This document shows, piece after piece, positions 1-64,000 of a stretch of DNA of 64,000 nt (its first letter is position 1; each line of letters opens with the position of its first letter). The stretch covers positions 210,453-274,452 of the forward strand of contig CABVRX010000002.1 of NCBI GenBank assembly GCA_902500825.1. The letters are read 5' to 3'. The DNA is from an uncultured Nitrospira sp. (GTDB lineage Bacteria > Nitrospirota > Nitrospiria > Nitrospirales > Nitrospiraceae). The position numbers and the translations under genes were made by a program. The notes beneath the pieces are model-generated. The model did not search any database. It was not told the origin of the DNA and saw nothing but the letters and a program-made list of their open reading frames with translations.

Positions 1-53
1 GCCGGCTCAGACTTTAGCTCGTCCTTTACATCCTTTATGTGTATAGCATGCAT
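1..53 (-). CDS. 5' end of an unidentified gene running off the window
   Basis: A leftward ATG at 53 is preceded by a near-perfect ribosome binding site (AAGGAGGT, 61-68 read on the minus strand) at good spacing. Seventeen codons remain open to the window edge, beginning MHAIHIKDVKDELKSEP. Charged, soluble-looking start with no signal peptide. The fragment is too short to assign a family. The intergenic stretch 54-220 shows nothing else I can support. Confidence 0.5.
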   Translation of the reverse strand, partial: MHAIHIKDVKDELKSEP

Positions 54-220
54 ACCGTTCACCTCCTTGCTTGAAACCCGCGGCTCTTGGTCTCAGGGTG
101 ACTGGACCGTCCTCTGTATTCAGCAAGATATTAAGGGACGAGCCGCTTCCTTCGCTATCGCCTGGAAGATTGAATTATGGCCTACACCGATTGGGTGAGA
201 ATATACGAGCAGAAGGCGGA

Positions 221-865
221 TTAGTGAGCTCTGAGGTAGGTGAGGATTGCCTCAACACGCCCATCGACGGAAAGCTTCTGATAGATGTGATGCAGATGCG
301 TCTTCACGGTATCGATTGAAACACACAAGTGGTCGGCGACTTCTTTGTTGCTCCAACCGGCAGCCGCGCACGTCAATATTTCTTGTTCCCGATCAGTCAA
401 GTAAGAAAGCTGCGTGTTGTTTGCTTCGTGCGTCTGTCGGAGTGCGCCGGGAACGGTGCGGGTGAAGCGCTCAGGCATGATCGGTGACAAAACGTGTTCG
501 CCTTTCGCGGTTGCCCTGATGATCCGCAGGAAGTCCGTTTTATCGGTGTCTTTGAGGATATAGCCGAATGCACCAGCCCGCATCGCGGTCACTATACGGA
601 TGTCTTCCTCGTATCGGGCCAACAGCAGAACTCGCATATGAGGGAGGTGCTTGCGGACAAGTTTTACGGCCGATTCCACGTCGAGATCAGGCATATCCAC
701 GTCTAATAGCTCGATATCGGGTTTGTGTTCGAGCGCCAGTTGATAAGCCTCTCGCCCATCAGTTGCTTCCACCACGGCTGCGATATCTCGTTCCCGTTCC
801 AAGAGCGCCCGTAGACTTTGCCTGAACAGACGTTGGGTTTCGACGATGAGCAGTCGGATGGACAT
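221..865 (-). CDS. LuxR/NarL-type response regulator
   Basis: Two-component response regulator predicted to bind DNA when phosphorylated. The N-terminal receiver domain begins MSIRLLIVETQ, with the likely phospho-acceptor Asp in the LLDVDMPD strand and the conserved Lys in ILKDT. The C-terminal LuxR HTH carries LTDREQEIL, NKEVADHL and DTVKTHLHHIYQKL. The acidic pair that normally reads DD near the N-terminus is E-T here, so the magnesium pocket is atypical. I chose the ATG at 865 because it starts the domain; an ATG at 886 with a GGAG upstream is a good alternative. No histidine kinase lies next to it, so it is an orphan in this window. The leftward membrane protein gene (981-1949) lies just upstream and may be co-transcribed. 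Confidence 0.85.
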   Translation of the reverse strand: MSIRLLIVETQRLFRQSLRALLERERDIAAVVEATDGREAYQLALEHKPDIELLDVDMPDLDVESAVKLVRKHLPHMRVLLLARYEEDIRIVTAMRAGAFGYILKDTDKTDFLRIIRATAKGEHVLSPIMPERFTRTVPGALRQTHEANNTQLSYLTDREQEILTCAAAGWSNKEVADHLCVSIDTVKTHLHHIYQKLSVDGRVEAILTYLRAH

Positions 866-980
866 GGGTTCTATTCCATGATCCATTCGATGGGCTCCGT
901 TTTTCATGCTCCTGGCTTCACCGGCGCCCGGTGGGGTGCATTCTGATTGCCTGGCGCCGGTGCAACTGTTTATGCGTGTA

Positions 981-1949
981 TTAGCCAACCATGCGAAACG
1001 CCCAACGGTCCGCATCTCGTCTCAGCTGCGCGAGCGCTTTGGCCTCTCGGCTCTCTGCGGCCATTGAGAGGCCTCCCCAAAATACGGAGGCCAAGAGAAG
1101 ACCGGCGGCAATCAAGTAGGCCATCGGGATCTCCGGCCATGACACTGGGTTGCTGGAAGCCACACTGATATCTTTCGAAGGCATCGCTCCTGCTGAAGCT
1201 GCTGCGACAATTGGCTGCGTTGAACGATCGGTGATGACCTCATTGCGAACGGCGGCAAATATCAAGCTCGCCAGCTGCTCTTGTTGCCTCGCTTGTCCTG
1301 CTTCGGTTCTCATTTGTGCCTGAACCACCTGGACCAGAGCCCAGCCGAGTCGTTCCTGGATCGCGCCGGCCTGGAGCCAGTCGTGGTGAGCAGCCTCGAC
1401 GATACGGCGTCCGAGCATGGCTTGCCAGGTAGAAGCGAATTGGTCATGCAGGCGCTGCCCTTGGCCTTCGATCACACCGATCATCTTCATGTTGTACATC
1501 GTTCCATACTGATCGGCCGACAAGAGACCATGACGGACGCCGCGAGTCGTGAAGTTGATAATCCCTCGTCCCATGACACCTTGCACGCGAGCCAGATGAT
1601 TGGCCGAGACGATTGCGGCCTGGCTGAGAGTTCCCCCAAGCATGCCGCGAGAACCCGATTGCAGCTCATGATAGGCCATTGTCGCCCGATTCCACTCAGA
1701 GACTGATTGGGCCATGGCTTGGTTGGCATGGCGCTCGAAGATCGCGTGATCGACGACGGCTTGGCCCAGGACCGGCTGGAGTACGCGCATGCCACTATCA
1801 AGGCCTGCTTGTTGTTCGAATGCTGGAATTTGTGGTGTGACTGCTTGATAGGTTCCATTGGCGGCGAGGAACAACAGAAGGCCTCCAAAGAGAACGGCAC
1901 ACAGTCCGACGCCCACGATGATATCGATGGTGTTATAGCGGTACGACAT
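981..1949 (-). CDS. Bitopic membrane protein of unknown function
   Basis: 322 residues, family not recognised. A hydrophobic segment at about residues 9-30 and a second at about 275-297 (YLIAAGLLLASVFWGGLSMA) frame a long central region rich in Ala, Gln and His, probably extracytoplasmic and helical. The C-terminal tail is charged. The start is supported by AAGGAGGT directly upstream of ATG 1949. It sits 115 bp upstream of the response regulator start on the same strand, so the two may share a transcript. The central region might be a sensory domain paired with the orphan regulator, but no kinase motifs are visible; this is inference only. Confidence 0.7.
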   Translation of the reverse strand: MSYRYNTIDIIVGVGLCAVLFGGLLLFLAANGTYQAVTPQIPAFEQQAGLDSGMRVLQPVLGQAVVDHAIFERHANQAMAQSVSEWNRATMAYHELQSGSRGMLGGTLSQAAIVSANHLARVQGVMGRGIINFTTRGVRHGLLSADQYGTMYNMKMIGVIEGQGQRLHDQFASTWQAMLGRRIVEAAHHDWLQAGAIQERLGWALVQVVQAQMRTEAGQARQQEQLASLIFAAVRNEVITDRSTQPIVAAASAGAMPSKDISVASSNPVSWPEIPMAYLIAAGLLLASVFWGGLSMAAESREAKALAQLRRDADRWAFRMVG

Positions 1950-1951
1950 CT

Positions 1952-2149
1952 CTACCTCCTTGCCACATCAGGCGCTCGTGCGGGTGGCGACGTGTTCAAT
2001 CGAAATGGGTTTGTCGGGCGTAGGAGTCCGAGATCGCTTCCGGAAGGCAACTCAGCGAGATCATTGATAAGAGGTAAGAAAAAGTGAAGGCCGCACATGC
2101 CATGTCCGGTCGGTCGGTGTGGTATTCCCACGACGAACATGGTCACCAC
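1952..2149 (-). CDS. Possible small protein or leader peptide
   Basis: 65-codon frame (GTG 2149 or ATG 2143) preceded by a strong TAGGAGGT. Its TAG stop (1952-1954) lies inside the ribosome binding site of the membrane protein that starts at 1949, which is the arrangement expected for translational coupling. Composition (Pro, Gly, Arg rich; one hydrophobic patch CGLHFFLPLIND) does not resemble a known family. It could be a leader ORF, or a chance frame behind a GA-rich stretch. Confidence 0.3.
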   Translation of the reverse strand: MVTMFVVGIPHRPTGHGMCGLHFFLPLINDLAELPSGSDLGLLRPTNPFRLNTSPPARAPDVARR

Positions 2150-2268
2150 CTCCTAAACGATGAGGCGGTATCAAGGTTTCACTCTACGCTTCAGGGGTAG
2201 TGTGGTCAAGTGTGCCAAACCGAGAATTCATTGGCGAAGTGGTCTGAGACGAGTAGCATACGGAATAT

Positions 2269-2754
2269 ATGAAAAAGTTCTCCGCGATGCTGTGTCTGAC
2301 TCTCCTGCTGGCCGGTCCGGCAACCGCATGGGCGGACTTCGTTGCACGAGTCCTTATGGTTCACGAAGGAGATCGCCTGACAATCTACCATCAAGGCCGA
2401 AAGGACATGGTGTACCTTCGAAATGTGGATTGTCCCGAGCCGAAGCAACCCTATGGGAAACAAGCAAAACATGCGACGGCTGCCTACGTCGCCAACCGAG
2501 ACGTGGTTATTCGAGACCTGAAACGAGATCGTCAGGGGCGGATGACCGCCGACATCCTCCTTTCAGATGGGCGACAGATCGCTCATGAGTTGATTAAAGA
2601 AGGGCTCGCCTGGGTACAACCGGAAGGGGCCGGCAAGCAAGCCCTGAAAGACATGGAGGAACTGGCTAAAGCCGCGAGGATTGGCCTATGGTCTGAGCCC
2701 AATCCCATCCCACCCTGGAAGTGGAAATCCACGAAGCCTGCCCGTCATAACTAG
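2269..2754 (+). CDS. Secreted staphylococcal-nuclease-like (thermonuclease family) protein
   Basis: 161 residues with a clear signal peptide (MKKFSAMLCLTLLLAGPATAWA) and an SNase OB-fold core. Visible family landmarks are GDRLTI (Ca-ligand Asp35), VDCPE (Asp54, Glu57, equivalents of Asp40 and Glu43 in staphylococcal nuclease), GR in RDRQGRMTA (equivalent of catalytic Arg87) and the HELIKEGLAWV segment. The residue five before Asp54, normally the catalytic Arg35, is Tyr49, while an Arg is found at 51; activity could therefore be altered. Expected role is extracytoplasmic cleavage of DNA/RNA. It stands alone between a divergent membrane protein gene and a transposase. Confidence 0.85.
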   Translation: MKKFSAMLCLTLLLAGPATAWADFVARVLMVHEGDRLTIYHQGRKDMVYLRNVDCPEPKQPYGKQAKHATAAYVANRDVVIRDLKRDRQGRMTADILLSDGRQIAHELIKEGLAWVQPEGAGKQALKDMEELAKAARIGLWSEPNPIPPWKWKSTKPARHN

Positions 2755-2997
2755 ACCCTGGTTCAAAATTCACCCGGTGAACCTATGCACTGATAGGTTC
2801 GGTCATGCTGTGTCTGTGCGACACTCGGACGAACACCAACCATCCCTCCCGCGATGTGTTGGAGGCGGTGTCGGGGGCAAACTAAAGATCCAAAAGGCCG
2901 ACATTTGCGACGACATTCATGCCGACAGACGGCATTAATATACTTGACGCATCATTAGAGATTGTGGCATCATCCAACCCTCACGATGGAGGATGTC

Positions 2998-3936
2998 ATG
3001 AGCGAGCCCAAACTTCCCACCACTCTTCAAGAAGCCATCCGATACTTCGCAGATGCTCAGCGTTGTCATGACCTGTTGTCAGCCATGCGCTGGCCGCAAG
3101 GTCCGGCCTGTCCCAAGTGCAACTCTCTCAGGCAAGGCTTTCTGAAATCCCGTTCAGTCTATCAGTGTAAAGATTGCCGGAAACAATACACTGCGAAGCT
3201 GGGGACGATCTTTGAAGATAGCGCGTTGTCCCTGGATAAGTGGTTCTGCGCGTTATGGATGCTGACCAATGCCAAAAACGGCATTTCGTCGTATGAAATA
3301 CATCGGGCCTTGAAAGTCACTCAAAAGACTGCCTGGTTCATGCTGCATCGTATTCGATTGGCCCTACAGAAGGGCTCGATTGACCGCAAGCTCATGGGAG
3401 ACGTGGAGGCAGACGAGACTTATATCGGTGGACAAGCTCGGAACATGCACCATGACAAGCAGATGAAGATGAAGCGGGCGGAAGGGTTCTTTAGGAAGGC
3501 TATCGTGATTGGCATGTTAGAACGGAAAGGCGAAGTGCGGACCGCTGTCTTAAATCGTGCTTCGACCAAACTGATTGAGAAGGCCATTAAAGAGAACGTG
3601 GTACCGGGAAGTAATCTCTATAGCGATGAGGCTCATGCCTACCTCAAAGTCGGCAAAGAATACGCCCATCAGGTCATTAACCACGCTGAAACCTATGTGC
3701 AAGGCAATGTCCACACCAACAGCATTGAGAACTATTGGAGCCTCTTAAAGCGTGGAATCAAGGGAACCTACGTGAGCGTGGAACCGTTTCACTTGTTCCG
3801 GTACCTGGATGAGCAATCGTTCCGGTTCAACACTCGCAAAGACAACGATCAGGGCCGGTTTATGACTGCGCTCTCGCAGATTTCAGGCAAGCGCGTCACC
3901 TATGAGCAATTGCTTGGTCGTGCGACGTGGCAGTAA
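2998..3936 (+). CDS. IS1595-family (ISXO2-like) transposase
   Basis: 312-residue DDE transposase with an N-terminal zinc ribbon (CPKCNSL, then YQCKDCRKQY) followed by a helix-turn-helix-like region and the catalytic core. Core motifs are VEADETYIGG (first Asp), LYSDEAHAY (second Asp) and HTNSIENYWSLLKRGIKGTY (the N/H-x-E part typical of IS1595). ATG 2998 has GGAGG at 2988-2992; an ATG at 2962 is in frame but lacks this. The ORF is intact. I could not find convincing terminal inverted repeats or a target duplication in the flanks (2755-2997 and 3937-3976), so the element may be immobile or a solo, domesticated copy. A small inverted repeat (2919-2924/2930-2935) lies upstream. Confidence 0.9.
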   Translation: MSEPKLPTTLQEAIRYFADAQRCHDLLSAMRWPQGPACPKCNSLRQGFLKSRSVYQCKDCRKQYTAKLGTIFEDSALSLDKWFCALWMLTNAKNGISSYEIHRALKVTQKTAWFMLHRIRLALQKGSIDRKLMGDVEADETYIGGQARNMHHDKQMKMKRAEGFFRKAIVIGMLERKGEVRTAVLNRASTKLIEKAIKENVVPGSNLYSDEAHAYLKVGKEYAHQVINHAETYVQGNVHTNSIENYWSLLKRGIKGTYVSVEPFHLFRYLDEQSFRFNTRKDNDQGRFMTALSQISGKRVTYEQLLGRATWQ

Positions 3937-3976
3937 GCCTAACGGCTATAGAAGACAAGGGAGAGGGAAACGCAGA

Positions 3977-4813
3977 TTACTCAGCAAGTCTGGTCGATAG
4001 ATGACGCATAAATGATTTGACCGTATTAAATACGGTGAACGCCTGGTCATCATCGTAGACCTGTTCTACATGCATGGTAGGGTTTCTCCAAGCATCCTTG
4101 ACGGCTCGAAGGTTGGCGGTTGATTCCGAGTAGAATTGGTCAGCTCTCCTCCATTCGTCTGTCCGCTCCTTCAGTGGACGTTTTAACTCCTCATCACATT
4201 TTCGCAACATCGATTCCCAAGTAGGATTACGTGTAGGCTCTAACGATGGATCGCCAAGCGATTTCCCAAGCACGCGCAACCCACATTCCATGACCCTCAT
4301 AAGGTGGAATACTGTTGCTGTTGCATTTCCTGTTGCATAGCAACGGCCTGCCGACTCCACGTCTGTGACAATTGAAGGAAACTTATCTAGGGTAGGCTTT
4401 CCAAACTGGTGTCTTGGATCTCGATAGAAGTCTTCACGCTCTTTCGGTATTGATAAGAATAATGACGCTTGAAGCTCGTCTTGAATGCGCACGGACAATG
4501 ACTGGATCTGAACGGCTAAATTGGCCCGCTTCACCAGATGTAGGTCGGTCTGTTCAAGAATAGCCTTGATTCGGTCAATTTGCTGAACGGAGAACGTCAA
4601 CCCCATCGCGAGACAGTACTCACGCATAGGGTCTAGGTTCGTTCGCATCACGGAACAGAAATCAACTGTCGGTGTAATCGGCAGACCACCATCATCTGTG
4701 AGGGCATGCTCAATAATGGCAAGAGAGGACGAAATATTAAAAAATCTGTGAGCATGGAAAATGAGCACGGTATATAAATTCCAAAGGCTCCAGATGGCAC
4801 AACTAGACATCAC
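3977..4813 (-). CDS. Uncharacterised protein with a HEPN-like RNxxxH motif
   Basis: About 277 residues, convergent with the transposase and ending only 40 bp from it. Not a family I can name. It is mostly helical; a central segment (CYATGNATATVFHLMRVMECGLRVLGKSL) resembles the helical core of HEPN-type proteins. Near the C-terminus AWRNPTMHVEQVY contains R-N-x3-H, the form of the catalytic motif of HEPN RNases. A GGAGGGGG ribosome site precedes GTG 4813/ATG 4810. HEPN proteins are often toxins or defence effectors, and the position beside a transposase fits an accessory gene, but the fold assignment is my inference from one motif and the helical pattern. Confidence 0.65.
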   Translation of the reverse strand: MMSSCAIWSLWNLYTVLIFHAHRFFNISSSLAIIEHALTDDGGLPITPTVDFCSVMRTNLDPMREYCLAMGLTFSVQQIDRIKAILEQTDLHLVKRANLAVQIQSLSVRIQDELQASLFLSIPKEREDFYRDPRHQFGKPTLDKFPSIVTDVESAGRCYATGNATATVFHLMRVMECGLRVLGKSLGDPSLEPTRNPTWESMLRKCDEELKRPLKERTDEWRRADQFYSESTANLRAVKDAWRNPTMHVEQVYDDDQAFTVFNTVKSFMRHLSTRLAE

Positions 4814-4884
4814 CCCCTCCTTGTGTTATTGAACACGGAAGGGGTTGTGCTTCCCTGGCAGGGGACGCGTCACACCTAGAAGCT

Positions 4885-5031
4885 ATGTCTCGTACAACAG
4901 TGCAAGAACCTACCACTCCACCTACAAAGACGCAAACGCCGTTTGACCGCTTCAAGGACGCCCTCTCTGTCGTGGTGTCAGTGCCCAAAACTTCCCTTCC
5001 GAAGACTCGCAAGAAATCGAAGAAGAAGTAG
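4885..5031 (+). CDS. Small basic protein, 48 residues
   Basis: Short ORF reading MSRTTVQEPTT..., with a central helix (FDRFKDALSVVVSVPKTSL) and a very basic tail ending KKSKKK. It lies 71 bp from the divergent HEPN-like gene. The pattern of an alpha-helical stretch followed by SVPK-S/T-L and a Lys-rich tail looks like small antitoxin-like or DNA-binding proteins, and the codon usage looks protein-like, but the ribosome binding site is weak. It could be a partner of the divergent gene; that is inference from position only. Confidence 0.45.
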   Translation: MSRTTVQEPTTPPTKTQTPFDRFKDALSVVVSVPKTSLPKTRKKSKKK

Positions 5032-5585
5032 CTAGACGGCAGGCGGGAAACAGTTATCCATGGAATCGGAACGTGATGAGTCAAGTATGTTAATGCCCGA
5101 CAGACGCATTCCCCATCTTCTGTGGATAACCTTGTGAATAAGTTGCTTTCTGCAGGAAAGATAGTGCGAATGGCATGCGTATTTATCGAATCGCCTATTT
5201 TTTAGGCATCCGCCACTTATCAGGCGACCCACAAGTAATAGTGGTATTGGTGTAAGTTCCGTACCTTCTTGCATATTCCTAGAAAAATTCATTGATGCGG
5301 CCCATCTCTTTCCTGCTCATGGCCGCGTGATTGCCACCAGTTCAGTCATTATCCACAGGTTCAACACATTTCTGGGGATGGTTGCTCTCAGTATCAGGAG
5401 CGAAGTTTCGCATCTGTCAAGGGCTGAGAAGAAGAAAAATGGCTCCGACGACTAGAGAAAAAGATCCCACGACCGCTTGCTCATAGCCAGAGCCGAATGC
5501 CCATAAGCAACTCGACGCGGCCTGATCCATATGCAGTCGGACCCTCGGATGGGGATAGTCCCATCCGAGGGTCCGAAAGGGAACC
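5032..5585. promoter_or_regulatory. Non-coding stretch with a cluster of DnaA-box sequences
   Basis: 550 bp without a convincing gene. It contains TGTGGATAA at 5121-5129 and TGTGAATAA at 5133-5141 (three bases apart, same orientation) and TTATCCACA at 5349-5357 in the opposite orientation, all matching the consensus TTATNCACA. A weaker relative is at 5054-5062. A small AT-rich hairpin (GCCTA/TAGGC, 5193-5207) lies between them. Such clustering suggests DnaA binding: an origin, a titration site or a DnaA-controlled promoter. No dnaA or plasmid replication gene is nearby. Confidence 0.4.
5537..5576. terminator. Perfect 17-bp hairpin after the OmpA gene
   Basis: Arms 5537-5553 and 5560-5576 are perfectly complementary around a 6-nt loop. 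The hairpin begins 10 bp beyond the stop of the leftward OmpA-family gene. On that strand no T-run follows, so it is not a classical intrinsic terminator; it may stabilise the 3' end or act as a Rho-assisted stop. Confidence 0.5.
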
Positions 5586-6383
5586 TTAACTCCCGCTGAC
5601 TGGTTCCAACGTGGTTGTTGGCTCAGACGAAGCGGGAGAAACTCCGTCGGTGGGCGAGCCACCATCCCCCATGGTCGGTGAGGAATCAATGGACGAATCT
5701 GAGGACTCGAAGGTTGTTACAGGGACGGATGGAAGCACCATGTGTTCCTGGCCGACATTGCGGATCTCAAGATGCACCCGACGGTTCATATGGCGGCAGA
5801 TATCGCTGGTATCGACACACAGCACACCTTCTTCACCCAAGCTCACGGTCTTGATGCGGTGCTCGGCGATTCCGGCGCTGATCAATTCAACCTTGACCGT
5901 TTCTGCCCGCTTCAGGCCCAGTTGCTTGTTGTAGCTCACCGAACCCTGCTGGTCGGTGTAGCCCTGGATCAGCACACCATAGTCCTCATGCTGTTTCAAT
6001 AGTTCGGCTTGCGCGGCGAGTTGAGCCTTCCCTTCGTCGGTCAATCCCTTCCGGCCGACTTCAAAGTAGATATCGGCATGGATGATGTCCGGTATCGACA
6101 GTCCTAGAGTCACGACCTGGGTAGGGTGAGTGGTGGAAGCCTCAGCGTAATTCATGACCGTCGTCCTTTTGAACGAATCGGGGACGTTGGCATGGTCGAT
6201 TCTCTCCATGACAGGAGTACCGTTCCCCTGGTCACCGGGCTGACTGTAGAGCCAAGCTGCGGCAAGCAATCCTCCGAGGAAGAGCACGACACCGGCCAGG
6301 ACGATGACCTCTTTCGTGTCTCTCTGCGGCCCCACCGTGGGGGAGACGTTTCCTGATGAAACCTGTGATGAACCGTGCGACAT
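5586..6383 (-). CDS. Inner-membrane-anchored OmpA-family protein
   Basis: 265 residues. An N-terminal cytoplasmic tail is followed by one transmembrane helix at about 27-46 (VIVLAGVVLFLGGLLAAAWLY), a linker, then an OmpA-like peptidoglycan-binding domain at about 100-210. Landmarks are IYFEVG, IQGYTDQQGS, NKQLGLKRAETVK and NRRVHLEI. A Cys pair (CVDTSDIC) in the domain may form a disulphide. The tail is Ser/Pro/Thr rich and low complexity. Expected role is anchoring the inner membrane to the cell wall. The domain has the expected D/R residues that hold the diaminopimelate of peptidoglycan in related proteins. Confidence 0.85.
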   Translation of the reverse strand: MSHGSSQVSSGNVSPTVGPQRDTKEVIVLAGVVLFLGGLLAAAWLYSQPGDQGNGTPVMERIDHANVPDSFKRTTVMNYAEASTTHPTQVVTLGLSIPDIIHADIYFEVGRKGLTDEGKAQLAAQAELLKQHEDYGVLIQGYTDQQGSVSYNKQLGLKRAETVKVELISAGIAEHRIKTVSLGEEGVLCVDTSDICRHMNRRVHLEIRNVGQEHMVLPSVPVTTFESSDSSIDSSPTMGDGGSPTDGVSPASSEPTTTLEPVSGS

Positions 6384-6954
6384 GATGGCAGCCCTCCTTG
6401 TTATTCAAAGTGTGAAAGTTAGATAGCCTTAAAGTTTCAGGCTGACAAGCTGACAGGCATCAGGGCGTTCACGCTTTCATCACCTCCTTTTCAGTCTTGG
6501 TGCCCGTGGCCTGTTGGACTGGTGCTTGAGCAACTGGAGTGCCGATCAACTGGAAGTGTGAAAGTGAGAAAGTTGTGAGGAGAATTCTGGAGTTCGGTGG
6601 CTAGGCTAGGCGGATCAAAGCTGCGGGGAAGCGTGCCCCATCATCCCATGCGGGGATGGCCCCGCAAAAGTTAAAAAGAACGATGCCGGTACTACTTCCT
6701 TGCGTTCCGAATGCACCCCCGGAATCTGTCTGATTTTTGGATTATGGGTGGTGCTCGCTCAACGGCGCAGTAGAACCAGTACTGGCGCAGCTTCGAGGAA
6801 AAGGCAAGTTTGGAAAGGGCAATTTGCACGGACGATCAGTTTGAACATCCTGATGCTCAGATGATGGGTACTCAATGCGCTGTGCAGTACACTTGTCAGC
6901 CAATCAAGCTCTCACCGTATCGGCCAGAACACTGTAGGCATCAAGGACAAGCCA
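6384..6954. other. Intergenic region without a supported gene
   Basis: 570 bp between divergent genes. On the minus strand an AAAAGGAGGTG ribosome-site-like sequence (about 6481-6491) precedes an ATG that is followed after two codons by a stop, so it cannot make a protein and may be a remnant of a gene start. Otherwise I see no ORF of note and no clear terminator. Confidence 0.4.
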
Positions 6955-7734
6955 ATGTCAGTTGACAAAGTTTGTCAATGGTTGGACAGGACAGGCTTCC
7001 CTCTTGAAATGGAGGCCGCGTCTGCGTTTCGACGGGCTGGGTTCGAGGTCAGACAGTCATTCACTTATCCTGATCCGCAGTCTGAAAAAGGACGAGAAAT
7101 CGATGTGCTGGCCACTCAGCCTGATTTTATGAGGGTCATCGAAATCTCCTTCATTGTGGAGTGCAAGGCATCTCCAAATCCGTGGGTGGTTCTTACCTCT
7201 GAAGACGCACTCAGAAACTATAACCGGTTATTTGCATTCGCCATAACTTCAAATGCTGCTCGTAGAGTGCTGGCTGAAAGGTGGCAGCAAGGCTTGGGAA
7301 AAATCTTACCTCATATTGAGCGTCCATCAAGGGGTGGCTATGGCTTTCGTCAGGCATTCGCAAAGGATAACGATCCGGCATATTCAGCAGCGATTGCAGT
7401 AATGAAGGCCAGCCAGGGAGTTGCAAAGGATCGCGAAGGAATGCCAAAGTTAGCCTTCGCTTTTCCGGTCATCGTCGTTGACGCTCCACTCTTCGAATGT
7501 TCTTTGGCTGAAAATAATAGCGGACTTAATTTGGAAGAGGTGGAACAAAGCAACTTCCTCTTCTCGGTTCACACTCCTCAAGAAATTGGATGCTGCGTGA
7601 AGGTAGTCACCAGAAGGAAGCTCAACTCTTATGCCGGCTGGGCAAAGGAGCTTGCCGATACAATTACTATGGAGCTGAAAGAGGAAGAGGACAAAGCTTT
7701 CGGAAAGCGGAGAAAACCAACCTGTGGTGCCTAA
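6955..7734 (+). CDS. PD-(D/E)XK-type nuclease-like protein
   Basis: 259 residues. The first 75 residues match the restriction-endonuclease-like fold. A helix carries Glu18/Glu20 (LEMEAASAFRRAGF), then EKGREIDVLAT gives the metal-binding Asp50, and FIVECKAS gives the Glu69-x-Lys71 pair. This is the E...D...ExK layout of Mrr-like and NERD-like nucleases. The remaining 180 residues are not recognised. No methyltransferase or helicase lies beside it, so it is not a classical restriction system in this window. It may be a solitary defence or DNA-repair nuclease; substrate unknown. Confidence 0.7.
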   Translation: MSVDKVCQWLDRTGFPLEMEAASAFRRAGFEVRQSFTYPDPQSEKGREIDVLATQPDFMRVIEISFIVECKASPNPWVVLTSEDALRNYNRLFAFAITSNAARRVLAERWQQGLGKILPHIERPSRGGYGFRQAFAKDNDPAYSAAIAVMKASQGVAKDREGMPKLAFAFPVIVVDAPLFECSLAENNSGLNLEEVEQSNFLFSVHTPQEIGCCVKVVTRRKLNSYAGWAKELADTITMELKEEEDKAFGKRRKPTCGA

Positions 7735-7846
7735 AGTTGTTGATAGGAGATGATTAAGTCGGATACCTTTTCTGATACCCCCAGGTCCTTGTCTCCGCCG
7801 CGAGTTTGCAGGACCACACAGACTGCACGAGACCTGCAAGAAGGTG

Positions 7847-8275
7847 TTATGACAAGGGAGCCTCTGACGCCACGCCTATGAAGTAGAGGTGTTTCTCTCC
7901 GGTGAGGTGCTGCGGCTGGATGATGTAGTCGCCTGTCATCGAGGGAATCCAGATGGACTTTGCCGCCTCCATGTTTCCCCCCGTCATTGTCCAAGCGAGA
8001 CCGCCCACAATGCCTCCGCCGATCGCATAGACCATTTTCGCGGCGCCATAGGGAATGGTGAGCGCCCAGCAGGCGGCTTGGCGCCCGGCTGCCTCGGGGC
8101 TGGATAGATTCGATGGTCGCGACAGGCTCGAGTGCGATTGTGACGGAATGGTCTCAGACATGTCTTCACCATGAGCCAGTACAGATTCCGTTGTCACGAC
8201 CAGTAGTGCGCAGAAGGTAGCCCCAACAAGGAGCGCTCGCCCTGCCTGCGCCCGTAGAAAGCGATTCGTGCTCAT
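7847..8275 (-). CDS. Small exported protein with a glycine-rich hydrophobic segment
   Basis: 142 residues. An N-terminal signal peptide (hydrophobic core ALLVGATFCALLVV, cleavage near VLAHG) is followed by a Ser/Pro-rich linker and a hydrophobic Gly-rich segment (MVYAIGGGIVGGLAWTMTGG). The C-terminal block IWIPSMTGDYIIQP looks conserved. I do not recognise a named family. It is probably an envelope protein of this lineage. It is convergent with the nuclease-like gene at 6955-7734. Confidence 0.65.
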   Translation of the reverse strand: MSTNRFLRAQAGRALLVGATFCALLVVTTESVLAHGEDMSETIPSQSHSSLSRPSNLSSPEAAGRQAACWALTIPYGAAKMVYAIGGGIVGGLAWTMTGGNMEAAKSIWIPSMTGDYIIQPQHLTGEKHLYFIGVASEAPLS

Positions 8276-8343
8276 ATTGTGCTCCAGTGCGGCTGATAGA
8301 TGACCCAGGATAAGAAGCTACCCTCTGGAACCGGAAGTTTGGT

Positions 8344-8646
8344 TTATGGCTCCTCTTTAGGTGACTCCTCGCTCTGTTTGAGCCAGAGCTCAAGAAGTCT
8401 GGTCTCGCGTTCAGACTGGGAAATGTGCTCTAGCGCGAACGCGCCCGTCAAGCGATCTTCATAAAAAGCCCGTTGCTTCGCATATGTTTTCTTAAAAGCT
8501 TCCGTCTTAAGGGTTTTCCAATTCGCATCGGATATTCCAGCATGGGTACGCAAGAGGTTGATCTCGATGGCTTGAAAAGCAAATACTTTCGCTAACACCT
8601 TGATGACAGTTGCATTTGTCATAAATCTTGGAACTTTATCAGCCAT
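8344..8646 (-). CDS. Hypothetical small soluble protein
   Basis: 100 residues, helical and charged, starting MADKVPRFMTNATVIK and ending in a KQSEESPKEEP tail. No recognised domain, signal peptide or membrane segment. It lies between the exported protein and the ferredoxin on the same strand, with gaps of about 70-95 bp on both sides. Confidence 0.5.
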   Translation of the reverse strand: MADKVPRFMTNATVIKVLAKVFAFQAIEINLLRTHAGISDANWKTLKTEAFKKTYAKQRAFYEDRLTGAFALEHISQSERETRLLELWLKQSEESPKEEP

Positions 8647-8739
8647 GACTACTCGTTTCGGTTAAGCCAAGGCACACATGACTGTACAGACGGCGTTCTC
8701 AGCATCCGAGGGCGGCACGGAACCTCGAAGTGGAAACAA

Positions 8740-9087
8740 TCAGTTTCGCACGCCGCTCCACACTTTTGCCGGATCGATCGGCTTGTCGGGATTGAGTTTT
8801 TTGGCCTTTTCCAGCAGAACGTCGGCCCCCTCCGGATAAGCCGGATCAGAAATACAACAATTATCGACCGGACAGACTGCTGCGCATTGAGGTTCGTCAA
8901 AATGGCCGACACACTCGGTGCACCGCTCATGGGTAATCACGTAAATATCGTTCCCCATGCCTTGGCCGTCGCCCACCTGATTGCCCTTCGCCTCCGCATC
9001 GCCGCGAGTTTCGAAGATGGCCTCGTTCGGACATTCCGGCAGGCAGGCGCCACAGTTGATACATTCAGCGGTAATCAGTAATGCCAT
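8740..9087 (-). CDS. 2[4Fe-4S] ferredoxin (YfhL-like)
   Basis: 115-residue electron carrier. The first cluster motif is CINCGACLPECP near the N-terminus; the second is CTECVGHFDEPQCAAVCP, with the extended spacing between the second and third Cys that is typical of YfhL/FdxN-like ferredoxins. An extra Cys pair follows (DNCC). ATG 9087 is chosen because TAAGGAGG lies directly upstream and the cluster motif starts ten residues later; the longer frame up to 9132 adds only unconserved residues. Such ferredoxins serve low-potential metabolism, so it could be a partner for the oxidoreductase at 39-43 kb, though nothing in the sequence proves it. Confidence 0.9.
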   Translation of the reverse strand: MALLITAECINCGACLPECPNEAIFETRGDAEAKGNQVGDGQGMGNDIYVITHERCTECVGHFDEPQCAAVCPVDNCCISDPAYPEGADVLLEKAKKLNPDKPIDPAKVWSGVRN

Positions 9088-9283
9088 GATTCTGGCCTCC
9101 TTATTCTCTAAAGATTTAACACGGCGCCGCACGTCCCCTTTATCTCGGGATGCTGATGTTGCGCTTTCGTAAGCGCCTCTGTCAATGCGGCGGTTCGAAA
9201 GGAGAACTGTTGGGGAAGTGAGATTTAAGGGCTTGGACTCTGTTTCTTCGGATTTGTCGGGTTTTCCCGATGATCAATGGCGG

Positions 9284-10996
9284 TCACCGTTTGAGTTGAG
9301 AATCCTGGGGTTTCTTAACGGCTTGCGATTTTCCGTCGCCCAAACTGCTACCCGATTCCGGTACCTGAGTAATCACGATTTCCATTCGTCGGTTCTTACC
9401 TCGGCCCTTTTCGGTCTCATTCGTCGCGATTGGTTTGCTATCTGCGTGCCCCACTGCTTTGACTCGGTCAGCCTCAAGCCCCCCGCTGATTAGTACTTGA
9501 CTGGCATGTTCGGCTCGCGTCCGGGAGAGTTCGAGATTATCCCGAAAGCCCTTTCGAGGGTCGTTCCGGAGCGGCTGGTTGTCCGTATGCCCGACAACCT
9601 CTATGTTCTGGTAACGGAATCCATGCAAGACGACTCCGACCCGCTCGAGCAACGAGGTCCCTCCGAGGGTGACCGTCGCGTCGCCTGTGGAAAATAACTC
9701 GCCGGTTGCCAATGCGAGGGTCAATTTATTTCCTCGCTGCTTCAAGGTCGCACTGCCCTTCTTGAGTTCGGACTGTAAGAGATTCGTAAGGCTCTCGCTT
9801 ATTTTCCCGAGGTCACTACTTGATGTGAATGGTTCTCCATCATCGATGACTTCGGAGTCTGGCCCGAGCAGGTTGGCCAAGGAGAGAGTATGATCGATTG
9901 GTTGCAGAGCAAGCGAGGGAGGGTTCTCTTCCTGAGCGGGAGTCGGTCCGGCTTGTTTCGGCGGATTGAGTTCAAGTTCCGCCAACAGTTGCTTTGTGCG
10001 CACAAGCTCTTCGTCTTTCGCCGTGAGTCGCGGATTGAGATCTGCCAGCTTTTGCGTGGCTTGTTTGAGGTCTTCCTTGACCTGCGCCAGTTCTTGTTCC
10101 TTCTTCGCTGTCTGTTGTTCCGCTTCGACGGCGCGGCGCTTCGCTTGGGCTAGTTCCAGTTCCTTCCCCGCTATCTGCTGTTCCGCGTCGATGACACGGC
10201 GCTTGTTCTGCGTCAGCTCTTGCTCTTTCCCCGCCGTCTGCTGTTCTGCATCGGTGACACGGCGTTTGCTCTGCGCCAATTCCTGCTCTTTCCCGGCCAT
10301 CTGCTGGTCGATTTCAGCGACACGGCGCTTAGCCTGAAACAGTTCATGTTCTTTCTCCGCTATCTGTTGTTCCGCGTCGGTGATGCGACGCTTGGCCTGG
10401 GCTAGTTCCTGCTCTTTCCCGGCCATCTGCTGGTCGACTTCAGCGGCGCGGCGTTTAGCCTGGGTCAATTCCTGTCCTTTTCCCATCGCCGCCAGCTGTT
10501 GTTCGAATTCAGCAATGCGGCGCTTGACCTGCGCCAGTTCTTGTTCTTTCTTCGCCGTCTGTTGTTCCGCGTCGGCGGCGCGGCGTTTAGCCTGGGTCAG
10601 TTCCTGTCCTTTCCCCGTCGCCGCCAGCTGTTGTTCGAGTTCGGCAACGCGGCGCTTGGCCTGGTTGAGTTCCTCAGTTTGGGACGCAAGATCATCTCGA
10701 AGTTGCTTGGAATTCTCGATGGCGCTGGATCGCAGGGCTGTGATCTCATTCTCCTTGGCGCGGAGCTGGATCACGAGTTCACCGATCCGTTGCTTTGCAC
10801 TCTCCAGATTGCCGCCCGCCGGTTGTCGCTCAAGCTCGGTGATTTTTTGCTTGGCCTGCTGAAGATTGTTTCTCATCACGCTCAATTCGTCTTGCAATGA
10901 CCGACCGTCCGAGTCTTCACCGGCCATAGAAACCGGCACGTTTCCGCAGAGCATGACGATGGACACAAGAGCGAAAGCGGATAACTTGATGATCAT
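9284..10996 (-). CDS. OmpA-family protein with long repeated coiled coil
   Basis: 570 residues. Signal peptide (1-25, cleavage near SMAGE), then a long heptad-rich region from about 33 to 350. Residues 112-304 form about nine tandem units of 21-23 residues (three heptads each) built on QAKRR-x4-EQQ-x-A-KEQEL. After a Pro/Leu-rich linker the C-terminal OmpA-like domain (about 420-555) carries FSTGDATVTLGG, VVGHTDNQP, NLELSRTRAEHASQVL and KNRRMEIVI. Expected to be a periplasmic spacer between membrane and peptidoglycan. It resembles the MotB/OmpA family of cell-wall-binding proteins in its C-terminal half. The coiled coil is unusually regular and has probably expanded by repeat duplication. Confidence 0.88.
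   Translation of the reverse strand: MIIKLSAFALVSIVMLCGNVPVSMAGEDSDGRSLQDELSVMRNNLQQAKQKITELERQPAGGNLESAKQRIGELVIQLRAKENEITALRSSAIENSKQLRDDLASQTEELNQAKRRVAELEQQLAATGKGQELTQAKRRAADAEQQTAKKEQELAQVKRRIAEFEQQLAAMGKGQELTQAKRRAAEVDQQMAGKEQELAQAKRRITDAEQQIAEKEHELFQAKRRVAEIDQQMAGKEQELAQSKRRVTDAEQQTAGKEQELTQNKRRVIDAEQQIAGKELELAQAKRRAVEAEQQTAKKEQELAQVKEDLKQATQKLADLNPRLTAKDEELVRTKQLLAELELNPPKQAGPTPAQEENPPSLALQPIDHTLSLANLLGPDSEVIDDGEPFTSSSDLGKISESLTNLLQSELKKGSATLKQRGNKLTLALATGELFSTGDATVTLGGTSLLERVGVVLHGFRYQNIEVVGHTDNQPLRNDPRKGFRDNLELSRTRAEHASQVLISGGLEADRVKAVGHADSKPIATNETEKGRGKNRRMEIVITQVPESGSSLGDGKSQAVKKPQDSQLKR
10081..10666 (-). repeat. Tandem 63-bp coding repeats (coiled coil)
   Basis: About nine imperfect units of 63-69 bp, each encoding one QAKRR...KEQEL coiled-coil block of the OmpA-family gene. 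Two units carry a two-residue insertion (MGKGQ or TGKGQ type). The repeats keep the heptad phase and are candidates for unit-number variation between strains. Confidence 0.85.
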
Positions 10997-11493
10997 GTTT
11001 CACCCACGAGTAGATAAGGTGCGGTGATCACACATGGATCTCCCGCCAATGGATTTCAACACACTCATGTGCACATGAAACCGCTAAGGAGACTCAGCGG
11101 AAGCACTCGAGGTGAAGCCTAAATCGATGTCGGAGCTTTTCCCTCTTCATGAATGGAAAGGGAAAAAGGGAAGGTGATCGTATCGCCTTCATGATTCACT
11201 TTGCAACGGGGTGTGAAGAACCGAATGCCGTGCTACAGACAGTGAGGAATACAGAATATCTCTAGCAATTGACAATATGGAATCAGTAATGATGGCAGCG
11301 GCGCTCGCAATACACTGCGCCAGTGCTTTTACGGGCAATCTGACAACTTGTTCATAAACGTGTCCGCGATATAGAGAACAAATCCCATCAAGAATTGATT
11401 GTCAGGGTAGGTTCTCGCTCCTACCTTGAATCTGATCGCCTGTCTCGCTAGACTTGCGCCCCGCCCAACCCTTGCTTCTTCGGAGGTTACTCA
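10997..11493. other. Intergenic region between divergent envelope genes
   Basis: About 500 bp with no supported gene. It must hold the promoters of the OmpA protein (leftward) and the Sel1 protein (rightward). A candidate for the latter is listed separately. Confidence 0.4.
11426..11454 (+). promoter_or_regulatory. Candidate sigma-70 promoter of the Sel1 repeat gene
   Basis: TTGAAT (11426-11431), a 17-bp spacer, then TAGACT (11449-11454), 39 bp upstream of the ATG. The -10 hexamer sits in CGCTAGACTT, similar to the GCTAGAGT of the promoters at 12684 and 21179. Confidence 0.45.
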
Positions 11494-12528
11494 ATGGCGC
11501 TTCACCTTCTTTTTTACGTATTCATTGCCTTCTGGGCATTGGCCTCAGCAGGGATGAGTCCTTCAGAGGCAGCCGATCAGCTGCAACACGCGAAAGCAGC
11601 CTGTGAGAAAGGCACGGCGACAGCATGCAACGCCCTCGGATTGTCGTATGTGAAAGGTGAGGGGGTGAAGCAAGATGACACTCGTGCTGCAGCCCTTTTC
11701 AGGAAAGCCTGTGACGGGGGGGATGCGAACGGCTGCTCCAATCTTGGCGTAATCTATGCCGAAGGGACCGGTGTCCCGCAAGACGACGTTCAAGCCGCTG
11801 CTTTCTCTAAGAAAGCCTGTGATGGTGGGAGCATAAAGGGCTGCTCCAATCTTGGCGTGATGTACGCCGAGGGGATCGGAGTCCCACAGGACGACGTTCA
11901 AGCCGCCGACTTCTACAGGCAAGCTTGTGATGGGGGAAATGCGAAGGGTTGCTACAATCTTGGCGTGATGTATGCCGAGGGGACGGTGATTCAACAGGAT
12001 GATGCTCAAGCCGCTGCTTTCTCTAAGAAAGCCTGTGACGGGGGGAGTATGAAGGGCTGTTACAATCTTGGCGTGATGTATGCCGAGGGGGCCGGGGTAC
12101 AACAGGACGACGTTCAAGCCGTTGTTTTCTATAGGAAGGCCTGTGACGGGGGAAATGCGAGGGGCTGCTACAACCTTGGCGTGATGCATGCCGAGGGGAT
12201 CGGGGGTCAACAGGACAACTTTCAAGCCGCCGACTTCTACAGGAAGGCCTGTGACGGGGGGAGTGCGAGGGGCTGCGCTAATCTTGGCGTGATGTATACC
12301 CAGGGGACCGGGATCAAGCAGGATGATATGCGAGCCGCCAACCTTTACAGGAAGGCTTGTGACGCCGGAGACGCGAAGGGCTGTATCCAGCTCGGCATGA
12401 TCTATCAAGTCGGGAGAGGTATCAAGCCGGATGATGCTGAAGCACTCAAATATTACGGGAAGGCGTGCGATCTCAGAGAGCCAAAAGGCTGCTCTCATTA
12501 CGCAAAGTTGAAGACGGGTAGACGGTGA
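11494..12528 (+). CDS. Secreted Sel1/Hcp-type repeat protein
   Basis: 344 residues. A signal peptide (MALHLLFYVFIAFWALASAG) is followed by eight full 36-residue Sel1-like repeats and a partial ninth. Each unit has the pattern C-D-G-G-x3-G-C-x-N-L-G-V-M-Y-x-E-G-x-G followed by QDD-x-x-AA-x-F-x-KA. The two Cys per unit are placed as in Helicobacter cysteine-rich proteins, where each repeat is closed by a disulphide, which fits export. CGGAGG precedes the ATG. Function unknown; Sel1 solenoids usually bind proteins or peptidoglycan fragments. The 108-bp DNA repeat is well conserved, so unit number may vary. Confidence 0.88.
   Translation: MALHLLFYVFIAFWALASAGMSPSEAADQLQHAKAACEKGTATACNALGLSYVKGEGVKQDDTRAAALFRKACDGGDANGCSNLGVIYAEGTGVPQDDVQAAAFSKKACDGGSIKGCSNLGVMYAEGIGVPQDDVQAADFYRQACDGGNAKGCYNLGVMYAEGTVIQQDDAQAAAFSKKACDGGSMKGCYNLGVMYAEGAGVQQDDVQAVVFYRKACDGGNARGCYNLGVMHAEGIGGQQDNFQAADFYRKACDGGSARGCANLGVMYTQGTGIKQDDMRAANLYRKACDAGDAKGCIQLGMIYQVGRGIKPDDAEALKYYGKACDLREPKGCSHYAKLKTGRR
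11590..12500 (+). repeat. Tandem 108-bp Sel1 coding repeats
   Basis: Eight and a part consecutive units of 108 bp inside the Sel1 gene. The central units (about 11700-12350) are nearly identical at the DNA level around the GGCGTGATGTATGCCGAGG core, pointing to recent duplication. Confidence 0.85.
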
Positions 12529-12683
12529 GATCGTGCGTCCTCAAGATCGTCATGAATTCATTGCTAGCCCTGGTTTGACGGACCACTTTGGTTGGCATTG
12601 TCCAGCTGATCGGTGGACGAGCCGCCCGTTTATTGCCTAGCTTCACCACCCAGTCGAGCACTGGAAAGCTTTGCTGATATTGC

Positions 12684-12711
12684 TTGTCAGGACGCTGTTC
12701 TTTGCTAGAGT
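12684..12711 (+). promoter_or_regulatory. Candidate promoter shared in sequence with the one at 21179
   Basis: TTGTCA (12684-12689), 16-bp spacer, TAGAGT (12706-12711). The block TGCTTGTCAG-N11-TTGCTAGAGTCCTC recurs exactly at 21177-21210 with the same spacing, while the spacer itself differs. That is what conserved -35/-10 elements look like. It lies 67 bp upstream of the ATG at 12779. Confidence 0.55.
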
Positions 12712-12778
12712 CCTCTTCAAGTGCGCTGCAACAGCCGGTTAGTCAGTTCATGGTGCACGGGAGGGGGAAAGAACCACT

Positions 12779-13666
12779 ATGTTCACAGCCTTTTTACGTG
12801 TACTGGTCATGACCATACTCTCAGTGTGTTCTCCTGTGCTAGCCGGAGAACTTCTCCGGTGGGTCGATGATTCAGGTGTCACTCATTTTGCCAGGTCGCT
12901 GGAAGCCGTTCCAAAGAAATACCAAAGCCGGGTGAAGCTGGAGAAATCCACCGTTGAGAGTGCGCCAAAGTCTGCATCCAATCAACCACCTAGTCCAAAC
13001 GCGCGTCTCCAGGATGGAGCCGTACCTGGTGGGGGAAAGTCGGAACTTCATGTCTATGAAGTTCCGTTTGAGGCCTATGAAGGTGATGCGCAACGGGTGA
13101 TTGTGTCGGTGACGTTCAACGGCACTGTTACCGTTCCCATGGCGATCGACACCGGCGCTCCTGGATTGATTATTTCTCCAAGGGTCGCCAAAAGGTTGGG
13201 GTTGTTTGGGAACGACGAGGGAATGGTCCTGACTGCGGCAGGTGGAATCGGAGGGAAAGCGCCTGCCGTGAGGACGTTTCTTGATACGGTTCAAGTAGGC
13301 GACGCAAAGGATACGTTCATACCTGCGACGATCACGGAATCGATCTCCGAATCATTTGAAGGGCTCATTGGAATGGTGTTCATGTCCAAGTATTCGTTCA
13401 AGATCGACTCTGTGAAACAGGTGGTGATTTTTGAAGAGGTACAGCCGGACCCACATGCTCCGGGCGGCCATCATGAGCGGTGGTGGCGGAGTCAATTCAA
13501 AGAACTGCATGCGTTGCATGATGCATGGGAACAATACTCATCCGGAAAGGACCTGGACGATCAGGAACGGGATTTCGCCCGCCGCCAAGTGACTGAAGCC
13601 GAAAAACTCCTCAGTAAACTCGGCCGATATGCCAGTTTGAACTCGGTCCCACACCCCTGGCGGTAA
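12779..13666 (+). CDS. Exported retropepsin-like aspartic protease with DUF4124 start
   Basis: 295 residues. Signal peptide (cleavage near VLAGE), then a short DUF4124-like segment (LLRWVDDSGVTHFARSLEAVP), a linker, and a retropepsin-like domain from about 100 to 215. The active-site motif is PMAIDTGAPGLIIS, i.e. D-T-G-A; the downstream hydrophobic-hydrophobic-G (GLIGMVFMSKYSFKID) is as expected for a single-domain aspartic protease that dimerises. The charged C-terminal 70 residues are unassigned. Probably a periplasmic protease. It is expressed from its own likely promoter at 12684. Confidence 0.8.
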   Translation: MFTAFLRVLVMTILSVCSPVLAGELLRWVDDSGVTHFARSLEAVPKKYQSRVKLEKSTVESAPKSASNQPPSPNARLQDGAVPGGGKSELHVYEVPFEAYEGDAQRVIVSVTFNGTVTVPMAIDTGAPGLIISPRVAKRLGLFGNDEGMVLTAAGGIGGKAPAVRTFLDTVQVGDAKDTFIPATITESISESFEGLIGMVFMSKYSFKIDSVKQVVIFEEVQPDPHAPGGHHERWWRSQFKELHALHDAWEQYSSGKDLDDQERDFARRQVTEAEKLLSKLGRYASLNSVPHPWR

Positions 13667-13844
13667 TACGAGCTGAAATGCGGCTATTGGGTTCCCACGG
13701 AACTTCTCGCGCATCAGGCTGTGTTTCTCTCCGTCGCACATGTCATGACTCCAGACAAGCTCTTGATCTCGATGGATGCTGACCGTATGATCGCGCGGAC
13801 AAGCCGTCATTGTGATTGTTTCTCTTTCGAACGTGAGGTTGCCG

Positions 13845-14384
13845 ATGCAACGACTCTTTCTCGCTCTGTTGCCGTTGGTGCTGACCGGATGTCCCACTAC
13901 GACGGCTATGCTGGTCGGCGCTCCCGCGCTCCTGTCCAAATCCGAGTTCGACGAGCGGCGGACGGAAACCAAACAGCAGATCGAAAAGGGGTTGATTTCG
14001 AAAGAAGCCGGTGAAACCAACTGTCGCCAGATGCTCAATACGGTCGATCGGAATCATGCGGCGCCACCTCCTGTGGATCCTGCCGCCTGTGAGTTCGGCT
14101 CGTTTGCCGACAAGCTGTATGAATTAACCAGGTCCACGGAGAGCGGTGCGCTGACCTCGGAACTCTGGGTGACCAAGTGCAAGCAATTGGCGGGGCAGCC
14201 TTCGGGGAAAGACATATGCCGGTATGACCCGTTTGCGGAGCGGGTCGTTCAATGGCGGCGTTTGGTCAGCGAAGGGAAGGCGTCGAAGGAAGGGGCTGAA
14301 ATGGACTGCCGCAACTACGTGAAGCACCTTCGCCAACATCCGATCCCTGGTCCGGAGGTCACCGAAGATGCCTGCAAACTCTAG
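13845..14384 (+). CDS. Cysteine-rich lipoprotein of unknown function
   Basis: 179 residues. Start ATG 13845 with GAGG upstream; signal peptide MQRLFLALLPLVLTGCP ends in a clear lipobox (L-T-G-C). The mature part holds three related segments, each with a helix of the form E-x-x-G-x-x-S/T-K/x-E followed by a Cys (SKEAGETNC, ALTSELWVTKC, ASKEGAEMDC), suggesting an internal triplication. Each segment has further Cys or Pro. I do not recognise a family. Probably attached to the outer membrane. Confidence 0.65.
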   Translation: MQRLFLALLPLVLTGCPTTTAMLVGAPALLSKSEFDERRTETKQQIEKGLISKEAGETNCRQMLNTVDRNHAAPPPVDPAACEFGSFADKLYELTRSTESGALTSELWVTKCKQLAGQPSGKDICRYDPFAERVVQWRRLVSEGKASKEGAEMDCRNYVKHLRQHPIPGPEVTEDACKL

Positions 14385-14572
14385 CAGCTCACCCCAGATA
14401 ATCCACTTGTGGGGCCTGTTTTAAAGCCCGCTACCTGCCAGGTATTATTCCCTCGCCTTTAGTTTTAGGTTGCGACACTGCTGACCACTGCTTGATCTGG
14501 TAGTCATGGATCCGACTCTCAGTAGGCTGAACGCAATGCTGAGCCTCGTGGACCATGCCGGAGGACCTGTCT

Positions 14573-15226
14573 ATGGATAATAACGCAAGCTATGGAGTGT
14601 GGTGGCTCGTCCTCGTCAATTCCCTGTTCTTCATTCTTTTTGCTCTGAGTTTCACGCGTCCTCGGACGGGGCGCGATTGGCGATCCCTGGGAGCCTTCTC
14701 AGCGTTTATCGTGGCCCTATTTGCGGAGATGTATGGATTTCCTCTCAGCATCTATTTGCTCTCCGGATGGCTCACGAGCCATTATCCCGAGGTCGACCCG
14801 TTTGCGCACGATACCGGTCATTTCTGGCATATCCTGTTGAGGAAGGAAGGTCCTGCGCACTCTGACCCGTTGCATATTTTCAGCGAGGTGCTGGTCTTCG
14901 CGGGACTGATCCTGCTGGCGGTCTCCTGGCGCATTTTGTATCGGGCGCAACGGGACCAGGTCTTGGCCACGAGCGGACCCTATGCCTTGATCAGGCATCC
15001 TCAGTATGCCGCCCTCATCATCATTATGCTGGGATTTCTTCTCCAGTGGCCGACCGTTCCGACCCTCCTCATGTTCCCTGTGCTCGTGGGGATGTACATT
15101 CTGCTTGCGCACGAAGAGGAAGCAGAGGCCTGTGCGCAATTCGGTGAGAACTATGAGCATTACGCGGCGGTGACGCCAGCTTTCTTCCCCTCATGGAGAA
15201 AACAGGTACGAGAACCTAAAGGTTGA
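14573..15226 (+). CDS. Isoprenylcysteine carboxyl methyltransferase-like (PEMT/ICMT) membrane enzyme
   Basis: 217 residues with about five hydrophobic segments. The C-terminal signature is that of membrane SAM-dependent methyltransferases of the ICMT/PEMT/NnrU-like superfamily: TSGPYALIRHPQYAAL, a further hydrophobic helix, then HEEEAEACAQFGENYEHYA. These bind S-adenosylmethionine at the RHPxY motif and the EE pair. The substrate in bacteria is usually a lipid or isoprenoid-linked group and cannot be told here. An ATG at 14573 fits the start better than 14555. Confidence 0.8.
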   Translation: MDNNASYGVWWLVLVNSLFFILFALSFTRPRTGRDWRSLGAFSAFIVALFAEMYGFPLSIYLLSGWLTSHYPEVDPFAHDTGHFWHILLRKEGPAHSDPLHIFSEVLVFAGLILLAVSWRILYRAQRDQVLATSGPYALIRHPQYAALIIIMLGFLLQWPTVPTLLMFPVLVGMYILLAHEEEAEACAQFGENYEHYAAVTPAFFPSWRKQVREPKG

Positions 15227-15330
15227 ATATAAGAAAGCTGGCCAGACTCATGCGTAGAGTGGCACGAGAGTGCTCTGTAAACCGTCTGCGGGCTATGGTA
15301 CGTTGTCTCCTCCCTAATGGAGAAAGTACA

Positions 15331-15603
15331 ATGATATTCAGACGTCCGGAGCTCGAAAAAGATAATCCAATTGCGCCGCAACCCTATATTGGTCCCCGTA
15401 GACGATTGGCCATGGCCCGTGCAGCGGCAGCAGGGGAGTCGATCGAAACTGGCGAGGTGAGAGAAACGTTGCAGCGATTGGCAGAGGCCGCAGCTCGAGT
15501 TGTGAATCGTCTAGCGACCGAGCAAAAAGCTCAAAAAGACATCAAATCGTTGCGGGCGGCAATTGCCCTGGCTGAGCGGGTGCTCGCTGTCGACCTCAAC
15601 TAG
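15331..15603 (+). CDS. Hypothetical small soluble protein
   Basis: 90 residues starting MIFRRPELEKDNPIAPQP with GGAGA upstream of ATG 15331; a longer frame from 15223 adds a basic stretch without a ribosome site. Ala-rich helices fill the C-terminal two thirds (ETLQRLAEAAARVVNRLA). No recognised domain. It sits 104 bp downstream of the methyltransferase-like gene. Confidence 0.5.
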   Translation: MIFRRPELEKDNPIAPQPYIGPRRRLAMARAAAAGESIETGEVRETLQRLAEAAARVVNRLATEQKAQKDIKSLRAAIALAERVLAVDLN

Positions 15604-15749
15604 GATCACATCTCAGAAGACTCGGCTTGTTCTCGCACCACAGCCCGAGACAGTCCAGAAGGAGAACATTCTGTCAGTGACGTTGATCCTGTTTCGAGAG
15701 AATGCTTAACCCGAGCAGACGACTTTTTCGGTGGTCCGTTCTTCGGCCC

Positions 15750-15946
15750 ACAGGCAAACTCAAGACCCAGGATGGACGCCACTTCCGCCGCTATCCACGC
15801 CGCTGGCTCGTCGAACGGTTCCTCGCCTGGCTCCAGTAGAATCAGCGCGTACTGATCCGCCGGGAGTACTACGCCACCAGTTTTCTGGGGGTGGCGTAGC
15901 TCACCTGCAGTCCCATGCTCCCAAAACAATTGTGAGATAGGATCTA
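15750..15946 (+). pseudogene. IS5-type transposase 3' relic
   Basis: Read on the plus strand in one frame this DNA gives [19 protein letters not shown] then [10 protein letters not shown], stop, NQRVLIRREYYATSFLGVA, stop, LTCSPMLPKQL, stop. RRW-x-VER-x-x-AWL and the following RRE-YYA-x-x-FLG are the C-terminal signature of IS5-family transposases. Two in-frame stops and no upstream catalytic domain show that it is dead. It ends in TGAGATAGGATCTA (15933-15946), a sequence that recurs at the other two scars (16364 and 55852) and is probably the inverted-repeat end of the element. Confidence 0.75.
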
Positions 15947-16666
15947 CTGTGTAGTAGGCCGTTACGTTGATCGTGATAATCGTCCACACTATTTTCAATC
16001 GTCAAAATTTTTGGAATACAAGACCAGAGCGAATTCGCACTCTGCGCACGTGCCGGATTGGATCACCAGTGAATACTGCAGAAGGAGCCTTACCGATTTT
16101 CTTGTATGACTATTTTGTAACCTACTAATAATTATGGATTTTGTACAATTCGGGATATTCGATGCAACGATCCTGATGGATCTCTCCTAATCAGGCACTA
16201 AATATGCTATCCTAAAGAGGTTACCTAAAAATCAAAAACTAATGTTCCGGTCCGAGGCAGACACAGACGCGAATGGATCGACACGCACATGTACGGACAC
16301 ATGGGATTCTTTGTGAGGCCTATGGTTGTCGGGCAAGACACCGACCTCCTCAAGAATCGATTTTGAGATAGGTTCTAAAGCTCAGCGGCCAGGTTTTCAG
16401 TCAGATGTCGTCAAAGAGAAGTGCTCGCCGAAGGTCCAGTGAGCCTGTCTTCTTTGGAGTATCCCTAGGTATTAGCCTAGTCAGTTCGCCATATCGTTCT
16501 TGCTATCTTAATGAATAAGTATAGAGTGGTGACCCTTTGATAAGAGGGCGGTTCTCATAATACAGCTCTCGTAAGAGTGCAGAAAATGGTTTCGCAACAG
16601 GAGCACTGTGGAAGAAGAAGCGATCGAGTGACGTCTCGACTAACGTTGAACCAAAAGGGAGGTGCT
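15947..16666. other. AT-rich intergenic region with a second element end
   Basis: 720 bp with no supported gene, visibly richer in A+T than its neighbours (especially 16080-16240). TTTGAGATAGGTTCTAA at 16363-16378 matches the right end of the IS5-like relics, and the codons just before it (DLLKNRF then stop) resemble a transposase C-terminus, so a third, even more eroded copy probably lay here. Confidence 0.5.
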
Positions 16667-16897
16667 ATGCTGAAACGGCTGACACTTTTTGCGACCTGCA
16701 GTGTGATTATTCTTAGCAGTATCCTCGTCTCTGAGGCTCATGCCTATATTGATCCAGGAACCGGAAGCGCGTTACTCCAGCTCATTCTTGGAGGGATCGC
16801 CGGTATTGGGGTTGTCGTGAAGTTGTACTGGGATCAAGTCAAAACGAAGTACCAATCCCTATTCGGTCGAGCGGAAAAAACGAATCCTGATGAATAA
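16667..16897 (+). CDS. Small membrane protein with YIDPGTGS motif
   Basis: 76 residues. A signal-like helix (5-26) is followed directly by AYIDPGTGSALLQLILGGIAGIGVVVKLYW, i.e. a conserved turn plus a Gly-rich transmembrane helix, and a short charged tail. GGGAGGTG precedes ATG 16667. It overlaps the next gene by 8 bp, so the two are co-translated. Proteins with YIDPGTGS starts are commonly found next to large membrane alkaline-phosphatase-superfamily or polysaccharide genes; that fits the two genes that follow. The role is unknown. Confidence 0.75.
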   Translation: MLKRLTLFATCSVIILSSILVSEAHAYIDPGTGSALLQLILGGIAGIGVVVKLYWDQVKTKYQSLFGRAEKTNPDE

Positions 16898-18356
16898 GCC
16901 GACGACTGCACACACCGATCAACCTGCGAGGGTAGGCGGGTCTTTCCGAGATCCAAGCGGTTACGTCTATCGCCAGGGTGACCGTATTTTCCGGACAGTC
17001 ACCAACGCAGGGAAAGAACAATTCGACTTCGTGCGCCGGTCCGGGCTCTTCGAATTGCTCATGCGAGACGAACGTCTCCTGCCCTTCAAGCTCATTGAGG
17101 GAGCTCTTTTACCCGGTGAATTTGATGAATCGGTGTCCTATGTGCTTGAAGTGCCGAAGCTCACATTTGTATCGTTCCCTTACGAGTGGCCATTCCCTGC
17201 TCTCAAAGCCGCGGCTCTTTTGCATTTAGATATTCAGCTGGTTGCGCTTGACCATAATGTGGCACTGTCCGATGCCTCTGCGTACAATATCCAGTTCATT
17301 GGTGCTACCCCCACATTCATTGACCATCTCTCGTTCACACGATATGAGCACGGCCAGATGTGGGCGGGACATCGACAGTTTTGCGAGCAGTTTCTGACCC
17401 CCCTCTTGTTGAGGTCACTGTTTGGCATTCCCCACAACGCATGGTATCGCGGGAGCCTGGAAGGGATTTCGGTCGTTGACTTCAGCCAGTTACTCACCTG
17501 GCGGCACTACCTCAAGAAAGATTTGTTAACACATATTGTCTTCCAGTCCTGGCTGCAACGATCCACCGAATCCACTTTGCGCGGACAGGACCTCGACAAA
17601 ACCACTGTGCGAAAGGGAGCTCTCCCGGTGCAGGCCTATCGAAAGCTACTCACCGGCCTGCGTAATTGGATTAGCAGTCTTGAGCCTCTTCAAACCAGCA
17701 AGTCGACTTGGCAAGACTATGCCAAGAACAACTCGTATCAAGCCGACGAATTGGGCAAGAAAGTAGCCTTCGTGCGGGATTTTGCCGCGCAGCAGTGTCC
17801 CCGGCAGCTATGGGATTTTGGCTGCAATGTCGGGGTTTTTTCCAAAGCCGCCGTAGAAGGCGGCGCGGGGTATGTCGTCGGGTTTGATTTCGACCAAGGT
17901 GCGCTCGACGGGTGCTACGCACAGGCACGTGCGAGTCGAATGCCCATCCAATCAATTGTAATGGACATGGCCAATGTCAGCCCAGACCAAGGCTGGATGG
18001 GAATCGAACGGGAAGGGCTTGGTGCCCGTCGATCAGCCGATGCCCTCGTGGCTCTCGCGGTGGTGCATCACCTGGCCATTTCACGGAATATTCCATTCGG
18101 AGAGCTCTTGGATTGGCTCATTGATCTTGCGCCTTGCGGGGTGATCGAGTTCGTCCCGAAGACAGATCCTATGGTGCAGAAACTCTTGGCGCTTCGCGCA
18201 GATATTTTTGAAGACTACACGTGGGGATTTTTCACTGACCGCATCGCCCAGAAGGCGCGGATCGACCGTGTTCTGGAAGTCGGGCAACATGGTCGCACCC
18301 TCGTGAGTTACATCCGGCACGGATATGAGGGGATTCGCCGAGAGCGCCCTTCGTGA
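16890..18356 (+). CDS. Kinase-like/SAM-methyltransferase fusion (NoeA-like)
   Basis: 488 residues with two parts. Residues 1-250 contain a segment that mirrors the catalytic centre of kinase/aminoglycoside-phosphotransferase folds: SDASAYNIQF (Asp128-x4-Asn133) then PTFIDHLSF (Asp145), like the D-x4-N loop and metal-binding Asp of those enzymes. Residues about 290-460 are a class I methyltransferase with motif I LWDFGCNVGVFSKAA (about 307-321) and an acidic strand VVGFDFD after it. The overall plan recalls NoeA-type nodulation proteins. The kinase-like reading is my inference. The gene overlaps both neighbours (8 bp and GTGA), making a tight three-gene unit. The substrate may be a surface glycan or lipid. 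Confidence 0.75.
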   Translation: MNKPTTAHTDQPARVGGSFRDPSGYVYRQGDRIFRTVTNAGKEQFDFVRRSGLFELLMRDERLLPFKLIEGALLPGEFDESVSYVLEVPKLTFVSFPYEWPFPALKAAALLHLDIQLVALDHNVALSDASAYNIQFIGATPTFIDHLSFTRYEHGQMWAGHRQFCEQFLTPLLLRSLFGIPHNAWYRGSLEGISVVDFSQLLTWRHYLKKDLLTHIVFQSWLQRSTESTLRGQDLDKTTVRKGALPVQAYRKLLTGLRNWISSLEPLQTSKSTWQDYAKNNSYQADELGKKVAFVRDFAAQQCPRQLWDFGCNVGVFSKAAVEGGAGYVVGFDFDQGALDGCYAQARASRMPIQSIVMDMANVSPDQGWMGIEREGLGARRSADALVALAVVHHLAISRNIPFGELLDWLIDLAPCGVIEFVPKTDPMVQKLLALRADIFEDYTWGFFTDRIAQKARIDRVLEVGQHGRTLVSYIRHGYEGIRRERPS

Positions 18357-20053
18357 AGCCGGCGGAGTCGTCGGAAGCATTCTGGCTGGACCACAGAGTT
18401 CATCTTGCGATCGCATTCCCTTTCCTCGCGTTGCTGACCCCCCTTACGGTCTACCTGACGGACCGGAGTTATCCCTTGATGAGTCTCGAGATCTTACCCA
18501 TCCTTGCGGGCATGCTCTGTGTTTCAGCCGTGATCGGGTTGGTCCGTCATGCCGGTGGAAGGCGAATGTACGCGATTGGCGTGAGCGGCCTTCTCACGGT
18601 TGCCGCCGACGATCTATTTAAGTGGGTTGCGTCTAGCAGCACCCTTACGCTCCTTGTCATTTTCGGAGTACTCGTGGCTCTGGTACGACGTTTTGAAAAG
18701 ACCACGACGTTGGCAATGACGATGTTTCTGTGCGTGTTTGTAATATCGACATTCCTTCGCACCGGATTTGAGCATGAGTCCGGTCATGCCTTGGCCGTGC
18801 CGCACATGGAAGCGGTGACAGATGGTCCGCCGCGGCTCATTCATATCATCCTGGATGAACATCTTGGTGTCGAGGGATTCCCCGACGATACCGACTACGC
18901 CAAGGAGCTGAAGCGAAAGATCAAGCAATTCTATCAACGTTACGGATTTGAGCTGTATGGGGGGGCGTACAGTCATTACTACGACACGCTTGACTCGATC
19001 CCTAATCTGGTGAACTTCTCAACGGAAAGTGTTAACGAGGCATTTGTAACGGGTGAGCGCTCTCCATACGCCTTGCAGAAGAACCGCTATTTCCAGTTCA
19101 TGAAAGAAATGGGATATCAGGTTCATGCTATGCATGGAGATTATCTGGATTTTTGCTCGAGCCCGGATGCGCGGCCGCATTCCTGCACTAAATATAGTTG
19201 GCATACCTGGAGCACTGTGGCAAAGTTGGACATCCCGGTACTTACCAAGACGACGATGGTGCTGGCTGCCTTTGTGGCTAGTTACACCCGGTATCAGGCT
19301 GTTCTGGGCCTCTACGAAAAGCGAGTCCGTCAGTTTTTACTTTCGCGTGGAGTGGTCGGTCCGGTTGTTGATCGTCAATCTTTCTGGACGAAGCGAGGTC
19401 TCTATCCGTTTTCGGTGAATTCAATGGTGGCGATGGACGCGTTATCAACGAGGATTGAGCAACTTATGCCTGGCCACATGCTTTTTGCACATCTCTTGAT
19501 TCCGCATTTTCCCTACGTGTATCGGGAGGACTGTTCGCCGCGGACGATGCAGGAGTCAATGGATGACATGGATACGGTTCCTTTGGCGCTGCGCTCACCT
19601 GAAGACAGAAAGGCTCGCTACGACCAATATTTGAGGCAGATGGAGTGCCTCTACGTCAGGTTGGATGAATTATTCCGGAAGATGCAATCGTCAGGAGTGC
19701 TCGGTGATTCAATCGTTATTGTTCATGGAGACCATGGTGGACGCTTGGGCCTCCGACTTCCGACCGTCAAGGAGCAAACCCAACTGACGCCGGCTGATTA
19801 TGGAGATGGGTTGTCAACGCTGTTTGCCGTCAAGACCCCCGGGAAGCCGGGCGGCTATGATCCCTCACTGCGTACCATCAATGAACTTTTCGTTCAGACG
19901 CTCGGCAACGCCCTCGGTAAGTCCCCTTCTTTTTCAGTTTCACGGAGAGAACCGTTTGCGTATCTCTATAACGGGCGTCAAAAAGAACTGCTGCTCGTGG
20001 ATATGCCTTGGCGGCCTATGAACTTACCTGACAGCCCCGCCGCTGTTCGGTAG
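18353..20053 (+). CDS. Membrane alkaline-phosphatase-superfamily (sulfatase-like) protein
   Basis: 566 residues. The first 140 residues hold about four transmembrane helices. The rest is an extracytoplasmic sulfatase-like domain. Metal and active-site landmarks are HIILDEHLG (Asp), SHYYDTLDSIPNL (the T/S region that carries the nucleophile in LTA-synthase-like enzymes), LIPHFPYVY, and VIVHGDHGGRLG (Asp-His pair). Members cleave or transfer phospho- or sulfo-groups on glycans and lipids. Start GTG 18353 overlaps the methyltransferase stop in a GTGA, so translation is coupled. This suggests that both enzymes work on one envelope product. Confidence 0.8.
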   Translation: MKPAESSEAFWLDHRVHLAIAFPFLALLTPLTVYLTDRSYPLMSLEILPILAGMLCVSAVIGLVRHAGGRRMYAIGVSGLLTVAADDLFKWVASSSTLTLLVIFGVLVALVRRFEKTTTLAMTMFLCVFVISTFLRTGFEHESGHALAVPHMEAVTDGPPRLIHIILDEHLGVEGFPDDTDYAKELKRKIKQFYQRYGFELYGGAYSHYYDTLDSIPNLVNFSTESVNEAFVTGERSPYALQKNRYFQFMKEMGYQVHAMHGDYLDFCSSPDARPHSCTKYSWHTWSTVAKLDIPVLTKTTMVLAAFVASYTRYQAVLGLYEKRVRQFLLSRGVVGPVVDRQSFWTKRGLYPFSVNSMVAMDALSTRIEQLMPGHMLFAHLLIPHFPYVYREDCSPRTMQESMDDMDTVPLALRSPEDRKARYDQYLRQMECLYVRLDELFRKMQSSGVLGDSIVIVHGDHGGRLGLRLPTVKEQTQLTPADYGDGLSTLFAVKTPGKPGGYDPSLRTINELFVQTLGNALGKSPSFSVSRREPFAYLYNGRQKELLLVDMPWRPMNLPDSPAAVR

Positions 20054-20161
20054 CATCCACATTCATTTCCAGAAAACGTGCCCCGCACTCGGGCCGGTTC
20101 ATTATTACCGACTAACGACGGAGTAGCTTCGTGACGAATGAAGACAAAAGGGGAGTGTTGT

Positions 20162-20494
20162 ATGCCAGGCAAGAACATCGTTTTGTGCTCGGATGGAACC
20201 AGCAATACCGCCATTAAGGCGCGAGGCACCAACGTCTTCAAACTCTATGAGGCCGTCGACATTCAAGGCCTCAAATTTGACTCAAAGTTAACGCCGCGAG
20301 TCGCGTTCTATGACGATGGCATGGGTCCTTCGCGTCTGGCCCCCCTCAAATTGATCGGCGGGGCGTTCGGCTACGGCTTTCGCAAGAACGTGAAGGGTCT
20401 CTACACAGAGCTGGTTCACGTCTATGCGCCGGGCGACCACATCTTCCTTTTCGGATTCAGTCGCGGGGCCTCGGCTACAGCATTGATGGAATGA
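20162..20494 (+). pseudogene. Truncated DUF2235 hydrolase
   Basis: 110 residues matching only the N-terminus of DUF2235 alpha/beta hydrolases, the family that includes Tle1-type phospholipase effectors. NIVLCSDGTSNTA, ARGTNVFKLYE, VAFYDDGMG and HIFLFGFSRGASA (nucleophile elbow G-x-S-x-G) are all in place, then the frame stops. Catalytic Asp and His, expected further downstream, are missing, and I find no continuation in other frames. The stop lies within a perfect 7-bp inverted repeat (20492-20498/20502-20508). ATG 20162 has AAAGGGGAG upstream. Most likely the 5' remnant after a deletion. Confidence 0.75.
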
Positions 20495-20580
20495 GGTACG
20501 ATACCTCACAGTGAGATCAGTTGAGGAGGAAGTCGTTCCTGGCGTTCATCTGGTCTCACCAGAGACCGAAGACGATCCCC

Positions 20581-21045
20581 ATGCAGATAGATTCAACGAG
20601 TCAGAATCAGTCCAGGGTACAAGTAACCCGTAAGAGCGTGCTTTGGAATTTTCTGGGATTGCTGGGCCTTCTTCTCCCACTCACGGGCTGTACGACGATG
20701 AACAGCATGTCCTGTCGAGACGAGGAGCGTCTCGCGGTACAGGAATTGTTGTATTTCGGAACAGAAACGCCATCCGGTCACGTTACGGCGGAAGCCTGGA
20801 CACAATTTCTCAGCGAAATAGTCACCCCGCGCTTCCCGAATGGACTCTCGGCTTGGCAGGCATCTGGCCAGTGGCGATCGGCTTCAGGTCAGGTGATTCG
20901 CGAGCCTTCGTATGTCCTGAGCCTTGTTCATCCGGACGATATCGCACCGAGCAAGGCCGTTCAGGAAATTATCATGTCCTATAAAACGCGCTTCCGGCAA
21001 GAAGCGGTGCTTCGCGTCAAGTCTTATACGTGTATGTCTCTCTAG
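20581..21045 (+). CDS. DUF3574 lipoprotein
   Basis: 154 residues from ATG 20581. A basic N-terminus and hydrophobic core end in a lipobox (LLLPLTGCTT). The mature part carries DUF3574 features: YFGTETPSGHVTAEAW, FLSEIVTPRFPNGLS, a WRSASGQVIREPS strand and VLSLVH. The family is small, exported and uncharacterised. A longer frame opens at 20521, but it only adds residues before the signal peptide. The gene follows the truncated DUF2235 gene on the same strand. Confidence 0.8.
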   Translation: MQIDSTSQNQSRVQVTRKSVLWNFLGLLGLLLPLTGCTTMNSMSCRDEERLAVQELLYFGTETPSGHVTAEAWTQFLSEIVTPRFPNGLSAWQASGQWRSASGQVIREPSYVLSLVHPDDIAPSKAVQEIIMSYKTRFRQEAVLRVKSYTCMSL

Positions 21046-21178
21046 CCCCTCCCACGTGGCTCGAATAACCAAGATGCCACGTCCGCCGCATATCTTCCGC
21101 AAGTTCCTGTCGCTTCAGGACCGTCGTGTTGGTTGTCTCTCGCTTCGCCCAGTCTTCTGGAAGCTTTCTTAATAGTGC

Positions 21179-21206
21179 TTGTCAGCAAGGCTATCCTTGC
21201 TAGAGT
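21179..21206 (+). promoter_or_regulatory. Candidate promoter, twin of the one at 12684
   Basis: TTGTCA (21179-21184), 16-bp spacer, TAGAGT (21201-21206), embedded in TGCTTGTCAG-N11-TTGCTAGAGTCCTC as at 12681-12715. It lies about 40 bp before the ATG at 21249. Confidence 0.55.
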
Positions 21207-21248
21207 CCTCACGTGGTGTTCCTCACCTCTGGCCCCAGAGGGGTATCT

Positions 21249-22085
21249 ATGCGATCTCAATATCTAAAACCTGGCTTCGCCTTGTTCTTCGCACAGCTGC
21301 AACCGTACGTGCTTCTGCTGGTACTTCTGCTGTCGTTATTGCCGATCGATGGCGTGCGAGCCGGGACGGTTGTCCGTGTCATCGAGACATGGCCGCCAGG
21401 CGATCACGTCATGTTGAGAAAGAATCAGAGCTTCTATCTTCGGTTAGCGTACGAGACGGACAATCCCGTTGGTATCTGGGCTCGCCCCTATTTCAACGGC
21501 AAGCCCGTCAATGTCGGCAGTAACCCTTCGCAGAGGTATTCAGGCAAGGGAGAGACATTTGGATGGTTCTTTTTCATGCGTCCGGGGGACGTTGTAGATG
21601 AAGTCCGGATTACCGCGGGTGACGGTGGAAACTCCAATACACCTATTGTCGCCGTATGGCGCGGCGATGTCGTGGGAGGTCACGAGGTGGGCGAGGCGCC
21701 GACTCAGCCGGCTTGGATTGCCGAGATGAGTGCCCGTGCCGAGGCGGTGCGGGACGAGGCCTATCGAGCGCAAATGCAGGAACCCCTTAGTCGTTCCGAT
21801 ACAGCTCTCGTTACAGGATTTCTCTGGGGCGTACTCGCGGCCGGACTCTTAGGGTTTGTCTTGCCGGCCCGGGGAATATGGCGATGGCACGGCGCCTGGA
21901 GAATTGCGGCGACCGTTCCGGCCGCGATAATGGCGTTCGTCGTCATACGAATCGTGATCGATGGGCTGCGCGATCCTACTTCACACAATCTGTTCCCTTT
22001 CGAGATTCTTACGGCGGGATTGCTCAGCGTCGGGATGATGGCGATGCTGTATCTTGCCAAAAAGTTGTTTGGCGAGAAGGACTGA
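21249..22085 (+). CDS. Membrane protein with periplasmic domain, function unknown
   Basis: 278 residues from ATG 21249. Signal/TM segment at about 15-38, then an extracytoplasmic beta-rich region of about 150 residues (YLRLAYETDNPVGIWARPYFNG, FGWFFFMRPGDVVDEVRI), then three hydrophobic helices at the C-terminus and a basic end (AKKLFGEKD). No family recognised. The middle domain may bind a ligand, but I see no catalytic motif. Convergent with the sigma-54 activator gene, 28 bp away. Confidence 0.65.
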   Translation: MRSQYLKPGFALFFAQLQPYVLLLVLLLSLLPIDGVRAGTVVRVIETWPPGDHVMLRKNQSFYLRLAYETDNPVGIWARPYFNGKPVNVGSNPSQRYSGKGETFGWFFFMRPGDVVDEVRITAGDGGNSNTPIVAVWRGDVVGGHEVGEAPTQPAWIAEMSARAEAVRDEAYRAQMQEPLSRSDTALVTGFLWGVLAAGLLGFVLPARGIWRWHGAWRIAATVPAAIMAFVVIRIVIDGLRDPTSHNLFPFEILTAGLLSVGMMAMLYLAKKLFGEKD

Positions 22086-22113
22086 TCTGTGAAGCATTGC
22101 TAGTTGAGCCGCA

Positions 22114-24777
22114 TCATTTTATCTCAGCTTTGACCCGCGTGATCTGTTCTCTGACCGGAACGGGGCGATCCTGCTCGAAATGTTTTCGCACCAGTGTCTC
22201 GACTGATGAAAAGTGGCGTTCCGGAAGATTTTTGAAGCGGCGCCTGCAATCGGCAAGAGCCTTCTCGGCAGTCGCGAAGGGCTCGATCACCGATCGCAGG
22301 TGATTATAATAGTCACGGAGCTTCAATTCGGCGGTTCGTAGATGGGTCGGATCTCCGGCAATGTCCTGTGCAGCCTTGGCCCGGTCTCCTTTGGCTTCTA
22401 CCAACGCCTGGAAGCAGAGTCCCTTCAAACGCTGAGTCACCGTGCTGCGATCCCAGCCAAGCGTTTTGGCCGTGGCCTGCATGTCGAAGCCATGTCGTCT
22501 CAGACAGCTCAGAACTACCGCATCACCGGCGAGGTCGGGACTCGTCTGTCCAGTACGTCTTCTCGTGTGCCCATGCTCTTCGCCAAGTCTGAGTGCGTCT
22601 CCGGTTAAAAGGGGTCCATCGTTCAGCGTCACGGCCTGTTCCAAACAGTGGTGGAGTTCCCGCACATTTCCCTTCCAGTCGCAATCGGTCAATGCACGAA
22701 GCGCTTCATTTGTCAGCCTCGGGGCGGACTTGCCTATTTGCTCAGCAAGCTGGTTCAGAAAGATGTCGGCGAGAAGCGGAATATCACCGGTGCGCTTACG
22801 CAGCGGCGGAAGATGGAAGACTATCCCGTTCAACCGGAAGTACAAATCCTCACGAAACCACCCCTCGGATACACCTTTCCGCAGATCGCGATTGGTCGCA
22901 GTCACGATCCGAACATCCGCCGTCGTTGAGATGGTCGCGCCTACTCGATAGAATGATTTGTCCTGAAGCACCCGTAGGAGTTTGCTCTGATGATCCATCC
23001 GAAGGTCACCGATCTCGTCGAGAAAGATCGTGCCGTGGTCGGCGAGGCCAAAATAGCCGCGACGGTCACCCGTCGCCCCGGTGAAGCTCCCCTTCACGTG
23101 ACCGAACAGCTCGCTCTCGAACAGCTCCGGAGAAATGGCGGCCATGTTGACGGCGATGAACGGCTTATCGGACCGTGGGCTTAGTCGGTGGATTGCCCTG
23201 GCGAAGAGCTCTTTCCCGGTACCTGGTTCTCCGAGAAGGAGGACGGTCAGCGAAGACTTTGCGCTTTTCTTTACGTCGTGAAACAACCGAAGCAGGGAAT
23301 GATCCTGGGTAATGATACCGAACCGGCGGGATTCGCTTTGAAGATGGTTGATCTCCGCATCACCGATGTCGCGTGATACGGTGCTAGCTGCCTGAAGATC
23401 GCCGAGCTGTCGTTCCAGTTCCTCAAGGTGTCGACGAGCATCCTGTTCCTGACTCTGCGCGTCAGCGATTTGGAGCTGCAGGAAATTTCTCGTTCTGGCC
23501 GACTCTTCCTGTTGGCCGGTCGAAAAAGCGAGCGCCGCGTTGGCTGTTTCCAAATCTTCCTGAAGGGCTTCCGCTCGATCTTCATGCAGAATCAGTGCTT
23601 CTCTCACGGCAGCAGACTCTTGCTGGATGCGGATCATATCGCGTTCGAGCAAAATCAGGCGTTGGCTCGCCGTCAGATTTGTCCAAACAGCGGTGCCGAT
23701 GAAAGCTGACACCGAGACGATGAACGGGCTGGCGATCGGCATCGCCAGAGATGCCACGCTCAACATCGCGATGGTCAACCCCCCATACAAAACAACGACG
23801 GCACCGGCAAGCAGGAGGCCCAGCATCCCATGAAACCGTAAGAGGCTCCAGGCAACCAGCGAGGCCAGCACGATGGTGACCGTGAGGCGGCCGAACGGGG
23901 TGAATGAGTCGATCCGTTCATGGTTGAGGATGGCATTCAGGAAATGGAGGTGGGCGGTCATGCCGTCGACCTTCAGGTTGGAGGGTAAGAGCCATGTCTC
24001 CGAGTCTCCGGGGCTTGATCGGATCACGACGACTTTGTCTTTGAACCAGGAAGCCAACTGCGGCTCGTCGTGACGTTCGACCGCGTTCCAGACGGATGCC
24101 AATGAGATCGGCTGAAGGGCTGCCAGCGATCCATCACTGACTATGCTGATCAGAACGTCGGCGTTACCCGAAAGAAACTGCGTGAGTGCGGCGGTTTGTC
24201 GTTGAAAGAGGTCGAACAGGACCGACCCCAAAGCTGGAACGGTGTGAGTTCCTATCCTGATGGACGTCTGAATATGGCGGGATACGTGATCGAGATCACT
24301 CGTGACCGTGATGTGTCCATAGATTGCGGCGTCGGACTGAAGGAGTAAATCGGTATCGTGAATCAGGACAACGGGTGATGCCGTGCGAAGCGCTTCAAGA
24401 AAGAGCGCATCGCTTGCGGCTCCACCAAGCTGAGCGGGGCTCGCATGGTCGAGTCGATGATCGACGCCGATGACGGTAGCGCCGGCCTCATGTATCGTCA
24501 CGATCATCTCAGCGAGGATGCCACGGTCCCAAGGACCCCTCCCGAATCGTTCCTCACTGGCCGCGTCGCGAGCCACGATGGTCAGTGAGGGATTGAGTTT
24601 GGCGGTAGGGCGGTGGCGAATCCAGGTGTCGTAGCCGGTATAATCCAGCGCCGTCAAGGTAGCGGGGGCGGCGGACCACAGCATCGTCGAGAGGAGTGTG
24701 GCCAGTAAGCCGATACCCAACGCTTGCAGAGGAATCGATACGATGAACAGGCGCCAGAATTTCAGCTGGTCCGGCAT
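22114..24777 (-). CDS. CHASE2-domain sigma-54-dependent transcriptional activator
   Basis: 887 residues. TM at about 10-32; CHASE2-like extracytoplasmic sensor about 40-295 (YTGYDTWIRHRP, FGRGPWDRGILAEMI, GVDHRL); three TM helices about 298-365; long coiled coil about 370-480; AAA+ sigma-54 activator about 485-720; Fis-like HTH about 750-785; then a 90-residue helical extension. AAA+ motifs are GEPGTGKE (Walker A, 516-523), GSFTGA (563-568; the sigma-54-contacting loop, normally GAFTGA), FLDEIG (Walker B) and GNVRELHH. Direct sensing by a membrane-bound activator without a kinase is unusual. ATG 24777 begins 5 bp beyond the stop of the TPR gene, so the two are one transcript. Confidence 0.85.
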   Translation of the reverse strand: MPDQLKFWRLFIVSIPLQALGIGLLATLLSTMLWSAAPATLTALDYTGYDTWIRHRPTAKLNPSLTIVARDAASEERFGRGPWDRGILAEMIVTIHEAGATVIGVDHRLDHASPAQLGGAASDALFLEALRTASPVVLIHDTDLLLQSDAAIYGHITVTSDLDHVSRHIQTSIRIGTHTVPALGSVLFDLFQRQTAALTQFLSGNADVLISIVSDGSLAALQPISLASVWNAVERHDEPQLASWFKDKVVVIRSSPGDSETWLLPSNLKVDGMTAHLHFLNAILNHERIDSFTPFGRLTVTIVLASLVAWSLLRFHGMLGLLLAGAVVVLYGGLTIAMLSVASLAMPIASPFIVSVSAFIGTAVWTNLTASQRLILLERDMIRIQQESAAVREALILHEDRAEALQEDLETANAALAFSTGQQEESARTRNFLQLQIADAQSQEQDARRHLEELERQLGDLQAASTVSRDIGDAEINHLQSESRRFGIITQDHSLLRLFHDVKKSAKSSLTVLLLGEPGTGKELFARAIHRLSPRSDKPFIAVNMAAISPELFESELFGHVKGSFTGATGDRRGYFGLADHGTIFLDEIGDLRMDHQSKLLRVLQDKSFYRVGATISTTADVRIVTATNRDLRKGVSEGWFREDLYFRLNGIVFHLPPLRKRTGDIPLLADIFLNQLAEQIGKSAPRLTNEALRALTDCDWKGNVRELHHCLEQAVTLNDGPLLTGDALRLGEEHGHTRRRTGQTSPDLAGDAVVLSCLRRHGFDMQATAKTLGWDRSTVTQRLKGLCFQALVEAKGDRAKAAQDIAGDPTHLRTAELKLRDYYNHLRSVIEPFATAEKALADCRRRFKNLPERHFSSVETLVRKHFEQDRPVPVREQITRVKAEIK

Positions 24778-24781
24778 ACGA

Positions 24782-25999
24782 CTAGTGAAGCTCTCGTTCG
24801 TCGAGCAAGGATTGTGCTTCTTGTTTCGGCAGGCCTTTGAGAACAGCTTTCGCTTTTGGAATGTCGGCATCCAGGCCGAGCCCCTTGGCATAGATGCGAG
24901 TCAGGATTTTCTTCGCAGGAGCAAAGCCGTCGGCCGAGGTCGATTCAAAACAAGTCAGAATATTCTTGTCATACGGCTTCAGAGACTGCTCCCAACCGGT
25001 TTCATAGAGTGTGGCCAGTTCTGCGTGAGCTTCTTCACTCAGCGCGAAGCATTCCTTCAAAAGTACTGGAATCGCGTCTTGAGCGCGGTTTTGTTCGAGA
25101 AGGATCTTCCCCAATGTTTGCGGTTGAGTCGGGCGACTGATCTCGGGAAAGTCATTCCAAAGGGTGTTGCGGTAGATCTGCAAAGCGTTCAGCAATTCCA
25201 TGCGTCGCTGTTTCGTCGATTCGGAGGAAAGCGCCTGGCGTCTCACTTTGGACAACGAATCGGCGGCGGTTCGCTGACCGAGGTCGGCTGCTTGCATCCA
25301 CCAAAAAATCGCCAAACTTAGGTTTTTCTCGACACCCTGTCCGGTCTGATAGGCATTGCCGAGGAATAGTCCGGCGTGAGGCACTCCACCGGTTGCAGCC
25401 GTTTCCAGATGTTGCACCGCTTCTCGCGTGTGCCCCGCAACTCTTAACAACAGCGCGAGCCGGTAGTGCGCGTCTGGGAAATGAGGGCGCAGTTCAAGTG
25501 TCCGCCGATAGGACTGAACGGCGGCGGTCACATTGCCGAGTGAATAATAGACGCTCCCCAAGCTGTAGTGGGTGTGGGACAGGTTCGGTTCCAGCCGGAT
25601 GGACTCTCTCAGAGCGGAAGCAGCGGCCCGCCATTCTTGTTTCGCCATGAGCATGAGACCGAGTTGGAGATGGGCGTTCCCATCATCCGGCTGCAATGTA
25701 ATCGCCGCCCGGCATTCCTCGACGGCGGCATCCAGATCGCCGATACGAGAAAGAGCTCCCGCTAGTTTGAGCCGGTAGTCCGGTTCGGTCGGTAAGAGGC
25801 GGACCGTTCGGCGCAGTGATGCGATCTCCGTCACGGCATCGGTTGGTTCGTTGAACCCCAGCCAGGGAGTTGACTCGGATGCTTGTGAGTCACCGTCGGC
25901 AGAGAAACTGTGCCCATTCAGTGAATGAGCGCGAGCAAGAGAGGAAGCGAGAACAGTGGCTGCTACGGTGAGGGCCAACAGTATCGATCCGGGACGCAT
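24782..25999 (-). CDS. Exported TPR/Sel1 repeat protein
   Basis: 405 residues from ATG 25999. Signal peptide with cleavage near LARAHS, then five or so TPRs between about 60 and 200 (DYRLKLAGALSRIGDLDAA, NAHLQLGLMLMAKQEW, HTHYSLGSVYYSLGNVTAA, DAHYRLALLLRVAGHTREA), then Sel1-like units (AGLFLGNAYQTGQGVEKN, AKKILTRIYAKGLGLDADI). Periplasmic scaffold, partner unknown. It is translated just ahead of the CHASE2 activator and could present a ligand or partner to that sensor domain; inference from operon order. Confidence 0.78.
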   Translation of the reverse strand: MRPGSILLALTVAATVLASSLARAHSLNGHSFSADGDSQASESTPWLGFNEPTDAVTEIASLRRTVRLLPTEPDYRLKLAGALSRIGDLDAAVEECRAAITLQPDDGNAHLQLGLMLMAKQEWRAAASALRESIRLEPNLSHTHYSLGSVYYSLGNVTAAVQSYRRTLELRPHFPDAHYRLALLLRVAGHTREAVQHLETAATGGVPHAGLFLGNAYQTGQGVEKNLSLAIFWWMQAADLGQRTAADSLSKVRRQALSSESTKQRRMELLNALQIYRNTLWNDFPEISRPTQPQTLGKILLEQNRAQDAIPVLLKECFALSEEAHAELATLYETGWEQSLKPYDKNILTCFESTSADGFAPAKKILTRIYAKGLGLDADIPKAKAVLKGLPKQEAQSLLDERELH

Positions 26000-26078
26000 C
26001 GGCAAACTTTCACGCTTCGACAGAGAAGCCACAAGAGCGTTTAATTATACCATCTATGGGAATACGGAACGACCGGGT

Positions 26079-26504
26079 TCACTGGGCCATACGAAGAAGA
26101 GGAGCGAGACGGTTGATGGTTTCATGAAGCGCCGCTCCTGTCAAAAGAAGGGGGCTGTGCGGTACCCGCCATACCGGCTCCAACGGGGACGGATCGCCTG
26201 TGAGACGAGGAATGACATGCCAATGGATATGGGGAAGTTGGTTCCCGAGAAGTTCGTAGTTGATCTTCTTCGCTTGGTAGACTTGGGCCGAGATGTCGGC
26301 CACTCGGTTGACCTCCTCGATCAACTGAAAACGTTCGGTGGGTGCAAGCTGGAACAATTCAGTGGCATGGCGCTGGAAGACCACAACGGTCCAGCCTGGG
26401 AAGAACTGATCGTCGTGGAGATAGACCTTCGACAATCCGAGGTCTGCGATGAAATGGTCCTCTCTCGGCCACGTTCCCTGGCACGCCACGCATGCGTCCG
26501 TCAT
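26079..26504 (-). CDS. HIT-family nucleotide hydrolase/transferase
   Basis: 141 residues from ATG 26504. The histidine-triad active site is QLPHIHWHVIPR. The N-terminal CVACQG could bind zinc as in several HIT branches. The enzyme class acts on nucleoside-phosphate conjugates. Its start overlaps the stop of the upstream gene (ATGA, 26501-26504), so translation is coupled. A second HIT protein of the shorter Hint type is at 61418. Confidence 0.85.
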   Translation of the reverse strand: MTDACVACQGTWPREDHFIADLGLSKVYLHDDQFFPGWTVVVFQRHATELFQLAPTERFQLIEEVNRVADISAQVYQAKKINYELLGNQLPHIHWHVIPRLTGDPSPLEPVWRVPHSPLLLTGAALHETINRLAPLLRMAQ

Positions 26505-27142
26505 GGCTGATTCGCTTTGCGCCACTCATCTTCCGTCAAAATGCCTTTCTTGATCAGCAGTTGAATCAGCTTATCGACCGCATTGCGATTGGCGGCTGCC
26601 GACTGTCCAGGAGCGGGAGGTGTGGAGGATCCCAGAGACTCTGTACGCTTTGCCTCCGCAGGGGGCCGCTTCTGTCCAAAAACTTTGAACGAAGGGGTGA
26701 AGACCGCCACATAATCCCGATTCCTGATTCGGATCATGGCGGGGAGGCTATCGGTTTGCGGTACGAGATCAGGGGAACTTCCAATCGGAACGCGGAAATA
26801 TGGTTTTCCATCGTCTGTCCGGCCTTCTTGGTCCAGTACGTCGAATCGTTTCAGGAAGGATTCCCCCGTGAGGCCCTCTCGATCTTCGCCGGCCAGGTTC
26901 GTAATCTTGTCCAGCACGATGACCAGTGAATCACCGATGATGGCGTCGGGTGAAAGATTCCTGACGCTCACGTCGTAACGATATTCGCTGGAAAAATTGT
27001 CGCGGCCTTTCAGGGTCACAACGGTCTGCACCTTTCCGGTCAGATCTGTCAGGTGGTCCAACGATCCCGCAGCGCTGTGAAAAGGAACACAGAGGGTGAT
27101 CGCGGTAACGAGGAGGTAGCAGGATCGTAACAAAGCAGTCAT
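26501..27142 (-). CDS. Exported protein of unknown function
   Basis: 213 residues from ATG 27142. Signal peptide (MTALLRSCYLLVTAITLCVP), then a beta-rich domain (VQTVVTLKGRDNFSSEYRYDVSVRNLS, YVAVFTPSFKVFG) that looks like an immunoglobulin-like fold, and a Pro/Ala linker ending in a short helical motif (AVDKLIQLLIKKGILTEDEW) like a SHOCT-type tail. Function not known. It is the first gene of the leftward set and diverges from the HD-domain gene. Confidence 0.65.
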   Translation of the reverse strand: MTALLRSCYLLVTAITLCVPFHSAAGSLDHLTDLTGKVQTVVTLKGRDNFSSEYRYDVSVRNLSPDAIIGDSLVIVLDKITNLAGEDREGLTGESFLKRFDVLDQEGRTDDGKPYFRVPIGSSPDLVPQTDSLPAMIRIRNRDYVAVFTPSFKVFGQKRPPAEAKRTESLGSSTPPAPGQSAAANRNAVDKLIQLLIKKGILTEDEWRKANQP

Positions 27143-27225
27143 AAGAAAGTCTTTACGATGTGCATCAGGAAGACGCAGCATAACAAACTTGACGGTATTC
27201 AGCGAGGGGATCCGCGGACATCGTC

Positions 27226-27255
27226 TTGACACCTCATTTCAAGCGACGATATTCT
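27226..27255 (+). promoter_or_regulatory. Candidate sigma-70 promoter of the proteasome-bearing run
   Basis: A perfect TTGACA (27226-27231), 18-bp spacer, TATTCT (27250-27255). It lies 40 bp upstream of the HD-domain gene, the first of nine rightward genes that end with pafA. Confidence 0.55.
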
Positions 27256-27294
27256 CGCCCAGTCTGTGCAGTCGTTCACCGGTGGCTATGAACT

Positions 27295-28176
27295 ATGGCT
27301 CTATCTGATTCCCGACGGTTGGAACCCCTGGAGGTCTCCTATTCTCTCGCGAAAGCTCTCATGAAACTTTACGATTATCCGCACCCCCGTCGACTAGGAC
27401 GAACGATCCGCGGCTATGATCGACCGCATGCCATGCGAACGGCAAAGATGTGTGTGACCGTCGCTGATCGCTTAGGCCATCCGCGCGACCGAGTACGGCG
27501 CTATCACGTTGCCTGCCTTTTGCACGACTTGGGCCGTGCCGGCCTCGACCGGCAACTCTTTGGAACGATTTGGTCTTGGGCCAAGCAACGGGGTATTCCG
27601 ACGAGGCCTCGTGAATGGCGCGCCATTCATCCCAGGACGACATATGGCCGGGAAACAGAAGCCTTCGTTTCGTTGTATCGTCAGGATCTGATCACCTCCG
27701 GCGTACCCATGGACGCATGGGCTGTCGAACAGATTGAGATGCGACTGGGCTATGCCAGACGCCTTGCCCGACGATTGCGAGCGGTGAAGCCGAAATTGAA
27801 GACTCTTGGCGTCCAGTGGCAATCTTGGATGCAGCAGGTGATGCTGTATTACTATTATCCGGAACGACTGGCTAAGGCGAAGGCATGGGTGCGGCAATTG
27901 GCGGAGATCTTGGTCGCCTGTGAACAGTTTGAAGCCTACAGCAATCAGCTCCGGGGACGCGATTATTATGTCCGGAATAAAGAGAGTTTGCAGGAGGCCT
28001 TTGCGTATCTCGACAAGCTGGGACGAGAAGGCATTCTGAGCGGTCAAGTCTTGAGCGCAGTACGGTTGCTGACGGCCGAAGGCGCGTTTGATTACCTTTT
28101 GGAAGAAGCGCGAGGTGAGCCGCTGACCCGGAGCGACCGCCGCTACCTTCGCAGCCTCGTGGATCGGAGACTCTGA
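27295..28176 (+). CDS. HD-domain phosphohydrolase-like protein
   Basis: 293 residues. The metal-binding HD motif is YHVACLLHDLGRAGLD; an upstream His (RPHAMRTAKM) is placed as the first metal ligand in HD domains. The region from about 110 on is helical and rich in Arg and Tyr (QQVMLYYYYPERLAKAKAWV) without a GYP motif, so it is not a complete HD-GYP enzyme. Substrate unknown, possibly a nucleotide or second messenger. It starts the run of genes leading into the proteasome cluster and its stop overlaps the next start by one base. Confidence 0.75.
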   Translation: MALSDSRRLEPLEVSYSLAKALMKLYDYPHPRRLGRTIRGYDRPHAMRTAKMCVTVADRLGHPRDRVRRYHVACLLHDLGRAGLDRQLFGTIWSWAKQRGIPTRPREWRAIHPRTTYGRETEAFVSLYRQDLITSGVPMDAWAVEQIEMRLGYARRLARRLRAVKPKLKTLGVQWQSWMQQVMLYYYYPERLAKAKAWVRQLAEILVACEQFEAYSNQLRGRDYYVRNKESLQEAFAYLDKLGREGILSGQVLSAVRLLTAEGAFDYLLEEARGEPLTRSDRRYLRSLVDRRL

Positions 28177-28598
28177 TGGGCGTTCACACCGTTTCGCTGA
28201 CGATCCGTATGGAAGGTGATACGCGGGTCGACAACATTACGAAATCCGTCGCCGGCGCGTTGGCTGATTCCAATCTCAAAGCCGGAATCGTGACGGTATT
28301 CATGAAACACACCACGGCTTCGGTGATGATTATCGAGGACGAACCGGGAATTCGAGCAGACACAAAAACATTTTGGGATCATCTCGTTCCTCCCAATCCC
28401 CGATGGCAGCACAACACGGTGAATCCCGGCGAGGATAACGGTCACAGCCATCTTCGAGGGCAACTCCAAGGACCGTCCGTCACCATTCCGTTTGCGGCCG
28501 GTGCGCTTCTGCTCGGCACATGGCAGCAAATCGTCGTAGTGGATTTCGACACTCGTTCCAGAACGCGTGAAGTCGTCGTGCAGGTTCTGGGTGAATAG
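28176..28598 (+). CDS. yjbQ: YjbQ/UPF0047 family protein
   Basis: 140 residues, full length for the family. Conserved features are the MKHTTASVMI strand, NEDEP-like IIEDEPGIR, HNTVNPGEDNGHSHLRG and LLLGTWQQIVVVDFD. The three His of the HNT/GHSHL region form the putative metal site. Family members can replace thiamine phosphate synthase activity weakly, but the true role is unsettled. ATG overlaps the previous TGA by one base and the following gene overlaps its end. Confidence 0.9.
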   Translation: MGVHTVSLTIRMEGDTRVDNITKSVAGALADSNLKAGIVTVFMKHTTASVMIIEDEPGIRADTKTFWDHLVPPNPRWQHNTVNPGEDNGHSHLRGQLQGPSVTIPFAAGALLLGTWQQIVVVDFDTRSRTREVVVQVLGE

Positions 28599-29709
28599 CC
28601 GCGCCGGATCCCTGATACTGCTTATGGCTACAGCGATGCTTTGCTCTCCGATCCATGCTGCGGAATGGGGGAAACCGCTGGGTGCCGTCTATGACGGCCC
28701 TGAAGGGAAGCCACGTCCGGTGACGCCCTCGCCGGTGGAACTGAGCGCCGATGAACGATCGACGATCGCCGTGTTTGAACGTGCGACCAAATCCGTTGTG
28801 TTCATCGCCAATACCGCCATCCAACAAGATATCTGGTCGCTCAACGTCATGGAAGTGCCACAGGGTTCCGGGTCCGGTTTTGTGTGGAGTAAGCACGGCC
28901 ACATCGTCACCAACTTTCATGTCATCTACGGCGCCCATGCGATCAAGGTGACGTTGGCCGATCGGAGTGAGCACGAAGCGAAGCTGGTCGGCGCCGATCC
29001 CGATCACGATTTGGCGGTGTTGCAAATTCAGATGTCGAATGGTCAAGTGGAGCCGCTGGCGATTGGTTTCTCGCACGATTTACGTGTAGGACAAAAAGTG
29101 TTGGCGATTGGGAATCCGTTCGGGCTCGATCATACCTTGACGACCGGGGTTGTGAGTGCATTGGGACGGACCATCAAATCCATGTCGAATCGGACGATTG
29201 AAGGTGTGATCCAGACCGATGCGGCGATCAATCCCGGTAATTCGGGCGGCCCGCTTCTGGATGGGGCTGGGCGATTGATCGGCGTGAATACGCAGATCGT
29301 GAGCCCGAGCGGAGCGTATGCAGGAATTGGTTTTGCCGTTCCGGCTGATACGGTGAACCGCATCGTTCCGGAACTCATCAAGCACGGCAAGCTCATCCGT
29401 CCAGGGTTGGGGGTCTCTCTCGTACCGGACGCGATGGCAAAGCGGTGGGGGATCAAGGGAGTGATTATCGGTAAGGTCACACGCGGCGGCGCCGCCGATC
29501 GCGCAGGCCTCAAAGGGGCGCGTGAAACCATGATCGGGCAGATCCAGCTCGGCGATGTCATTGTCTCGGTCGCCGGAAAGCCGGTGGCGACCATTGATGA
29601 CCTGATGGATGTGATGGAAGCGCACAAAGTCGGTGACCAAGCGAGGGTGGAGATTGTGCGGGGAAATCGGCGTGAAATGGTGTCGGTAACGCTTCAGGCC
29701 GTCAACTAG
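28591..29709 (+). CDS. HtrA/DegP-like periplasmic serine protease (S1C)
   Basis: 372 residues if translation starts at GTG 28591 (an upstream in-frame GTG at 28567 adds eight residues). Signal peptide ending near IHAAE, trypsin-like domain, one PDZ domain (about 270-365). Catalytic triad: His110 (VTNFHV), Asp140 (DPDHDLAVL) and Ser218 (NPGNSGGPL). Acts on misfolded exported proteins. The gene overlaps the yjbQ stop by 8 bp. Its location directly before the cytosolic proteasome genes may mean shared expression of the two protein-quality systems. Confidence 0.92.
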   Translation: MNSRAGSLILLMATAMLCSPIHAAEWGKPLGAVYDGPEGKPRPVTPSPVELSADERSTIAVFERATKSVVFIANTAIQQDIWSLNVMEVPQGSGSGFVWSKHGHIVTNFHVIYGAHAIKVTLADRSEHEAKLVGADPDHDLAVLQIQMSNGQVEPLAIGFSHDLRVGQKVLAIGNPFGLDHTLTTGVVSALGRTIKSMSNRTIEGVIQTDAAINPGNSGGPLLDGAGRLIGVNTQIVSPSGAYAGIGFAVPADTVNRIVPELIKHGKLIRPGLGVSLVPDAMAKRWGIKGVIIGKVTRGGAADRAGLKGARETMIGQIQLGDVIVSVAGKPVATIDDLMDVMEAHKVGDQARVEIVRGNRREMVSVTLQAVN

Positions 29710-29778
29710 TCAGCGTGAAGGCATTGCAAGACACGGGTGTGTTAGGATCATTTGGTCAAGCGTCGTGAAGGACCATCT

Positions 29779-31515
29779 ATGAGTGATCGCAGAGTTTCTG
29801 AACAGGATGAACCCAACGATCGAAGCGACGAGACGTCGCTGAAGACCGGGATTGATCCGCTCGAATTGATTGAGCAATGCCTGGCCTCATTTCCCGAGGG
29901 GGATGCTCGGCAGAAGCTGCTGTATAAGCTGCGTCATGCGGTGACATTGTCTCAAGCCGCCCATCAACAGCGTGAACTGGAATTCAAGAAAGTCGGCGAG
30001 GTCGTCGCCAAACTGACGGCACCGGCCAATCGTATAGGGACGTTACTTGATGTTCCCGGTGAGGGACTCGCCCGCATCGTCGTCGGGGGAGCCGAGTATT
30101 ATGCCAACGTGGACCCCCGCGTCTCTGATACGGATCTTAAGGTCGGAACGCAGATTCTGGTCAACGAAGCCTATGCCGTGATCAAGGCGCTCGGGTACGA
30201 TCGTAACGGCCCTATCTTGAAACTGACCGAGGCCATGCCTGACGGACGATTGCGGTTTGAACAAGAGATGGGTCGGCAGTCCTTGATTTTGCAGAGGTCG
30301 ACGGATCTTGTCGGCGTCGATCTCAAGGCGGGCGATGAAATTCGCATCGATCCTAGCCATCGTGTGGCGATCGAGAAACTGGTGGATCTCAAAACAAGCC
30401 GACATGTCCTTGATGAAACTCCAAAAATCACGTGGGAGCAGATCGGCGGACAGAGCGAGGCAATCACCGCCATCAGAAAGGCGATCGAGTATCCGCTGCT
30501 GCATGCGGAGACGTTTGAACGGTTCAGGTTTTCCCAACCGAAGGGCTTTCTTCTCTATGGCCCACCCGGATGTGGGAAGACGCTCATCGGGCAAGCGGCA
30601 GCCGGTAGTTTGGCCAAGCTGGTCAGCGAATCCGTGCAAGAGCAACCGCCCGTTCGAGACAAGCGTCCGGCGGTGACAAGCGGGGCATTCCTGCATGTGA
30701 AAGGGCCTGAAATCCTCAACATGTGGCTGGGGGAATCGGAGCGGATGGTTCGCGATCTCTTCGATCAGGCTCGGGCGAGACGCGAGAACGGCGCCTTGCC
30801 GTTTATCTTCATCGACGAGGCGGAGTCGATTTTGGGGACGCGGCGTGCCATGCGCTCCTTCAACATCTCGAATACGCTTGTGCCGATGTTTTGCAGCGAA
30901 ATGGACGGAATCGAGTCGCTGCGTGACGTCGTCATTATTTTAGCGTCCAACCGACCTGACCTGATCGATCCGGCTGTGCTGCGCCCAGGCCGCATCGATC
31001 GGAAGATCAAAGTCAGTCGGCCGAACAGGAACGCTTCGGCCGAGATTCTGAAGGTGTATTTGACCGCGGATCTGCCGTTGGATCCGGTGCTGGTGAAGGA
31101 AAGGGGCGGCGAGCAGATACAGGCAACGGCATCGCTTGTGGAAGACATCATCGAGTCGATCTTCTGCCGAACCGAGGATAACCGGCTTCTGTCGATCAGA
31201 CTCAGGAGCGGACAAAACAAGGTGCTGTATCGCGGCGATTTGGTGAGTGGAGCCATCTTGGCCTCGATCGTTCAACGTGCCAAGGAGAAGGCGATCGACC
31301 GTACGGTTCAGTCTGGGCAGCAGTCTGGATTGCAGGCCAAAGACCTACTGGATTCCATTTCGGAGGAATTTCGTGAAGGTGACATGTTGCCGCCGGACGA
31401 TGCTGCGGAAGAGTGGTTGAAGCTGCTGGATCATCATCCGGAACAGGTGATTGGAATTTCCTCGTTCCGGCGTGGGCGCCAGACAGAAGAACGCCTCGTG
31501 AATCAGATCATCTGA
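29779..31515 (+). CDS. mpa: Proteasomal AAA+ ATPase (ARC/Mpa type)
   Basis: 578 residues. Short N-terminal coiled coil (about 50-80), two OB-like interdomains (about 85-205) and one AAA+ module. Motifs are GPPGCGKT (261-268), FIFIDEAES (Walker B, Asp346-Glu347), ASNRPDLIDPAVLRPGR (sensor 1 and arginine fingers). The hexamer should recognise tagged substrates and unfold them into the 20S core. The C-terminus reads ERLVNQII and lacks the Gln-Tyr-Leu end that docks actinobacterial Mpa to the core. ATG 29779 has AAGGA upstream; an earlier GTG-type start at 29752 is less likely. It is first in the ARC-Dop-tag-PrcB-PrcA-PafA order known from actinobacteria. Confidence 0.93.
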   Translation: MSDRRVSEQDEPNDRSDETSLKTGIDPLELIEQCLASFPEGDARQKLLYKLRHAVTLSQAAHQQRELEFKKVGEVVAKLTAPANRIGTLLDVPGEGLARIVVGGAEYYANVDPRVSDTDLKVGTQILVNEAYAVIKALGYDRNGPILKLTEAMPDGRLRFEQEMGRQSLILQRSTDLVGVDLKAGDEIRIDPSHRVAIEKLVDLKTSRHVLDETPKITWEQIGGQSEAITAIRKAIEYPLLHAETFERFRFSQPKGFLLYGPPGCGKTLIGQAAAGSLAKLVSESVQEQPPVRDKRPAVTSGAFLHVKGPEILNMWLGESERMVRDLFDQARARRENGALPFIFIDEAESILGTRRAMRSFNISNTLVPMFCSEMDGIESLRDVVIILASNRPDLIDPAVLRPGRIDRKIKVSRPNRNASAEILKVYLTADLPLDPVLVKERGGEQIQATASLVEDIIESIFCRTEDNRLLSIRLRSGQNKVLYRGDLVSGAILASIVQRAKEKAIDRTVQSGQQSGLQAKDLLDSISEEFREGDMLPPDDAAEEWLKLLDHHPEQVIGISSFRRGRQTEERLVNQII

Positions 31516-31602
31516 AGACATGTCATGTGAGAAGTAGAAGGTGAACGATTGAGGGCTCGGATGCTGCCCGTTTCACGGTTGATCTTCTATATCTGACAAA
31601 CT

Positions 31603-33129
31603 ATGCGTCTTTTTGGCATCGAAACCGAGTACGGGATAACGAGGGATGACGTGCCGGAGATGGATCCGGTCGTGGAATCAATGGAATTGGTGCGGGCACA
31701 TCTCGCCGCTTCTTTCGAAAGACGGTGGGACTATGCCGGTGAAGATCCGCGCGAGGATGCGCGCGGCTTTCGCGTTTCCGGTTTGCAGCAGGACCGGGAA
31801 GAAGATGAGTTTGCGAAGGCGGATGCCCATCGCCCCTTTTCGTTCCATGATATGAAGAGCGATTTGGTGTTGCCGAACGGCGCGCGATTCTACAACGACC
31901 ACACACATCCGGAGTATTCGACGCCGGAGTGCCGGACGATCAGAGACCTTCTTGCCCAAGATCGAGCGGGGGAGCGTATCGTTCTGCGCGCCGCTCAGCG
32001 TCGTAATCAGATGCTCGGCGGAGGTCACGTGAAGCTTTACAAAAACAACACCGATTTTCACGGCCATAGTTATGGATGTCACGACAACTATCTCGTCTCG
32101 CGGGCCGTGCCGTTTCCTGCTCTTGTAGCGGGCTTGGTGCCATTTTTGGTCAGCCGACAAGTGATCGCGGGTGCGGGAAAGGTCGGCACTGAAGCGCAGG
32201 AGTCCGGTTACGTTCCTGGACGGTATCAGCTCTCGCAACGCGCCGACTTTATGGAAGCCGAGTTGGGCGTCGATACGATGCATAACCGCCCGATTCTCAA
32301 CACCCGAGATGAGCCCCATGCTGATCGTAGAAAATACCGACGGCTCCACCTCATCATCGGCGATGCCAACATGTGCGAGTATGCCACCGCGCTGAAGGTC
32401 GGGACGACACGACTCGTACTTGACCTCATCGAACGAGGGGCGGCGCCTGAGATCGAACTGGATCAGCCTGTGGCGGCGGTGAAACAGTTGTCGCGCGATC
32501 CGGATCTGAAAGCCGTAGTTCGTCTCAAAAACGGACGCAGACTTTCTGCTCTGGAGCTTCAAGAGTCTTACTGTGAGGCGGCACGCCGCGAGTTAGCCGG
32601 ATCCGACGAGGAATCCGATTGGCTGTTGGCTGAATGGGGTGACGTCTTACATCTGTTGGCGCGTGATCGTTCCCAGTTGGTCGGCAAGCTGGATTGGGTC
32701 ACGAAACAGTGGTTGCTCGAGACGTTCATGCGTGAAGAGCGGATCGGCTGGGATGATCCCTGGTTAGCCAGCTTGGATTTGGAATATCACAATGTAGATC
32801 CGGAACAGGGGCTCTACCTCGGATTAGAAGCGGATAAGAAAGTGTGGCGGGTGACGACCGATGACGCGATTGAGGACGCGGTCAGAAATGGGCCAAGAGA
32901 TACACGCGGCGGGTTACGTGGGGTCTGTGTGCAGCGGTTTTCCGATCAGATCAAGTCGATCCAGTGGGAGCGCATTCAGTTCTCAGGCGGGCTTTGCACG
33001 CACAATCTGGATATGGGAGACCTGTTTAATTCGGAGGACGTCCGAGGTTGCATTGATATTTTTCAACACGCCCATTCACCGGTTGATGCGCTGGCAACAT
33101 GGAGCCACAGAAAGGATATGGAGACATGA
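31603..33129 (+). CDS. dop: Dop-type deamidase/depupylase homologue
   Basis: 508 residues of the carboxylate-amine ligase/glutamine-synthetase-like fold shared by Dop and PafA. N-terminal GIETEYG (Glu7, Glu9) and NGARFYNDHTHPEYSTPEC (Asp99) are nucleotide/metal and catalytic elements. I call it Dop because it has the Dop-specific extended loop after strand one (WDYAGEDPREDARGF, then a disordered acidic stretch), as in mycobacterial Dop. In the UBact system the expected job is removing the tag from targets. Its TGA overlaps the ATG of the tag gene (ATGA at 33126). Confidence 0.9.
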   Translation: MRLFGIETEYGITRDDVPEMDPVVESMELVRAHLAASFERRWDYAGEDPREDARGFRVSGLQQDREEDEFAKADAHRPFSFHDMKSDLVLPNGARFYNDHTHPEYSTPECRTIRDLLAQDRAGERIVLRAAQRRNQMLGGGHVKLYKNNTDFHGHSYGCHDNYLVSRAVPFPALVAGLVPFLVSRQVIAGAGKVGTEAQESGYVPGRYQLSQRADFMEAELGVDTMHNRPILNTRDEPHADRRKYRRLHLIIGDANMCEYATALKVGTTRLVLDLIERGAAPEIELDQPVAAVKQLSRDPDLKAVVRLKNGRRLSALELQESYCEAARRELAGSDEESDWLLAEWGDVLHLLARDRSQLVGKLDWVTKQWLLETFMREERIGWDDPWLASLDLEYHNVDPEQGLYLGLEADKKVWRVTTDDAIEDAVRNGPRDTRGGLRGVCVQRFSDQIKSIQWERIQFSGGLCTHNLDMGDLFNSEDVRGCIDIFQHAHSPVDALATWSHRKDMET

Positions 33130-33320
33130 AACACAGCATGATGCCGGAACGGCGCGAAGGGCCGGTCGATCCTATGCCAAAATCGCCCCGTCCTCTTGAA
33201 GAGGGAGGAGGGCCACGCCGCCCGGAGTCGGGATCGCCCGACAAGGACAATCTGATGAAGCGGATGCGCAAGGTCGATCCCAAACAGGCCGAGCGGTATC
33301 GGCAGAGGACGGGGGAGTAG
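33126..33320 (+). CDS. ubact: UBact, ubiquitin-like protein tag of the Gram-negative proteasome
   Basis: 64 residues, no Cys, no fold-like hydrophobic core, very Pro/Glu/Arg/Lys rich: an intrinsically disordered protein. The pattern MPERR-x-G/P-VDPMPK, GGGPRRPE-x-GSPDKDN, KRMRKVDP, ERYRQRTGE is that of UBact, described for Nitrospirae and some other Gram-negative phyla in place of Pup. It ends Gly-Glu, so it is ready for ligation by PafA without deamidation. ATGs at 33126, 33138 and 33141 are all possible; MPERR from 33141 may be the true start. Its position between dop and prcB is exactly that of pup in actinobacteria. Confidence 0.92.
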   Translation: MKHSMMPERREGPVDPMPKSPRPLEEGGGPRRPESGSPDKDNLMKRMRKVDPKQAERYRQRTGE

Positions 33321-33405
33321 TGAGGCAGTGCGACGTGCCGAGTGAGGGGAGCAGATCGGCCTCAGCACGCAGTACTTGAAACCCAGCACTGAGGAGCAGA
33401 TGGAA

Positions 33406-34173
33406 ATGCAGGGGGACTTCTATCAACTCTTAAAAGATCAAGGATACGTGTTCGCAGCGTCGGGACAGGCCGGAGTAAGACAGGAACTGACGACCGCCAC
33501 AACCATCCTTGCGTTCAAGTACCGCGACGGTGTGTTGGTGGCCGGAGACCGACGTGCTACGGCCGGCAATATGGTCATGTACGATCGAACCGACAAGGTA
33601 TTGGAGATTGATCGGTCTAGTGTCATGGCGATCGCCGGAGTGCCGGCGACCGCATATGAAATGGCGCGCATCCTTGAACACTCTTTCAAGTATTATCGGC
33701 GGACACAGCTTCAGGAACTCAGCTTTGAGGGAAAGCTCCGAGCGTTGTCAAAATTGCTGAAAGATAATGTCGCGGCTGCCTTAGCGGGGACTGGAGCTGT
33801 CGTTCCGATCTTTGCCGGTTACGATGCCGGGCAAGAAGCGGCAAAAATCTACTTTTACGATATTCTCGGTGCGGAGTTCGAGGGAGCGGAATATGCGGTG
33901 TCCGGGTCCGGCTCATCGACCATTCGGGGCATTCTTCACTACATGAATACATGGGGCGAACAGCCGCTGAGTGCGATGCCGGAAGAGCACGCGACCGTTC
34001 AGGCGTTGCGACTGTTGACGAGCGCCGCAGAATTCGACAGTGCGACCGGTGGCGTCAATCGCGAAACCGGTCTCTATCCGGTCATTAAGCTCATCACGGC
34101 CGCCGGTGTCAGGATGATGCCGGATCTTCAGCTCCGATCGTTGTTTGAAACAAGAGTTTCTAGAAATACGTAA
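33406..34173 (+). CDS. prcB: Proteasome beta subunit PrcB
   Basis: 255 residues from ATG 33406 (GAGGAG nine bases upstream; ATG 33400 and TTG 33376 are alternatives). A 31-residue propeptide precedes the catalytic Thr32 in LTTATTILAFKYRDGV; cleavage must occur between Ala and Thr, where actinobacterial PrcB has Gly-Thr. The mature chain shows GDRRATAGN (Asp17/Arg19 equivalents), the DKVLEI Lys33 region and GSGSSTIRG. Forms the inner rings of the 20S core with proteolytic activity. Next gene is prcA. Confidence 0.94.
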   Translation: MQGDFYQLLKDQGYVFAASGQAGVRQELTTATTILAFKYRDGVLVAGDRRATAGNMVMYDRTDKVLEIDRSSVMAIAGVPATAYEMARILEHSFKYYRRTQLQELSFEGKLRALSKLLKDNVAAALAGTGAVVPIFAGYDAGQEAAKIYFYDILGAEFEGAEYAVSGSGSSTIRGILHYMNTWGEQPLSAMPEEHATVQALRLLTSAAEFDSATGGVNRETGLYPVIKLITAAGVRMMPDLQLRSLFETRVSRNT

Positions 34174-34184
34174 GGTCATTAGCT

Positions 34185-34994
34185 ATGTATGAAGAGCCAT
34201 ATCGGTGGGTGGAAGCAGTCGGAAATCGACGACAATATCTCGGTGATCAGCTTAAAGAGGGAACCCCTGTTGTCGGGGTGACATACGAGCGCGGCATTCT
34301 GCTCATGACAATGAGCAAAGGCACCCCTAAGTTATATGAGATTTACGATCGTTTAGCCCTTGGCGGTATGGGACATCCGGCTGACCTGGAGAAGTTGCGC
34401 TTTAATCTGCTGGAAATGGCACACGTCGAGGGGTTCAATCGATCCGCTTCGGATGTGACCGGGAGCCGCTTGATAAAGTACGGTATTGCGCCGGTCATCA
34501 AACAAGCGTTCGAAGAGGTGTTCAAGGCCCCCTTCATCGTGAAGATCTTGCTGGCAGAGTTAGGCCGGAAGGCCGAGAAAGATGGCTTCTTGACGATCAA
34601 CTATGACGGCACTTTTGAGGAAAAAAACCGGTATGCGGTGCTTGCCGCGACGTCCGTGGTCGAGCAGGCGATGATCGAGTATATTCGACAACAGTCCATT
34701 GTGTCTCTGAAGGATGCGGTGGATATGGCGATTCGCACGTGGGCGGTTGGGGATCGGGCGCAACGTCCAACACTGGAGGATGGCGAAGGTCTTGACCAAG
34801 CAACGACCGGCCTCGATCGGCAGGTGACGGATGCGGGGACGCTCTATGCGCATCTGCGTCGATGCATGGCCGAAAGGACGATTGAATGTGCTCTGCTTGA
34901 TCGCCACGTGCAAGGACCTTCCAAGTATCGAGCACTTGAGGCCGATGAGTTGGGAACAGTGCTCCCGACGGATCTGAACCCATCACTCACCTAA
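34185..34994 (+). CDS. prcA: Proteasome alpha subunit PrcA
   Basis: 269 residues. Alpha-type fold: N-terminal gate helix region (YRWVEAVGNRRQYLGDQL), GVTYERGILLMTMSKG, KLYEIYDRLALGGMGHPADLE, then the typical NRYAVLAATSVVEQAMIEYI region. No catalytic Thr, as expected. Forms the outer, gating rings that meet the ATPase. The gene follows prcB by 11 bp and precedes pafA by 4 bp. The C-terminal tail (about 235-269) is less conserved and may be flexible. Confidence 0.92.
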   Translation: MYEEPYRWVEAVGNRRQYLGDQLKEGTPVVGVTYERGILLMTMSKGTPKLYEIYDRLALGGMGHPADLEKLRFNLLEMAHVEGFNRSASDVTGSRLIKYGIAPVIKQAFEEVFKAPFIVKILLAELGRKAEKDGFLTINYDGTFEEKNRYAVLAATSVVEQAMIEYIRQQSIVSLKDAVDMAIRTWAVGDRAQRPTLEDGEGLDQATTGLDRQVTDAGTLYAHLRRCMAERTIECALLDRHVQGPSKYRALEADELGTVLPTDLNPSLT

Positions 34995-34998
34995 TCTC

Positions 34999-36486
34999 AT
35001 GTTACATCGTATTTTTGGCTTGGAGACGGAGTACGGGCTTTTGATTCATGAGGACCGCCCCGATCACTCCCCGACCTGGTTCGCCCACAAGATTCGTGAC
35101 CATCTGTTCCGTGTCCAGCGGCGAGGCGTGCTGGATTTGCACCATCGTGGGCATGACGAGCCTCCTGGCAATGGGGGATTTCTCACCAACGCCGGACGAA
35201 TCTATTTGGATATGGGGCATTTAGAATATGCCTCGCCGGAATGCCGTTCTCTCATGGATGTGGTGGCGTCGGATCGTGCCGGAGACCGCTTGCTGCAGCA
35301 AGCTCTCGAAGAGCTCGGCTTCTCAGAGCAGGTGTCCTTGATCAAGAACAACATTGATCATGAAACCGATGCGACTTTCGGCTCACATGAGAACTATCTG
35401 GTTTCTCGACGGTTTCCTTTTTCGAGGCGCGGGCTGGCCCCCCTTGTGACGTTTCTCGTGACCAGGCAGATTTTTACCGGCTCTGGGCGTGTCGGCTCCG
35501 CCGCTCCACAAGATGCCTGGATTCAGACGGATCGGTTAATCCTTCCACCTTCGCCTCTCGGTAGGCATCATGTATCGGAGCTGCCCTTCCAAATCTCTCA
35601 ACGTGCCGACTATATTGTGAACGATTTCTTCGAATGGGTGCAGCACAATCGGGCGATTGTGAACACGAGGGATGAGCCGTTGGCCGATCCCAATCAATAT
35701 CGACGGATTCATCTGTTGCTCGGCGATTCCAACATGGCCGAATATGCGACGGCATTGAAGCTCGGAACGACGGGGTTGGTGCTGCAGCTCATCGAGGAAG
35801 GGCAGGCGCCTCAGGGTTTGGAGATCGACGAGCCTGTGGAAGCGCTCCAAGAGATTTCCCAGGATCAAGAACGGCGCTGGCTGATACGGTTGCAATCTCA
35901 AAAGGCGATGTCGGCTGTGGAGATTCAAGAACGGTTTCTTGACTGTGCCGTTCAGCATTGCAAGGGGCAGGATGAGGAAACCGATTGGGTCCTTGCCCAC
36001 TGGGCGGCTGTGCTCCATGATTTACGCGGTGATTATCAAAAACTCGTTGGGCGCGTCGACTGGGCGTCAAAATTATGGCTGCTGGAATGCTTTCGAGATG
36101 CGGAACATGTTGACTGGACCGATCCCACAATGAAAAGTCTGGATTTGGAGTATCACAATCTGAATCACGCGAAGGGGCTGTATCACGGGTTATTGGAAGA
36201 GGGGCGTGTTCCTCGTGTGACGACAGACCGCCTCATTCAACTTGCGATGGAAACGGCACCCAAAAACACTCGAGCCTACGGCCGCAGTGAACTGGTCAGA
36301 CATCTCCTACATGAGCGGTCCGCCTCAGCTGTGGATCAGCCTCCAACCCCTGATGGATTGTTTCCTCCCTATGTCATCAATTGGTCGATCTTTCAGGTGC
36401 GCGGTCATGCCCCGTTTCCCATGCCGGACCCGTTTAAGACATATTTGGACGATGTGCGGACACACCTCGACAGCGTGATCGTCTAA
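34999..36486 (+). CDS. pafA: PafA-type tag ligase
   Basis: 495 residues, paralogous to the Dop at 31603. N-terminal FGLETEYG (Glu9 and Glu11), then NAGRIYLDMGHLEYASPEC (catalytic Asp71). It lacks the Dop-type loop. It carries the conserved NNIDHETDATFGSHENYL, NTRDEPLADPNQYRRIH and GDSNMAEYATALKLGT blocks. Predicted to activate the C-terminal Glu of UBact with ATP and join it to a substrate Lys. The extension around 435-460 (SAVDQPPTPDGLFPPY) is longer than in mycobacterial PafA. Four bases separate its start from the prcA stop. Confidence 0.9.
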   Translation: MLHRIFGLETEYGLLIHEDRPDHSPTWFAHKIRDHLFRVQRRGVLDLHHRGHDEPPGNGGFLTNAGRIYLDMGHLEYASPECRSLMDVVASDRAGDRLLQQALEELGFSEQVSLIKNNIDHETDATFGSHENYLVSRRFPFSRRGLAPLVTFLVTRQIFTGSGRVGSAAPQDAWIQTDRLILPPSPLGRHHVSELPFQISQRADYIVNDFFEWVQHNRAIVNTRDEPLADPNQYRRIHLLLGDSNMAEYATALKLGTTGLVLQLIEEGQAPQGLEIDEPVEALQEISQDQERRWLIRLQSQKAMSAVEIQERFLDCAVQHCKGQDEETDWVLAHWAAVLHDLRGDYQKLVGRVDWASKLWLLECFRDAEHVDWTDPTMKSLDLEYHNLNHAKGLYHGLLEEGRVPRVTTDRLIQLAMETAPKNTRAYGRSELVRHLLHERSASAVDQPPTPDGLFPPYVINWSIFQVRGHAPFPMPDPFKTYLDDVRTHLDSVIV

Positions 36487-36601
36487 GCCGCTCAGATTCG
36501 GGAATGACAGTTCGTTTCTCAGTCAGAATCCCCTCGTGCTAAGCTCCTGTTCATACCGCAGACGTTGAATACCGGCGGCCATGCTGTACATGAGGTGATT
36601 T

Positions 36602-37060
36602 ATGAAGGCCAGGAGGTGGGTGATGGAATATGGCGTCGCCCTGGTTCTGGCGTTTCTCCTTGCCATGGTTCTTGGACAGGTTCCGCTGTTTCGAGAAACC
36701 TCGGTAGGGAAACTCCGAGCTTCAGATCTTGTTCAATTCGTGGGCTACAGCGGTTCGTTGGTGATTGGATGGCTGGGGGCCCGAGAGTTGGCGAGAAACC
36801 CGCCGGCGGAATGGAGGTGGCTGGTACCGTTCCAAGGTTTGGTCGTGCCTCTCGCGACGCTGCTTGTCATCACCATTGCGTACGGTGTGCTGCTTTTTGC
36901 TCTCCAACCGTTCTTAGGTAAATTGGGCATGGTGACGTACAACTGGGTCTTCATTGCGGCTATCGTGGTCGACAGTATCTGGCTCATCCTCAGCTGGGTA
37001 TGGAAATGCGTTCCTCTTGTCGCAGCCATGGAGTCTCGCAAGATTCAGAGAGGTGGGTAG
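36602..37060 (+). CDS. Small polytopic membrane protein
   Basis: 152 residues with four hydrophobic segments (about 9-29, 45-60, 80-105 and 115-135). ATG 36602 follows a GAGGTG. No signature I know. It comes 115 bp after pafA on the same strand and might be the tail of that transcript, but the gap is larger than within the cluster. Confidence 0.65.
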   Translation: MKARRWVMEYGVALVLAFLLAMVLGQVPLFRETSVGKLRASDLVQFVGYSGSLVIGWLGARELARNPPAEWRWLVPFQGLVVPLATLLVITIAYGVLLFALQPFLGKLGMVTYNWVFIAAIVVDSIWLILSWVWKCVPLVAAMESRKIQRGG

Positions 37061-37097
37061 ATATCCCGCTCCGAGGACAAGCGTGCCGCAGTGTTTG

Positions 37098-38084
37098 TCA
37101 AAGCCGCCCCAGCAAAAAGTCTACGATTCGGTTCTCCGCCCAGTACGAGTCTTCTCCATTCAAGCCCCGGTGAAAAAACCCGCAATGACCTCCGTAGCGA
37201 GGTGCGACCACACGAATGTGAGGGTGCTGCTGAATCGTCGGTACGGTGAACATGGAGTAGGGAATAAACGGATCGTCTTGTGCCGTAATGATGAGTGTAG
37301 GAACCGCAATGGCATCGATCACGTGGCGTGCGCCAGCCCGGTCGTAGTAGTCGGCACCGTCTCGATAACCTCCGTCGTGAGCCGTGTAGTGATCATCGAA
37401 TTCACTGATCGTGGCGATCCGATCGAGTTGCGAAAGATCCCATTTCCCAGGCAAGAGAGCCGCCTTTCTTCGCAACCTCGATTTCAATCGCGTCAGAAAG
37501 TGGCGATGGTAGATAAAATTGCGAGGTTCCTCCAATGCCTGAGCACAAATGGTCGGGTTGATGTTCGGACATACTGCCGCGAGACCTACAAGGGCGGGCT
37601 CGCTCCGGCCAAACTCGCCGCCCGCTTTTAAGATGAGATTTCCACCCATGGAATATCCAATCAACCATATGCGGTCGAGTCCGTCCCGATGCGCGAGCTC
37701 CTTGAGAATCGCGCGGTAGTCTCCGCTCAAGCCGCTGTTATAAAGGGTCGGGGAGAGATGTTCTGTTCCACCGCACGTACGCTGATTCATGCGAATGACG
37801 TTGAAGCCTGCCCGATAGGCCTTTGCTGCAATGCCGCGCATGTATCGTGATTCGCTGGAGCCTTCAAGGCCATGAACCAGCACCGCTGTAGGGCACGCTT
37901 TACGAGCATCTTGCCAATGACAGAATCCCTGAAGCTGTGCATCCGGCTCAACGGGAAAGAAACGCGACTCTTGAGGCAATCCTACCAATGACGTGTCCCG
38001 TGGCAAGTAGCGAGGCACGAGTGTCATGAGATGTGCGTTTCGAAGCGGTAGCGGCGGTCGAAAAGCGGAAACGATAGTGATCAT
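37098..38084 (-). CDS. YheT-like alpha/beta hydrolase
   Basis: 328 residues, full length for the COG0429/YheT group of esterase-like hydrolases. Oxyanion strand AVLVHGLEGSSESRYM, nucleophile elbow LIGYSMGGN, catalytic Asp in ITAQDDPFI and His in RYGGHCGFF. The NQRTCGGTE block is typical of the family. Substrates are short-chain or membrane esters. Convergent with the membrane protein at 36602. Confidence 0.9.
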   Translation of the reverse strand: MITIVSAFRPPLPLRNAHLMTLVPRYLPRDTSLVGLPQESRFFPVEPDAQLQGFCHWQDARKACPTAVLVHGLEGSSESRYMRGIAAKAYRAGFNVIRMNQRTCGGTEHLSPTLYNSGLSGDYRAILKELAHRDGLDRIWLIGYSMGGNLILKAGGEFGRSEPALVGLAAVCPNINPTICAQALEEPRNFIYHRHFLTRLKSRLRRKAALLPGKWDLSQLDRIATISEFDDHYTAHDGGYRDGADYYDRAGARHVIDAIAVPTLIITAQDDPFIPYSMFTVPTIQQHPHIRVVAPRYGGHCGFFHRGLNGEDSYWAENRIVDFLLGRL

Positions 38085-38251
38085 TGCGGATCGGTCATAA
38101 TACCGAGTATGGCACCCTATGTTTCTTGATGGGAAGCGGTTGAGAGGAGATCATAGCTTCAACCCATCTATGAGGCAGATGCAAGACATCGGGAACGAAA
38201 CCATATCAACATTATAATGGAGGAGTCAGGCTGACGGCTAGCGCTGATGTC

Positions 38252-38587
38252 ATGAGGCGTTGTTATGAGAGAGGATGGATCACAACCCGAGGCGGAAATA
38301 TTAGTATGAAAAAACAGATCGGTAAATACACGTATAGCACTCTATTCGGTTGGCGAAAGACGATCGTTCATCCTGAACATGTGGTTAGGCACGAAATCAT
38401 TACTGATTCGGTGACCGGGCTGCGAGCACCAAAGATAAGCGATAATCAGCAGCCGTCCGGCGAACTTCGTATGCACCGGAATTTGCAGGGGATTCTCAAC
38501 GGACCCGAATGGGTAGGAGGTGGTAAGTCACAAGATGGACATCTCCGTTGGTCCAGGCGAAGTCTTGGTCGTGGGTCATATAACTAG
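38252..38587 (+). pseudogene. Remnant of a class II aldolase/adducin-like gene
   Basis: The first 75 residues match the N-terminus of class II aldolase family proteins: RCYERGWITTRGGNIS, then YTYSTLFGWRKTIVHPEHVVR, PSGELRMHRNLQ. In intact relatives a H-x-H-PTH metal site follows immediately; here the frame runs into unrelated sequence and stops. The 5' end is also damaged: upstream codons continue the similarity (ASADVMRRC) but have no start codon. Both ends eroded, no metal site, next to tRNA-Asn: a dead relic. Confidence 0.7.
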
Positions 38588-38666
38588 TGAGAACCTACGA
38601 GCTATGAGAGGAAGTTGTGATTTACCAAGACCAGGGAAAGCGGTGGATTCTATGAGAACGGGATAG

Positions 38667-38742
38667 TGGCTCCCCGGGCAGGACTCGAACCTGCGACCAG
38701 CCGGTTAACAGCCGGCTGCTCTACCAACTGAGCTACCGGGGA
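38667..38742 (-). tRNA. tRNA-Asn (GTT)
   Basis: Minus-strand cloverleaf of 76 nt including an encoded CCA. Acceptor TCCCCGG/CCGGGGA, D arm with AGCTCAGTTGGTAGAGC, anticodon arm GCCGGCTGTTAACCGGC with anticodon GTT (Asn), T arm with GGTTCGAGTCC. All stems pair. The class II aldolase relic lies immediately upstream on the plus strand, which would suit a former integration site at the tRNA. Confidence 0.97.
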
Positions 38743-38805
38743 ACAGAGGTTCAAGCGAAAGAGAATGATATTCTAGCAAAACTTTTCGTGCAATAGGGAG
38801 ATTTT

Positions 38806-39075
38806 TTAGACGTCGAAATCTTCGGTTTCGTCTTCATCGGATGAGGCGTCGGTGTTGCCTTCAGCCACAGCCGCGTAGTGTTTAGCCCATGTGAGATAAA
38901 GGTTACCGCTATCGCGCATTGTGTCGGCTGCTTTGACGAGCTTTTCGACGAGCTCAGGGTCCTTGCCCGTGGCTTGGATGACCGCTGCCCGTCGCTCAAT
39001 CGCCTTTGGGTATTCGCTGATCAAGCCGGAGATTTCCCGGAGCAGCTCCTCAATGACATTGTCTTCGTTCCCCAT
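38806..39075 (-). CDS. Hypothetical small acidic protein
   Basis: 89 residues from ATG 39075 (GAGGCAC upstream). Helical, with an acidic tail ending DEDETEDFDV. No domain recognised. It lies downstream of the oxidoreductase operon behind a terminator, so it may be partly transcribed by read-through. A longer frame to 39123 runs through that terminator and is unlikely. Confidence 0.6.
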   Translation of the reverse strand: MGNEDNVIEELLREISGLISEYPKAIERRAAVIQATGKDPELVEKLVKAADTMRDSGNLYLTWAKHYAAVAEGNTDASSDEDETEDFDV

Positions 39076-39097
39076 ATGTGCCTCGCTGAACAGCAAC

Positions 39098-39133
39098 AAA
39101 AAGCCCCATAGCGCTGACGCCATGGGGCTTTTT
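39098..39133 (-). terminator. Bidirectional intrinsic terminator after the oxidoreductase operon
   Basis: Perfect 12-bp arms (39098-39109 and 39122-39133), with GCCCC/GGGGC cores flanked by A5 and T5 runs, so it can work on both strands. It lies 17 bp past the stop of the last oxidoreductase gene. Confidence 0.9.
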
Positions 39134-39150
39134 AATTCGAATCGAATCGG

Positions 39151-39429
39151 TTAACCCTGGTAGGCTTGCCCCAAGGCTGCGGATTCTCCCTTTTTCGACA
39201 TCAACTGACCGGTAGCGCTGACAGCCTGCATTGTGATGGCTTCGTGCTTGGCGGCGTTGCAGACGACTACGCATAGTTCGCAGCCTTTGCAGCGGTCTAT
39301 AATAACTTCGGCTACCATCTTGGCGGTATTCAAATCTAAACAGTTAGCCTCTGGACAGTACATGATGCACAGCCGACAGCCCTTCTTCGCTGTACATTTT
39401 TCATCGATGACTTGCGCGACATTATACAT
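39151..39429 (-). CDS. 2-oxoacid:ferredoxin oxidoreductase, ferredoxin-like (delta) subunit
   Basis: 92 residues. Two 4Fe-4S motifs: CTAKKGCRLCIMYCP (one extra residue between the first two Cys) and CKGCELCVVVCN. Transfers electrons between the catalytic subunits and free ferredoxin. The Ala/Gly-rich C-terminus ends AALGQAYQG. Last gene of the operon 43027-39151, 18 bp after the gamma subunit. Confidence 0.88.
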   Translation of the reverse strand: MYNVAQVIDEKCTAKKGCRLCIMYCPEANCLDLNTAKMVAEVIIDRCKGCELCVVVCNAAKHEAITMQAVSATGQLMSKKGESAALGQAYQG

Positions 39430-39447
39430 GCAACGTGATTCCTTCTG

Positions 39448-40155
39448 TTACGCAGCGATGGCCGGATTGCCGACCCGCAATTCGATCTTGTTCTTATCCG
39501 CCCACTCACTGGCGATATCGTAAGCGCGCTTGACGGTTGCCAGGTTCTTCGCCAATAACATTTCCTTCTTCGCGAACTTTTTCTTGATCGCCTCGTCCAG
39601 CGAAGCGGTACCGCCTGATGCGACGAATTTCTTTCCGAAGCGTTCTTGCAATGCGCCGTCCAAAGCTTCCATTGATACACACTTGGTAATACCGGCGACT
39701 GAACCAATCATGGTCATATTGGTCGACAATTCCGTACCTGCAGTCTCAATCGCCAACTCGGTTCCTGCGATATAAAAGGTTGCCACATTCAGATCTTTGA
39801 GGCGCTCTATGTCTTCTTCCGACAACAGAGGTTGACCGGAGTTGATAATAACGATGCCGCCTTCCTTAATTCCTGAGTAGAACGGCATGGTATAGCTCTT
39901 TCCCATCGTGATGACCTGGGGATGGAACACTTGGATCACATCCGGAAACACAAGTTCACCGCGATCATAGATCCGTTCAATGCCAATACGGCAATAGCTC
40001 TCGGCCGGTGCCATGCGTTTCTCGGCCCCGAAGAATGGGTTCGAGATCGAGAATTTCCCATCCCGGTTGGCAGCCATGGCCATGACGTGAGCAGCGGTGA
40101 CCGCACCCTGTCCACCTAAACCGGACATTCGGATATTGAGTCGTTTCTTGATCAT
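39448..40155 (-). CDS. 2-oxoacid:ferredoxin oxidoreductase gamma subunit
   Basis: 235 residues. GLGGQGAVTAAHVMAMAA near the N-terminus is the conserved start of the gamma domain, followed by FFGAEKRMAPAESYCRIG and VIQVFHPQVI. The gamma domain contacts the active site and helps bind coenzyme A. It starts 15 bp after the beta subunit stop. Confidence 0.9.
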   Translation of the reverse strand: MIKKRLNIRMSGLGGQGAVTAAHVMAMAANRDGKFSISNPFFGAEKRMAPAESYCRIGIERIYDRGELVFPDVIQVFHPQVITMGKSYTMPFYSGIKEGGIVIINSGQPLLSEEDIERLKDLNVATFYIAGTELAIETAGTELSTNMTMIGSVAGITKCVSMEALDGALQERFGKKFVASGGTASLDEAIKKKFAKKEMLLAKNLATVKRAYDIASEWADKNKIELRVGNPAIAA

Positions 40156-40170
40156 GAATGGCCTCCCGGT

Positions 40171-41082
40171 CTAATTGGCTTGTGCTTGTGCGGCCAGCTG
40201 CTTAGCGGCTGCCTTCCGTTCTTTATCCTTGGCAGCTAGTTCGGTCAACAGTTGCTTCGCCGGTTCGCTGACGTATTCCTTGTACGCAAATCGCTCGCTC
40301 GGCTTTTCTGAATCACGCATCTCTTGCAAGCCTTCCATGCTGTTCTTGCCAATTTCGAGAATACAAGGGGTGTAGAGCTGGAGATAAGTCGGGCCGATTT
40401 CACGAGCGATATGCACGGCGTTGCGAATAACCTTCTCGACCAGTGACGGTTTGCTGACTGTGCAGTTCACAACATAGTGACAGCCTGATTCACGGGCTAT
40501 CTCCGGCAAGCGCACCTTATCGAATAACTTCCCGACCGGTGCCATCTTTGCGACAAAGCCTTTCTGCATGAGCCCGCTCTCCTGCCCGCCGGTGTTGGCG
40601 TAGAGCTCATTGTCGAAGCAAATGGTCGTGAATTTTTCTTGTCTGAACCAGGCTTGGAGTGTCATGTCCAGACCGATGTCGACGGTCGCGCCATCGCCAG
40701 CGAGGACGACGACGTCTTTTACACGATCAGGGAATCTGACGCTGAGGGCACGCTTAAGACCTGATGCGATCGCGTTTTGGTTTCCAAACAACGAATGGAT
40801 GTTATGAACAGCGACCATTGGAAACACCAGGCTTGTACAGCCGGTCGAACCGACCATGACTGTATCCTCCGGATTAGGGAGAGAGGCCAATATATAACGG
40901 AAAGCCATGGATTCTGGACAGCCAGCGCAGAGCGAGTGCTGCTCGATCAGCTCTTTAGATGTTCCGATGTCTTTCCAACCGCGGTCCTCCTTACCGTACG
41001 TGGCGCTTTTTACGAGATCCTGATAGTCCGACGGCATGATGTCGTATAGGGCTTCGGATATTTGAATACGTTCCTTGCTCAT
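40171..41082 (-). CDS. 2-oxoacid:ferredoxin oxidoreductase beta (TPP-binding) subunit
   Basis: 303 residues. Thiamine-diphosphate motif is VLAGDGATVDIGLDMTLQAWFRQE, starting with G-D-G and continuing toward DNELYANTGGQESG. CAGCPES near the N-terminus belongs to the Fe-S/TPP region. Catalyses CoA-dependent oxidative decarboxylation of a 2-oxoacid, or reductive carboxylation in the reductive TCA cycle. Whether the substrate is pyruvate or 2-oxoglutarate cannot be told from this. Confidence 0.9.
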   Translation of the reverse strand: MSKERIQISEALYDIMPSDYQDLVKSATYGKEDRGWKDIGTSKELIEQHSLCAGCPESMAFRYILASLPNPEDTVMVGSTGCTSLVFPMVAVHNIHSLFGNQNAIASGLKRALSVRFPDRVKDVVVLAGDGATVDIGLDMTLQAWFRQEKFTTICFDNELYANTGGQESGLMQKGFVAKMAPVGKLFDKVRLPEIARESGCHYVVNCTVSKPSLVEKVIRNAVHIAREIGPTYLQLYTPCILEIGKNSMEGLQEMRDSEKPSERFAYKEYVSEPAKQLLTELAAKDKERKAAAKQLAAQAQAN

Positions 41083-41140
41083 AATAGAGGCCTCCTCAGC
41101 GTCGTTCGTCTAGAGCAAACAGGTTCGAAGTTAATATAAC

Positions 41141-42352
41141 TCAGCTTCCGCGGCCAGCCAGGGAGAAAGTCTTCATCCCAAGGGCCGTCTTAATTTCAGA
41201 CACAATGATCTCCGGTGGCATCGTCATGCCTCCACAAACATGTGGCCCGGCATGGACGCGCTGGTGATTTGGGACGGAGGCCCGGATTTCTTTGGCCAGC
41301 CATCCGGTCACATTGAACTCCGGCACAAAAATATGTTTCGCGTTTTTGGTCGCCTCACGAATTTCTTCTTCCGGCCAGGGGCGCAAGGTTTTCACTTTCA
41401 CCAGACCGCATCGCACGCCTTCGTCTTCCAACAACCGGATCGCTTCCCGACCCTGAGAAACAGCGGTGCCTGAAGCTACGATCACAATGTCTGCGTCCGT
41501 ATTTTCCGTGTCGATCAGGCCATTCAGCCAATGGATCGAATGCTTTCGCGAGCGTTCGACAGCAGCCCAAATCTCTTGCTGCCAGCTGGCATGTGTTGCA
41601 TAGCTGATATAGTTGCTCTTCATGACAAATGGATCGCGCATCATACGAACGGGCGGGCACTCCATGTCCATACAAGGCACGGGAGACCGGTAAGGATCGT
41701 ATGGTGGCAGGCACATATCGGCAGGAGTCAGATTCACCACGTCTTTTGTGTGAGTGACAAAGAACCCATCGCAGCACAGCGCGAGCGGGAGGTGCACATC
41801 CGGTTCCTCTGACACCATGTAACCCTTCAGAATCCAATCGAAGAAGTCTTGAGCAGTCTCTGCATGCCACACCAACATGCCGGTGTTCAGCAGATAGGCG
41901 ATTTCGAGTGTGTCCGGCTGAATCGAGAGCGGTGAGTTGATGCCTCGACAGGTGACGATCATCTGAATCGGTAACCTGGCACCGGCCCACATCGGAAAGT
42001 TCTCCATGGCCCGCATGGTGCCCGGCCCTGCTGTTGTCGTAAACACACGAGCTCCGCCAAACGCGGAGCCGGCGCATTGCGACATAACGGCAAATTCGCT
42101 TTCGCCGCGGAAGTAGTCTCCGATATAGCCTTCGGCAAATAATTCGCCGATCAATGCAGCGGCTTCACTCTGTGGCGTGATCGGATACGCGATCATGACA
42201 TCGCAACTTGCCCGACGGAGAGCTTCCTTGATGACTTCGCTGCCCGTAAAGAATGAAGGCGTACGTGGAGCCTCATTCATCATTTTCCAGGTATCTGTAT
42301 AGGTCTGACCTTTTTTATTTTGTGTTCCAATAACTGATTTTATTTCTGCCAT
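41141..42352 (-). CDS. 2-oxoacid:ferredoxin oxidoreductase alpha subunit
   Basis: 403 residues. Conserved alpha features: MIAYPITPQSEAA, GESEFAVMSQCAGSAFGGARVFTTTAGPG and, near the end, PEFNVTGWLAKEI. Binds the pyrimidine side of TPP through the glutamate in GESEF. An N-terminal extension of about 30 residues is present. The gap to the beta subunit gene is 58 bp, the widest in the operon apart from the gene before it. Confidence 0.9.
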   Translation of the reverse strand: MAEIKSVIGTQNKKGQTYTDTWKMMNEAPRTPSFFTGSEVIKEALRRASCDVMIAYPITPQSEAAALIGELFAEGYIGDYFRGESEFAVMSQCAGSAFGGARVFTTTAGPGTMRAMENFPMWAGARLPIQMIVTCRGINSPLSIQPDTLEIAYLLNTGMLVWHAETAQDFFDWILKGYMVSEEPDVHLPLALCCDGFFVTHTKDVVNLTPADMCLPPYDPYRSPVPCMDMECPPVRMMRDPFVMKSNYISYATHASWQQEIWAAVERSRKHSIHWLNGLIDTENTDADIVIVASGTAVSQGREAIRLLEDEGVRCGLVKVKTLRPWPEEEIREATKNAKHIFVPEFNVTGWLAKEIRASVPNHQRVHAGPHVCGGMTMPPEIIVSEIKTALGMKTFSLAGRGS

Positions 42353-42406
42353 GGACCCAGCCTCCTTTCACACTCGCGGATTTCAAACGGTTAATTCGAA
42401 ACCCCA

Positions 42407-43027
42407 TTAATTAGCTGACGCTAACCGTGGTTGGACGGTCCCTTTCAATCGCTTTATAGTATCGGCTAATCGCATGATTTTTTCGACGGATGTATCACGG
42501 ATTGAAAGCATCGCGTCTTCATGGCCAGCCTGCGCGCACATGGCGATAGTATAACAGGATGTTCCTCCGCGAATAATCTTCAGCGACAGATTGGCTTGGT
42601 GGCAATGTACACCGACAAATATGCAGCAGTCGATCTTATTATGCCAAATGGTCAAATTCGGATGATTCGGGTTGATCTCAACTTCAGGGTTGATTTTAGG
42701 ATACTTGGGGCGGTAGTCGGGCATAGGGATCAACATCGGTTTTTGGCCAGGCTGAACGCATTCCTTCAGCGTATTGAAAAGATGTCGAATCGCCGTCGCT
42801 TTCTTTGCGGCTTTTTCGTTCCATGCCCATAACACGAGGGGGCCTGGGAAAATTGTCGGGACTTTCGCCATTAAGAACTGACGCGCCGCTTCTTCATAGG
42901 CAGCTTCTTCCGAGGTGATCACGCCGTTGATATGGGCTTCTCCCGGATTCGGCAAGCGGATTCCCATGCTTGCGGCAGCCGGGGGAAGAAAGTGTTCTGG
43001 TCCTGGGAGCACACGATAGTCACTCAT
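42407..43027 (-). CDS. Fifth gene of the oxidoreductase operon, epsilon-type subunit
   Basis: 206 residues from ATG 43027 (GTG 43030 is in frame just upstream). Not Fe-S binding by motif, though Cys cluster (IDCCIFVGVHCHQANL) and HCH are present. The N-terminal half includes AFLMAKVPTIFPGPLVLWAW-like helices. The C-terminal half resembles CO-dehydrogenase/acetyl-CoA synthase epsilon-type Rossmann chains in its layout, by general impression only. It is first in the operon (epsilon-alpha-beta-gamma-delta), so it is probably an accessory subunit, as in five-subunit enzymes of reductive-TCA bacteria. Confidence 0.6.
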   Translation of the reverse strand: MSDYRVLPGPEHFLPPAAASMGIRLPNPGEAHINGVITSEEAAYEEAARQFLMAKVPTIFPGPLVLWAWNEKAAKKATAIRHLFNTLKECVQPGQKPMLIPMPDYRPKYPKINPEVEINPNHPNLTIWHNKIDCCIFVGVHCHQANLSLKIIRGGTSCYTIAMCAQAGHEDAMLSIRDTSVEKIMRLADTIKRLKGTVQPRLASAN

Positions 43028-43030
43028 CAC

Positions 43031-43395
43031 AACCTACACTCCGGGAAAATTTTGGTTAATGAAAGAAACGGTGGTTTTTCACGTACTTGATTCTCTGACA
43101 CACTCTAAGGTGTTTCTCTACACTTGTTCAAGACCACAGAAGACCCACCGCAAGGAGCTTTCGGGCCACTATTTGGCGGATGGTTTAGGCCCTTTGCCCC
43201 CACCTGTGTGCCGATGGAAGCTGGTCAAACACCGACTCGGGAACTCACGGCATTATAGGTGTCGATCTTTTGGATTGTCAAATCAGTGTACAGGATCATG
43301 ACATATGAAACAGCGGGCTGTGAGCTGTACGAGCGGTATAGTTTGGGTGAGGAACTGAACAGGAATCAACAGGCGGGCTATGGTGGGAAGTGTTG
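43031..43395. other. Intergenic region without a supported gene
   Basis: 365 bp between the oxidoreductase operon (leftward) and the 3' end of another leftward gene. It must include the operon promoter. I see no gene, no clear hairpin and no strong -35/-10 pair. Confidence 0.4.
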
Positions 43396-44661
43396 CTACG
43401 GAAGTTGTTCGCAGGCAGCCGTTACTCCGAGCATGCACGCGTGTTCGAAGTCATCTTTTGCAGAACGCCCTTGCAGCACTTCCTGGTAAAGCGCAGCTCT
43501 CGCGAGCAAGGCCTGCCTATCAGTGGGATCGGCTCGTAGGATCGCACTAAGGTCATCAATTGCTTGAGTAGGCCGGCTCAATTTCTTGTAGATATCGCTT
43601 CTGAGTAAATAGGCCTCCTTTTGATACGGCATCCAACTGTCAGGAGTTTTCGGGGGCAAGCATTTTCCCAGGACTGTAAGGGCGAACGACCACTGCTTCA
43701 GGGAAATCAATTTGCGGGCCTCGGCGGTATACAGATTGATTAAGCGATAACGTGCTAAATCAAAAAAAGGATCCAACTCGAGTACTTGTTCGAATGCTTG
43801 AGCTGCCTCGACGGGGCGGTGCAGCCACGTGTTGACGTCTCCTCGGCCTAACAGGGCCCAGGTATTCTTTGGATCAATCGAAATGGCCCGATCGAAATCC
43901 ATTCGGGCATTGTCGATAGATTCGGAATATTCACTTGGCTTGGACTTGTTGGAGTAGGCAGCAGATGCGAGCCGCAAGTAAGTTTGTCCACGTACGATCA
44001 AAGGTTCGACAGACTGAGGATCCAACGCTGCTGCTTGGGAGATCAAATCGAGCTTTTGGGGAAAGTGCTGAGAGAAGATCGCTTTCTCGATCAATATACG
44101 AGCCTGCTCGCGACCCTTTATATTGTCGAGCGGCTTAATGGTGAGAGTTCTCATTCCGGTAGGAGTGGTTTTTAACTCATGAAGCTGGGCCTTGAGTTTT
44201 ATATTCTCGCTCTGAAGCCGACGGAAATGTTCGGCGAATCGCTCCTCGGATTGCCACCGTCGAATTGCTGCTTCAAGATTGTCGAGGTCGATGACTGCGC
44301 GGATACGGATATAGAAGCTTGGTCGATCATTTTGGAAGGAACGCCGCGATTCCAGGATTTCGGTTTTTATTACTGCGGCTGCAATGGTACGGATCTCCAA
44401 TGAGCTGGACTGGAAGCTGTTGCCGGGGGAAGCTTTTTCTATGTCTTGAAACGTGGACTCGACATACAGGCCAGCCTCTTCAATCGCTCTGCGCTGAGCT
44501 AGCCGAAGGACTCGTTCCTCAGCGATAGCGAGAGTGTCGCTATCTCCCATCACATAATGGCCCTCGGATACCACGGTGGTTTCTGAGGCACTTGCTGATT
44601 GATATATGATAAAGAGCGAAGCGACGGTGAAAACAATCCGTGATATATGTTGAAAACACAT
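43396..44661 (-). CDS. Exported TPR protein with FlgT/LPP20-like N-terminus
   Basis: 421 residues from ATG 44661. Signal peptide with cleavage near ASASE. Residues 25-140 (VSEGHYVMGDSDTLAIAEER, AQRRAIEEAGLYVES, RTIAAAVIKTEILE) match the LPP20/FlgT-N type alpha-beta domain seen in exported envelope proteins. A short coiled coil follows, then TPRs (ARMDFDRAISIDPKNTWAL, AAQAFEQVLELDPFFDLA, QAIDDLSAILRADPTDRQAL). Envelope scaffold of unknown partner. Confidence 0.75.
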   Translation of the reverse strand: MCFQHISRIVFTVASLFIIYQSASASETTVVSEGHYVMGDSDTLAIAEERVLRLAQRRAIEEAGLYVESTFQDIEKASPGNSFQSSSLEIRTIAAAVIKTEILESRRSFQNDRPSFYIRIRAVIDLDNLEAAIRRWQSEERFAEHFRRLQSENIKLKAQLHELKTTPTGMRTLTIKPLDNIKGREQARILIEKAIFSQHFPQKLDLISQAAALDPQSVEPLIVRGQTYLRLASAAYSNKSKPSEYSESIDNARMDFDRAISIDPKNTWALLGRGDVNTWLHRPVEAAQAFEQVLELDPFFDLARYRLINLYTAEARKLISLKQWSFALTVLGKCLPPKTPDSWMPYQKEAYLLRSDIYKKLSRPTQAIDDLSAILRADPTDRQALLARAALYQEVLQGRSAKDDFEHACMLGVTAACEQLP

Positions 44662-44742
44662 AGAGAGAACTATACCGCTCGGTTTAGCATGAGACAATGC
44701 TTCCAAAGAGGAGGCCGAATCCTGGGAGTGAGTGAAGGGTGT

Positions 44743-45024
44743 TTACGAGGGCGATTTGGGGAAAACCTGCAAAAACGGATGAACTTCAACTCGTTCAAAG
44801 ACGCCGTAAACCGTATATGGGTCGTGGTTGACGAAGTTTTCAGCCTCTTCCAGTGTCTCAAACTCCAGCACCAACAGGCTTCCGGCTTTGTCTGTAAGAG
44901 GGCCTGCTAGAACGATTCGTCCTTGCTTATCCAGCGGTTCGAGGTTCGCTAAGTGGGCGGCCCGATGAATTTTCCGTTTAGCCTCTCCTAGTGGACTGTC
45001 GTAACCGATGATGGCGAACTTCAT
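44743..45024 (-). CDS. YciI-family protein
   Basis: 93 residues. Typical YciI pattern: FAIIGYDSP, RAAHLANLEPLDKQGRIVLAGPL (the conserved His-x-x-x-L and the GP loop), then FETLEEAENFVNHDPY (conserved Asp-Pro) and VEVHPF. The family is a ferredoxin-like fold; its reaction is unknown in most members. It lies 57 bp after the DUF2203 gene on the same strand. Confidence 0.9.
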   Translation of the reverse strand: MKFAIIGYDSPLGEAKRKIHRAAHLANLEPLDKQGRIVLAGPLTDKAGSLLVLEFETLEEAENFVNHDPYTVYGVFERVEVHPFLQVFPKSPS

Positions 45025-45081
45025 GCCTTTACTCTGATGCGTGCTTCGGTGTTGTTTTTTTGTTCATCTCTCGAGGAATAG

Positions 45082-45498
45082 CTAGGCGAGATCTTCTTCG
45101 ATGGGACGACGATCGTTGTACCCGGACGTGACTTCGTGCCACCAGCGGATTTCTTTTTCACCAAGTTTCCAGCACAAGTAAACGACTCGACCATCACGGA
45201 TATGCGGGAAGTCGCATAACCCAAGATCAATATCCTTTACCACGACTCCTAGCTCATGGATGGCATGCAGGTTGGCGCTGATGCCCTGGAGGCTTTTCAC
45301 ATAGGATATGCCTGCTGCTGTCCCGCCTCCGTAACAGGCATTGGCCGATGCTTTGCTCACTTCCTCGCGAGTTCGTATGAGGACGGTTTTACCTTCCCGA
45401 ACAGTTGAGAGATACAGCTGGAGCTGTGGGATTAACTGATTGGCTTCGAGGAGTGAAAATACTCGGCTCGGGCTGGTTTCATTTTCGTCACGTGCCAT
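45082..45498 (-). CDS. DUF2203 protein
   Basis: 138 residues. The family features are RVFSLLEANQLIPQLQ near the start and the C-terminal block GVVVKDIDLGLCDFP, VVYLCWKLGEKEIRWWHE. A helix pair with an insert lies between. Function of DUF2203 is not known. It shares its divergent region with rho. Confidence 0.9.
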   Translation of the reverse strand: MARDENETSPSRVFSLLEANQLIPQLQLYLSTVREGKTVLIRTREEVSKASANACYGGGTAAGISYVKSLQGISANLHAIHELGVVVKDIDLGLCDFPHIRDGRVVYLCWKLGEKEIRWWHEVTSGYNDRRPIEEDLA

Positions 45499-45982
45499 GT
45501 CGTACTCGTCGTATTAACGGGTACTGTGTAACACACTTTAAATTCCAGGAACAACCTGTGAGAAGGTGATTATACGCGTGATGAAGTAGGGGAAACAAAA
45601 TCACAAGTGCTAGTTGACAACAGAGCGCTGCGCGGGTATCATCACCCCAGTATTGTGGGTGATTTGATTCTCTCCATCGAAGAAATTTCAACTCCGGAAC
45701 CTGTCTCGAACCAAATCTAGCAGCAGTGTGAGCGAAGTAATCAGCAGGCCGACCAAAGATCTTGCTTGGGCCGTGGGCGTCGGAGAATCAAAAGACAACA
45801 CTATTATCCTAGTCAAAATTCAGACAAAGAACCTCCACAAGTTATCCCAACCTGCACAGATCGACACTTAAAACTCATCGCTGGGATAAAAAGCACGTTT
45901 GCATGGCCAATCAGTTCGAGTGTATTTCGGAGAATAACAAACGGTTAGGGGGAGTCGCATGTCAGTAGCTAGGGGGGAAGTG
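45499..45982 (+). promoter_or_regulatory. Promoter and long leader of rho
   Basis: TTGACA (45614-45619), 17-bp spacer, TATCAT (45637-45642) is the best sigma-70 promoter in the window, pointing to rho. It would give a 5' leader of about 330 nt, which includes an inverted repeat (TTATCCCA 45842-45849 with TGGGATAA 45882-45889) and no supported gene. Long leaders fit Rho autoregulation by termination, as known in other bacteria. Confidence 0.6.
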
Positions 45983-47230
45983 ATGCATCTTGCAGAATTG
46001 AAACAGAAGTCAATCGCGGATCTCAACGATGTGGCTCGGGAACTGAAAATCGAAGGCGCCGCCAATTTGAGGAAACAGGAGTTGATCTTTGCGATCCTCC
46101 AAGCTCAGACCGAAAAAAACGGCGTGGTGTTTGGAGAGGGTGTCCTGGAAACCCTCCCGGATGGATTCGGCTTCTTACGGGCTCCGGATTCTAATTACTT
46201 GCCGGGCCCCGACGACATTTATATTTCCCCCTCGCAAATTCGTCGGTTCAACCTCCGCACGGGCGATATCGTATCGGGACAGATCCGTCCTCCGAAAGAA
46301 AGCGAGCGGTATTTCGCTCTCTTGAAAGTCGAAAAGGTCAACTACGAGGATCCTGAAGTCGCTCGCGACAAGATTCTGTTCGACAACCTGACACCGCTCT
46401 ATCCCGAAGAGCGGCTCCAATTGGAATTCGACAGAGAAGAATACTGCACGAGGGTCATGGACCTGACCACGCCGATCGGTAAAGGTCAGCGAGGATTGAT
46501 CGTCGCGGCTCCTCGTACGGGTAAGACGATGCTGCTCCAAGCGATCGCCCGAGCCATTCTCAAGAATCACAAAGAAGTCACACTCATCGTGCTGTTGATT
46601 GACGAACGACCGGAGGAAGTTACCGATTGGCAGCGACAGGTAAAGGCGGAGGTTATTAGCTCCACGTTTGATGAACCGGCGCAGCGACATGCTCAAGTGG
46701 CGGAAATGGTACTGGAGAAAGCGAAGCGGCTTGTCGAACACAAGAAAGACGTTGTCATCCTGTTGGACAGTATCACCCGTCTCGCACGAGCCTATAACAC
46801 CATTGCGCCACCCAGCGGCAAGGTACTCTCCGGCGGTCTGGATTCCAACGCGTTACAACGACCGAAACGCTTCTTTGGAGCCGCTCGTAATATCGAAAAC
46901 GGTGGGAGCCTCACCATTATGGCGACGGCACTTGTCGATACCGGTAGTCGCATGGACGACGTGATCTTTGAAGAGTTCAAAGGGACCGGTAACATGGAGG
47001 TTCACCTCGATCGACGGTTGGCTGACAAACGCCTGTTCCCGGCGATCGATATCAGTCAGTCCGGGACGAGGAAGGAAGAACTGTTGGTGGACAAGGATCG
47101 TCTGAACAAGATGTGGATTCTCCGGAAGGTGCTCAGCCCCTTGGGGACGATGGAAGCCATGGAGTTTCTCATGGATAAAATCGGGGGCACCAAGAACAAT
47201 CAGGAGTTTCTGCAATCGATGAATCGATAG
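45983..47230 (+). CDS. rho: Transcription termination factor Rho
   Basis: 415 residues from ATG 45983, chosen for its TAGGGGGGAAG ribosome site; ATG 45959 is an alternative. N-terminal helix bundle ([23 protein letters not shown]), RNA-binding cold-shock-like domain ([35 protein letters not shown]) and the hexameric ATPase ([45 protein letters not shown]). Full-length and ordinary. First gene of a rightward housekeeping series. Confidence 0.97.
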
Positions 47231-47326
47231 TGTGGTGCTTGTTTCTTGGTCTTCCTTCGGATAAAGTGTGTGCCCTTAAGGAAGGGCTAATCGGGTTTGC
47301 AATTCATGGGTAAGGAGTCGTAAGTC

Positions 47327-47533
47327 ATGCAGAAGGGTATCCATCCGGTATATCGTGAGGCGACAATTCACTGTGCCTGTGGAAATTCGTTTAAGACACG
47401 TACCACCATCGGTGATATCAGCGTCGATATCTGCTCCAATTGCCATCCGTTCTTCACAGGCACACAAAAAATCGTCGATACTGAAGGACGCGTTGAGCGG
47501 TTCAAAAAGAAATACGCGAAGAAGGGTAAGTAG
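47327..47533 (+). CDS. rpmE: 50S ribosomal protein L31
   Basis: 68 residues, zinc-binding type with four Cys (IHCACGNSF and ICSNCHPF) and the [17 protein letters not shown] block. It ends in a Lys-rich tail. It follows rho by about 95 bp and is closed by a strong terminator. Confidence 0.97.
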
Positions 47534-47551
47534 CGCACCACCTGGGTAGAT

Positions 47552-47594
47552 AAAGAGACCCTGCTTCGTGTTTGAAGCAGGGTCTCTTTTTTTG
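47552..47594 (+). terminator. Intrinsic terminator after rpmE
   Basis: 16-bp arms (47552-47567 and 47574-47589) with a 6-nt loop, then an uninterrupted T-run to 47594. Confidence 0.95.
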
Positions 47595-47632
47595 TCGTGG
47601 CGGTGTGACTGTGAAGGTCTAGGCACGAAACA

Positions 47633-48712
47633 ATGGAAGCGACGTTATTCAAAAAATGGGAAGGCCTTGTATCACGGTTTCAAGAGTTGACCGATCAGCT
47701 CATGGATTCTTCCATCGTCAGCCAGCCGATCATGTTGCACAAGCTGAGTAAGGAACGGACTGACATCGAGCCAGCGGCTAAACTTTTTGAGGCCTATCAG
47801 GAGTACATCAGGCAACTCGAGGAAGCCTCACAGATTCTCGCTGATCCGACAGCCGGAGGAGAGTTGCATAAGATGGCTGTGGAGGAAAAAGTCGAGTTGG
47901 AGCGACAGCAAGCTGAAATTGAAGAGCAAGTCAGGGAATTTTTAATTCCAAGGGATCCACGGGACGAAAAGAGTCTGGTACTAGAAATTCGAGCTGGGAC
48001 CGGTGGAGACGAGGCGGGCTTATTTGCCGGGGAGCTCTTTCGTTTGTATGTCAAATATGCAGAAAAGAAAGGATTCAAAGTCGATACGGTTGAAGCGTCG
48101 GAAACGGGTATCGGGGGTTATAAGAACATTGTCGCATTGATCGAGGGCAAGGGAGCCTACAGTCATTTTAAGTATGAAGCCGGTGTGCACCGGGTGCAGC
48201 GGGTCCCGGTCACCGAAGCGAGTGGTCGTATTCACACGTCGACCGTGACCGTAGCGGTCATGCCGGAAGTCGACGAAGTGGATGTGCAGATTGATTCGAA
48301 GGATTTGCGAATTGATACGTTTTGCTCGTCCGGAGCCGGTGGACAGAGTGTGAACACCACCTATTCCGCCGTTCGGATCACGCATCTGCCGACGGGTGTG
48401 GTCGTGACGTGCCAGGATGAGCGGTCTCAGTTAAAAAATCGGACCAAAGCCATGCGAACGTTGCGTGCCCGGATCGTCGAGGCTGAACGGGAAAAACAAG
48501 ACGCGGAGATCGCTCAGAACAGGAAGTCTCAGGTGGGGACTGGAGAGCGAAGCGAGAAAATTCGAACCTACAATTTTCCACAGAATCGGGTTACGGATCA
48601 CCGCGTCGGGGTGACGCTTCACAAGCTGGAATTGGTGATGGAAGGTGATCTTGACGAGATCGTTCACGCGCTCAAGGCACAACAGCAGCAGGCCGAAACC
48701 GCCAAAGTATAA
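47633..48712 (+). CDS. prfA: Peptide chain release factor 1
   Basis: 359 residues. Stop-codon recognition motif PVT (192-194, PxT of RF1) and peptidyl-tRNA hydrolysis motif GGQ (236-238, in SGAGGQSVNT). Reads UAA and UAG. prmC, which methylates the GGQ glutamine, follows after two bases, a common pairing. ATG 47633. Confidence 0.97.
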   Translation: MEATLFKKWEGLVSRFQELTDQLMDSSIVSQPIMLHKLSKERTDIEPAAKLFEAYQEYIRQLEEASQILADPTAGGELHKMAVEEKVELERQQAEIEEQVREFLIPRDPRDEKSLVLEIRAGTGGDEAGLFAGELFRLYVKYAEKKGFKVDTVEASETGIGGYKNIVALIEGKGAYSHFKYEAGVHRVQRVPVTEASGRIHTSTVTVAVMPEVDEVDVQIDSKDLRIDTFCSSGAGGQSVNTTYSAVRITHLPTGVVVTCQDERSQLKNRTKAMRTLRARIVEAEREKQDAEIAQNRKSQVGTGERSEKIRTYNFPQNRVTDHRVGVTLHKLELVMEGDLDEIVHALKAQQQQAETAKV

Positions 48713-48714
48713 CG

Positions 48715-49605
48715 ATGCCCACCCCCATTATGGCAGATCCAAAGACGATCGGCATGTTGATCACTTGGGCTCAACACGCTCTGGCTACATCCGGATCGGC
48801 GAATGCGTCCCAAGAAGCCCTCTGGTTATTAGCCTATGCCTTAGGAATGAAACAGCACGAGTTGGCTAGTCGGAGAGACCAGCCGGTATCAGGCGAAGGA
48901 CGAGCTTGTGCCGAATCAGTCGTATTGAGACGCATGGCGCACGAACCGTTGCAGTATATCTTGGGAACACAAGAATTTTGTGGTCTCGACTTTCACGTGA
49001 ACCCAGCGGTGTTGATTCCACGGCCTGAGACCGAACTCCTTGTCCAAGAGGCTCTCCGAGAGGGTGGGTTTGTGGAAGGTGCCGTATTGGTCGATGTAGG
49101 AACAGGTTCCGGGTGTGTCGCAGTGACCTTAGCGACTATTCTCAGCGGCATGCAAATTTTTGCTCTGGACTGCTCCGGAGATGCGTTGACTGTCGCAAAG
49201 GGCAATGCTGAGAAACATGGAGTCGGTGACAAAATTACGTGGAAAGACGGGGATCTTTTAGAGCCCTTGCGCGAATGTCATGTGGTAGGAGTCGTGGATG
49301 CAATTGTGTCCAATCCTCCGTACATCGCTGAAGAGGTTTGGGCCGGTTTGCAACCGGAGGTCCGAGATTTTGAGCCGCGGCTGGCGTTGGTGGCTGGGCA
49401 GAAGGGAACCGAGTTTCATGAACGGTTGCTCCACGATGCACGACCATTCCTCGTTCCTGGCGGCTTGCTCATCATGGAACTTGGCCAAGGCCAAGCGCGA
49501 TCTGTGAGACAGGCGGCGGAACAAGCAGGAGGCTACACAGGGTTTCAGACCGTCAAAGATGAAGCGGGTATCGAGCGAGTGATGATCGCGCGGCGGGTAG
49601 GCTAG
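48715..49605 (+). CDS. prmC: Release-factor glutamine methyltransferase
   Basis: 296 residues. N-terminal helical substrate domain, then a class I methyltransferase: IPRPETELLV, VDVGTGSGCVAVTLA (SAM motif I) and SNPPYIAEE (NPPY 200-203, glutamine-binding catalytic motif). Modifies the GGQ glutamine of RF1/RF2. ATG 48715 or 48730 (MADPKT) are both possible starts. Confidence 0.96.
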   Translation: MPTPIMADPKTIGMLITWAQHALATSGSANASQEALWLLAYALGMKQHELASRRDQPVSGEGRACAESVVLRRMAHEPLQYILGTQEFCGLDFHVNPAVLIPRPETELLVQEALREGGFVEGAVLVDVGTGSGCVAVTLATILSGMQIFALDCSGDALTVAKGNAEKHGVGDKITWKDGDLLEPLRECHVVGVVDAIVSNPPYIAEEVWAGLQPEVRDFEPRLALVAGQKGTEFHERLLHDARPFLVPGGLLIMELGQGQARSVRQAAEQAGGYTGFQTVKDEAGIERVMIARRVG

Positions 49606-49614
49606 GATCACGGT

Positions 49615-50883
49615 ATGGATGAAATTGTCATCAACGGAGGCAGAAGACTTTCTGGGGAAGTTCGCATCAGCGGCGCTAAGAATTCCGCGCTTCCGATCTT
49701 GGCCTCAACCATTCTAGGCGGTGGGGAATGCGTCATCACCAATGTTCCGAGGGTCGTTGATGTCCTCACGATGGGAAAGCTCTTAGCGATTCTCGGGGCG
49801 AAAGTGTCGCACGAAGGTAACCGAGCGGTGATTCAAGCCGATGTGATTGCATCAACGGAAGCTCCGTACGATCTCGTCAAGACTATGCGGGCATCGGTGT
49901 TGGTCCTTGGCCCCTTGGTTGCACGTTGGGGGGAGGCCAAGGTCTCTCTTCCAGGAGGCTGTGCGATCGGCTCCAGACCGGTGAATCTTCATTTAGCAGG
50001 ATTGTCAAAATTAGGGGCTGACATTTCCATCGAACACGGTTATATCACGGCCAAAGCGAAACGATTGAGAGGGGGACGCATTTACTGTGATACCCCGACG
50101 GTGACCGGGACTGAAAACCTCATGATGGCCGCGTCGCTTGCTGAAGGGGTCACCATGCTGGAAAATGCGGCCAAGGAGCCGGAGATCGTGGACCTGGCCG
50201 ACTTTCTCGTCAAGCGTGGCGCACGAATTTATGGTGCAGGAACCGATGTGATCACGATAGAAGGAGTGCAAGAACTCCATGGCGGAGACCATGAAGTGAT
50301 CCCGGATCGTATCGAGGCCGGTACGTATCTGGTCGCAGGGGCCATGACTCATGGGGATGTAACGATGACACACTGTCGCCCAAACCACCTTGAGGCCGTT
50401 CTTATGAAGTTGCGTGAGGCCGGTGCCGATGTGCAAGAGGAAAAAGACTCGGTGCGTTTGACCATGCCGGACAAGCTGAAAGGAACCGACGTCAAGACCT
50501 TGCCTTTCCCGGGGTTTCCCACCGATATGCAAGCGCAGATGGTTGCGTTGATGAGCCTCGCCGAAGGCACGAGTGTCATTACCGAAACTGTGTTCGAAAG
50601 CCGGTTTATGCATGTCGAAGAATTGCGGCGGATGGGCGCCGATATTCGCGTAGAAGGCAACCGATTAGTGGTGACCGGACGTAAGCAGCTCACCGGTGCT
50701 CCGGTCATGGCGTCCGATCTTCGTGCCAGCGCCGGTCTGATCCTCGCTGGTCTGGCGGCAGAGGGAGTGACTCAGGTCCAACGCGTCTATCATCTTGATC
50801 GAGGGTATGAACGGATCGAAGAGAAATTACGAGCTTTAGGGGCTGACGTTCGGCGCCGACGGGCTATGGCGACTACTCACTAA
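49615..50883 (+). CDS. murA: UDP-N-acetylglucosamine 1-carboxyvinyltransferase
   Basis: 422 residues, full length. Conserved [10 protein letters not shown] (Lys22, Asn23) and [11 protein letters not shown] with the fosfomycin-target Cys116. Catalyses transfer of enolpyruvate from PEP to UDP-GlcNAc, the first committed step of peptidoglycan synthesis. Nine bases separate its stop from hisG; murA-hisG adjacency is common in several phyla. Confidence 0.97.
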
Positions 50884-50892
50884 AGGCCGCCC

Positions 50893-51591
50893 ATGTTGAC
50901 GATCGCGCTGTCAAAAGGAAAACTCATTGAGTCTGCGCTGGATCTCTTCCGACGAGCCGGCTACGAGATTGCCGGATTGTCAGTGGATAGTCGCCGACTG
51001 ATGTTTGTCAGTCCCGAGAATGACATGACCTTCCTCATCGTTCGTCCCAGCGATGTGCCGACTTACGTGGAATATGGGGGTGCGGATGCCGGCATTGTCG
51101 GGAAAGACGTCTTGATGGAGCAAGAAAGCGATGTGTACGAACCATTGGATTTAGGCTTCGGAGCGTGTAGAATCGCCGTCGCCTCGCTCCGGGGAGAGGA
51201 CTCGAACGATCGGCTGTCGTCCAAGATCCGCATCGCGACGAAGTACCCTCGGATCAGCGAGCGCTATTTCAATAAGCGCGGGATTCCGGTCGAGATCATC
51301 AAGTTATACGGGTCTATTGAGTTGGCTCCGGTAGTGGGATTGGCGGATCGGATCGTCGATTTGGTCGAAACCGGCAGCACCCTCAAAGCGCATGATCTTG
51401 TCGAAACCGAAGTCATTGCCCAATCGACGGCTCGTTTCATCGTCAATCGGGCGAGCCTTCGACTCAAGCAGGAGCCGCTGATGGAGTTGATTCGTAAGCT
51501 CCGAGCAGCGATGCAGAAGCAGCGTGCTCTATCCGATAACGGTCAGCCATCGAATATAGGCACACGCAAAAAAAAGATGGTTCGCTCATGA
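50893..51591 (+). CDS. hisG: ATP phosphoribosyltransferase, short form
   Basis: 232 residues, catalytic core only: LTIALSKGKLIESALDLF, GADAGIVGKDVLME, ATKYPRISERYF, GSIELAPVVGLADRIVDLVETGSTL (PRPP site). The C-terminal regulatory domain of the long form is absent. Short-form enzymes usually need HisZ, and no hisZ is visible in this window. First step of histidine synthesis. The ATG of hisD overlaps its stop (ATGA). Confidence 0.95.
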   Translation: MLTIALSKGKLIESALDLFRRAGYEIAGLSVDSRRLMFVSPENDMTFLIVRPSDVPTYVEYGGADAGIVGKDVLMEQESDVYEPLDLGFGACRIAVASLRGEDSNDRLSSKIRIATKYPRISERYFNKRGIPVEIIKLYGSIELAPVVGLADRIVDLVETGSTLKAHDLVETEVIAQSTARFIVNRASLRLKQEPLMELIRKLRAAMQKQRALSDNGQPSNIGTRKKKMVRS

Positions 51592-52871
51592 AGATTGTTA
51601 CCCAGGCAGATCGCAGCTTTCTTCCATCCTTGAAAAAAGCTGCGCTTCGAGGGCGCGCAACCGGTGCGGCCGTTGAAAAGACCGTACGCGTTATCCTGCA
51701 AGCCGTCGAGCGAAGCGGCGACAAAGCCGTCCTTCGCTACACCGCGCAATTCGATAAAGTGACACTGAAGGCTGAAGCGTTACGTGTCACTTCCGAGGAG
51801 ATCAAGAACGCCTACTTTCATATTAGGAAAGACGAGGGCGATGCGCTGCGGCTGGCGGCTCAGCGGGTGACGTCGTTTCATGAACGGCAACGGACGAAAA
51901 CGTGGATGTATCAGGATGGGGATGCCACGCTGGGGCAGGTTGTCGGACCGGTCGACGCCGTCGGAGTGTATGTACCTGGAGGGAAAGCGGTCTACCCATC
52001 TTCCGTGCTGATGTGTGCGATTCCAGCTAAGGTGGCCGGCGTCCCACGGATTGTGATGGTTACCCCGCCTCAGAAGGGCGGGATTAATCCCTATTTGCTG
52101 GTTGCAGCTGATATTGCCGGGGTGACGGAGATTTATCGTGTCGGCGGTGTTCAAGGAGTTGCGGCACTTGCGTATGGGACGAAAACCATCGGACGGGTCG
52201 ACAAGATTGTTGGACCGGGGAATATCTATGTGGCGACAGCCAAACGATTGCTGTACGGCACGGTTGGAATTGACATGATTGCCGGTCCCAGTGAGTTGCT
52301 GGTGGTAGCAGATGGCGAGGCAAGACCGGCGCATGTGGCAGCCGATCTGCTCTGCGAAGCAGAACATGACGAAGACGCACAGGTATTCCTTGTCACGACA
52401 TCTGAGCGATTGGCGAAAGACGTGTCGAAATTGATCGAAGAGCAACTGAGAGGACTCCAACGAGAAAAGATCGCATCTAAGTCAATTGCGCGCCACTCGG
52501 TGGCATTCGTTGTGGCCACCATGGATGAGGCTATCGAGGTTGCCAACGAGATCGCGGCTGAACATTTGACGCTCTCGGTTGATAATCCGTTCGACTATTT
52601 AGAGAAGATCCGCCACGCCGGAGCCCTATTCTTGGGCCGCTATACGCCACCGGCGGTGGCCGATTATCTAGCGGGTCCGAATCACGTTCTGCCGACAGGA
52701 GGCACTGCGCGGTTCTTTTCCCCGCTGTCCGTCAATGACTATGTGAAGGTCAGCAACATCGTGCACTACACCAAGCAAGAATTGGCCAAGATCAAGGATC
52801 CGTTGATTCGACTGGCGCAGATCGAAGGGTTTGATGCGCATGCGAAGTCTGCGCAGAGCAGGTTCTCATGA
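51588..52871 (+). CDS. hisD: Histidinol dehydrogenase
   Basis: 427 residues. Conserved elements: [55 protein letters not shown] and the catalytic Glu-His in [10 protein letters not shown]. Zinc-dependent, NAD-linked last two oxidations of histidine synthesis. Overlaps hisG and hisB by 4 bp each (ATGA), so translation is coupled. Confidence 0.97.
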
Positions 52872-53476
52872 AAAAAAACGGGTCGGTTCCACGACAAGCC
52901 ACCATCCAACGCGTGACCAAGGAAACCGACATCCGGGTTGAGTGGACCTTGGACGGCAGCGGACAGGGGAAGATCGACACCGGCATCCGTTTTTTCGACC
53001 ATATGCTGGAACTGCTCGCCAAGCACGGATTTTTCGACCTGACGGTCCAGGCGAAGGGCGATCTCGATATTGACGAACATCACACGGTGGAAGATGTCGG
53101 CATTGTGATGGGCAAGGCGCTGCACCAGGCCTTGGGTGAAAAAGCGGGCATCAAACGATTCGGATTTGCCTCGGCACCGCTCGATGAAACGCTGGCACAA
53201 GTTACCGTCGATCTCAGTGGCCGACCCTTCCTCGTCTACAACGTGAATCTGCCGGACCGGAAGATCAAAGCGTTCGATCTCGGCCTATTCGAAGATTTCT
53301 TCCAAGCCTTCGTCACCCACGGAGGTCTGAACCTCCACGTGAATCTGCTCTATGGCCGCAACCCGCACCACATCATGGAAGCCATCTTCAAAGCGCTGGC
53401 CAAGGCGCTCGATCACGCGACGATGTTGGAAGAACGTCTCGCGGGGAAAGTCTTGTCGACGAAGGGGATGCTATAA
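52868..53476 (+). CDS. hisB: Imidazoleglycerol-phosphate dehydratase
   Basis: 202 residues, monofunctional. Metal-binding His-rich motifs [13 protein letters not shown] and DEHHTVED, then [18 protein letters not shown] and [18 protein letters not shown]. No phosphatase domain, as in most bacteria. Last gene of the first his block; its end meets a convergent degenerate frame. Confidence 0.97.
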
Positions 53477-54098
53477 CGCAAGAAGCACAGCAGAATGTGA
53501 TTTATCGAAGGGCAGGCTTCTGAAAAGGAGCCTGCCCGTTGTGTTTCATGAGGGGTAAAGTGTGGATGCTTGCAGACCAAGCAATCGGGTGGTAGCTCGC
53601 CTCGTTCAAGAAATGCTCGAAGTGCGACGTTTTTGTAAAGCTTGGTCTCTTTCGAAGCAATTTCAGCTCCGGAACCAATGTCGTACAACGACACCTGGAC
53701 CTTAATCCAGGGTTCTTCCGTTGTCAGTGTGCCGAAGAGGATTGAACCAGCCCCAAGATCCATGGCGATTGTTCTCACTGATCTCATGTTAGTTAAGTCT
53801 TGGAAGGGGATCGTATATTGATTCAGCGTCCAATAGAGATCAGATGGATTGACGATTGGAGAAGAGACTATCCGATCCAGTGCGTTCAAACGCTCTCCCC
53901 CGGCGAGTTTTTTGAAATCTCTCCCCGGAAATACGTCGGAAGATCTGGGTTGAGCTGTTCGTCTGCAGAAGTAAAAGGGCCGAGAATAATCTTTTCTCTG
54001 GACCGCGTCGCAGAGGCCTCTTTCCGAAGCGCGTCGATCAATCTCGCAAGTTTGATTTTGGCATCGGCATGTTCTGTCGCCCATTCAGCGGAAGTCAT
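53413..54098 (-). pseudogene. Frameshifted FlgO/CsgG-like protein, or programmed -1 frameshift
   Basis: Two overlapping frames appear to be one gene. Frame one (from ATG 54098) reads MTSAEWATEHADAK... up to PTYFRGEISKNS. Frame two continues KKLAGGERLNALDRIV ... DLGAGSILFGTLTTEEPW and IKVQVSLYDIGSGAEIAS, a pattern like FlgO/CsgG/TolB-type domains. The join lies at a run of six A read TCA AAA AAC, an A AAA AAC heptamer exactly in phase for a -1 slip (about 53915-53925). A simple one-base loss gives the same picture. The end of frame two overlaps hisB and its terminator by about 60 bp, which argues for decay. It follows a lipoprotein gene. Confidence 0.55.
53509..53536 (+). terminator. Hairpin after hisB
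   Basis: 12-bp arms (53509-53520 and 53525-53536, one G-U) closed by a GAAA tetraloop, 32 bp after the hisB stop. Only a short, interrupted T-rich stretch follows (GTTGTGTTT). Confidence 0.7.
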
Positions 54099-54143
54099 GA
54101 CTGGAGCGAGGTTCTGATTGTCAATGGTCGATGTTGAGAGTTG

Positions 54144-54752
54144 CTAGGTGCTTATTTTTTGAGCAAGCGAGTGAAACGCTTGTTCTTCAGCCCGCGCAAA
54201 TGCAGCCCAATAGCAATACATATCCGGATCGTAAAAAAGGGCATTAGGGTCATTCTGATTCACTTCGGCCCATCCAGAATCAAACTCCATTGCCCTTCCA
54301 TCTCGATGTCTGAGCAGAGGGCCGTAGCGAACTCGAGCCTTACATTTGATCGTCCTTTCCCAAGCTCCAGCTTTACGGACATGGTGTGCGGAGTATGCAA
54401 CCGAGGGGATCAGTTGGTAGTCATAATCCTGCTCTGCGGTCTCCTGACCAACGGTCAGGACCTTGTCGAATAGATGGGTGAGTCCGGCTAGGAAGAGGTT
54501 GTGAGATGATTTCCCAACGTTAATAATCCGTGTTTGGGTACCTCTGACTCTGTTTCGTCCTGCGCCTTTGTCGATCTCGACTGTGCGGTAAAAGCGATAA
54601 CTGTCTTGAAGATTCGATAAGAGCAGCACGGTGCCTGGGAGTCGTTTCGTGTTGACGTCTAACCTTGGATTTGGTGGAGGAATTGCGGGAGCACATGCAG
54701 ACAGGAGGGAGAGGACCAAGAGATTAAAAACGGTTCGCTTCAGTACGGCCAT
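54144..54752 (-). CDS. Lipoprotein of unknown function
   Basis: 202 residues. The signal peptide ends in a lipobox (LLSACAP), then a Pro-rich linker. The mature domain (LLLSNLQDSYRFYRTVEIDKG, DYDYQLIPSVAYSAHHVRKAG, CKARVRYGPLLRHRDG) is not recognised; its mixed beta pattern and the neighbouring FlgO/CsgG-like gene suggest an outer-membrane assembly or flagellar-accessory pair, as in FlgO/FlgP. Intact, unlike its neighbour. Confidence 0.65.
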   Translation of the reverse strand: MAVLKRTVFNLLVLSLLSACAPAIPPPNPRLDVNTKRLPGTVLLLSNLQDSYRFYRTVEIDKGAGRNRVRGTQTRIINVGKSSHNLFLAGLTHLFDKVLTVGQETAEQDYDYQLIPSVAYSAHHVRKAGAWERTIKCKARVRYGPLLRHRDGRAMEFDSGWAEVNQNDPNALFYDPDMYCYWAAFARAEEQAFHSLAQKIST

Positions 54753-54857
54753 TCAATAAACCTTCTTTGCTTAGCCTACTACGCACACTTTTTTAATAGA
54801 GGAAGATCTCAAAAGGATGTGAGGCAGTGAACGCTGTGAGTTTTTAATGGAGGTGGA

Positions 54858-55270
54858 TTAGGCGCGCGCCTTTACGATCGTCGATGAATAAGTGCGGAAG
54901 TCGTCCAACTGTTTGGTGATGATGGAATGGACGATTTCGATGTTGAGGCGGGTGTATTCGTGCACCGCCACATTGCGGAAACCGAACATTCGTTGCATCC
55001 GCTGAGCGAGGTTGGTTGGAAGAATACCAGCAGTTTGCAGCAATGAGAATGCATCTCGACTGTCCTGAGGCACACTAAGCTTTCGCTGGCTCACCACATA
55101 CATGGCCAGAACGATGGCCGTTTCAGAGGCGCGCTGAAGTTGAGAACGATTGCATCTTGCTTCGTTTGATCCCCAACGAGATTCTTGTCATTGCGTGCAT
55201 ATTCTTCTTCAATGCGATGAAGACATCGCTCAATGCTGGCGGCTTTGTTGAGAATCACGTCGTCAGCCAT
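54858..55270 (-). pseudogene. hepT: HepT-like HEPN toxin, frameshifted
   Basis: Restoring one base near 55137-55144 joins two frames into a full HepT of about 137 residues: MADDVILNKAASIERCLHRI ... QDAIVLN then QRASETAIVLAMYVVSQRK ... FGFRNVAVHEY. RNVAVHEY is the R-x4-H-x-Y HEPN RNase motif. Unrepaired, the first frame ends in a stop soon after the break. The gene overlaps the 3' end of mntA, the usual order of this toxin-antitoxin pair. Confidence 0.8.
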
Positions 55271-55648
55271 AGACTAATCCACTCGCACTGATTCTTTTTA
55301 GAATGTCTCGCCGTTCCTCGTTAAGCCTCGCATAGTCTGAATATGTGTACATTTCGAATTCTCCACGGGCTGCTTCATCCGGTGCGGCAAGGCACTCTCC
55401 GGTCGAGATCCGTATCACGGTAGACGTGCTGCGAAGATCGATGAGGTTCACATCGCGGTGCAGCTGCGCAGCCAGCTCCTGAGCGAGTTCAAATAGGCGG
55501 AAGGCCGGAATGGGATGACGCGCAAGCACCGCGAGGTCCACATCACTCTCGGGGCGTGAGATTCCTTTGGCCTGCGAGCCGAATCGATACACAGCATGAG
55601 GTCGGGTATTGCTTGTCTGAAGAATTCGATTAATGCGCTGTCATTCAT
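55263..55648 (-). pseudogene. mntA: MntA-like nucleotidyltransferase antitoxin, probably frameshifted
   Basis: The core carries YRFGSQAKGISRPESDVDLAV, i.e. the GS-x10-D-x-D nucleotidyltransferase motif, and LIDLRS. The natural start appears to be ATG 55648 (MNDSALIEFFRQAIPDL), but it is in another frame; one base is missing near 55595-55604. A GTG at 55592 could give a shortened 109-residue protein starting just before the motif, so residual expression is possible. MntA AMPylates or polyAMPylates HepT to neutralise it. Confidence 0.75.
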
Positions 55649-55699
55649 GTCGGGTATCCTGTTTGGACCAGCTCAGGCTACTGGTTCGATTTCATCCTG

Positions 55700-55865
55700 T
55701 CAATCAAACGCACAGAAGGGTGGCCAATGTCCGATCGAATTCGACGGCTCGTCGAACGCTTCTTGGCCTGGCTCTAAATGAAAACGCCGTCTCCTGGTTC
55801 GTTGGAATACAACGCCACCAATTTCCTCGAGTTGGTGCCTTCAAGCAAGTGTGAGATAGGTTCTA
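55700..55865 (+). pseudogene. IS5-type transposase 3' relic, second copy
   Basis: In frame: SIKRTEGWPMSDRIRR then LVERFLAWL and a stop; after a one-base shift KRRLLVRW; back again EYNATNFLEL. This is the same C-terminal IS5-transposase block as at 15750, decayed differently. It ends in TGAGATAGGTTCTA (55852-55865), the probable element end. The copy lies just upstream of the dead MntA/HepT pair, on the other strand. Confidence 0.7.
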
Positions 55866-56403
55866 ATAGACCCTTCGCTTCGGGATGCCTTCTGGTTTCT
55901 CACTGACCCCATTAACCATAGTCCAACCCGACATTTCGATCTAAGACAGTTTGTCTTCTGGAGTGAAGTAGATCACGGGTAGTGATCGTCTGCATCCAGC
56001 CAGTCGACTCTAGCGGGGATTCGCAATGATTAACGTTCGCAATACAAACCCATCGCCAACCCTCATCAATTCAAAACCAGCATAGTTCGACATATCCCTC
56101 AGCCGATGAACTGTAGGTTGGCACAAATCTTGAAAAGTTGAAGAAATGATTGTCGCAATGCACCCCTGGAATCATCATCGTACGCAACAGTGAGCCTCCA
56201 TGTTTCCCTAGTAGTATCTTCCTAACCTCACATTTAGTCGGTCGGACAAGGAGTAGCTAGAACGTCATGAAGCGCGGTTATGCACGATCCGCTCAGTGCG
56301 ATCTTATGGATGTTGTCCCGATCTCCTTGCATTGGCCAATCAGCAAGGATGAGCTGTGCTTCGCAGGTACAGTCGAAGCGGGCTTGAGCAGGGAAAGAAC
56401 CTC
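55866..56403. other. Intergenic region without a supported gene
   Basis: 540 bp, no convincing gene. TTGGCACAAATCTTGA (about 56117) is one base away from a sigma-54 -24/-12 pattern but lacks the GC of the -12 element. I treat it as uninformative. Confidence 0.35.
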
Positions 56404-57555
56404 ATGACGAGTCGTTTTGCCAGCATCGAATGCCTTCGGGTCTTCGCTATTTTCACGGTGATCCTTGCTCATACCAATTTTGTAGCAAATCTCTCGCAAC
56501 TCGCAGACGGTCGTTTTCTTGTGCGTCTCAGCGGGTATTTAGTCTCGGATATGGGCGTGCCCTACTTCTTTATCACGGCCGGGTATTTTTTTCGGCAATC
56601 AATATCGGCAGGCGGAAACCCTGTCGCTCAATTTCGTCGGTATGTGTTCCCTCTTGCATGGATGCTCCTCGGATGGATGTGCATCTACATCGTGACTCCG
56701 CCTTATTGGCCGGCCGAGGTCTTCCACCAAGGTTGGTGGCAGCCCTTTTTCGCTGAGGCTCTAAAGAATATGCATCTCCTCGCGGACAAAAATATCAGCC
56801 TTTTCCTTGAGGGAAAGCGCCCAGTTTGGCACCTCTGGTTTCTGCCTGCCCTCATGTGTGGTCTTGCCACTTTGACGTTGGTGGCGATCTACCGACTGGA
56901 AAGGTACCTGGTGCCGTTGATCATAAGTCTTTATGTGTTGGCTCTCACCGAGGAAATCGCCGGCGGATATTTCTTCAACTTTACCATTCACCTTGGATTG
57001 TGGATCACCGCTCCTCTGTTCACCGCCATAGGATGGTGGCTGGCAGGACGTGAGCAGCTCTCAGTGGCCGTGGCTTGCAGCCTAATAGTAGGTGGTTATG
57101 CCGTGGCTTTGATGGAAGGGGCGGTCATACATGCTATGTCCCCCAGTTCACAGCAGGCGATGTACCGGCACCATTTCTTGGGGGAAATTGTCCTAAACAT
57201 AGGAATCTTCACGCTGGCAATCGCAAAGCCTGCATTGGGCCGATCAACTCCCTTCCCCTTTCTTGCCCAATTCACGTTGGGGGTGTACCTATCCCATATC
57301 TTTGTGCTTTATACGGTTCAGGGACCGATAAGTTTGATATTAGGAACAGGGATTCCGTTGCGCGGTGCGATCGTCGCCGTCATTGTCTACGTCTTTTCCG
57401 TGCTGTTTACGTTGGTGCTAATAAGAATTCCCATCCTCAGATATTTGGTGGTGAAGCCTGCCGCTCGGCATAAACGAAAAGCTTCAGAAGACCCACTGAC
57501 TGACAAAAGCCTTTTGGATCACAGCCGCAGTTCGATACCACCTCACGCTGCGTAA
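56404..57555 (+). CDS. Membrane acyltransferase (acyltransferase-3 family)
   Basis: 383 residues from ATG 56404. About ten hydrophobic segments. The N-terminus SIECLRVFAIFTVILAHTNF holds the conserved R and catalytic His of the OafA/acyltransferase-3 family; GVPYFFITAGYFF and RPVWHLWFLPALM follow. Typically acetylates or otherwise acylates surface sugars. The basic C-terminal tail (after residue 360) is cytoplasmic. It lies in the DNA that separates the his blocks. Confidence 0.85.
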   Translation: MTSRFASIECLRVFAIFTVILAHTNFVANLSQLADGRFLVRLSGYLVSDMGVPYFFITAGYFFRQSISAGGNPVAQFRRYVFPLAWMLLGWMCIYIVTPPYWPAEVFHQGWWQPFFAEALKNMHLLADKNISLFLEGKRPVWHLWFLPALMCGLATLTLVAIYRLERYLVPLIISLYVLALTEEIAGGYFFNFTIHLGLWITAPLFTAIGWWLAGREQLSVAVACSLIVGGYAVALMEGAVIHAMSPSSQQAMYRHHFLGEIVLNIGIFTLAIAKPALGRSTPFPFLAQFTLGVYLSHIFVLYTVQGPISLILGTGIPLRGAIVAVIVYVFSVLFTLVLIRIPILRYLVVKPAARHKRKASEDPLTDKSLLDHSRSSIPPHAA

Positions 57556-57739
57556 TGCGCTTTAAGACCTTCTGTCGCTTCTCACTCGGCCCGGCACAGT
57601 CAAAATAGACATTGATCTCAAACATTCGGTAAGCCATCTCATCCAGACCTTCTTAAGAAGGTACTGGCGAAGAGTCCCTGCTTCAATTCGACAGGGCCAC
57701 ACAACGCAGATTAACAAGATGACATCACTCTGGGTCAAA

Positions 57740-57769
57740 TTGAATCGGAGCGGACGGTGCAGATAGAAA
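57740..57769 (+). promoter_or_regulatory. Weak candidate promoter of the second his block
   Basis: TTGAAT (57740-57745), 18-bp spacer, TAGAAA (57764-57769), about 80 bp upstream of hisH. A promoter is expected here because the second his block is cut off from the first. The 57556-57739 part holds a small palindrome (ACCTTCTTAAGAAGGT) and nothing else I can support. Confidence 0.35.
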
Positions 57770-57847
57770 TAGTGATCGATCAGATTGCTATGGCAGGAGC
57801 ATTGCAGTTGCGGTATTGTTACGACTTCCTAAGCGTGGAAAGAACGC

Positions 57848-58459
57848 ATGATTGCCATTATCGATTACGGGATGGGGAACTTGCGCAGTGTTTCGAAGGC
57901 CTTTGAGGCGGTCGGACACGAGGCGATTGTTACGCGCGATGCAGCCACCATTCAAAACACAAGTCATGTGGTCTTGCCGGGTGTCGGGGCGTTCGGTGAT
58001 TGCATGGCGAATTTGAAGCAGTATGGATTAATCGAGCCCATCAAGACCGTGATTCAGTCGGGAAAGCCGTTTTTGGGGATCTGCCTAGGGTTCCAGCTAT
58101 TGTTTACGGAAAGCGAAGAGTTTGGCAAGCACGAAGGCCTCGACATTTTCCCGGGTAACGTTCGAGCCTTCTCAAAGGACCAGGCGCTCAAGGTCCCACA
58201 TATGGGCTGGAATCAGATCGCTGTCCAAAGGCCTTGTCCGCTGTTCAACGGCATAGCCGATGGGTCCAATTGCTATTTTGTGCATTCCTTTTTTGTAGAT
58301 CCACAGGACACGCAGATTACGGCTACGACCACGACATACGGCATTCCCTTCACGTCAAGCATTTGGAAGGATAATGTTGTGGCCTGTCAATTCCATCCGG
58401 AGAAGAGCCAGGCAACAGGGTTGCAATTGATCAAGAATTTTGGAGCGTGGAAGGGATGA
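57848..58459 (+). CDS. hisH: Imidazole glycerol phosphate synthase, glutaminase subunit
   Basis: 203 residues. Class I glutamine amidotransferase: IIDYGMGNLRSV, VLPGVGAFGDCM, nucleophile Cys79 (GICLGFQ), and His-Glu of FHPEKSQ near the C-terminus. Delivers ammonia to HisF (59928). Starts the second his block. Confidence 0.97.
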   Translation: MIAIIDYGMGNLRSVSKAFEAVGHEAIVTRDAATIQNTSHVVLPGVGAFGDCMANLKQYGLIEPIKTVIQSGKPFLGICLGFQLLFTESEEFGKHEGLDIFPGNVRAFSKDQALKVPHMGWNQIAVQRPCPLFNGIADGSNCYFVHSFFVDPQDTQITATTTTYGIPFTSSIWKDNVVACQFHPEKSQATGLQLIKNFGAWKG

Positions 58460-58467
58460 GGCAGGCC

Positions 58468-59196
58468 ATGCGCGTTCGCTTTATTTGGGCAGTAAGTGTT
58501 GTTGCGTTGGCAGCCATCACGACCGGCTGCAGCGGATCAAAAGTCACGACGAAGTCGTCCAATGAACTCGCCCGTTACAAGATTCATTCCATTGTCTTGG
58601 TGCCGTTTACGTCGATTGCGACGCCCCAAGCGCGTGATCAAGACGAATTCTTTTTTTCGACGCCTTCGAGTATCCGTCGCTCGGACATTTCCCTGTCAGT
58701 TCCTTCGTCTGTAGAACCTCCGCCCAAGCAAACCATGGTCGTGCCTGAATATGCGGCGGAGAAGGTGACGGAATTGTTCTGGGGGCGGCTTCAGGATAGG
58801 AAGGGAGTTCAGGTGTTATCTCCTGGTGATGCGGTTAGAGTCTCTTCAGCCGATGGAGAGCTGGCTCAAATGGGGTCGGAAAAGGCTGCCGCCGCCGTTG
58901 CCAAACGACTGAAGACGGATGCGGCATTATTCGGTCGCGTGTTGGTGTATCAAGAACGAGTGGGCAGTCGGCTGGGAGCCGATCCTCCTGCGGCAGTCGG
59001 CTTTGAGGCCAAGGTGGTCGCGGCGGATGGGCAAGTGCTCTGGGTCGGTGGATATTATGAACGGCAACGACCTATGAACGAGGATCTCGTGGGATTCTTG
59101 CAGCGATGGGCCTTCGTGACGGCGGCGGAACTCGCAGAATACGGGGTTGATGAGGTTTTGAAAGACTTTCCGTTCGGTGCAGGGGAGGGCAAGTAG
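58468..59196 (+). CDS. Lipoprotein embedded in the his operon
   Basis: 242 residues from ATG 58468 (GAGGCAGG upstream). Signal peptide MRVRFIWAVSVVALAAITTGC ends in a lipobox. The mature domain (YKIHSIVLVPF, EYAAEKVTELFWGRLQDRKGVQVLS, ALFGRVLVYQERVGSRLG, GQVLWVGGYYERQRPM) resembles lipoproteins related to the CsgG/GNA1162-like group. It has no link to histidine synthesis, yet hisH lies 8 bp before and hisA begins 1 bp after, so it shares the transcript. Confidence 0.75.
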   Translation: MRVRFIWAVSVVALAAITTGCSGSKVTTKSSNELARYKIHSIVLVPFTSIATPQARDQDEFFFSTPSSIRRSDISLSVPSSVEPPPKQTMVVPEYAAEKVTELFWGRLQDRKGVQVLSPGDAVRVSSADGELAQMGSEKAAAAVAKRLKTDAALFGRVLVYQERVGSRLGADPPAAVGFEAKVVAADGQVLWVGGYYERQRPMNEDLVGFLQRWAFVTAAELAEYGVDEVLKDFPFGAGEGK

Positions 59197-59197
59197 A

Positions 59198-59926
59198 GTG
59201 TTGGTTATTCCTGCTATTGATTTGAAAGATGGGCGTTGCGTGCGATTACGCCAAGGCGATCTGGCGGCAGAAACAGTCTATTCCGACGATGTCACGGAGG
59301 TTGCCGGCAGGTGGCAGCAAAAGGGAGCCGGTCTGATTCACGTCGTAGATTTAAATGGCGCGGTCGAAGGCGAGCCCAAGAATCTGCCCCACATCGAATC
59401 CGTCATGAAAGCGGTTCGCGTAAAAGTGCAGGTCGGCGGCGGCATCAGAACCATTGATACGGTGCGCCGATATCTCAATGCCGGGGTGTCCCGTGTTGTG
59501 CTTGGCACCGCAGCACTCACGGATCGAGCTTTTCTGGAGCAGGCTTGCCAAGAGTTTCCGCAGCGGATCGTACTGGGGCTCGACGCACGTGACGGCCGCA
59601 TAGCGGTAAAAGGCTGGACAGCGGTATCCGATGTGAAAGCGATCGATTTGTTGAAAGAGCTTGCAGGCTGCGCGATTGCCGCGGTGGTGTATACAGACAT
59701 CGCGCGCGATGGCATGCTGAATGGACCGAATCTACCCGCCTTGAAAGAAATCGTCGAATTCTCTTCGTTCCCGGTGATTGCGTCGGGAGGAATCACACAC
59801 TTGGACGATTTGCGAGCCATCAGATCGCTCGGTCCGAGAATCGAGGGAGCCATTGTCGGCAAAGCACTGTATGACGGCAAGCTTGATTTGCAGGACGCGG
59901 TTGCCGTCTTTGGACAGATCCATTGA
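59198..59926 (+). CDS. hisA: ProFAR isomerase
   Basis: 242 residues from GTG 59198, which follows GGGGAGGG and matches the family start [12 protein letters not shown]; upstream ATG 59177 is inside the lipoprotein gene. TIM barrel with catalytic Asp in [12 protein letters not shown] and in GLDARDG, and phosphate-binding Gly loops VQVGGGIRT and [13 protein letters not shown]. Isomerises ProFAR to PRFAR. Confidence 0.96.
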
Positions 59927-59927
59927 G

Positions 59928-60707
59928 ATGTTGACCAAGCGCATCATTCCCTGTCTGGACGTCAAAGAGGGCCGCGTGGTCAAGGGCGTGAGCTTTGTGA
60001 ATCTCCGCGATGCCGGAGACCCGGTTGAAGCCGCAGTGGGATATGATCACGAAGGAGCGGACGAACTTTGTTTTCTCGATATCACGGCCTCGCATGAAAA
60101 CCGGAAGACGATCATCGACGTCGTTGAACGGACGGCTGCCCGGGTATTTATGCCGGTGACAGTCGGTGGGGGCGTGGGGACGCTCGACGACATTCGGGCC
60201 TTGTTGAATGCCGGAGCGGATAAGGTCAGCATCAATACCTCGGCGGTTCGACGCCCTGAGTTTGTGAAAGAGGCTGCTCAACGTTTCGGGACGCAATGCA
60301 TCGTCGTTGCCATCGATGCCAAGCGCGCGGAGGGCGACCGCTGGGAGGTCTTCACGCACGGTGGTCGTCATGCGACGGGACTTGATGCGGTTGAGTGGGC
60401 AAAGCGGATGGACCAGTACGGCGCCGGAGAAATCTTATTGACCAGTATGGATCAGGATGGCCGACAAACCGGGTACGATTTGGATTTGACGGCTACAGTG
60501 TCAGGCGCTGTGTCAATTTCCGTGATTGCGTCGGGCGGAGTCGGGACGCTCGACCACCTATATGATGGTTTCGTGAAAGGGAAAGCGGACGCAGTCTTAG
60601 CCGCTTCGATTTTTCATTTTCGGACCTATACCATCTCCCAAGCGAAAGCGTATTTGCGGGAACGAGGTGTTCCCGTCCGATCAGATAATCTTCCTCGCGT
60701 GGCGTGA
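59928..60707 (+). CDS. hisF: Imidazole glycerol phosphate synthase, cyclase subunit
   Basis: 259 residues from ATG 59928, one base after the hisA stop. TIM barrel with catalytic Asp11 ([15 protein letters not shown]) and the second Asp in VVAIDAKR; phosphate loops [10 protein letters not shown] and [12 protein letters not shown]. Partner of HisH. Paralogue of hisA, as usual. Confidence 0.97.
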
Positions 60708-60711
60708 CACG

Positions 60712-61380
60712 ATGAGTCAGACAACGGCAGATCAGTTCAAGTTCGACGGCGAGGGGCTTCTCCCGGTCGTCATTCAGGATTGGCTTGACGGGACGGTGCT
60801 GATGCTCGGATACATGAACCAAGAGGCTCTTGCGAAGACAGTCGCGACCAAGAGGGTGCATTTTTGGAGTCGGTCTCGGAACAAGCTCTGGGAAAAAGGT
60901 GAAACATCCGGTCATACGTTACACGTGAAGGAACTCTTTATCGACTGCGACCGCGACACCATTCTGGTGAAGGCGCAACCAGCCGGACCGACGTGCCATA
61001 CAGGCGAGCGAGCCTGTTTCTTCTCTGGAATAGATGAGCAAGGCCGCATCGTTCATCGGAATGTGCAAGATGCGCAAGGCGCAATTCTTGAAAATGTCCT
61101 GCGGACGATTCAGGAGCGCCGCTCCAGGCCTCAGCCCGGTTCCTATACCTCGAAGTTGTTCGAAGGAGGGCAGGACAAGATTCTGAAAAAGGTGGCGGAG
61201 GAGGCGGGGGAAGTCCTACTGGCGTCAAAAGGCGGCAAGAAGGAGGACATCGTGTACGAAGTGGCCGATCTGTTCTTCCACACCCTCATGGTGCTGGGGT
61301 ACCACGACGTGTCTTTGCAGGACGTTTATGAAGAATTGGGACGCAGATTTGGAAAATCGGGTCTAAGATCAGGGAAGTAA
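60712..61380 (+). CDS. hisIE: Phosphoribosyl-AMP cyclohydrolase/phosphoribosyl-ATP pyrophosphatase fusion
   Basis: 222 residues. HisI part (about 1-115): VVIQDWLDGTVLMLGYMNQEAL, FWSRSRNKLWEKGETSGH, DCDRDTILVKAQ and CHTGERACFF (zinc Cys). HisE part (about 120-215): RPQPGSYTSKLFEGGQDKI, KKVAEEAGEVLLASK, YEVADLFFHTLMVL. Carries out steps two and three of the pathway. Confidence 0.96.
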   Translation: MSQTTADQFKFDGEGLLPVVIQDWLDGTVLMLGYMNQEALAKTVATKRVHFWSRSRNKLWEKGETSGHTLHVKELFIDCDRDTILVKAQPAGPTCHTGERACFFSGIDEQGRIVHRNVQDAQGAILENVLRTIQERRSRPQPGSYTSKLFEGGQDKILKKVAEEAGEVLLASKGGKKEDIVYEVADLFFHTLMVLGYHDVSLQDVYEELGRRFGKSGLRSGK

Positions 61381-61417
61381 CCGGAATGGGCCATAGAGAA
61401 TTGCTATAGAGGTCGAG

Positions 61418-61762
61418 ATGAGCGAATGCCTCTTTTGTAGAATCGTGGAGAAGAAGATTTCGGCAAAGCTGGTGCAAGAGGATGAGCACACACTGGCTTT
61501 TGACGATATTAACCCTCAAGCGCCCGTCCATACGCTGGTGATACCAAAACGGCATATTTCGGCCGTGCAGGATTTGGGGGTTGGCGATGACTCGCTACTT
61601 GCCCGGCTGCTGATGAGCTGTACGAAGGTCGCAGCCCTGAAAGGAGTACGGGAATCGGGTTATCGGCTGGTGGCGAATACCGGCCGCGATGCAGGGCAAA
61701 CCGTTTTTCATCTCCATTTTCATGTGCTCGGTGGGCGGCACATGGGCTGGCCTCCAGGGTGA
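61418..61762 (+). CDS. Hint-type HIT protein
   Basis: 114 residues, size and sequence of Hint/PKCI purine nucleotide phosphoramidases. CLFCRIV at the start, DINPQAPVHTLVIPKRH in the middle, and the triad HLHFHVLGG. GAGGTCG precedes the ATG. Adjacency to hisIE is widely conserved in bacteria. Confidence 0.94.
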   Translation: MSECLFCRIVEKKISAKLVQEDEHTLAFDDINPQAPVHTLVIPKRHISAVQDLGVGDDSLLARLLMSCTKVAALKGVRESGYRLVANTGRDAGQTVFHLHFHVLGGRHMGWPPG

Positions 61763-61851
61763 GGACATTCTCAGAATTGACAGGTTTTCCACCCGTCTGT
61801 TAATCTGAACGGTCAATTATTCCGATTACTTATCAACCGACTCGTCCGGTC

Positions 61852-63708
61852 GTGCGCGACGGGAACGTAGGAGCTGCGACTCTGGTGGGCCGAAGCTTGA
61901 TTTCCGACGATATCAAGAATCGAATAAAAGACCGGATAGATATCGCGGATGTCGTCGGGCATCATGTCTCGCTGAAGAGGGCAGGACAGAACCTGGTGGG
62001 GTTGTGCCCGTTTCATCAGGAAAAGAGCCCTTCTTTCTCAGTCAGTCCTTCCAAACAAATGTTTTACTGCTTCGGTTGTAAGGCCGGGGGAGATGTCTTC
62101 GCCTTTCTGACCAAAATTACCGGGGCAACCTTCCCGGAAGTGCTGCGAGAGCTTGGAGACAAGGCGGGTATTGTGGTGGAAGAGTCGCCGGCGGAACGAG
62201 TGCAACGCGGGCAGACCCATCGCATTGAAGAAATCAACCGGACCTCGATGACGTGGTTTCAGGCCAATCTGCGCGATCTACAAATCGGCGCCACGGCTCG
62301 TGAGTATCTGAACAGACGAGGTATCCAACAATCGACCGTGGAGTCGTTCCAAATCGGAGTCTCGCCCTCAGAGTGGGATGGGCTGTTTAAATTCCTTTCT
62401 CGAAAAGGATTCTCTCACAGCGAGATCATGGCAGCCGGGCTTATAAGCCCGAGAACAAGCGGTAATGGGTACTATGACAAATTTCATGCACGGCTTATGT
62501 TCACGATTACTGACCTTCGCAAGCGCGTGGTCGGATTCGGCGGCCGCGTGTTGGGGGACGGCACGCCCAAGTATCTGAATTCTCCCGATACGGTTCTGTT
62601 TAAGAAGGGGCAGACGCTCTTCGCCTTCGATCAGGCCCGCGAAGCCATCGTCCGGACCAAGACGGTGATCGTCGTTGAAGGCTATTTCGATGCGATCGCG
62701 CTCCACCAGGTGGGGCTCACCCATACCGTTGCTACCCTTGGGACGGCCTTGACGGCTGAGCATATTCAGGCCCTGAGGCGGTTTGCCGACCAAGTCGTGT
62801 TGCTTTTTGATCCTGATGCGGCCGGGGTACGCGCGGCGTTGAGAGGATTGGATCTTTTCGTCAACAGCGGATTGGGGGTCAAAGTCGTCACCCTTCCGAT
62901 TGGTGAGGACCCTGATACGTTTGTGCGGAAGGAAGGCACCAGGGCGTTTGCCCAGCTGGAAGTGGCTGCTCCGAGTCTCTTAGACTATGCGCTGAACCAC
63001 ACGGTTAAGCAGGCCGACGACGGCTCGCTTGAAAGCCGCATCCGAAGCGTCGATGAGGTGCTGCGAATTCTGCAGAAGAGCGAGCATCCGATCGAGCGGC
63101 AGGAGCGCATCAAAATCGTGGCGGAGCGGTTGGGGATCAGCGAGGCTCGGCTGATCGAACGCTATCCGGCGCTTCTGGCCCAGCCGAAACGAGGCACGGA
63201 AGCGCCGCGCGCGCAGCCTACACAGGGGGTTCCGTTCAATGCCCTGTTCAAAGGGTTCCCCGAGGAGAGGGATCTCCTCTTATTGTTGTTGCACGGAAAA
63301 TTGTCGCCTGCCGATGTCCGGCGCCTGCGGCCGGAGTCCTTTGCCGTCGCACCCTGCCGCAAGCTTGTCGAGATCGCGCTCGCGCATCTTGATCGAGATG
63401 GACGCATCAGTCTCAGATCGGTCTTGGATGAGTCGGCGGACGATCCTGACTGTGGGAATCTGGCGACGGAATTGTCGATGCGCGAGGATCATTTCGATGA
63501 TGTGCAGGCGCACATTACGGACTGTTTGAATTGTCTGGACCGAAAGCGATCGGAACAGGCCCTGAGAGAGCTTATCGCCAGATTGAAAACAGCTGAGCGC
63601 CAAGGCCGTATAGATGAAGCGCGCCTGCTGAATATGCAGATCAATGAGGTACGGATGCGGAAAGCCGGCACGCCGACCGCCGGTGTGGTTTCATTGGTGA
63701 AGGAGTAG
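61852..63708 (+). CDS. dnaG: DNA primase
   Basis: 618 residues if GTG 61852 is used; the family core begins LISDDIKNRIKDRIDIADVV, so a start nearer TTG 61897 is also possible. N-terminal CHC2 zinc ribbon (CPFHQEKSPSF, FYCFGCKAGG), TOPRIM catalytic core (VVEGYFDAIAL, LLFDPDAAG) and a C-terminal helicase-interaction domain ending in TAGVVSLVKE. Makes RNA primers. rpoD follows after 2 bp, the macromolecular-synthesis arrangement. Confidence 0.97.
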   Translation: MRDGNVGAATLVGRSLISDDIKNRIKDRIDIADVVGHHVSLKRAGQNLVGLCPFHQEKSPSFSVSPSKQMFYCFGCKAGGDVFAFLTKITGATFPEVLRELGDKAGIVVEESPAERVQRGQTHRIEEINRTSMTWFQANLRDLQIGATAREYLNRRGIQQSTVESFQIGVSPSEWDGLFKFLSRKGFSHSEIMAAGLISPRTSGNGYYDKFHARLMFTITDLRKRVVGFGGRVLGDGTPKYLNSPDTVLFKKGQTLFAFDQAREAIVRTKTVIVVEGYFDAIALHQVGLTHTVATLGTALTAEHIQALRRFADQVVLLFDPDAAGVRAALRGLDLFVNSGLGVKVVTLPIGEDPDTFVRKEGTRAFAQLEVAAPSLLDYALNHTVKQADDGSLESRIRSVDEVLRILQKSEHPIERQERIKIVAERLGISEARLIERYPALLAQPKRGTEAPRAQPTQGVPFNALFKGFPEERDLLLLLLHGKLSPADVRRLRPESFAVAPCRKLVEIALAHLDRDGRISLRSVLDESADDPDCGNLATELSMREDHFDDVQAHITDCLNCLDRKRSEQALRELIARLKTAERQGRIDEARLLNMQINEVRMRKAGTPTAGVVSLVKE

Positions 63709-63710
63709 TC

Positions 63711-64000
63711 ATGCCGAAACAAGAGTTGCTCGGTGAGGTGAAAAAGCTGATCACAATCGGGAAGGAAAAGGGCTTTCTGACGTATGACGAGCTCAACAGC
63801 ACCTTGCCCGCTGAAGTGGTGTCTTCGGATCAGTTTGGCAGCATTATGGCGATGTTCGGTGAAATGGATATCGAAATTATCGAGGCCGGCGAGGGGGATC
63901 GGCTTCAGAAACGATCTGAAGGCGAAGTCGGCGAAGAAGCGGAAGACGTCGAATCGGATTCCGAGGAGGAGAACGAGAAGGCGATCGATCTGACGCCTGG
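63711..64000 (+). CDS. rpoD: RNA polymerase sigma factor RpoD, 5' part
   Basis: The first 96 codons reach the window edge. The start MPKQELLGEVKKLITIGKEK, GFLTYDELNSTLP and the IMAMFGEMDIEII block form sigma-70 region 1.1; an acidic linker follows (GEEAEDVESDSEEENEK), as in primary sigma factors. Two bases after dnaG. Confidence 0.93.
   Translation, partial: MPKQELLGEVKKLITIGKEKGFLTYDELNSTLPAEVVSSDQFGSIMAMFGEMDIEIIEAGEGDRLQKRSEGEVGEEAEDVESDSEEENEKAIDLTP

Follow-up and report, generated by a model that had tools for sequence, protein, structure and literature searches.

The UBact-proteasome system of Gram-negative bacteria was reportedly described by Lehmann et al. in 2017 (BBRC). It resembles the actinobacterial Pup-proteasome system, whose genes encode Mpa, Dop, Pup, PrcB, PrcA and PafA. 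In Leptospirillum ferrooxidans two copies of the system, L1 and L2, have been found, the L2 Pup lacking the GGE ending (PMC3511204, Fig. 2; 2012), and a two-system state is thus already known. Furthermore, Gram-negative proteasome subunits form a separate cluster (PMC5666114). As for experimental work on the UBact pathway, almost none was found in the literature searched. An earlier note on the DNA analysed here had stated that UBact is already described; in keeping with this, Lehmann et al. 2017 is cited in PMC12751074.

Within the window, a stretch of 64,000 nucleotides of Nitrospira DNA, a six-gene operon on the + strand (29779-36486), with all ORFs open, encodes an ARC/Mpa ATPase, Dop, UBact, PrcB, PrcA and a PafA-like ligase. 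The first product is a UBact-type ARC/Mpa proteasomal AAA+ ATPase (29779-31515; 578 aa; TIGR03689, E 1.3e-131; PF00004, PF17758, PF16450), consisting of a short N-terminal coil, OB domains and AAA, with the C-terminus ...RLVNQII and Mpa as best PDB match (5kwa, E 1.1e-92). The UBact-type Dop depupylase/deamidase (31603-33129; 508 aa; TIGR03688, E 1.5e-141) follows after a gap of 87 bp; it contains the Dop-loop region and a Dop-like alpha-loop (GVDTMHNRP), matches Dop of the PDB (9cku, E 6.2e-115) and gives an AF2 model with a pLDDT of 89.5. Its gene overlaps by 4 bp that of the conjugation tag (33126-33320), a protein of 64 aa with the C-terminus RQRTGE, which follows the R(T/S)G(E/Q) pattern of UBact. 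The tag had been proposed to be of the UBact type, and both the NCBIfam UBact model NF033388 (E 1.3e-21, 76.5 bits, cut-off 35) and Pfam PF20513 (E 5.6e-21) recognize it. The 20S beta subunit PrcB, located 79 bp downstream (33400-34173; 257 aa from ATG, with an alternative TTG start possible at 33376; TIGR03690, E 3.7e-48), has a propeptide of about 33 aa; when aligned to Rhodococcus beta 1, it retains the catalytic Thr (TTILAFKY), whose loss had been named as evidence against the system, together with Asp17 (GDRRAT) and Lys33. The 20S alpha subunit PrcA, after a further 11 bp (34185-34994; 269 aa; TIGR03691, E 1.8e-19; PDB 1q5q, E 1e-11), has the conserved pocket lysine, with a Tyr at +2 (KLYEIYD). 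Finally, 4 bp separate prcA from the gene of the PafA-like UBact ligase (34999-36486; 495 aa; PF03136, E 7.4e-130), in which the catalytic Asp lies within YLDMGHLEYAS and the alpha-loop, VNDFFEWVQHNR, is of its own kind. Its AF2 model (pLDDT 86.2) has Dop 4b0r and PafA-Pup 4bjr as nearest PDB folds (E about 3e-33). An alpha-loop helix was considered as proof of ligase activity; the model has none, and since its pLDDT is below 50 at 213-216, the missing helix decides nothing on this activity.

ORFs and family profile matches agree with the six gene identities and the order previously claimed. The five non-tag proteins match the pup_AAA, Dop, 20S beta, 20S alpha and PafA/Dop models with E-values from 1.8e-19 to 1.5e-141. 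All five fall below the curated NCBIfam equivalog cut-offs, whereas a canonical set found on contig C3 of the same genome lies above them, which indicates deep divergence and not decay. Indeed, the nucleophile Asp and the ATP-site motif are invariant in Dop and ligase, as judged from alignments of 37 and 42 sequences that cover about six phyla, and the dN/dS of all six genes ranges from 0.06 to 0.17 in four comparisons (0.07-0.11 for the UBact gene alone), as expected under purifying selection. Such values place the locus far from chance and, along with the intact catalytic residues, uphold the view that nothing in it is eroded. Considering gene content, intact residues and low dN/dS, the system of the window is complete and maintained; as far as its sequence tells, it represents the full UBact-type (Gram-negative) tag-proteasome machinery at the gene level. 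An HD protein, a UPF0047 protein and an HtrA-type protease are encoded upstream of the operon and an alpha/beta hydrolase downstream. The HtrA-type serine protease gene (28567-29709) directly precedes the operon, a position conserved within Nitrospira only. The neighbours were also considered as a clue to function and set aside, being conserved in place only within Nitrospira and giving no cross-family hint.

Three features go beyond the earlier note, namely a complete canonical Pup system elsewhere in the same genome, the placement of the window proteins in a separate cross-phylum clade and the lack of the standard docking tyrosine in the window ATPase. The whole-genome search for Pup-ligase proteins yielded four matches. 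Two of them lie in the window; the others are on contig C3, where a locus (C3:116578-122848) encodes ARC, Dop, PrcB, PrcA and PafA of the actinobacterial type. In this locus dop overlaps prcB, and no ORF ending in GE/GQ, the candidate tag gene, was found between them. A true Pup with the C-terminus VQKGGE is encoded at C3:67419-67607 (L059:3414-3611), about 49 kb from the operon; of its two neighbours, named from translations only, one is recJ-like and the other membrane pyrophosphatase-like. UBact is present in the genome as one copy, that of the window. The Pup-to-operon distance is about 45-60 kb in several Nitrospira genomes with both on one contig; thus, the canonical Pup of Nitrospira is unlinked from its operon, whereas it is located between dop and prcB in the Leptospirillum-like genomes fetched, as it is in Poribacteria. 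The gene of a ThiS-like protein that ends in GGGSSY, not GG (L005:4520-4750; named from translations only), is the first of a thiS-thiG-thiE run located just upstream of the operon of the canonical proteasome. Two Nitrospira genomes (G003, G004) contain UBact, its enzymes and Pup; canonical Dop/PafA were not found in them, owing to either an assembly gap or loss.

Among Nitrospirales, UBact occurs in 38 of 59 genomes and adjoins a window-type Dop in all cases but one, which lies at a contig edge; nearly all the genomes of this order without UBact have at most one Dop/PafA pair. When GTDB contigs were scanned with the alignment of the ligase, relatives turned up in Nitrospirota, Nitrospinota, Latescibacterota, Poribacteria, Verrucomicrobiota and Armatimonadota, most of the loci having the same gene set. 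UBact was present in all 25 genomes (about six phyla) behind these loci. Eight of the 25, i.e., three Poribacteria, three Leptospirillum-like and two Nitrospirales genomes, also have Pup, each with a second, canonical enzyme set, so that the two tags coexist in two phyla, Nitrospirota and Poribacteria. UBact without its own Dop/PafA set was not found in the genomes searched. The strict pairing of UBact with its enzyme set and the co-occurrence of Pup with the canonical set indicate that each tag follows its own enzymes.

Some loci display variations. UBact ends in GQ and not GE in four Nitrospira loci (L022, L092, L110, L111) and in all the Nitrospinota-type loci seen (L112-L113, L118-L121, L123, mostly Nitrospinota); in these loci, Dop would have to deamidate the tag. 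In several Nitrospinota loci (L118-L121, L123) the order is ARC-Dop-PrcA-UBact-PrcB-PafA, with additional broken PrcB pieces upstream in L118 and L123. Five Verrucomicrobia loci (L128, L132, L137, L141, L157) have a UBact-type PafA, and the flanks fetched revealed no other gene of the system; Dop and UBact are located on contigs other than that of the UBact-type PafA in those Verrucomicrobia genomes that were checked. Finally, a second, unlinked UBact gene (G061:C146:4858-5022) occurs in the genome of locus L117, and a Chthonomonas-type genome has tandem diverged Pup-ligase homologues away from its UBact operon (G069:C582:7294-10368).

The part of Pup that folds on the enzymes comprises 27 residues (PMC8599861), and the charge of the tag tails was computed on the last 28 residues, which roughly correspond to this part. 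The tails of 20 Nitrospirales Pups have charges from -8 to -5, as opposed to +3 to +7 for 44 distinct UBact tails. The enzymes show the reverse trend: in the Nitrospirales loci compared, the net charge of Dop is -23.8 in UBact sets vs. -9.9 in canonical sets, and that of PafA is -25.1 vs. -8.6, while for ARC, PrcB and PrcA the two kinds of set are at most about 3 units apart. The largest shift is found in a single stretch of 43 residues (approximately 359-401 of the window PafA and 371-412 of Dop), whose charge in Dop is -11 to -5 in UBact sets vs. -2 to +6 in canonical ones and in PafA -11 to -3 vs. -3 to +1. These contrasts were derived on canonical loci of Nitrospirales and then checked on those of Poribacteria and Leptospirillum-like genomes. 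As predicted, the out-of-sample Pups have charges from -3 to -11, and the canonical stretch ranges from -3 to +1 in PafA and from -1 to +6 in Dop; the whole-protein contrast for Dop is weak in Poribacteria (canonical -17, -19 and -5 vs. a UBact mean of -23.1).

The ATPase tails and the alpha-ring pocket also separate the two sets. The penultimate residue is Ile or Val in 64/64 distinct UBact ATPase tails, which end in II, VI, IV, IE or VV, against a background I/V frequency of 5.7% at positions -14 to -3. Pup ATPases have a penultimate Tyr/Phe: 19 of 19 distinct canonical Nitrospirales tails end in GHY[LF], including the GHYL of the C3 ATPase, and the out-of-sample tails (Poribacteria, Leptospirillum-like) are GAYL, GTFL, GTFL, GHYL and GHYL. 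The window ATPase ends in NQII and lacks the penultimate Tyr of GQYL/HbYX. The pocket lysine of PrcA, which we take to be the docking lysine, i.e., M. tuberculosis PrcA Lys52, is kept in both sets. A conserved alpha-subunit lysine described in PMC12288473 agrees with this assignment. Position +2 from the lysine is Tyr/Phe in 80/80 UBact sequences vs. Ser in 29/29 canonical ones, and position +15 is His/Asn in 79/80 vs. Lys/Arg in 28/29. As for the receptor coil, measured as the proline-free run before the OB domain, its median length in UBact ATPases is about half that of canonical ones (38 vs. 92 residues). Coil charge was also tried as a contrast and gave no clear one; the coil differs in length only.

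By homology, the ligase would use ATP to activate the gamma-carboxylate of the C-terminal Glu of UBact, which would be joined to substrate lysines, and Dop would remove or trim the tag. The N-terminal coils of the ARC hexamer would bind UBact and the substrate would be threaded into the PrcB/PrcA 20S core, to be hydrolysed at its Thr protease sites. The canonical system of contig C3 would play the same roles with Pup as the tag. Insulation could arise at two levels: between the tags, through the basic UBact tail and the acidic Pup tail, with compensating charge on the enzymes; and at docking, where each ATPase would fit no 20S but its own, since the aromatic residue of the contact would be supplied by the ATPase tail in the Pup system, whereas in the UBact system it would belong to the wall of the alpha subunit. 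Overall, we consider it probable that the window encodes a complete UBact system, which has a parallel in the second tag-proteasome system of this genome, and that the two are insulated; from the sequences, we infer two such pathways in one cell. A stricter version is that the two pathways of a cell are mutually blind owing to charge-inverted tag-enzyme interfaces and a reciprocal aromatic swap between ATPase tail and 20S pocket, a swap from which we propose that UBact proteasomes dock without the HbYX rule; we regard this version as evenly poised between right and wrong. Since the matched differences are also present in UBact-only phyla (Latescibacterota, Armatimonadota, Nitrospinota), they most likely arose before coexistence and made it possible, being lineage traits that would permit the two systems to share a cell. 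Mixed 20S cores from both systems may also form.

The two systems could instead be partly redundant, with ligases sharing tags, ATPases feeding both 20S cores and a second set kept for dosage, as the common gene set and order, the shared catalytic residues and pocket lysine, and the G-E end of both tags would allow. Such cross-talk seems unlikely given that the tag tails are opposite in charge with enzyme charge compensating, that docking tails and pocket walls differ, and that no genome searched had UBact without its own Dop/PafA set. Corynebacterial ATPases lack the docking motif, and it has been argued for corynebacteria that tagging serves unfolding, storage or signalling. A UBact ATPase likewise no longer coupled to the 20S would fit the absence of a HbYX/GQYL tail from every UBact ATPase examined, and ATPases of species without proteasome genes lack the motif as well (PMC3511204). 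On the other hand, the proteasome genes are in the same operon with the Thr active site intact, the alpha-ring pocket lysine is retained, and the tail is replaced rather than lost (a conserved [IV][IVE]-COOH in 64/64 distinct tails), which makes uncoupling improbable in our judgement.

With regard to descent, the Dop/PafA tree resolves four clades: canonical PafA, which includes C. glutamicum PafA (support 100/99), canonical Dop, which includes actinobacterial Dop (97/93), UBact Dop (L2_Dop, 97/91) and UBact PafA (L2_PafA, 100/100). Nitrospinota, Latescibacterota, Poribacteria and Armatimonadota are found in the UBact clades, Verrucomicrobiota in that of PafA only. The canonical set of Nitrospirales is therefore of the actinobacterial type and the window set belongs to a separate cross-phylum lineage. 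The actinobacterial gene order pointed out in the earlier note holds, but none of the window proteins is a copy of its actinobacterial counterpart. The best tree unites UBact PafA with UBact Dop (support 64/64), and the UBact PafA alpha-loop is unlike both known kinds. The UBact ligase might thus have a Dop-side origin that is independent of canonical PafA, in which case tag ligases would have evolved twice. This origin is compatible with two insulated systems; we consider it possible, albeit doubtful, as the alternative tree in which all PafA sequences form one group scores only 0.8 log units lower (AU p 0.48), while one linking UBact PafA to canonical Dop is rejected (p 0.0075).

A genome with Pup and UBact offers a built-in comparison, in which one digest can report both taggings through different lysine remnants. 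The remnant of UBact needs correction from the Gly-Glu first suggested: since the tag ends in RTGE, trypsin would leave Thr-Gly-Glu. The matched sequence differences predict residues that set tag choice and proteasome docking; should UBact ATPases dock via their Ile/Val end, they would be a cross-phylum exception to the penultimate-tyrosine rule, which is generally assumed for proteasomal ATPases. In addition, orthogonal tag-protease pairs would be useful for controlled protein removal in bacteria. Of further interest are the occurrence of the dual state across genus and order and the specific, testable predictions; the Nitrospira system itself is of a known kind that was rightly named before.

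Compared with the actinobacterial Pup-proteasome, the locus has the same order, enzyme folds and catalytic residues, but differs in its basic RTGE tag, its acidic enzymes, its ATPase without the penultimate Tyr and with a coil of about half the length, and its own PafA alpha-loop. The Pup system on contig C3 has the same functions by homology; its enzymes group with actinobacterial PafA/Dop, its ATPase ends in GHYL and its Pup in KGGE, whereas the window tag ends in TGE and departs from GG(E/Q). L2 of L. ferrooxidans is likewise a second complete copy with the same order, divergent sequence and a tag without GGE (PMC3511204). As to the UBact-proteasome system of Lehmann et al. 2017, tag family, gene set and phyla are the same and nothing basic differs; the full Pup system in the same genomes and the docking-tail and charge differences are additions, of which the matched differences seem new.
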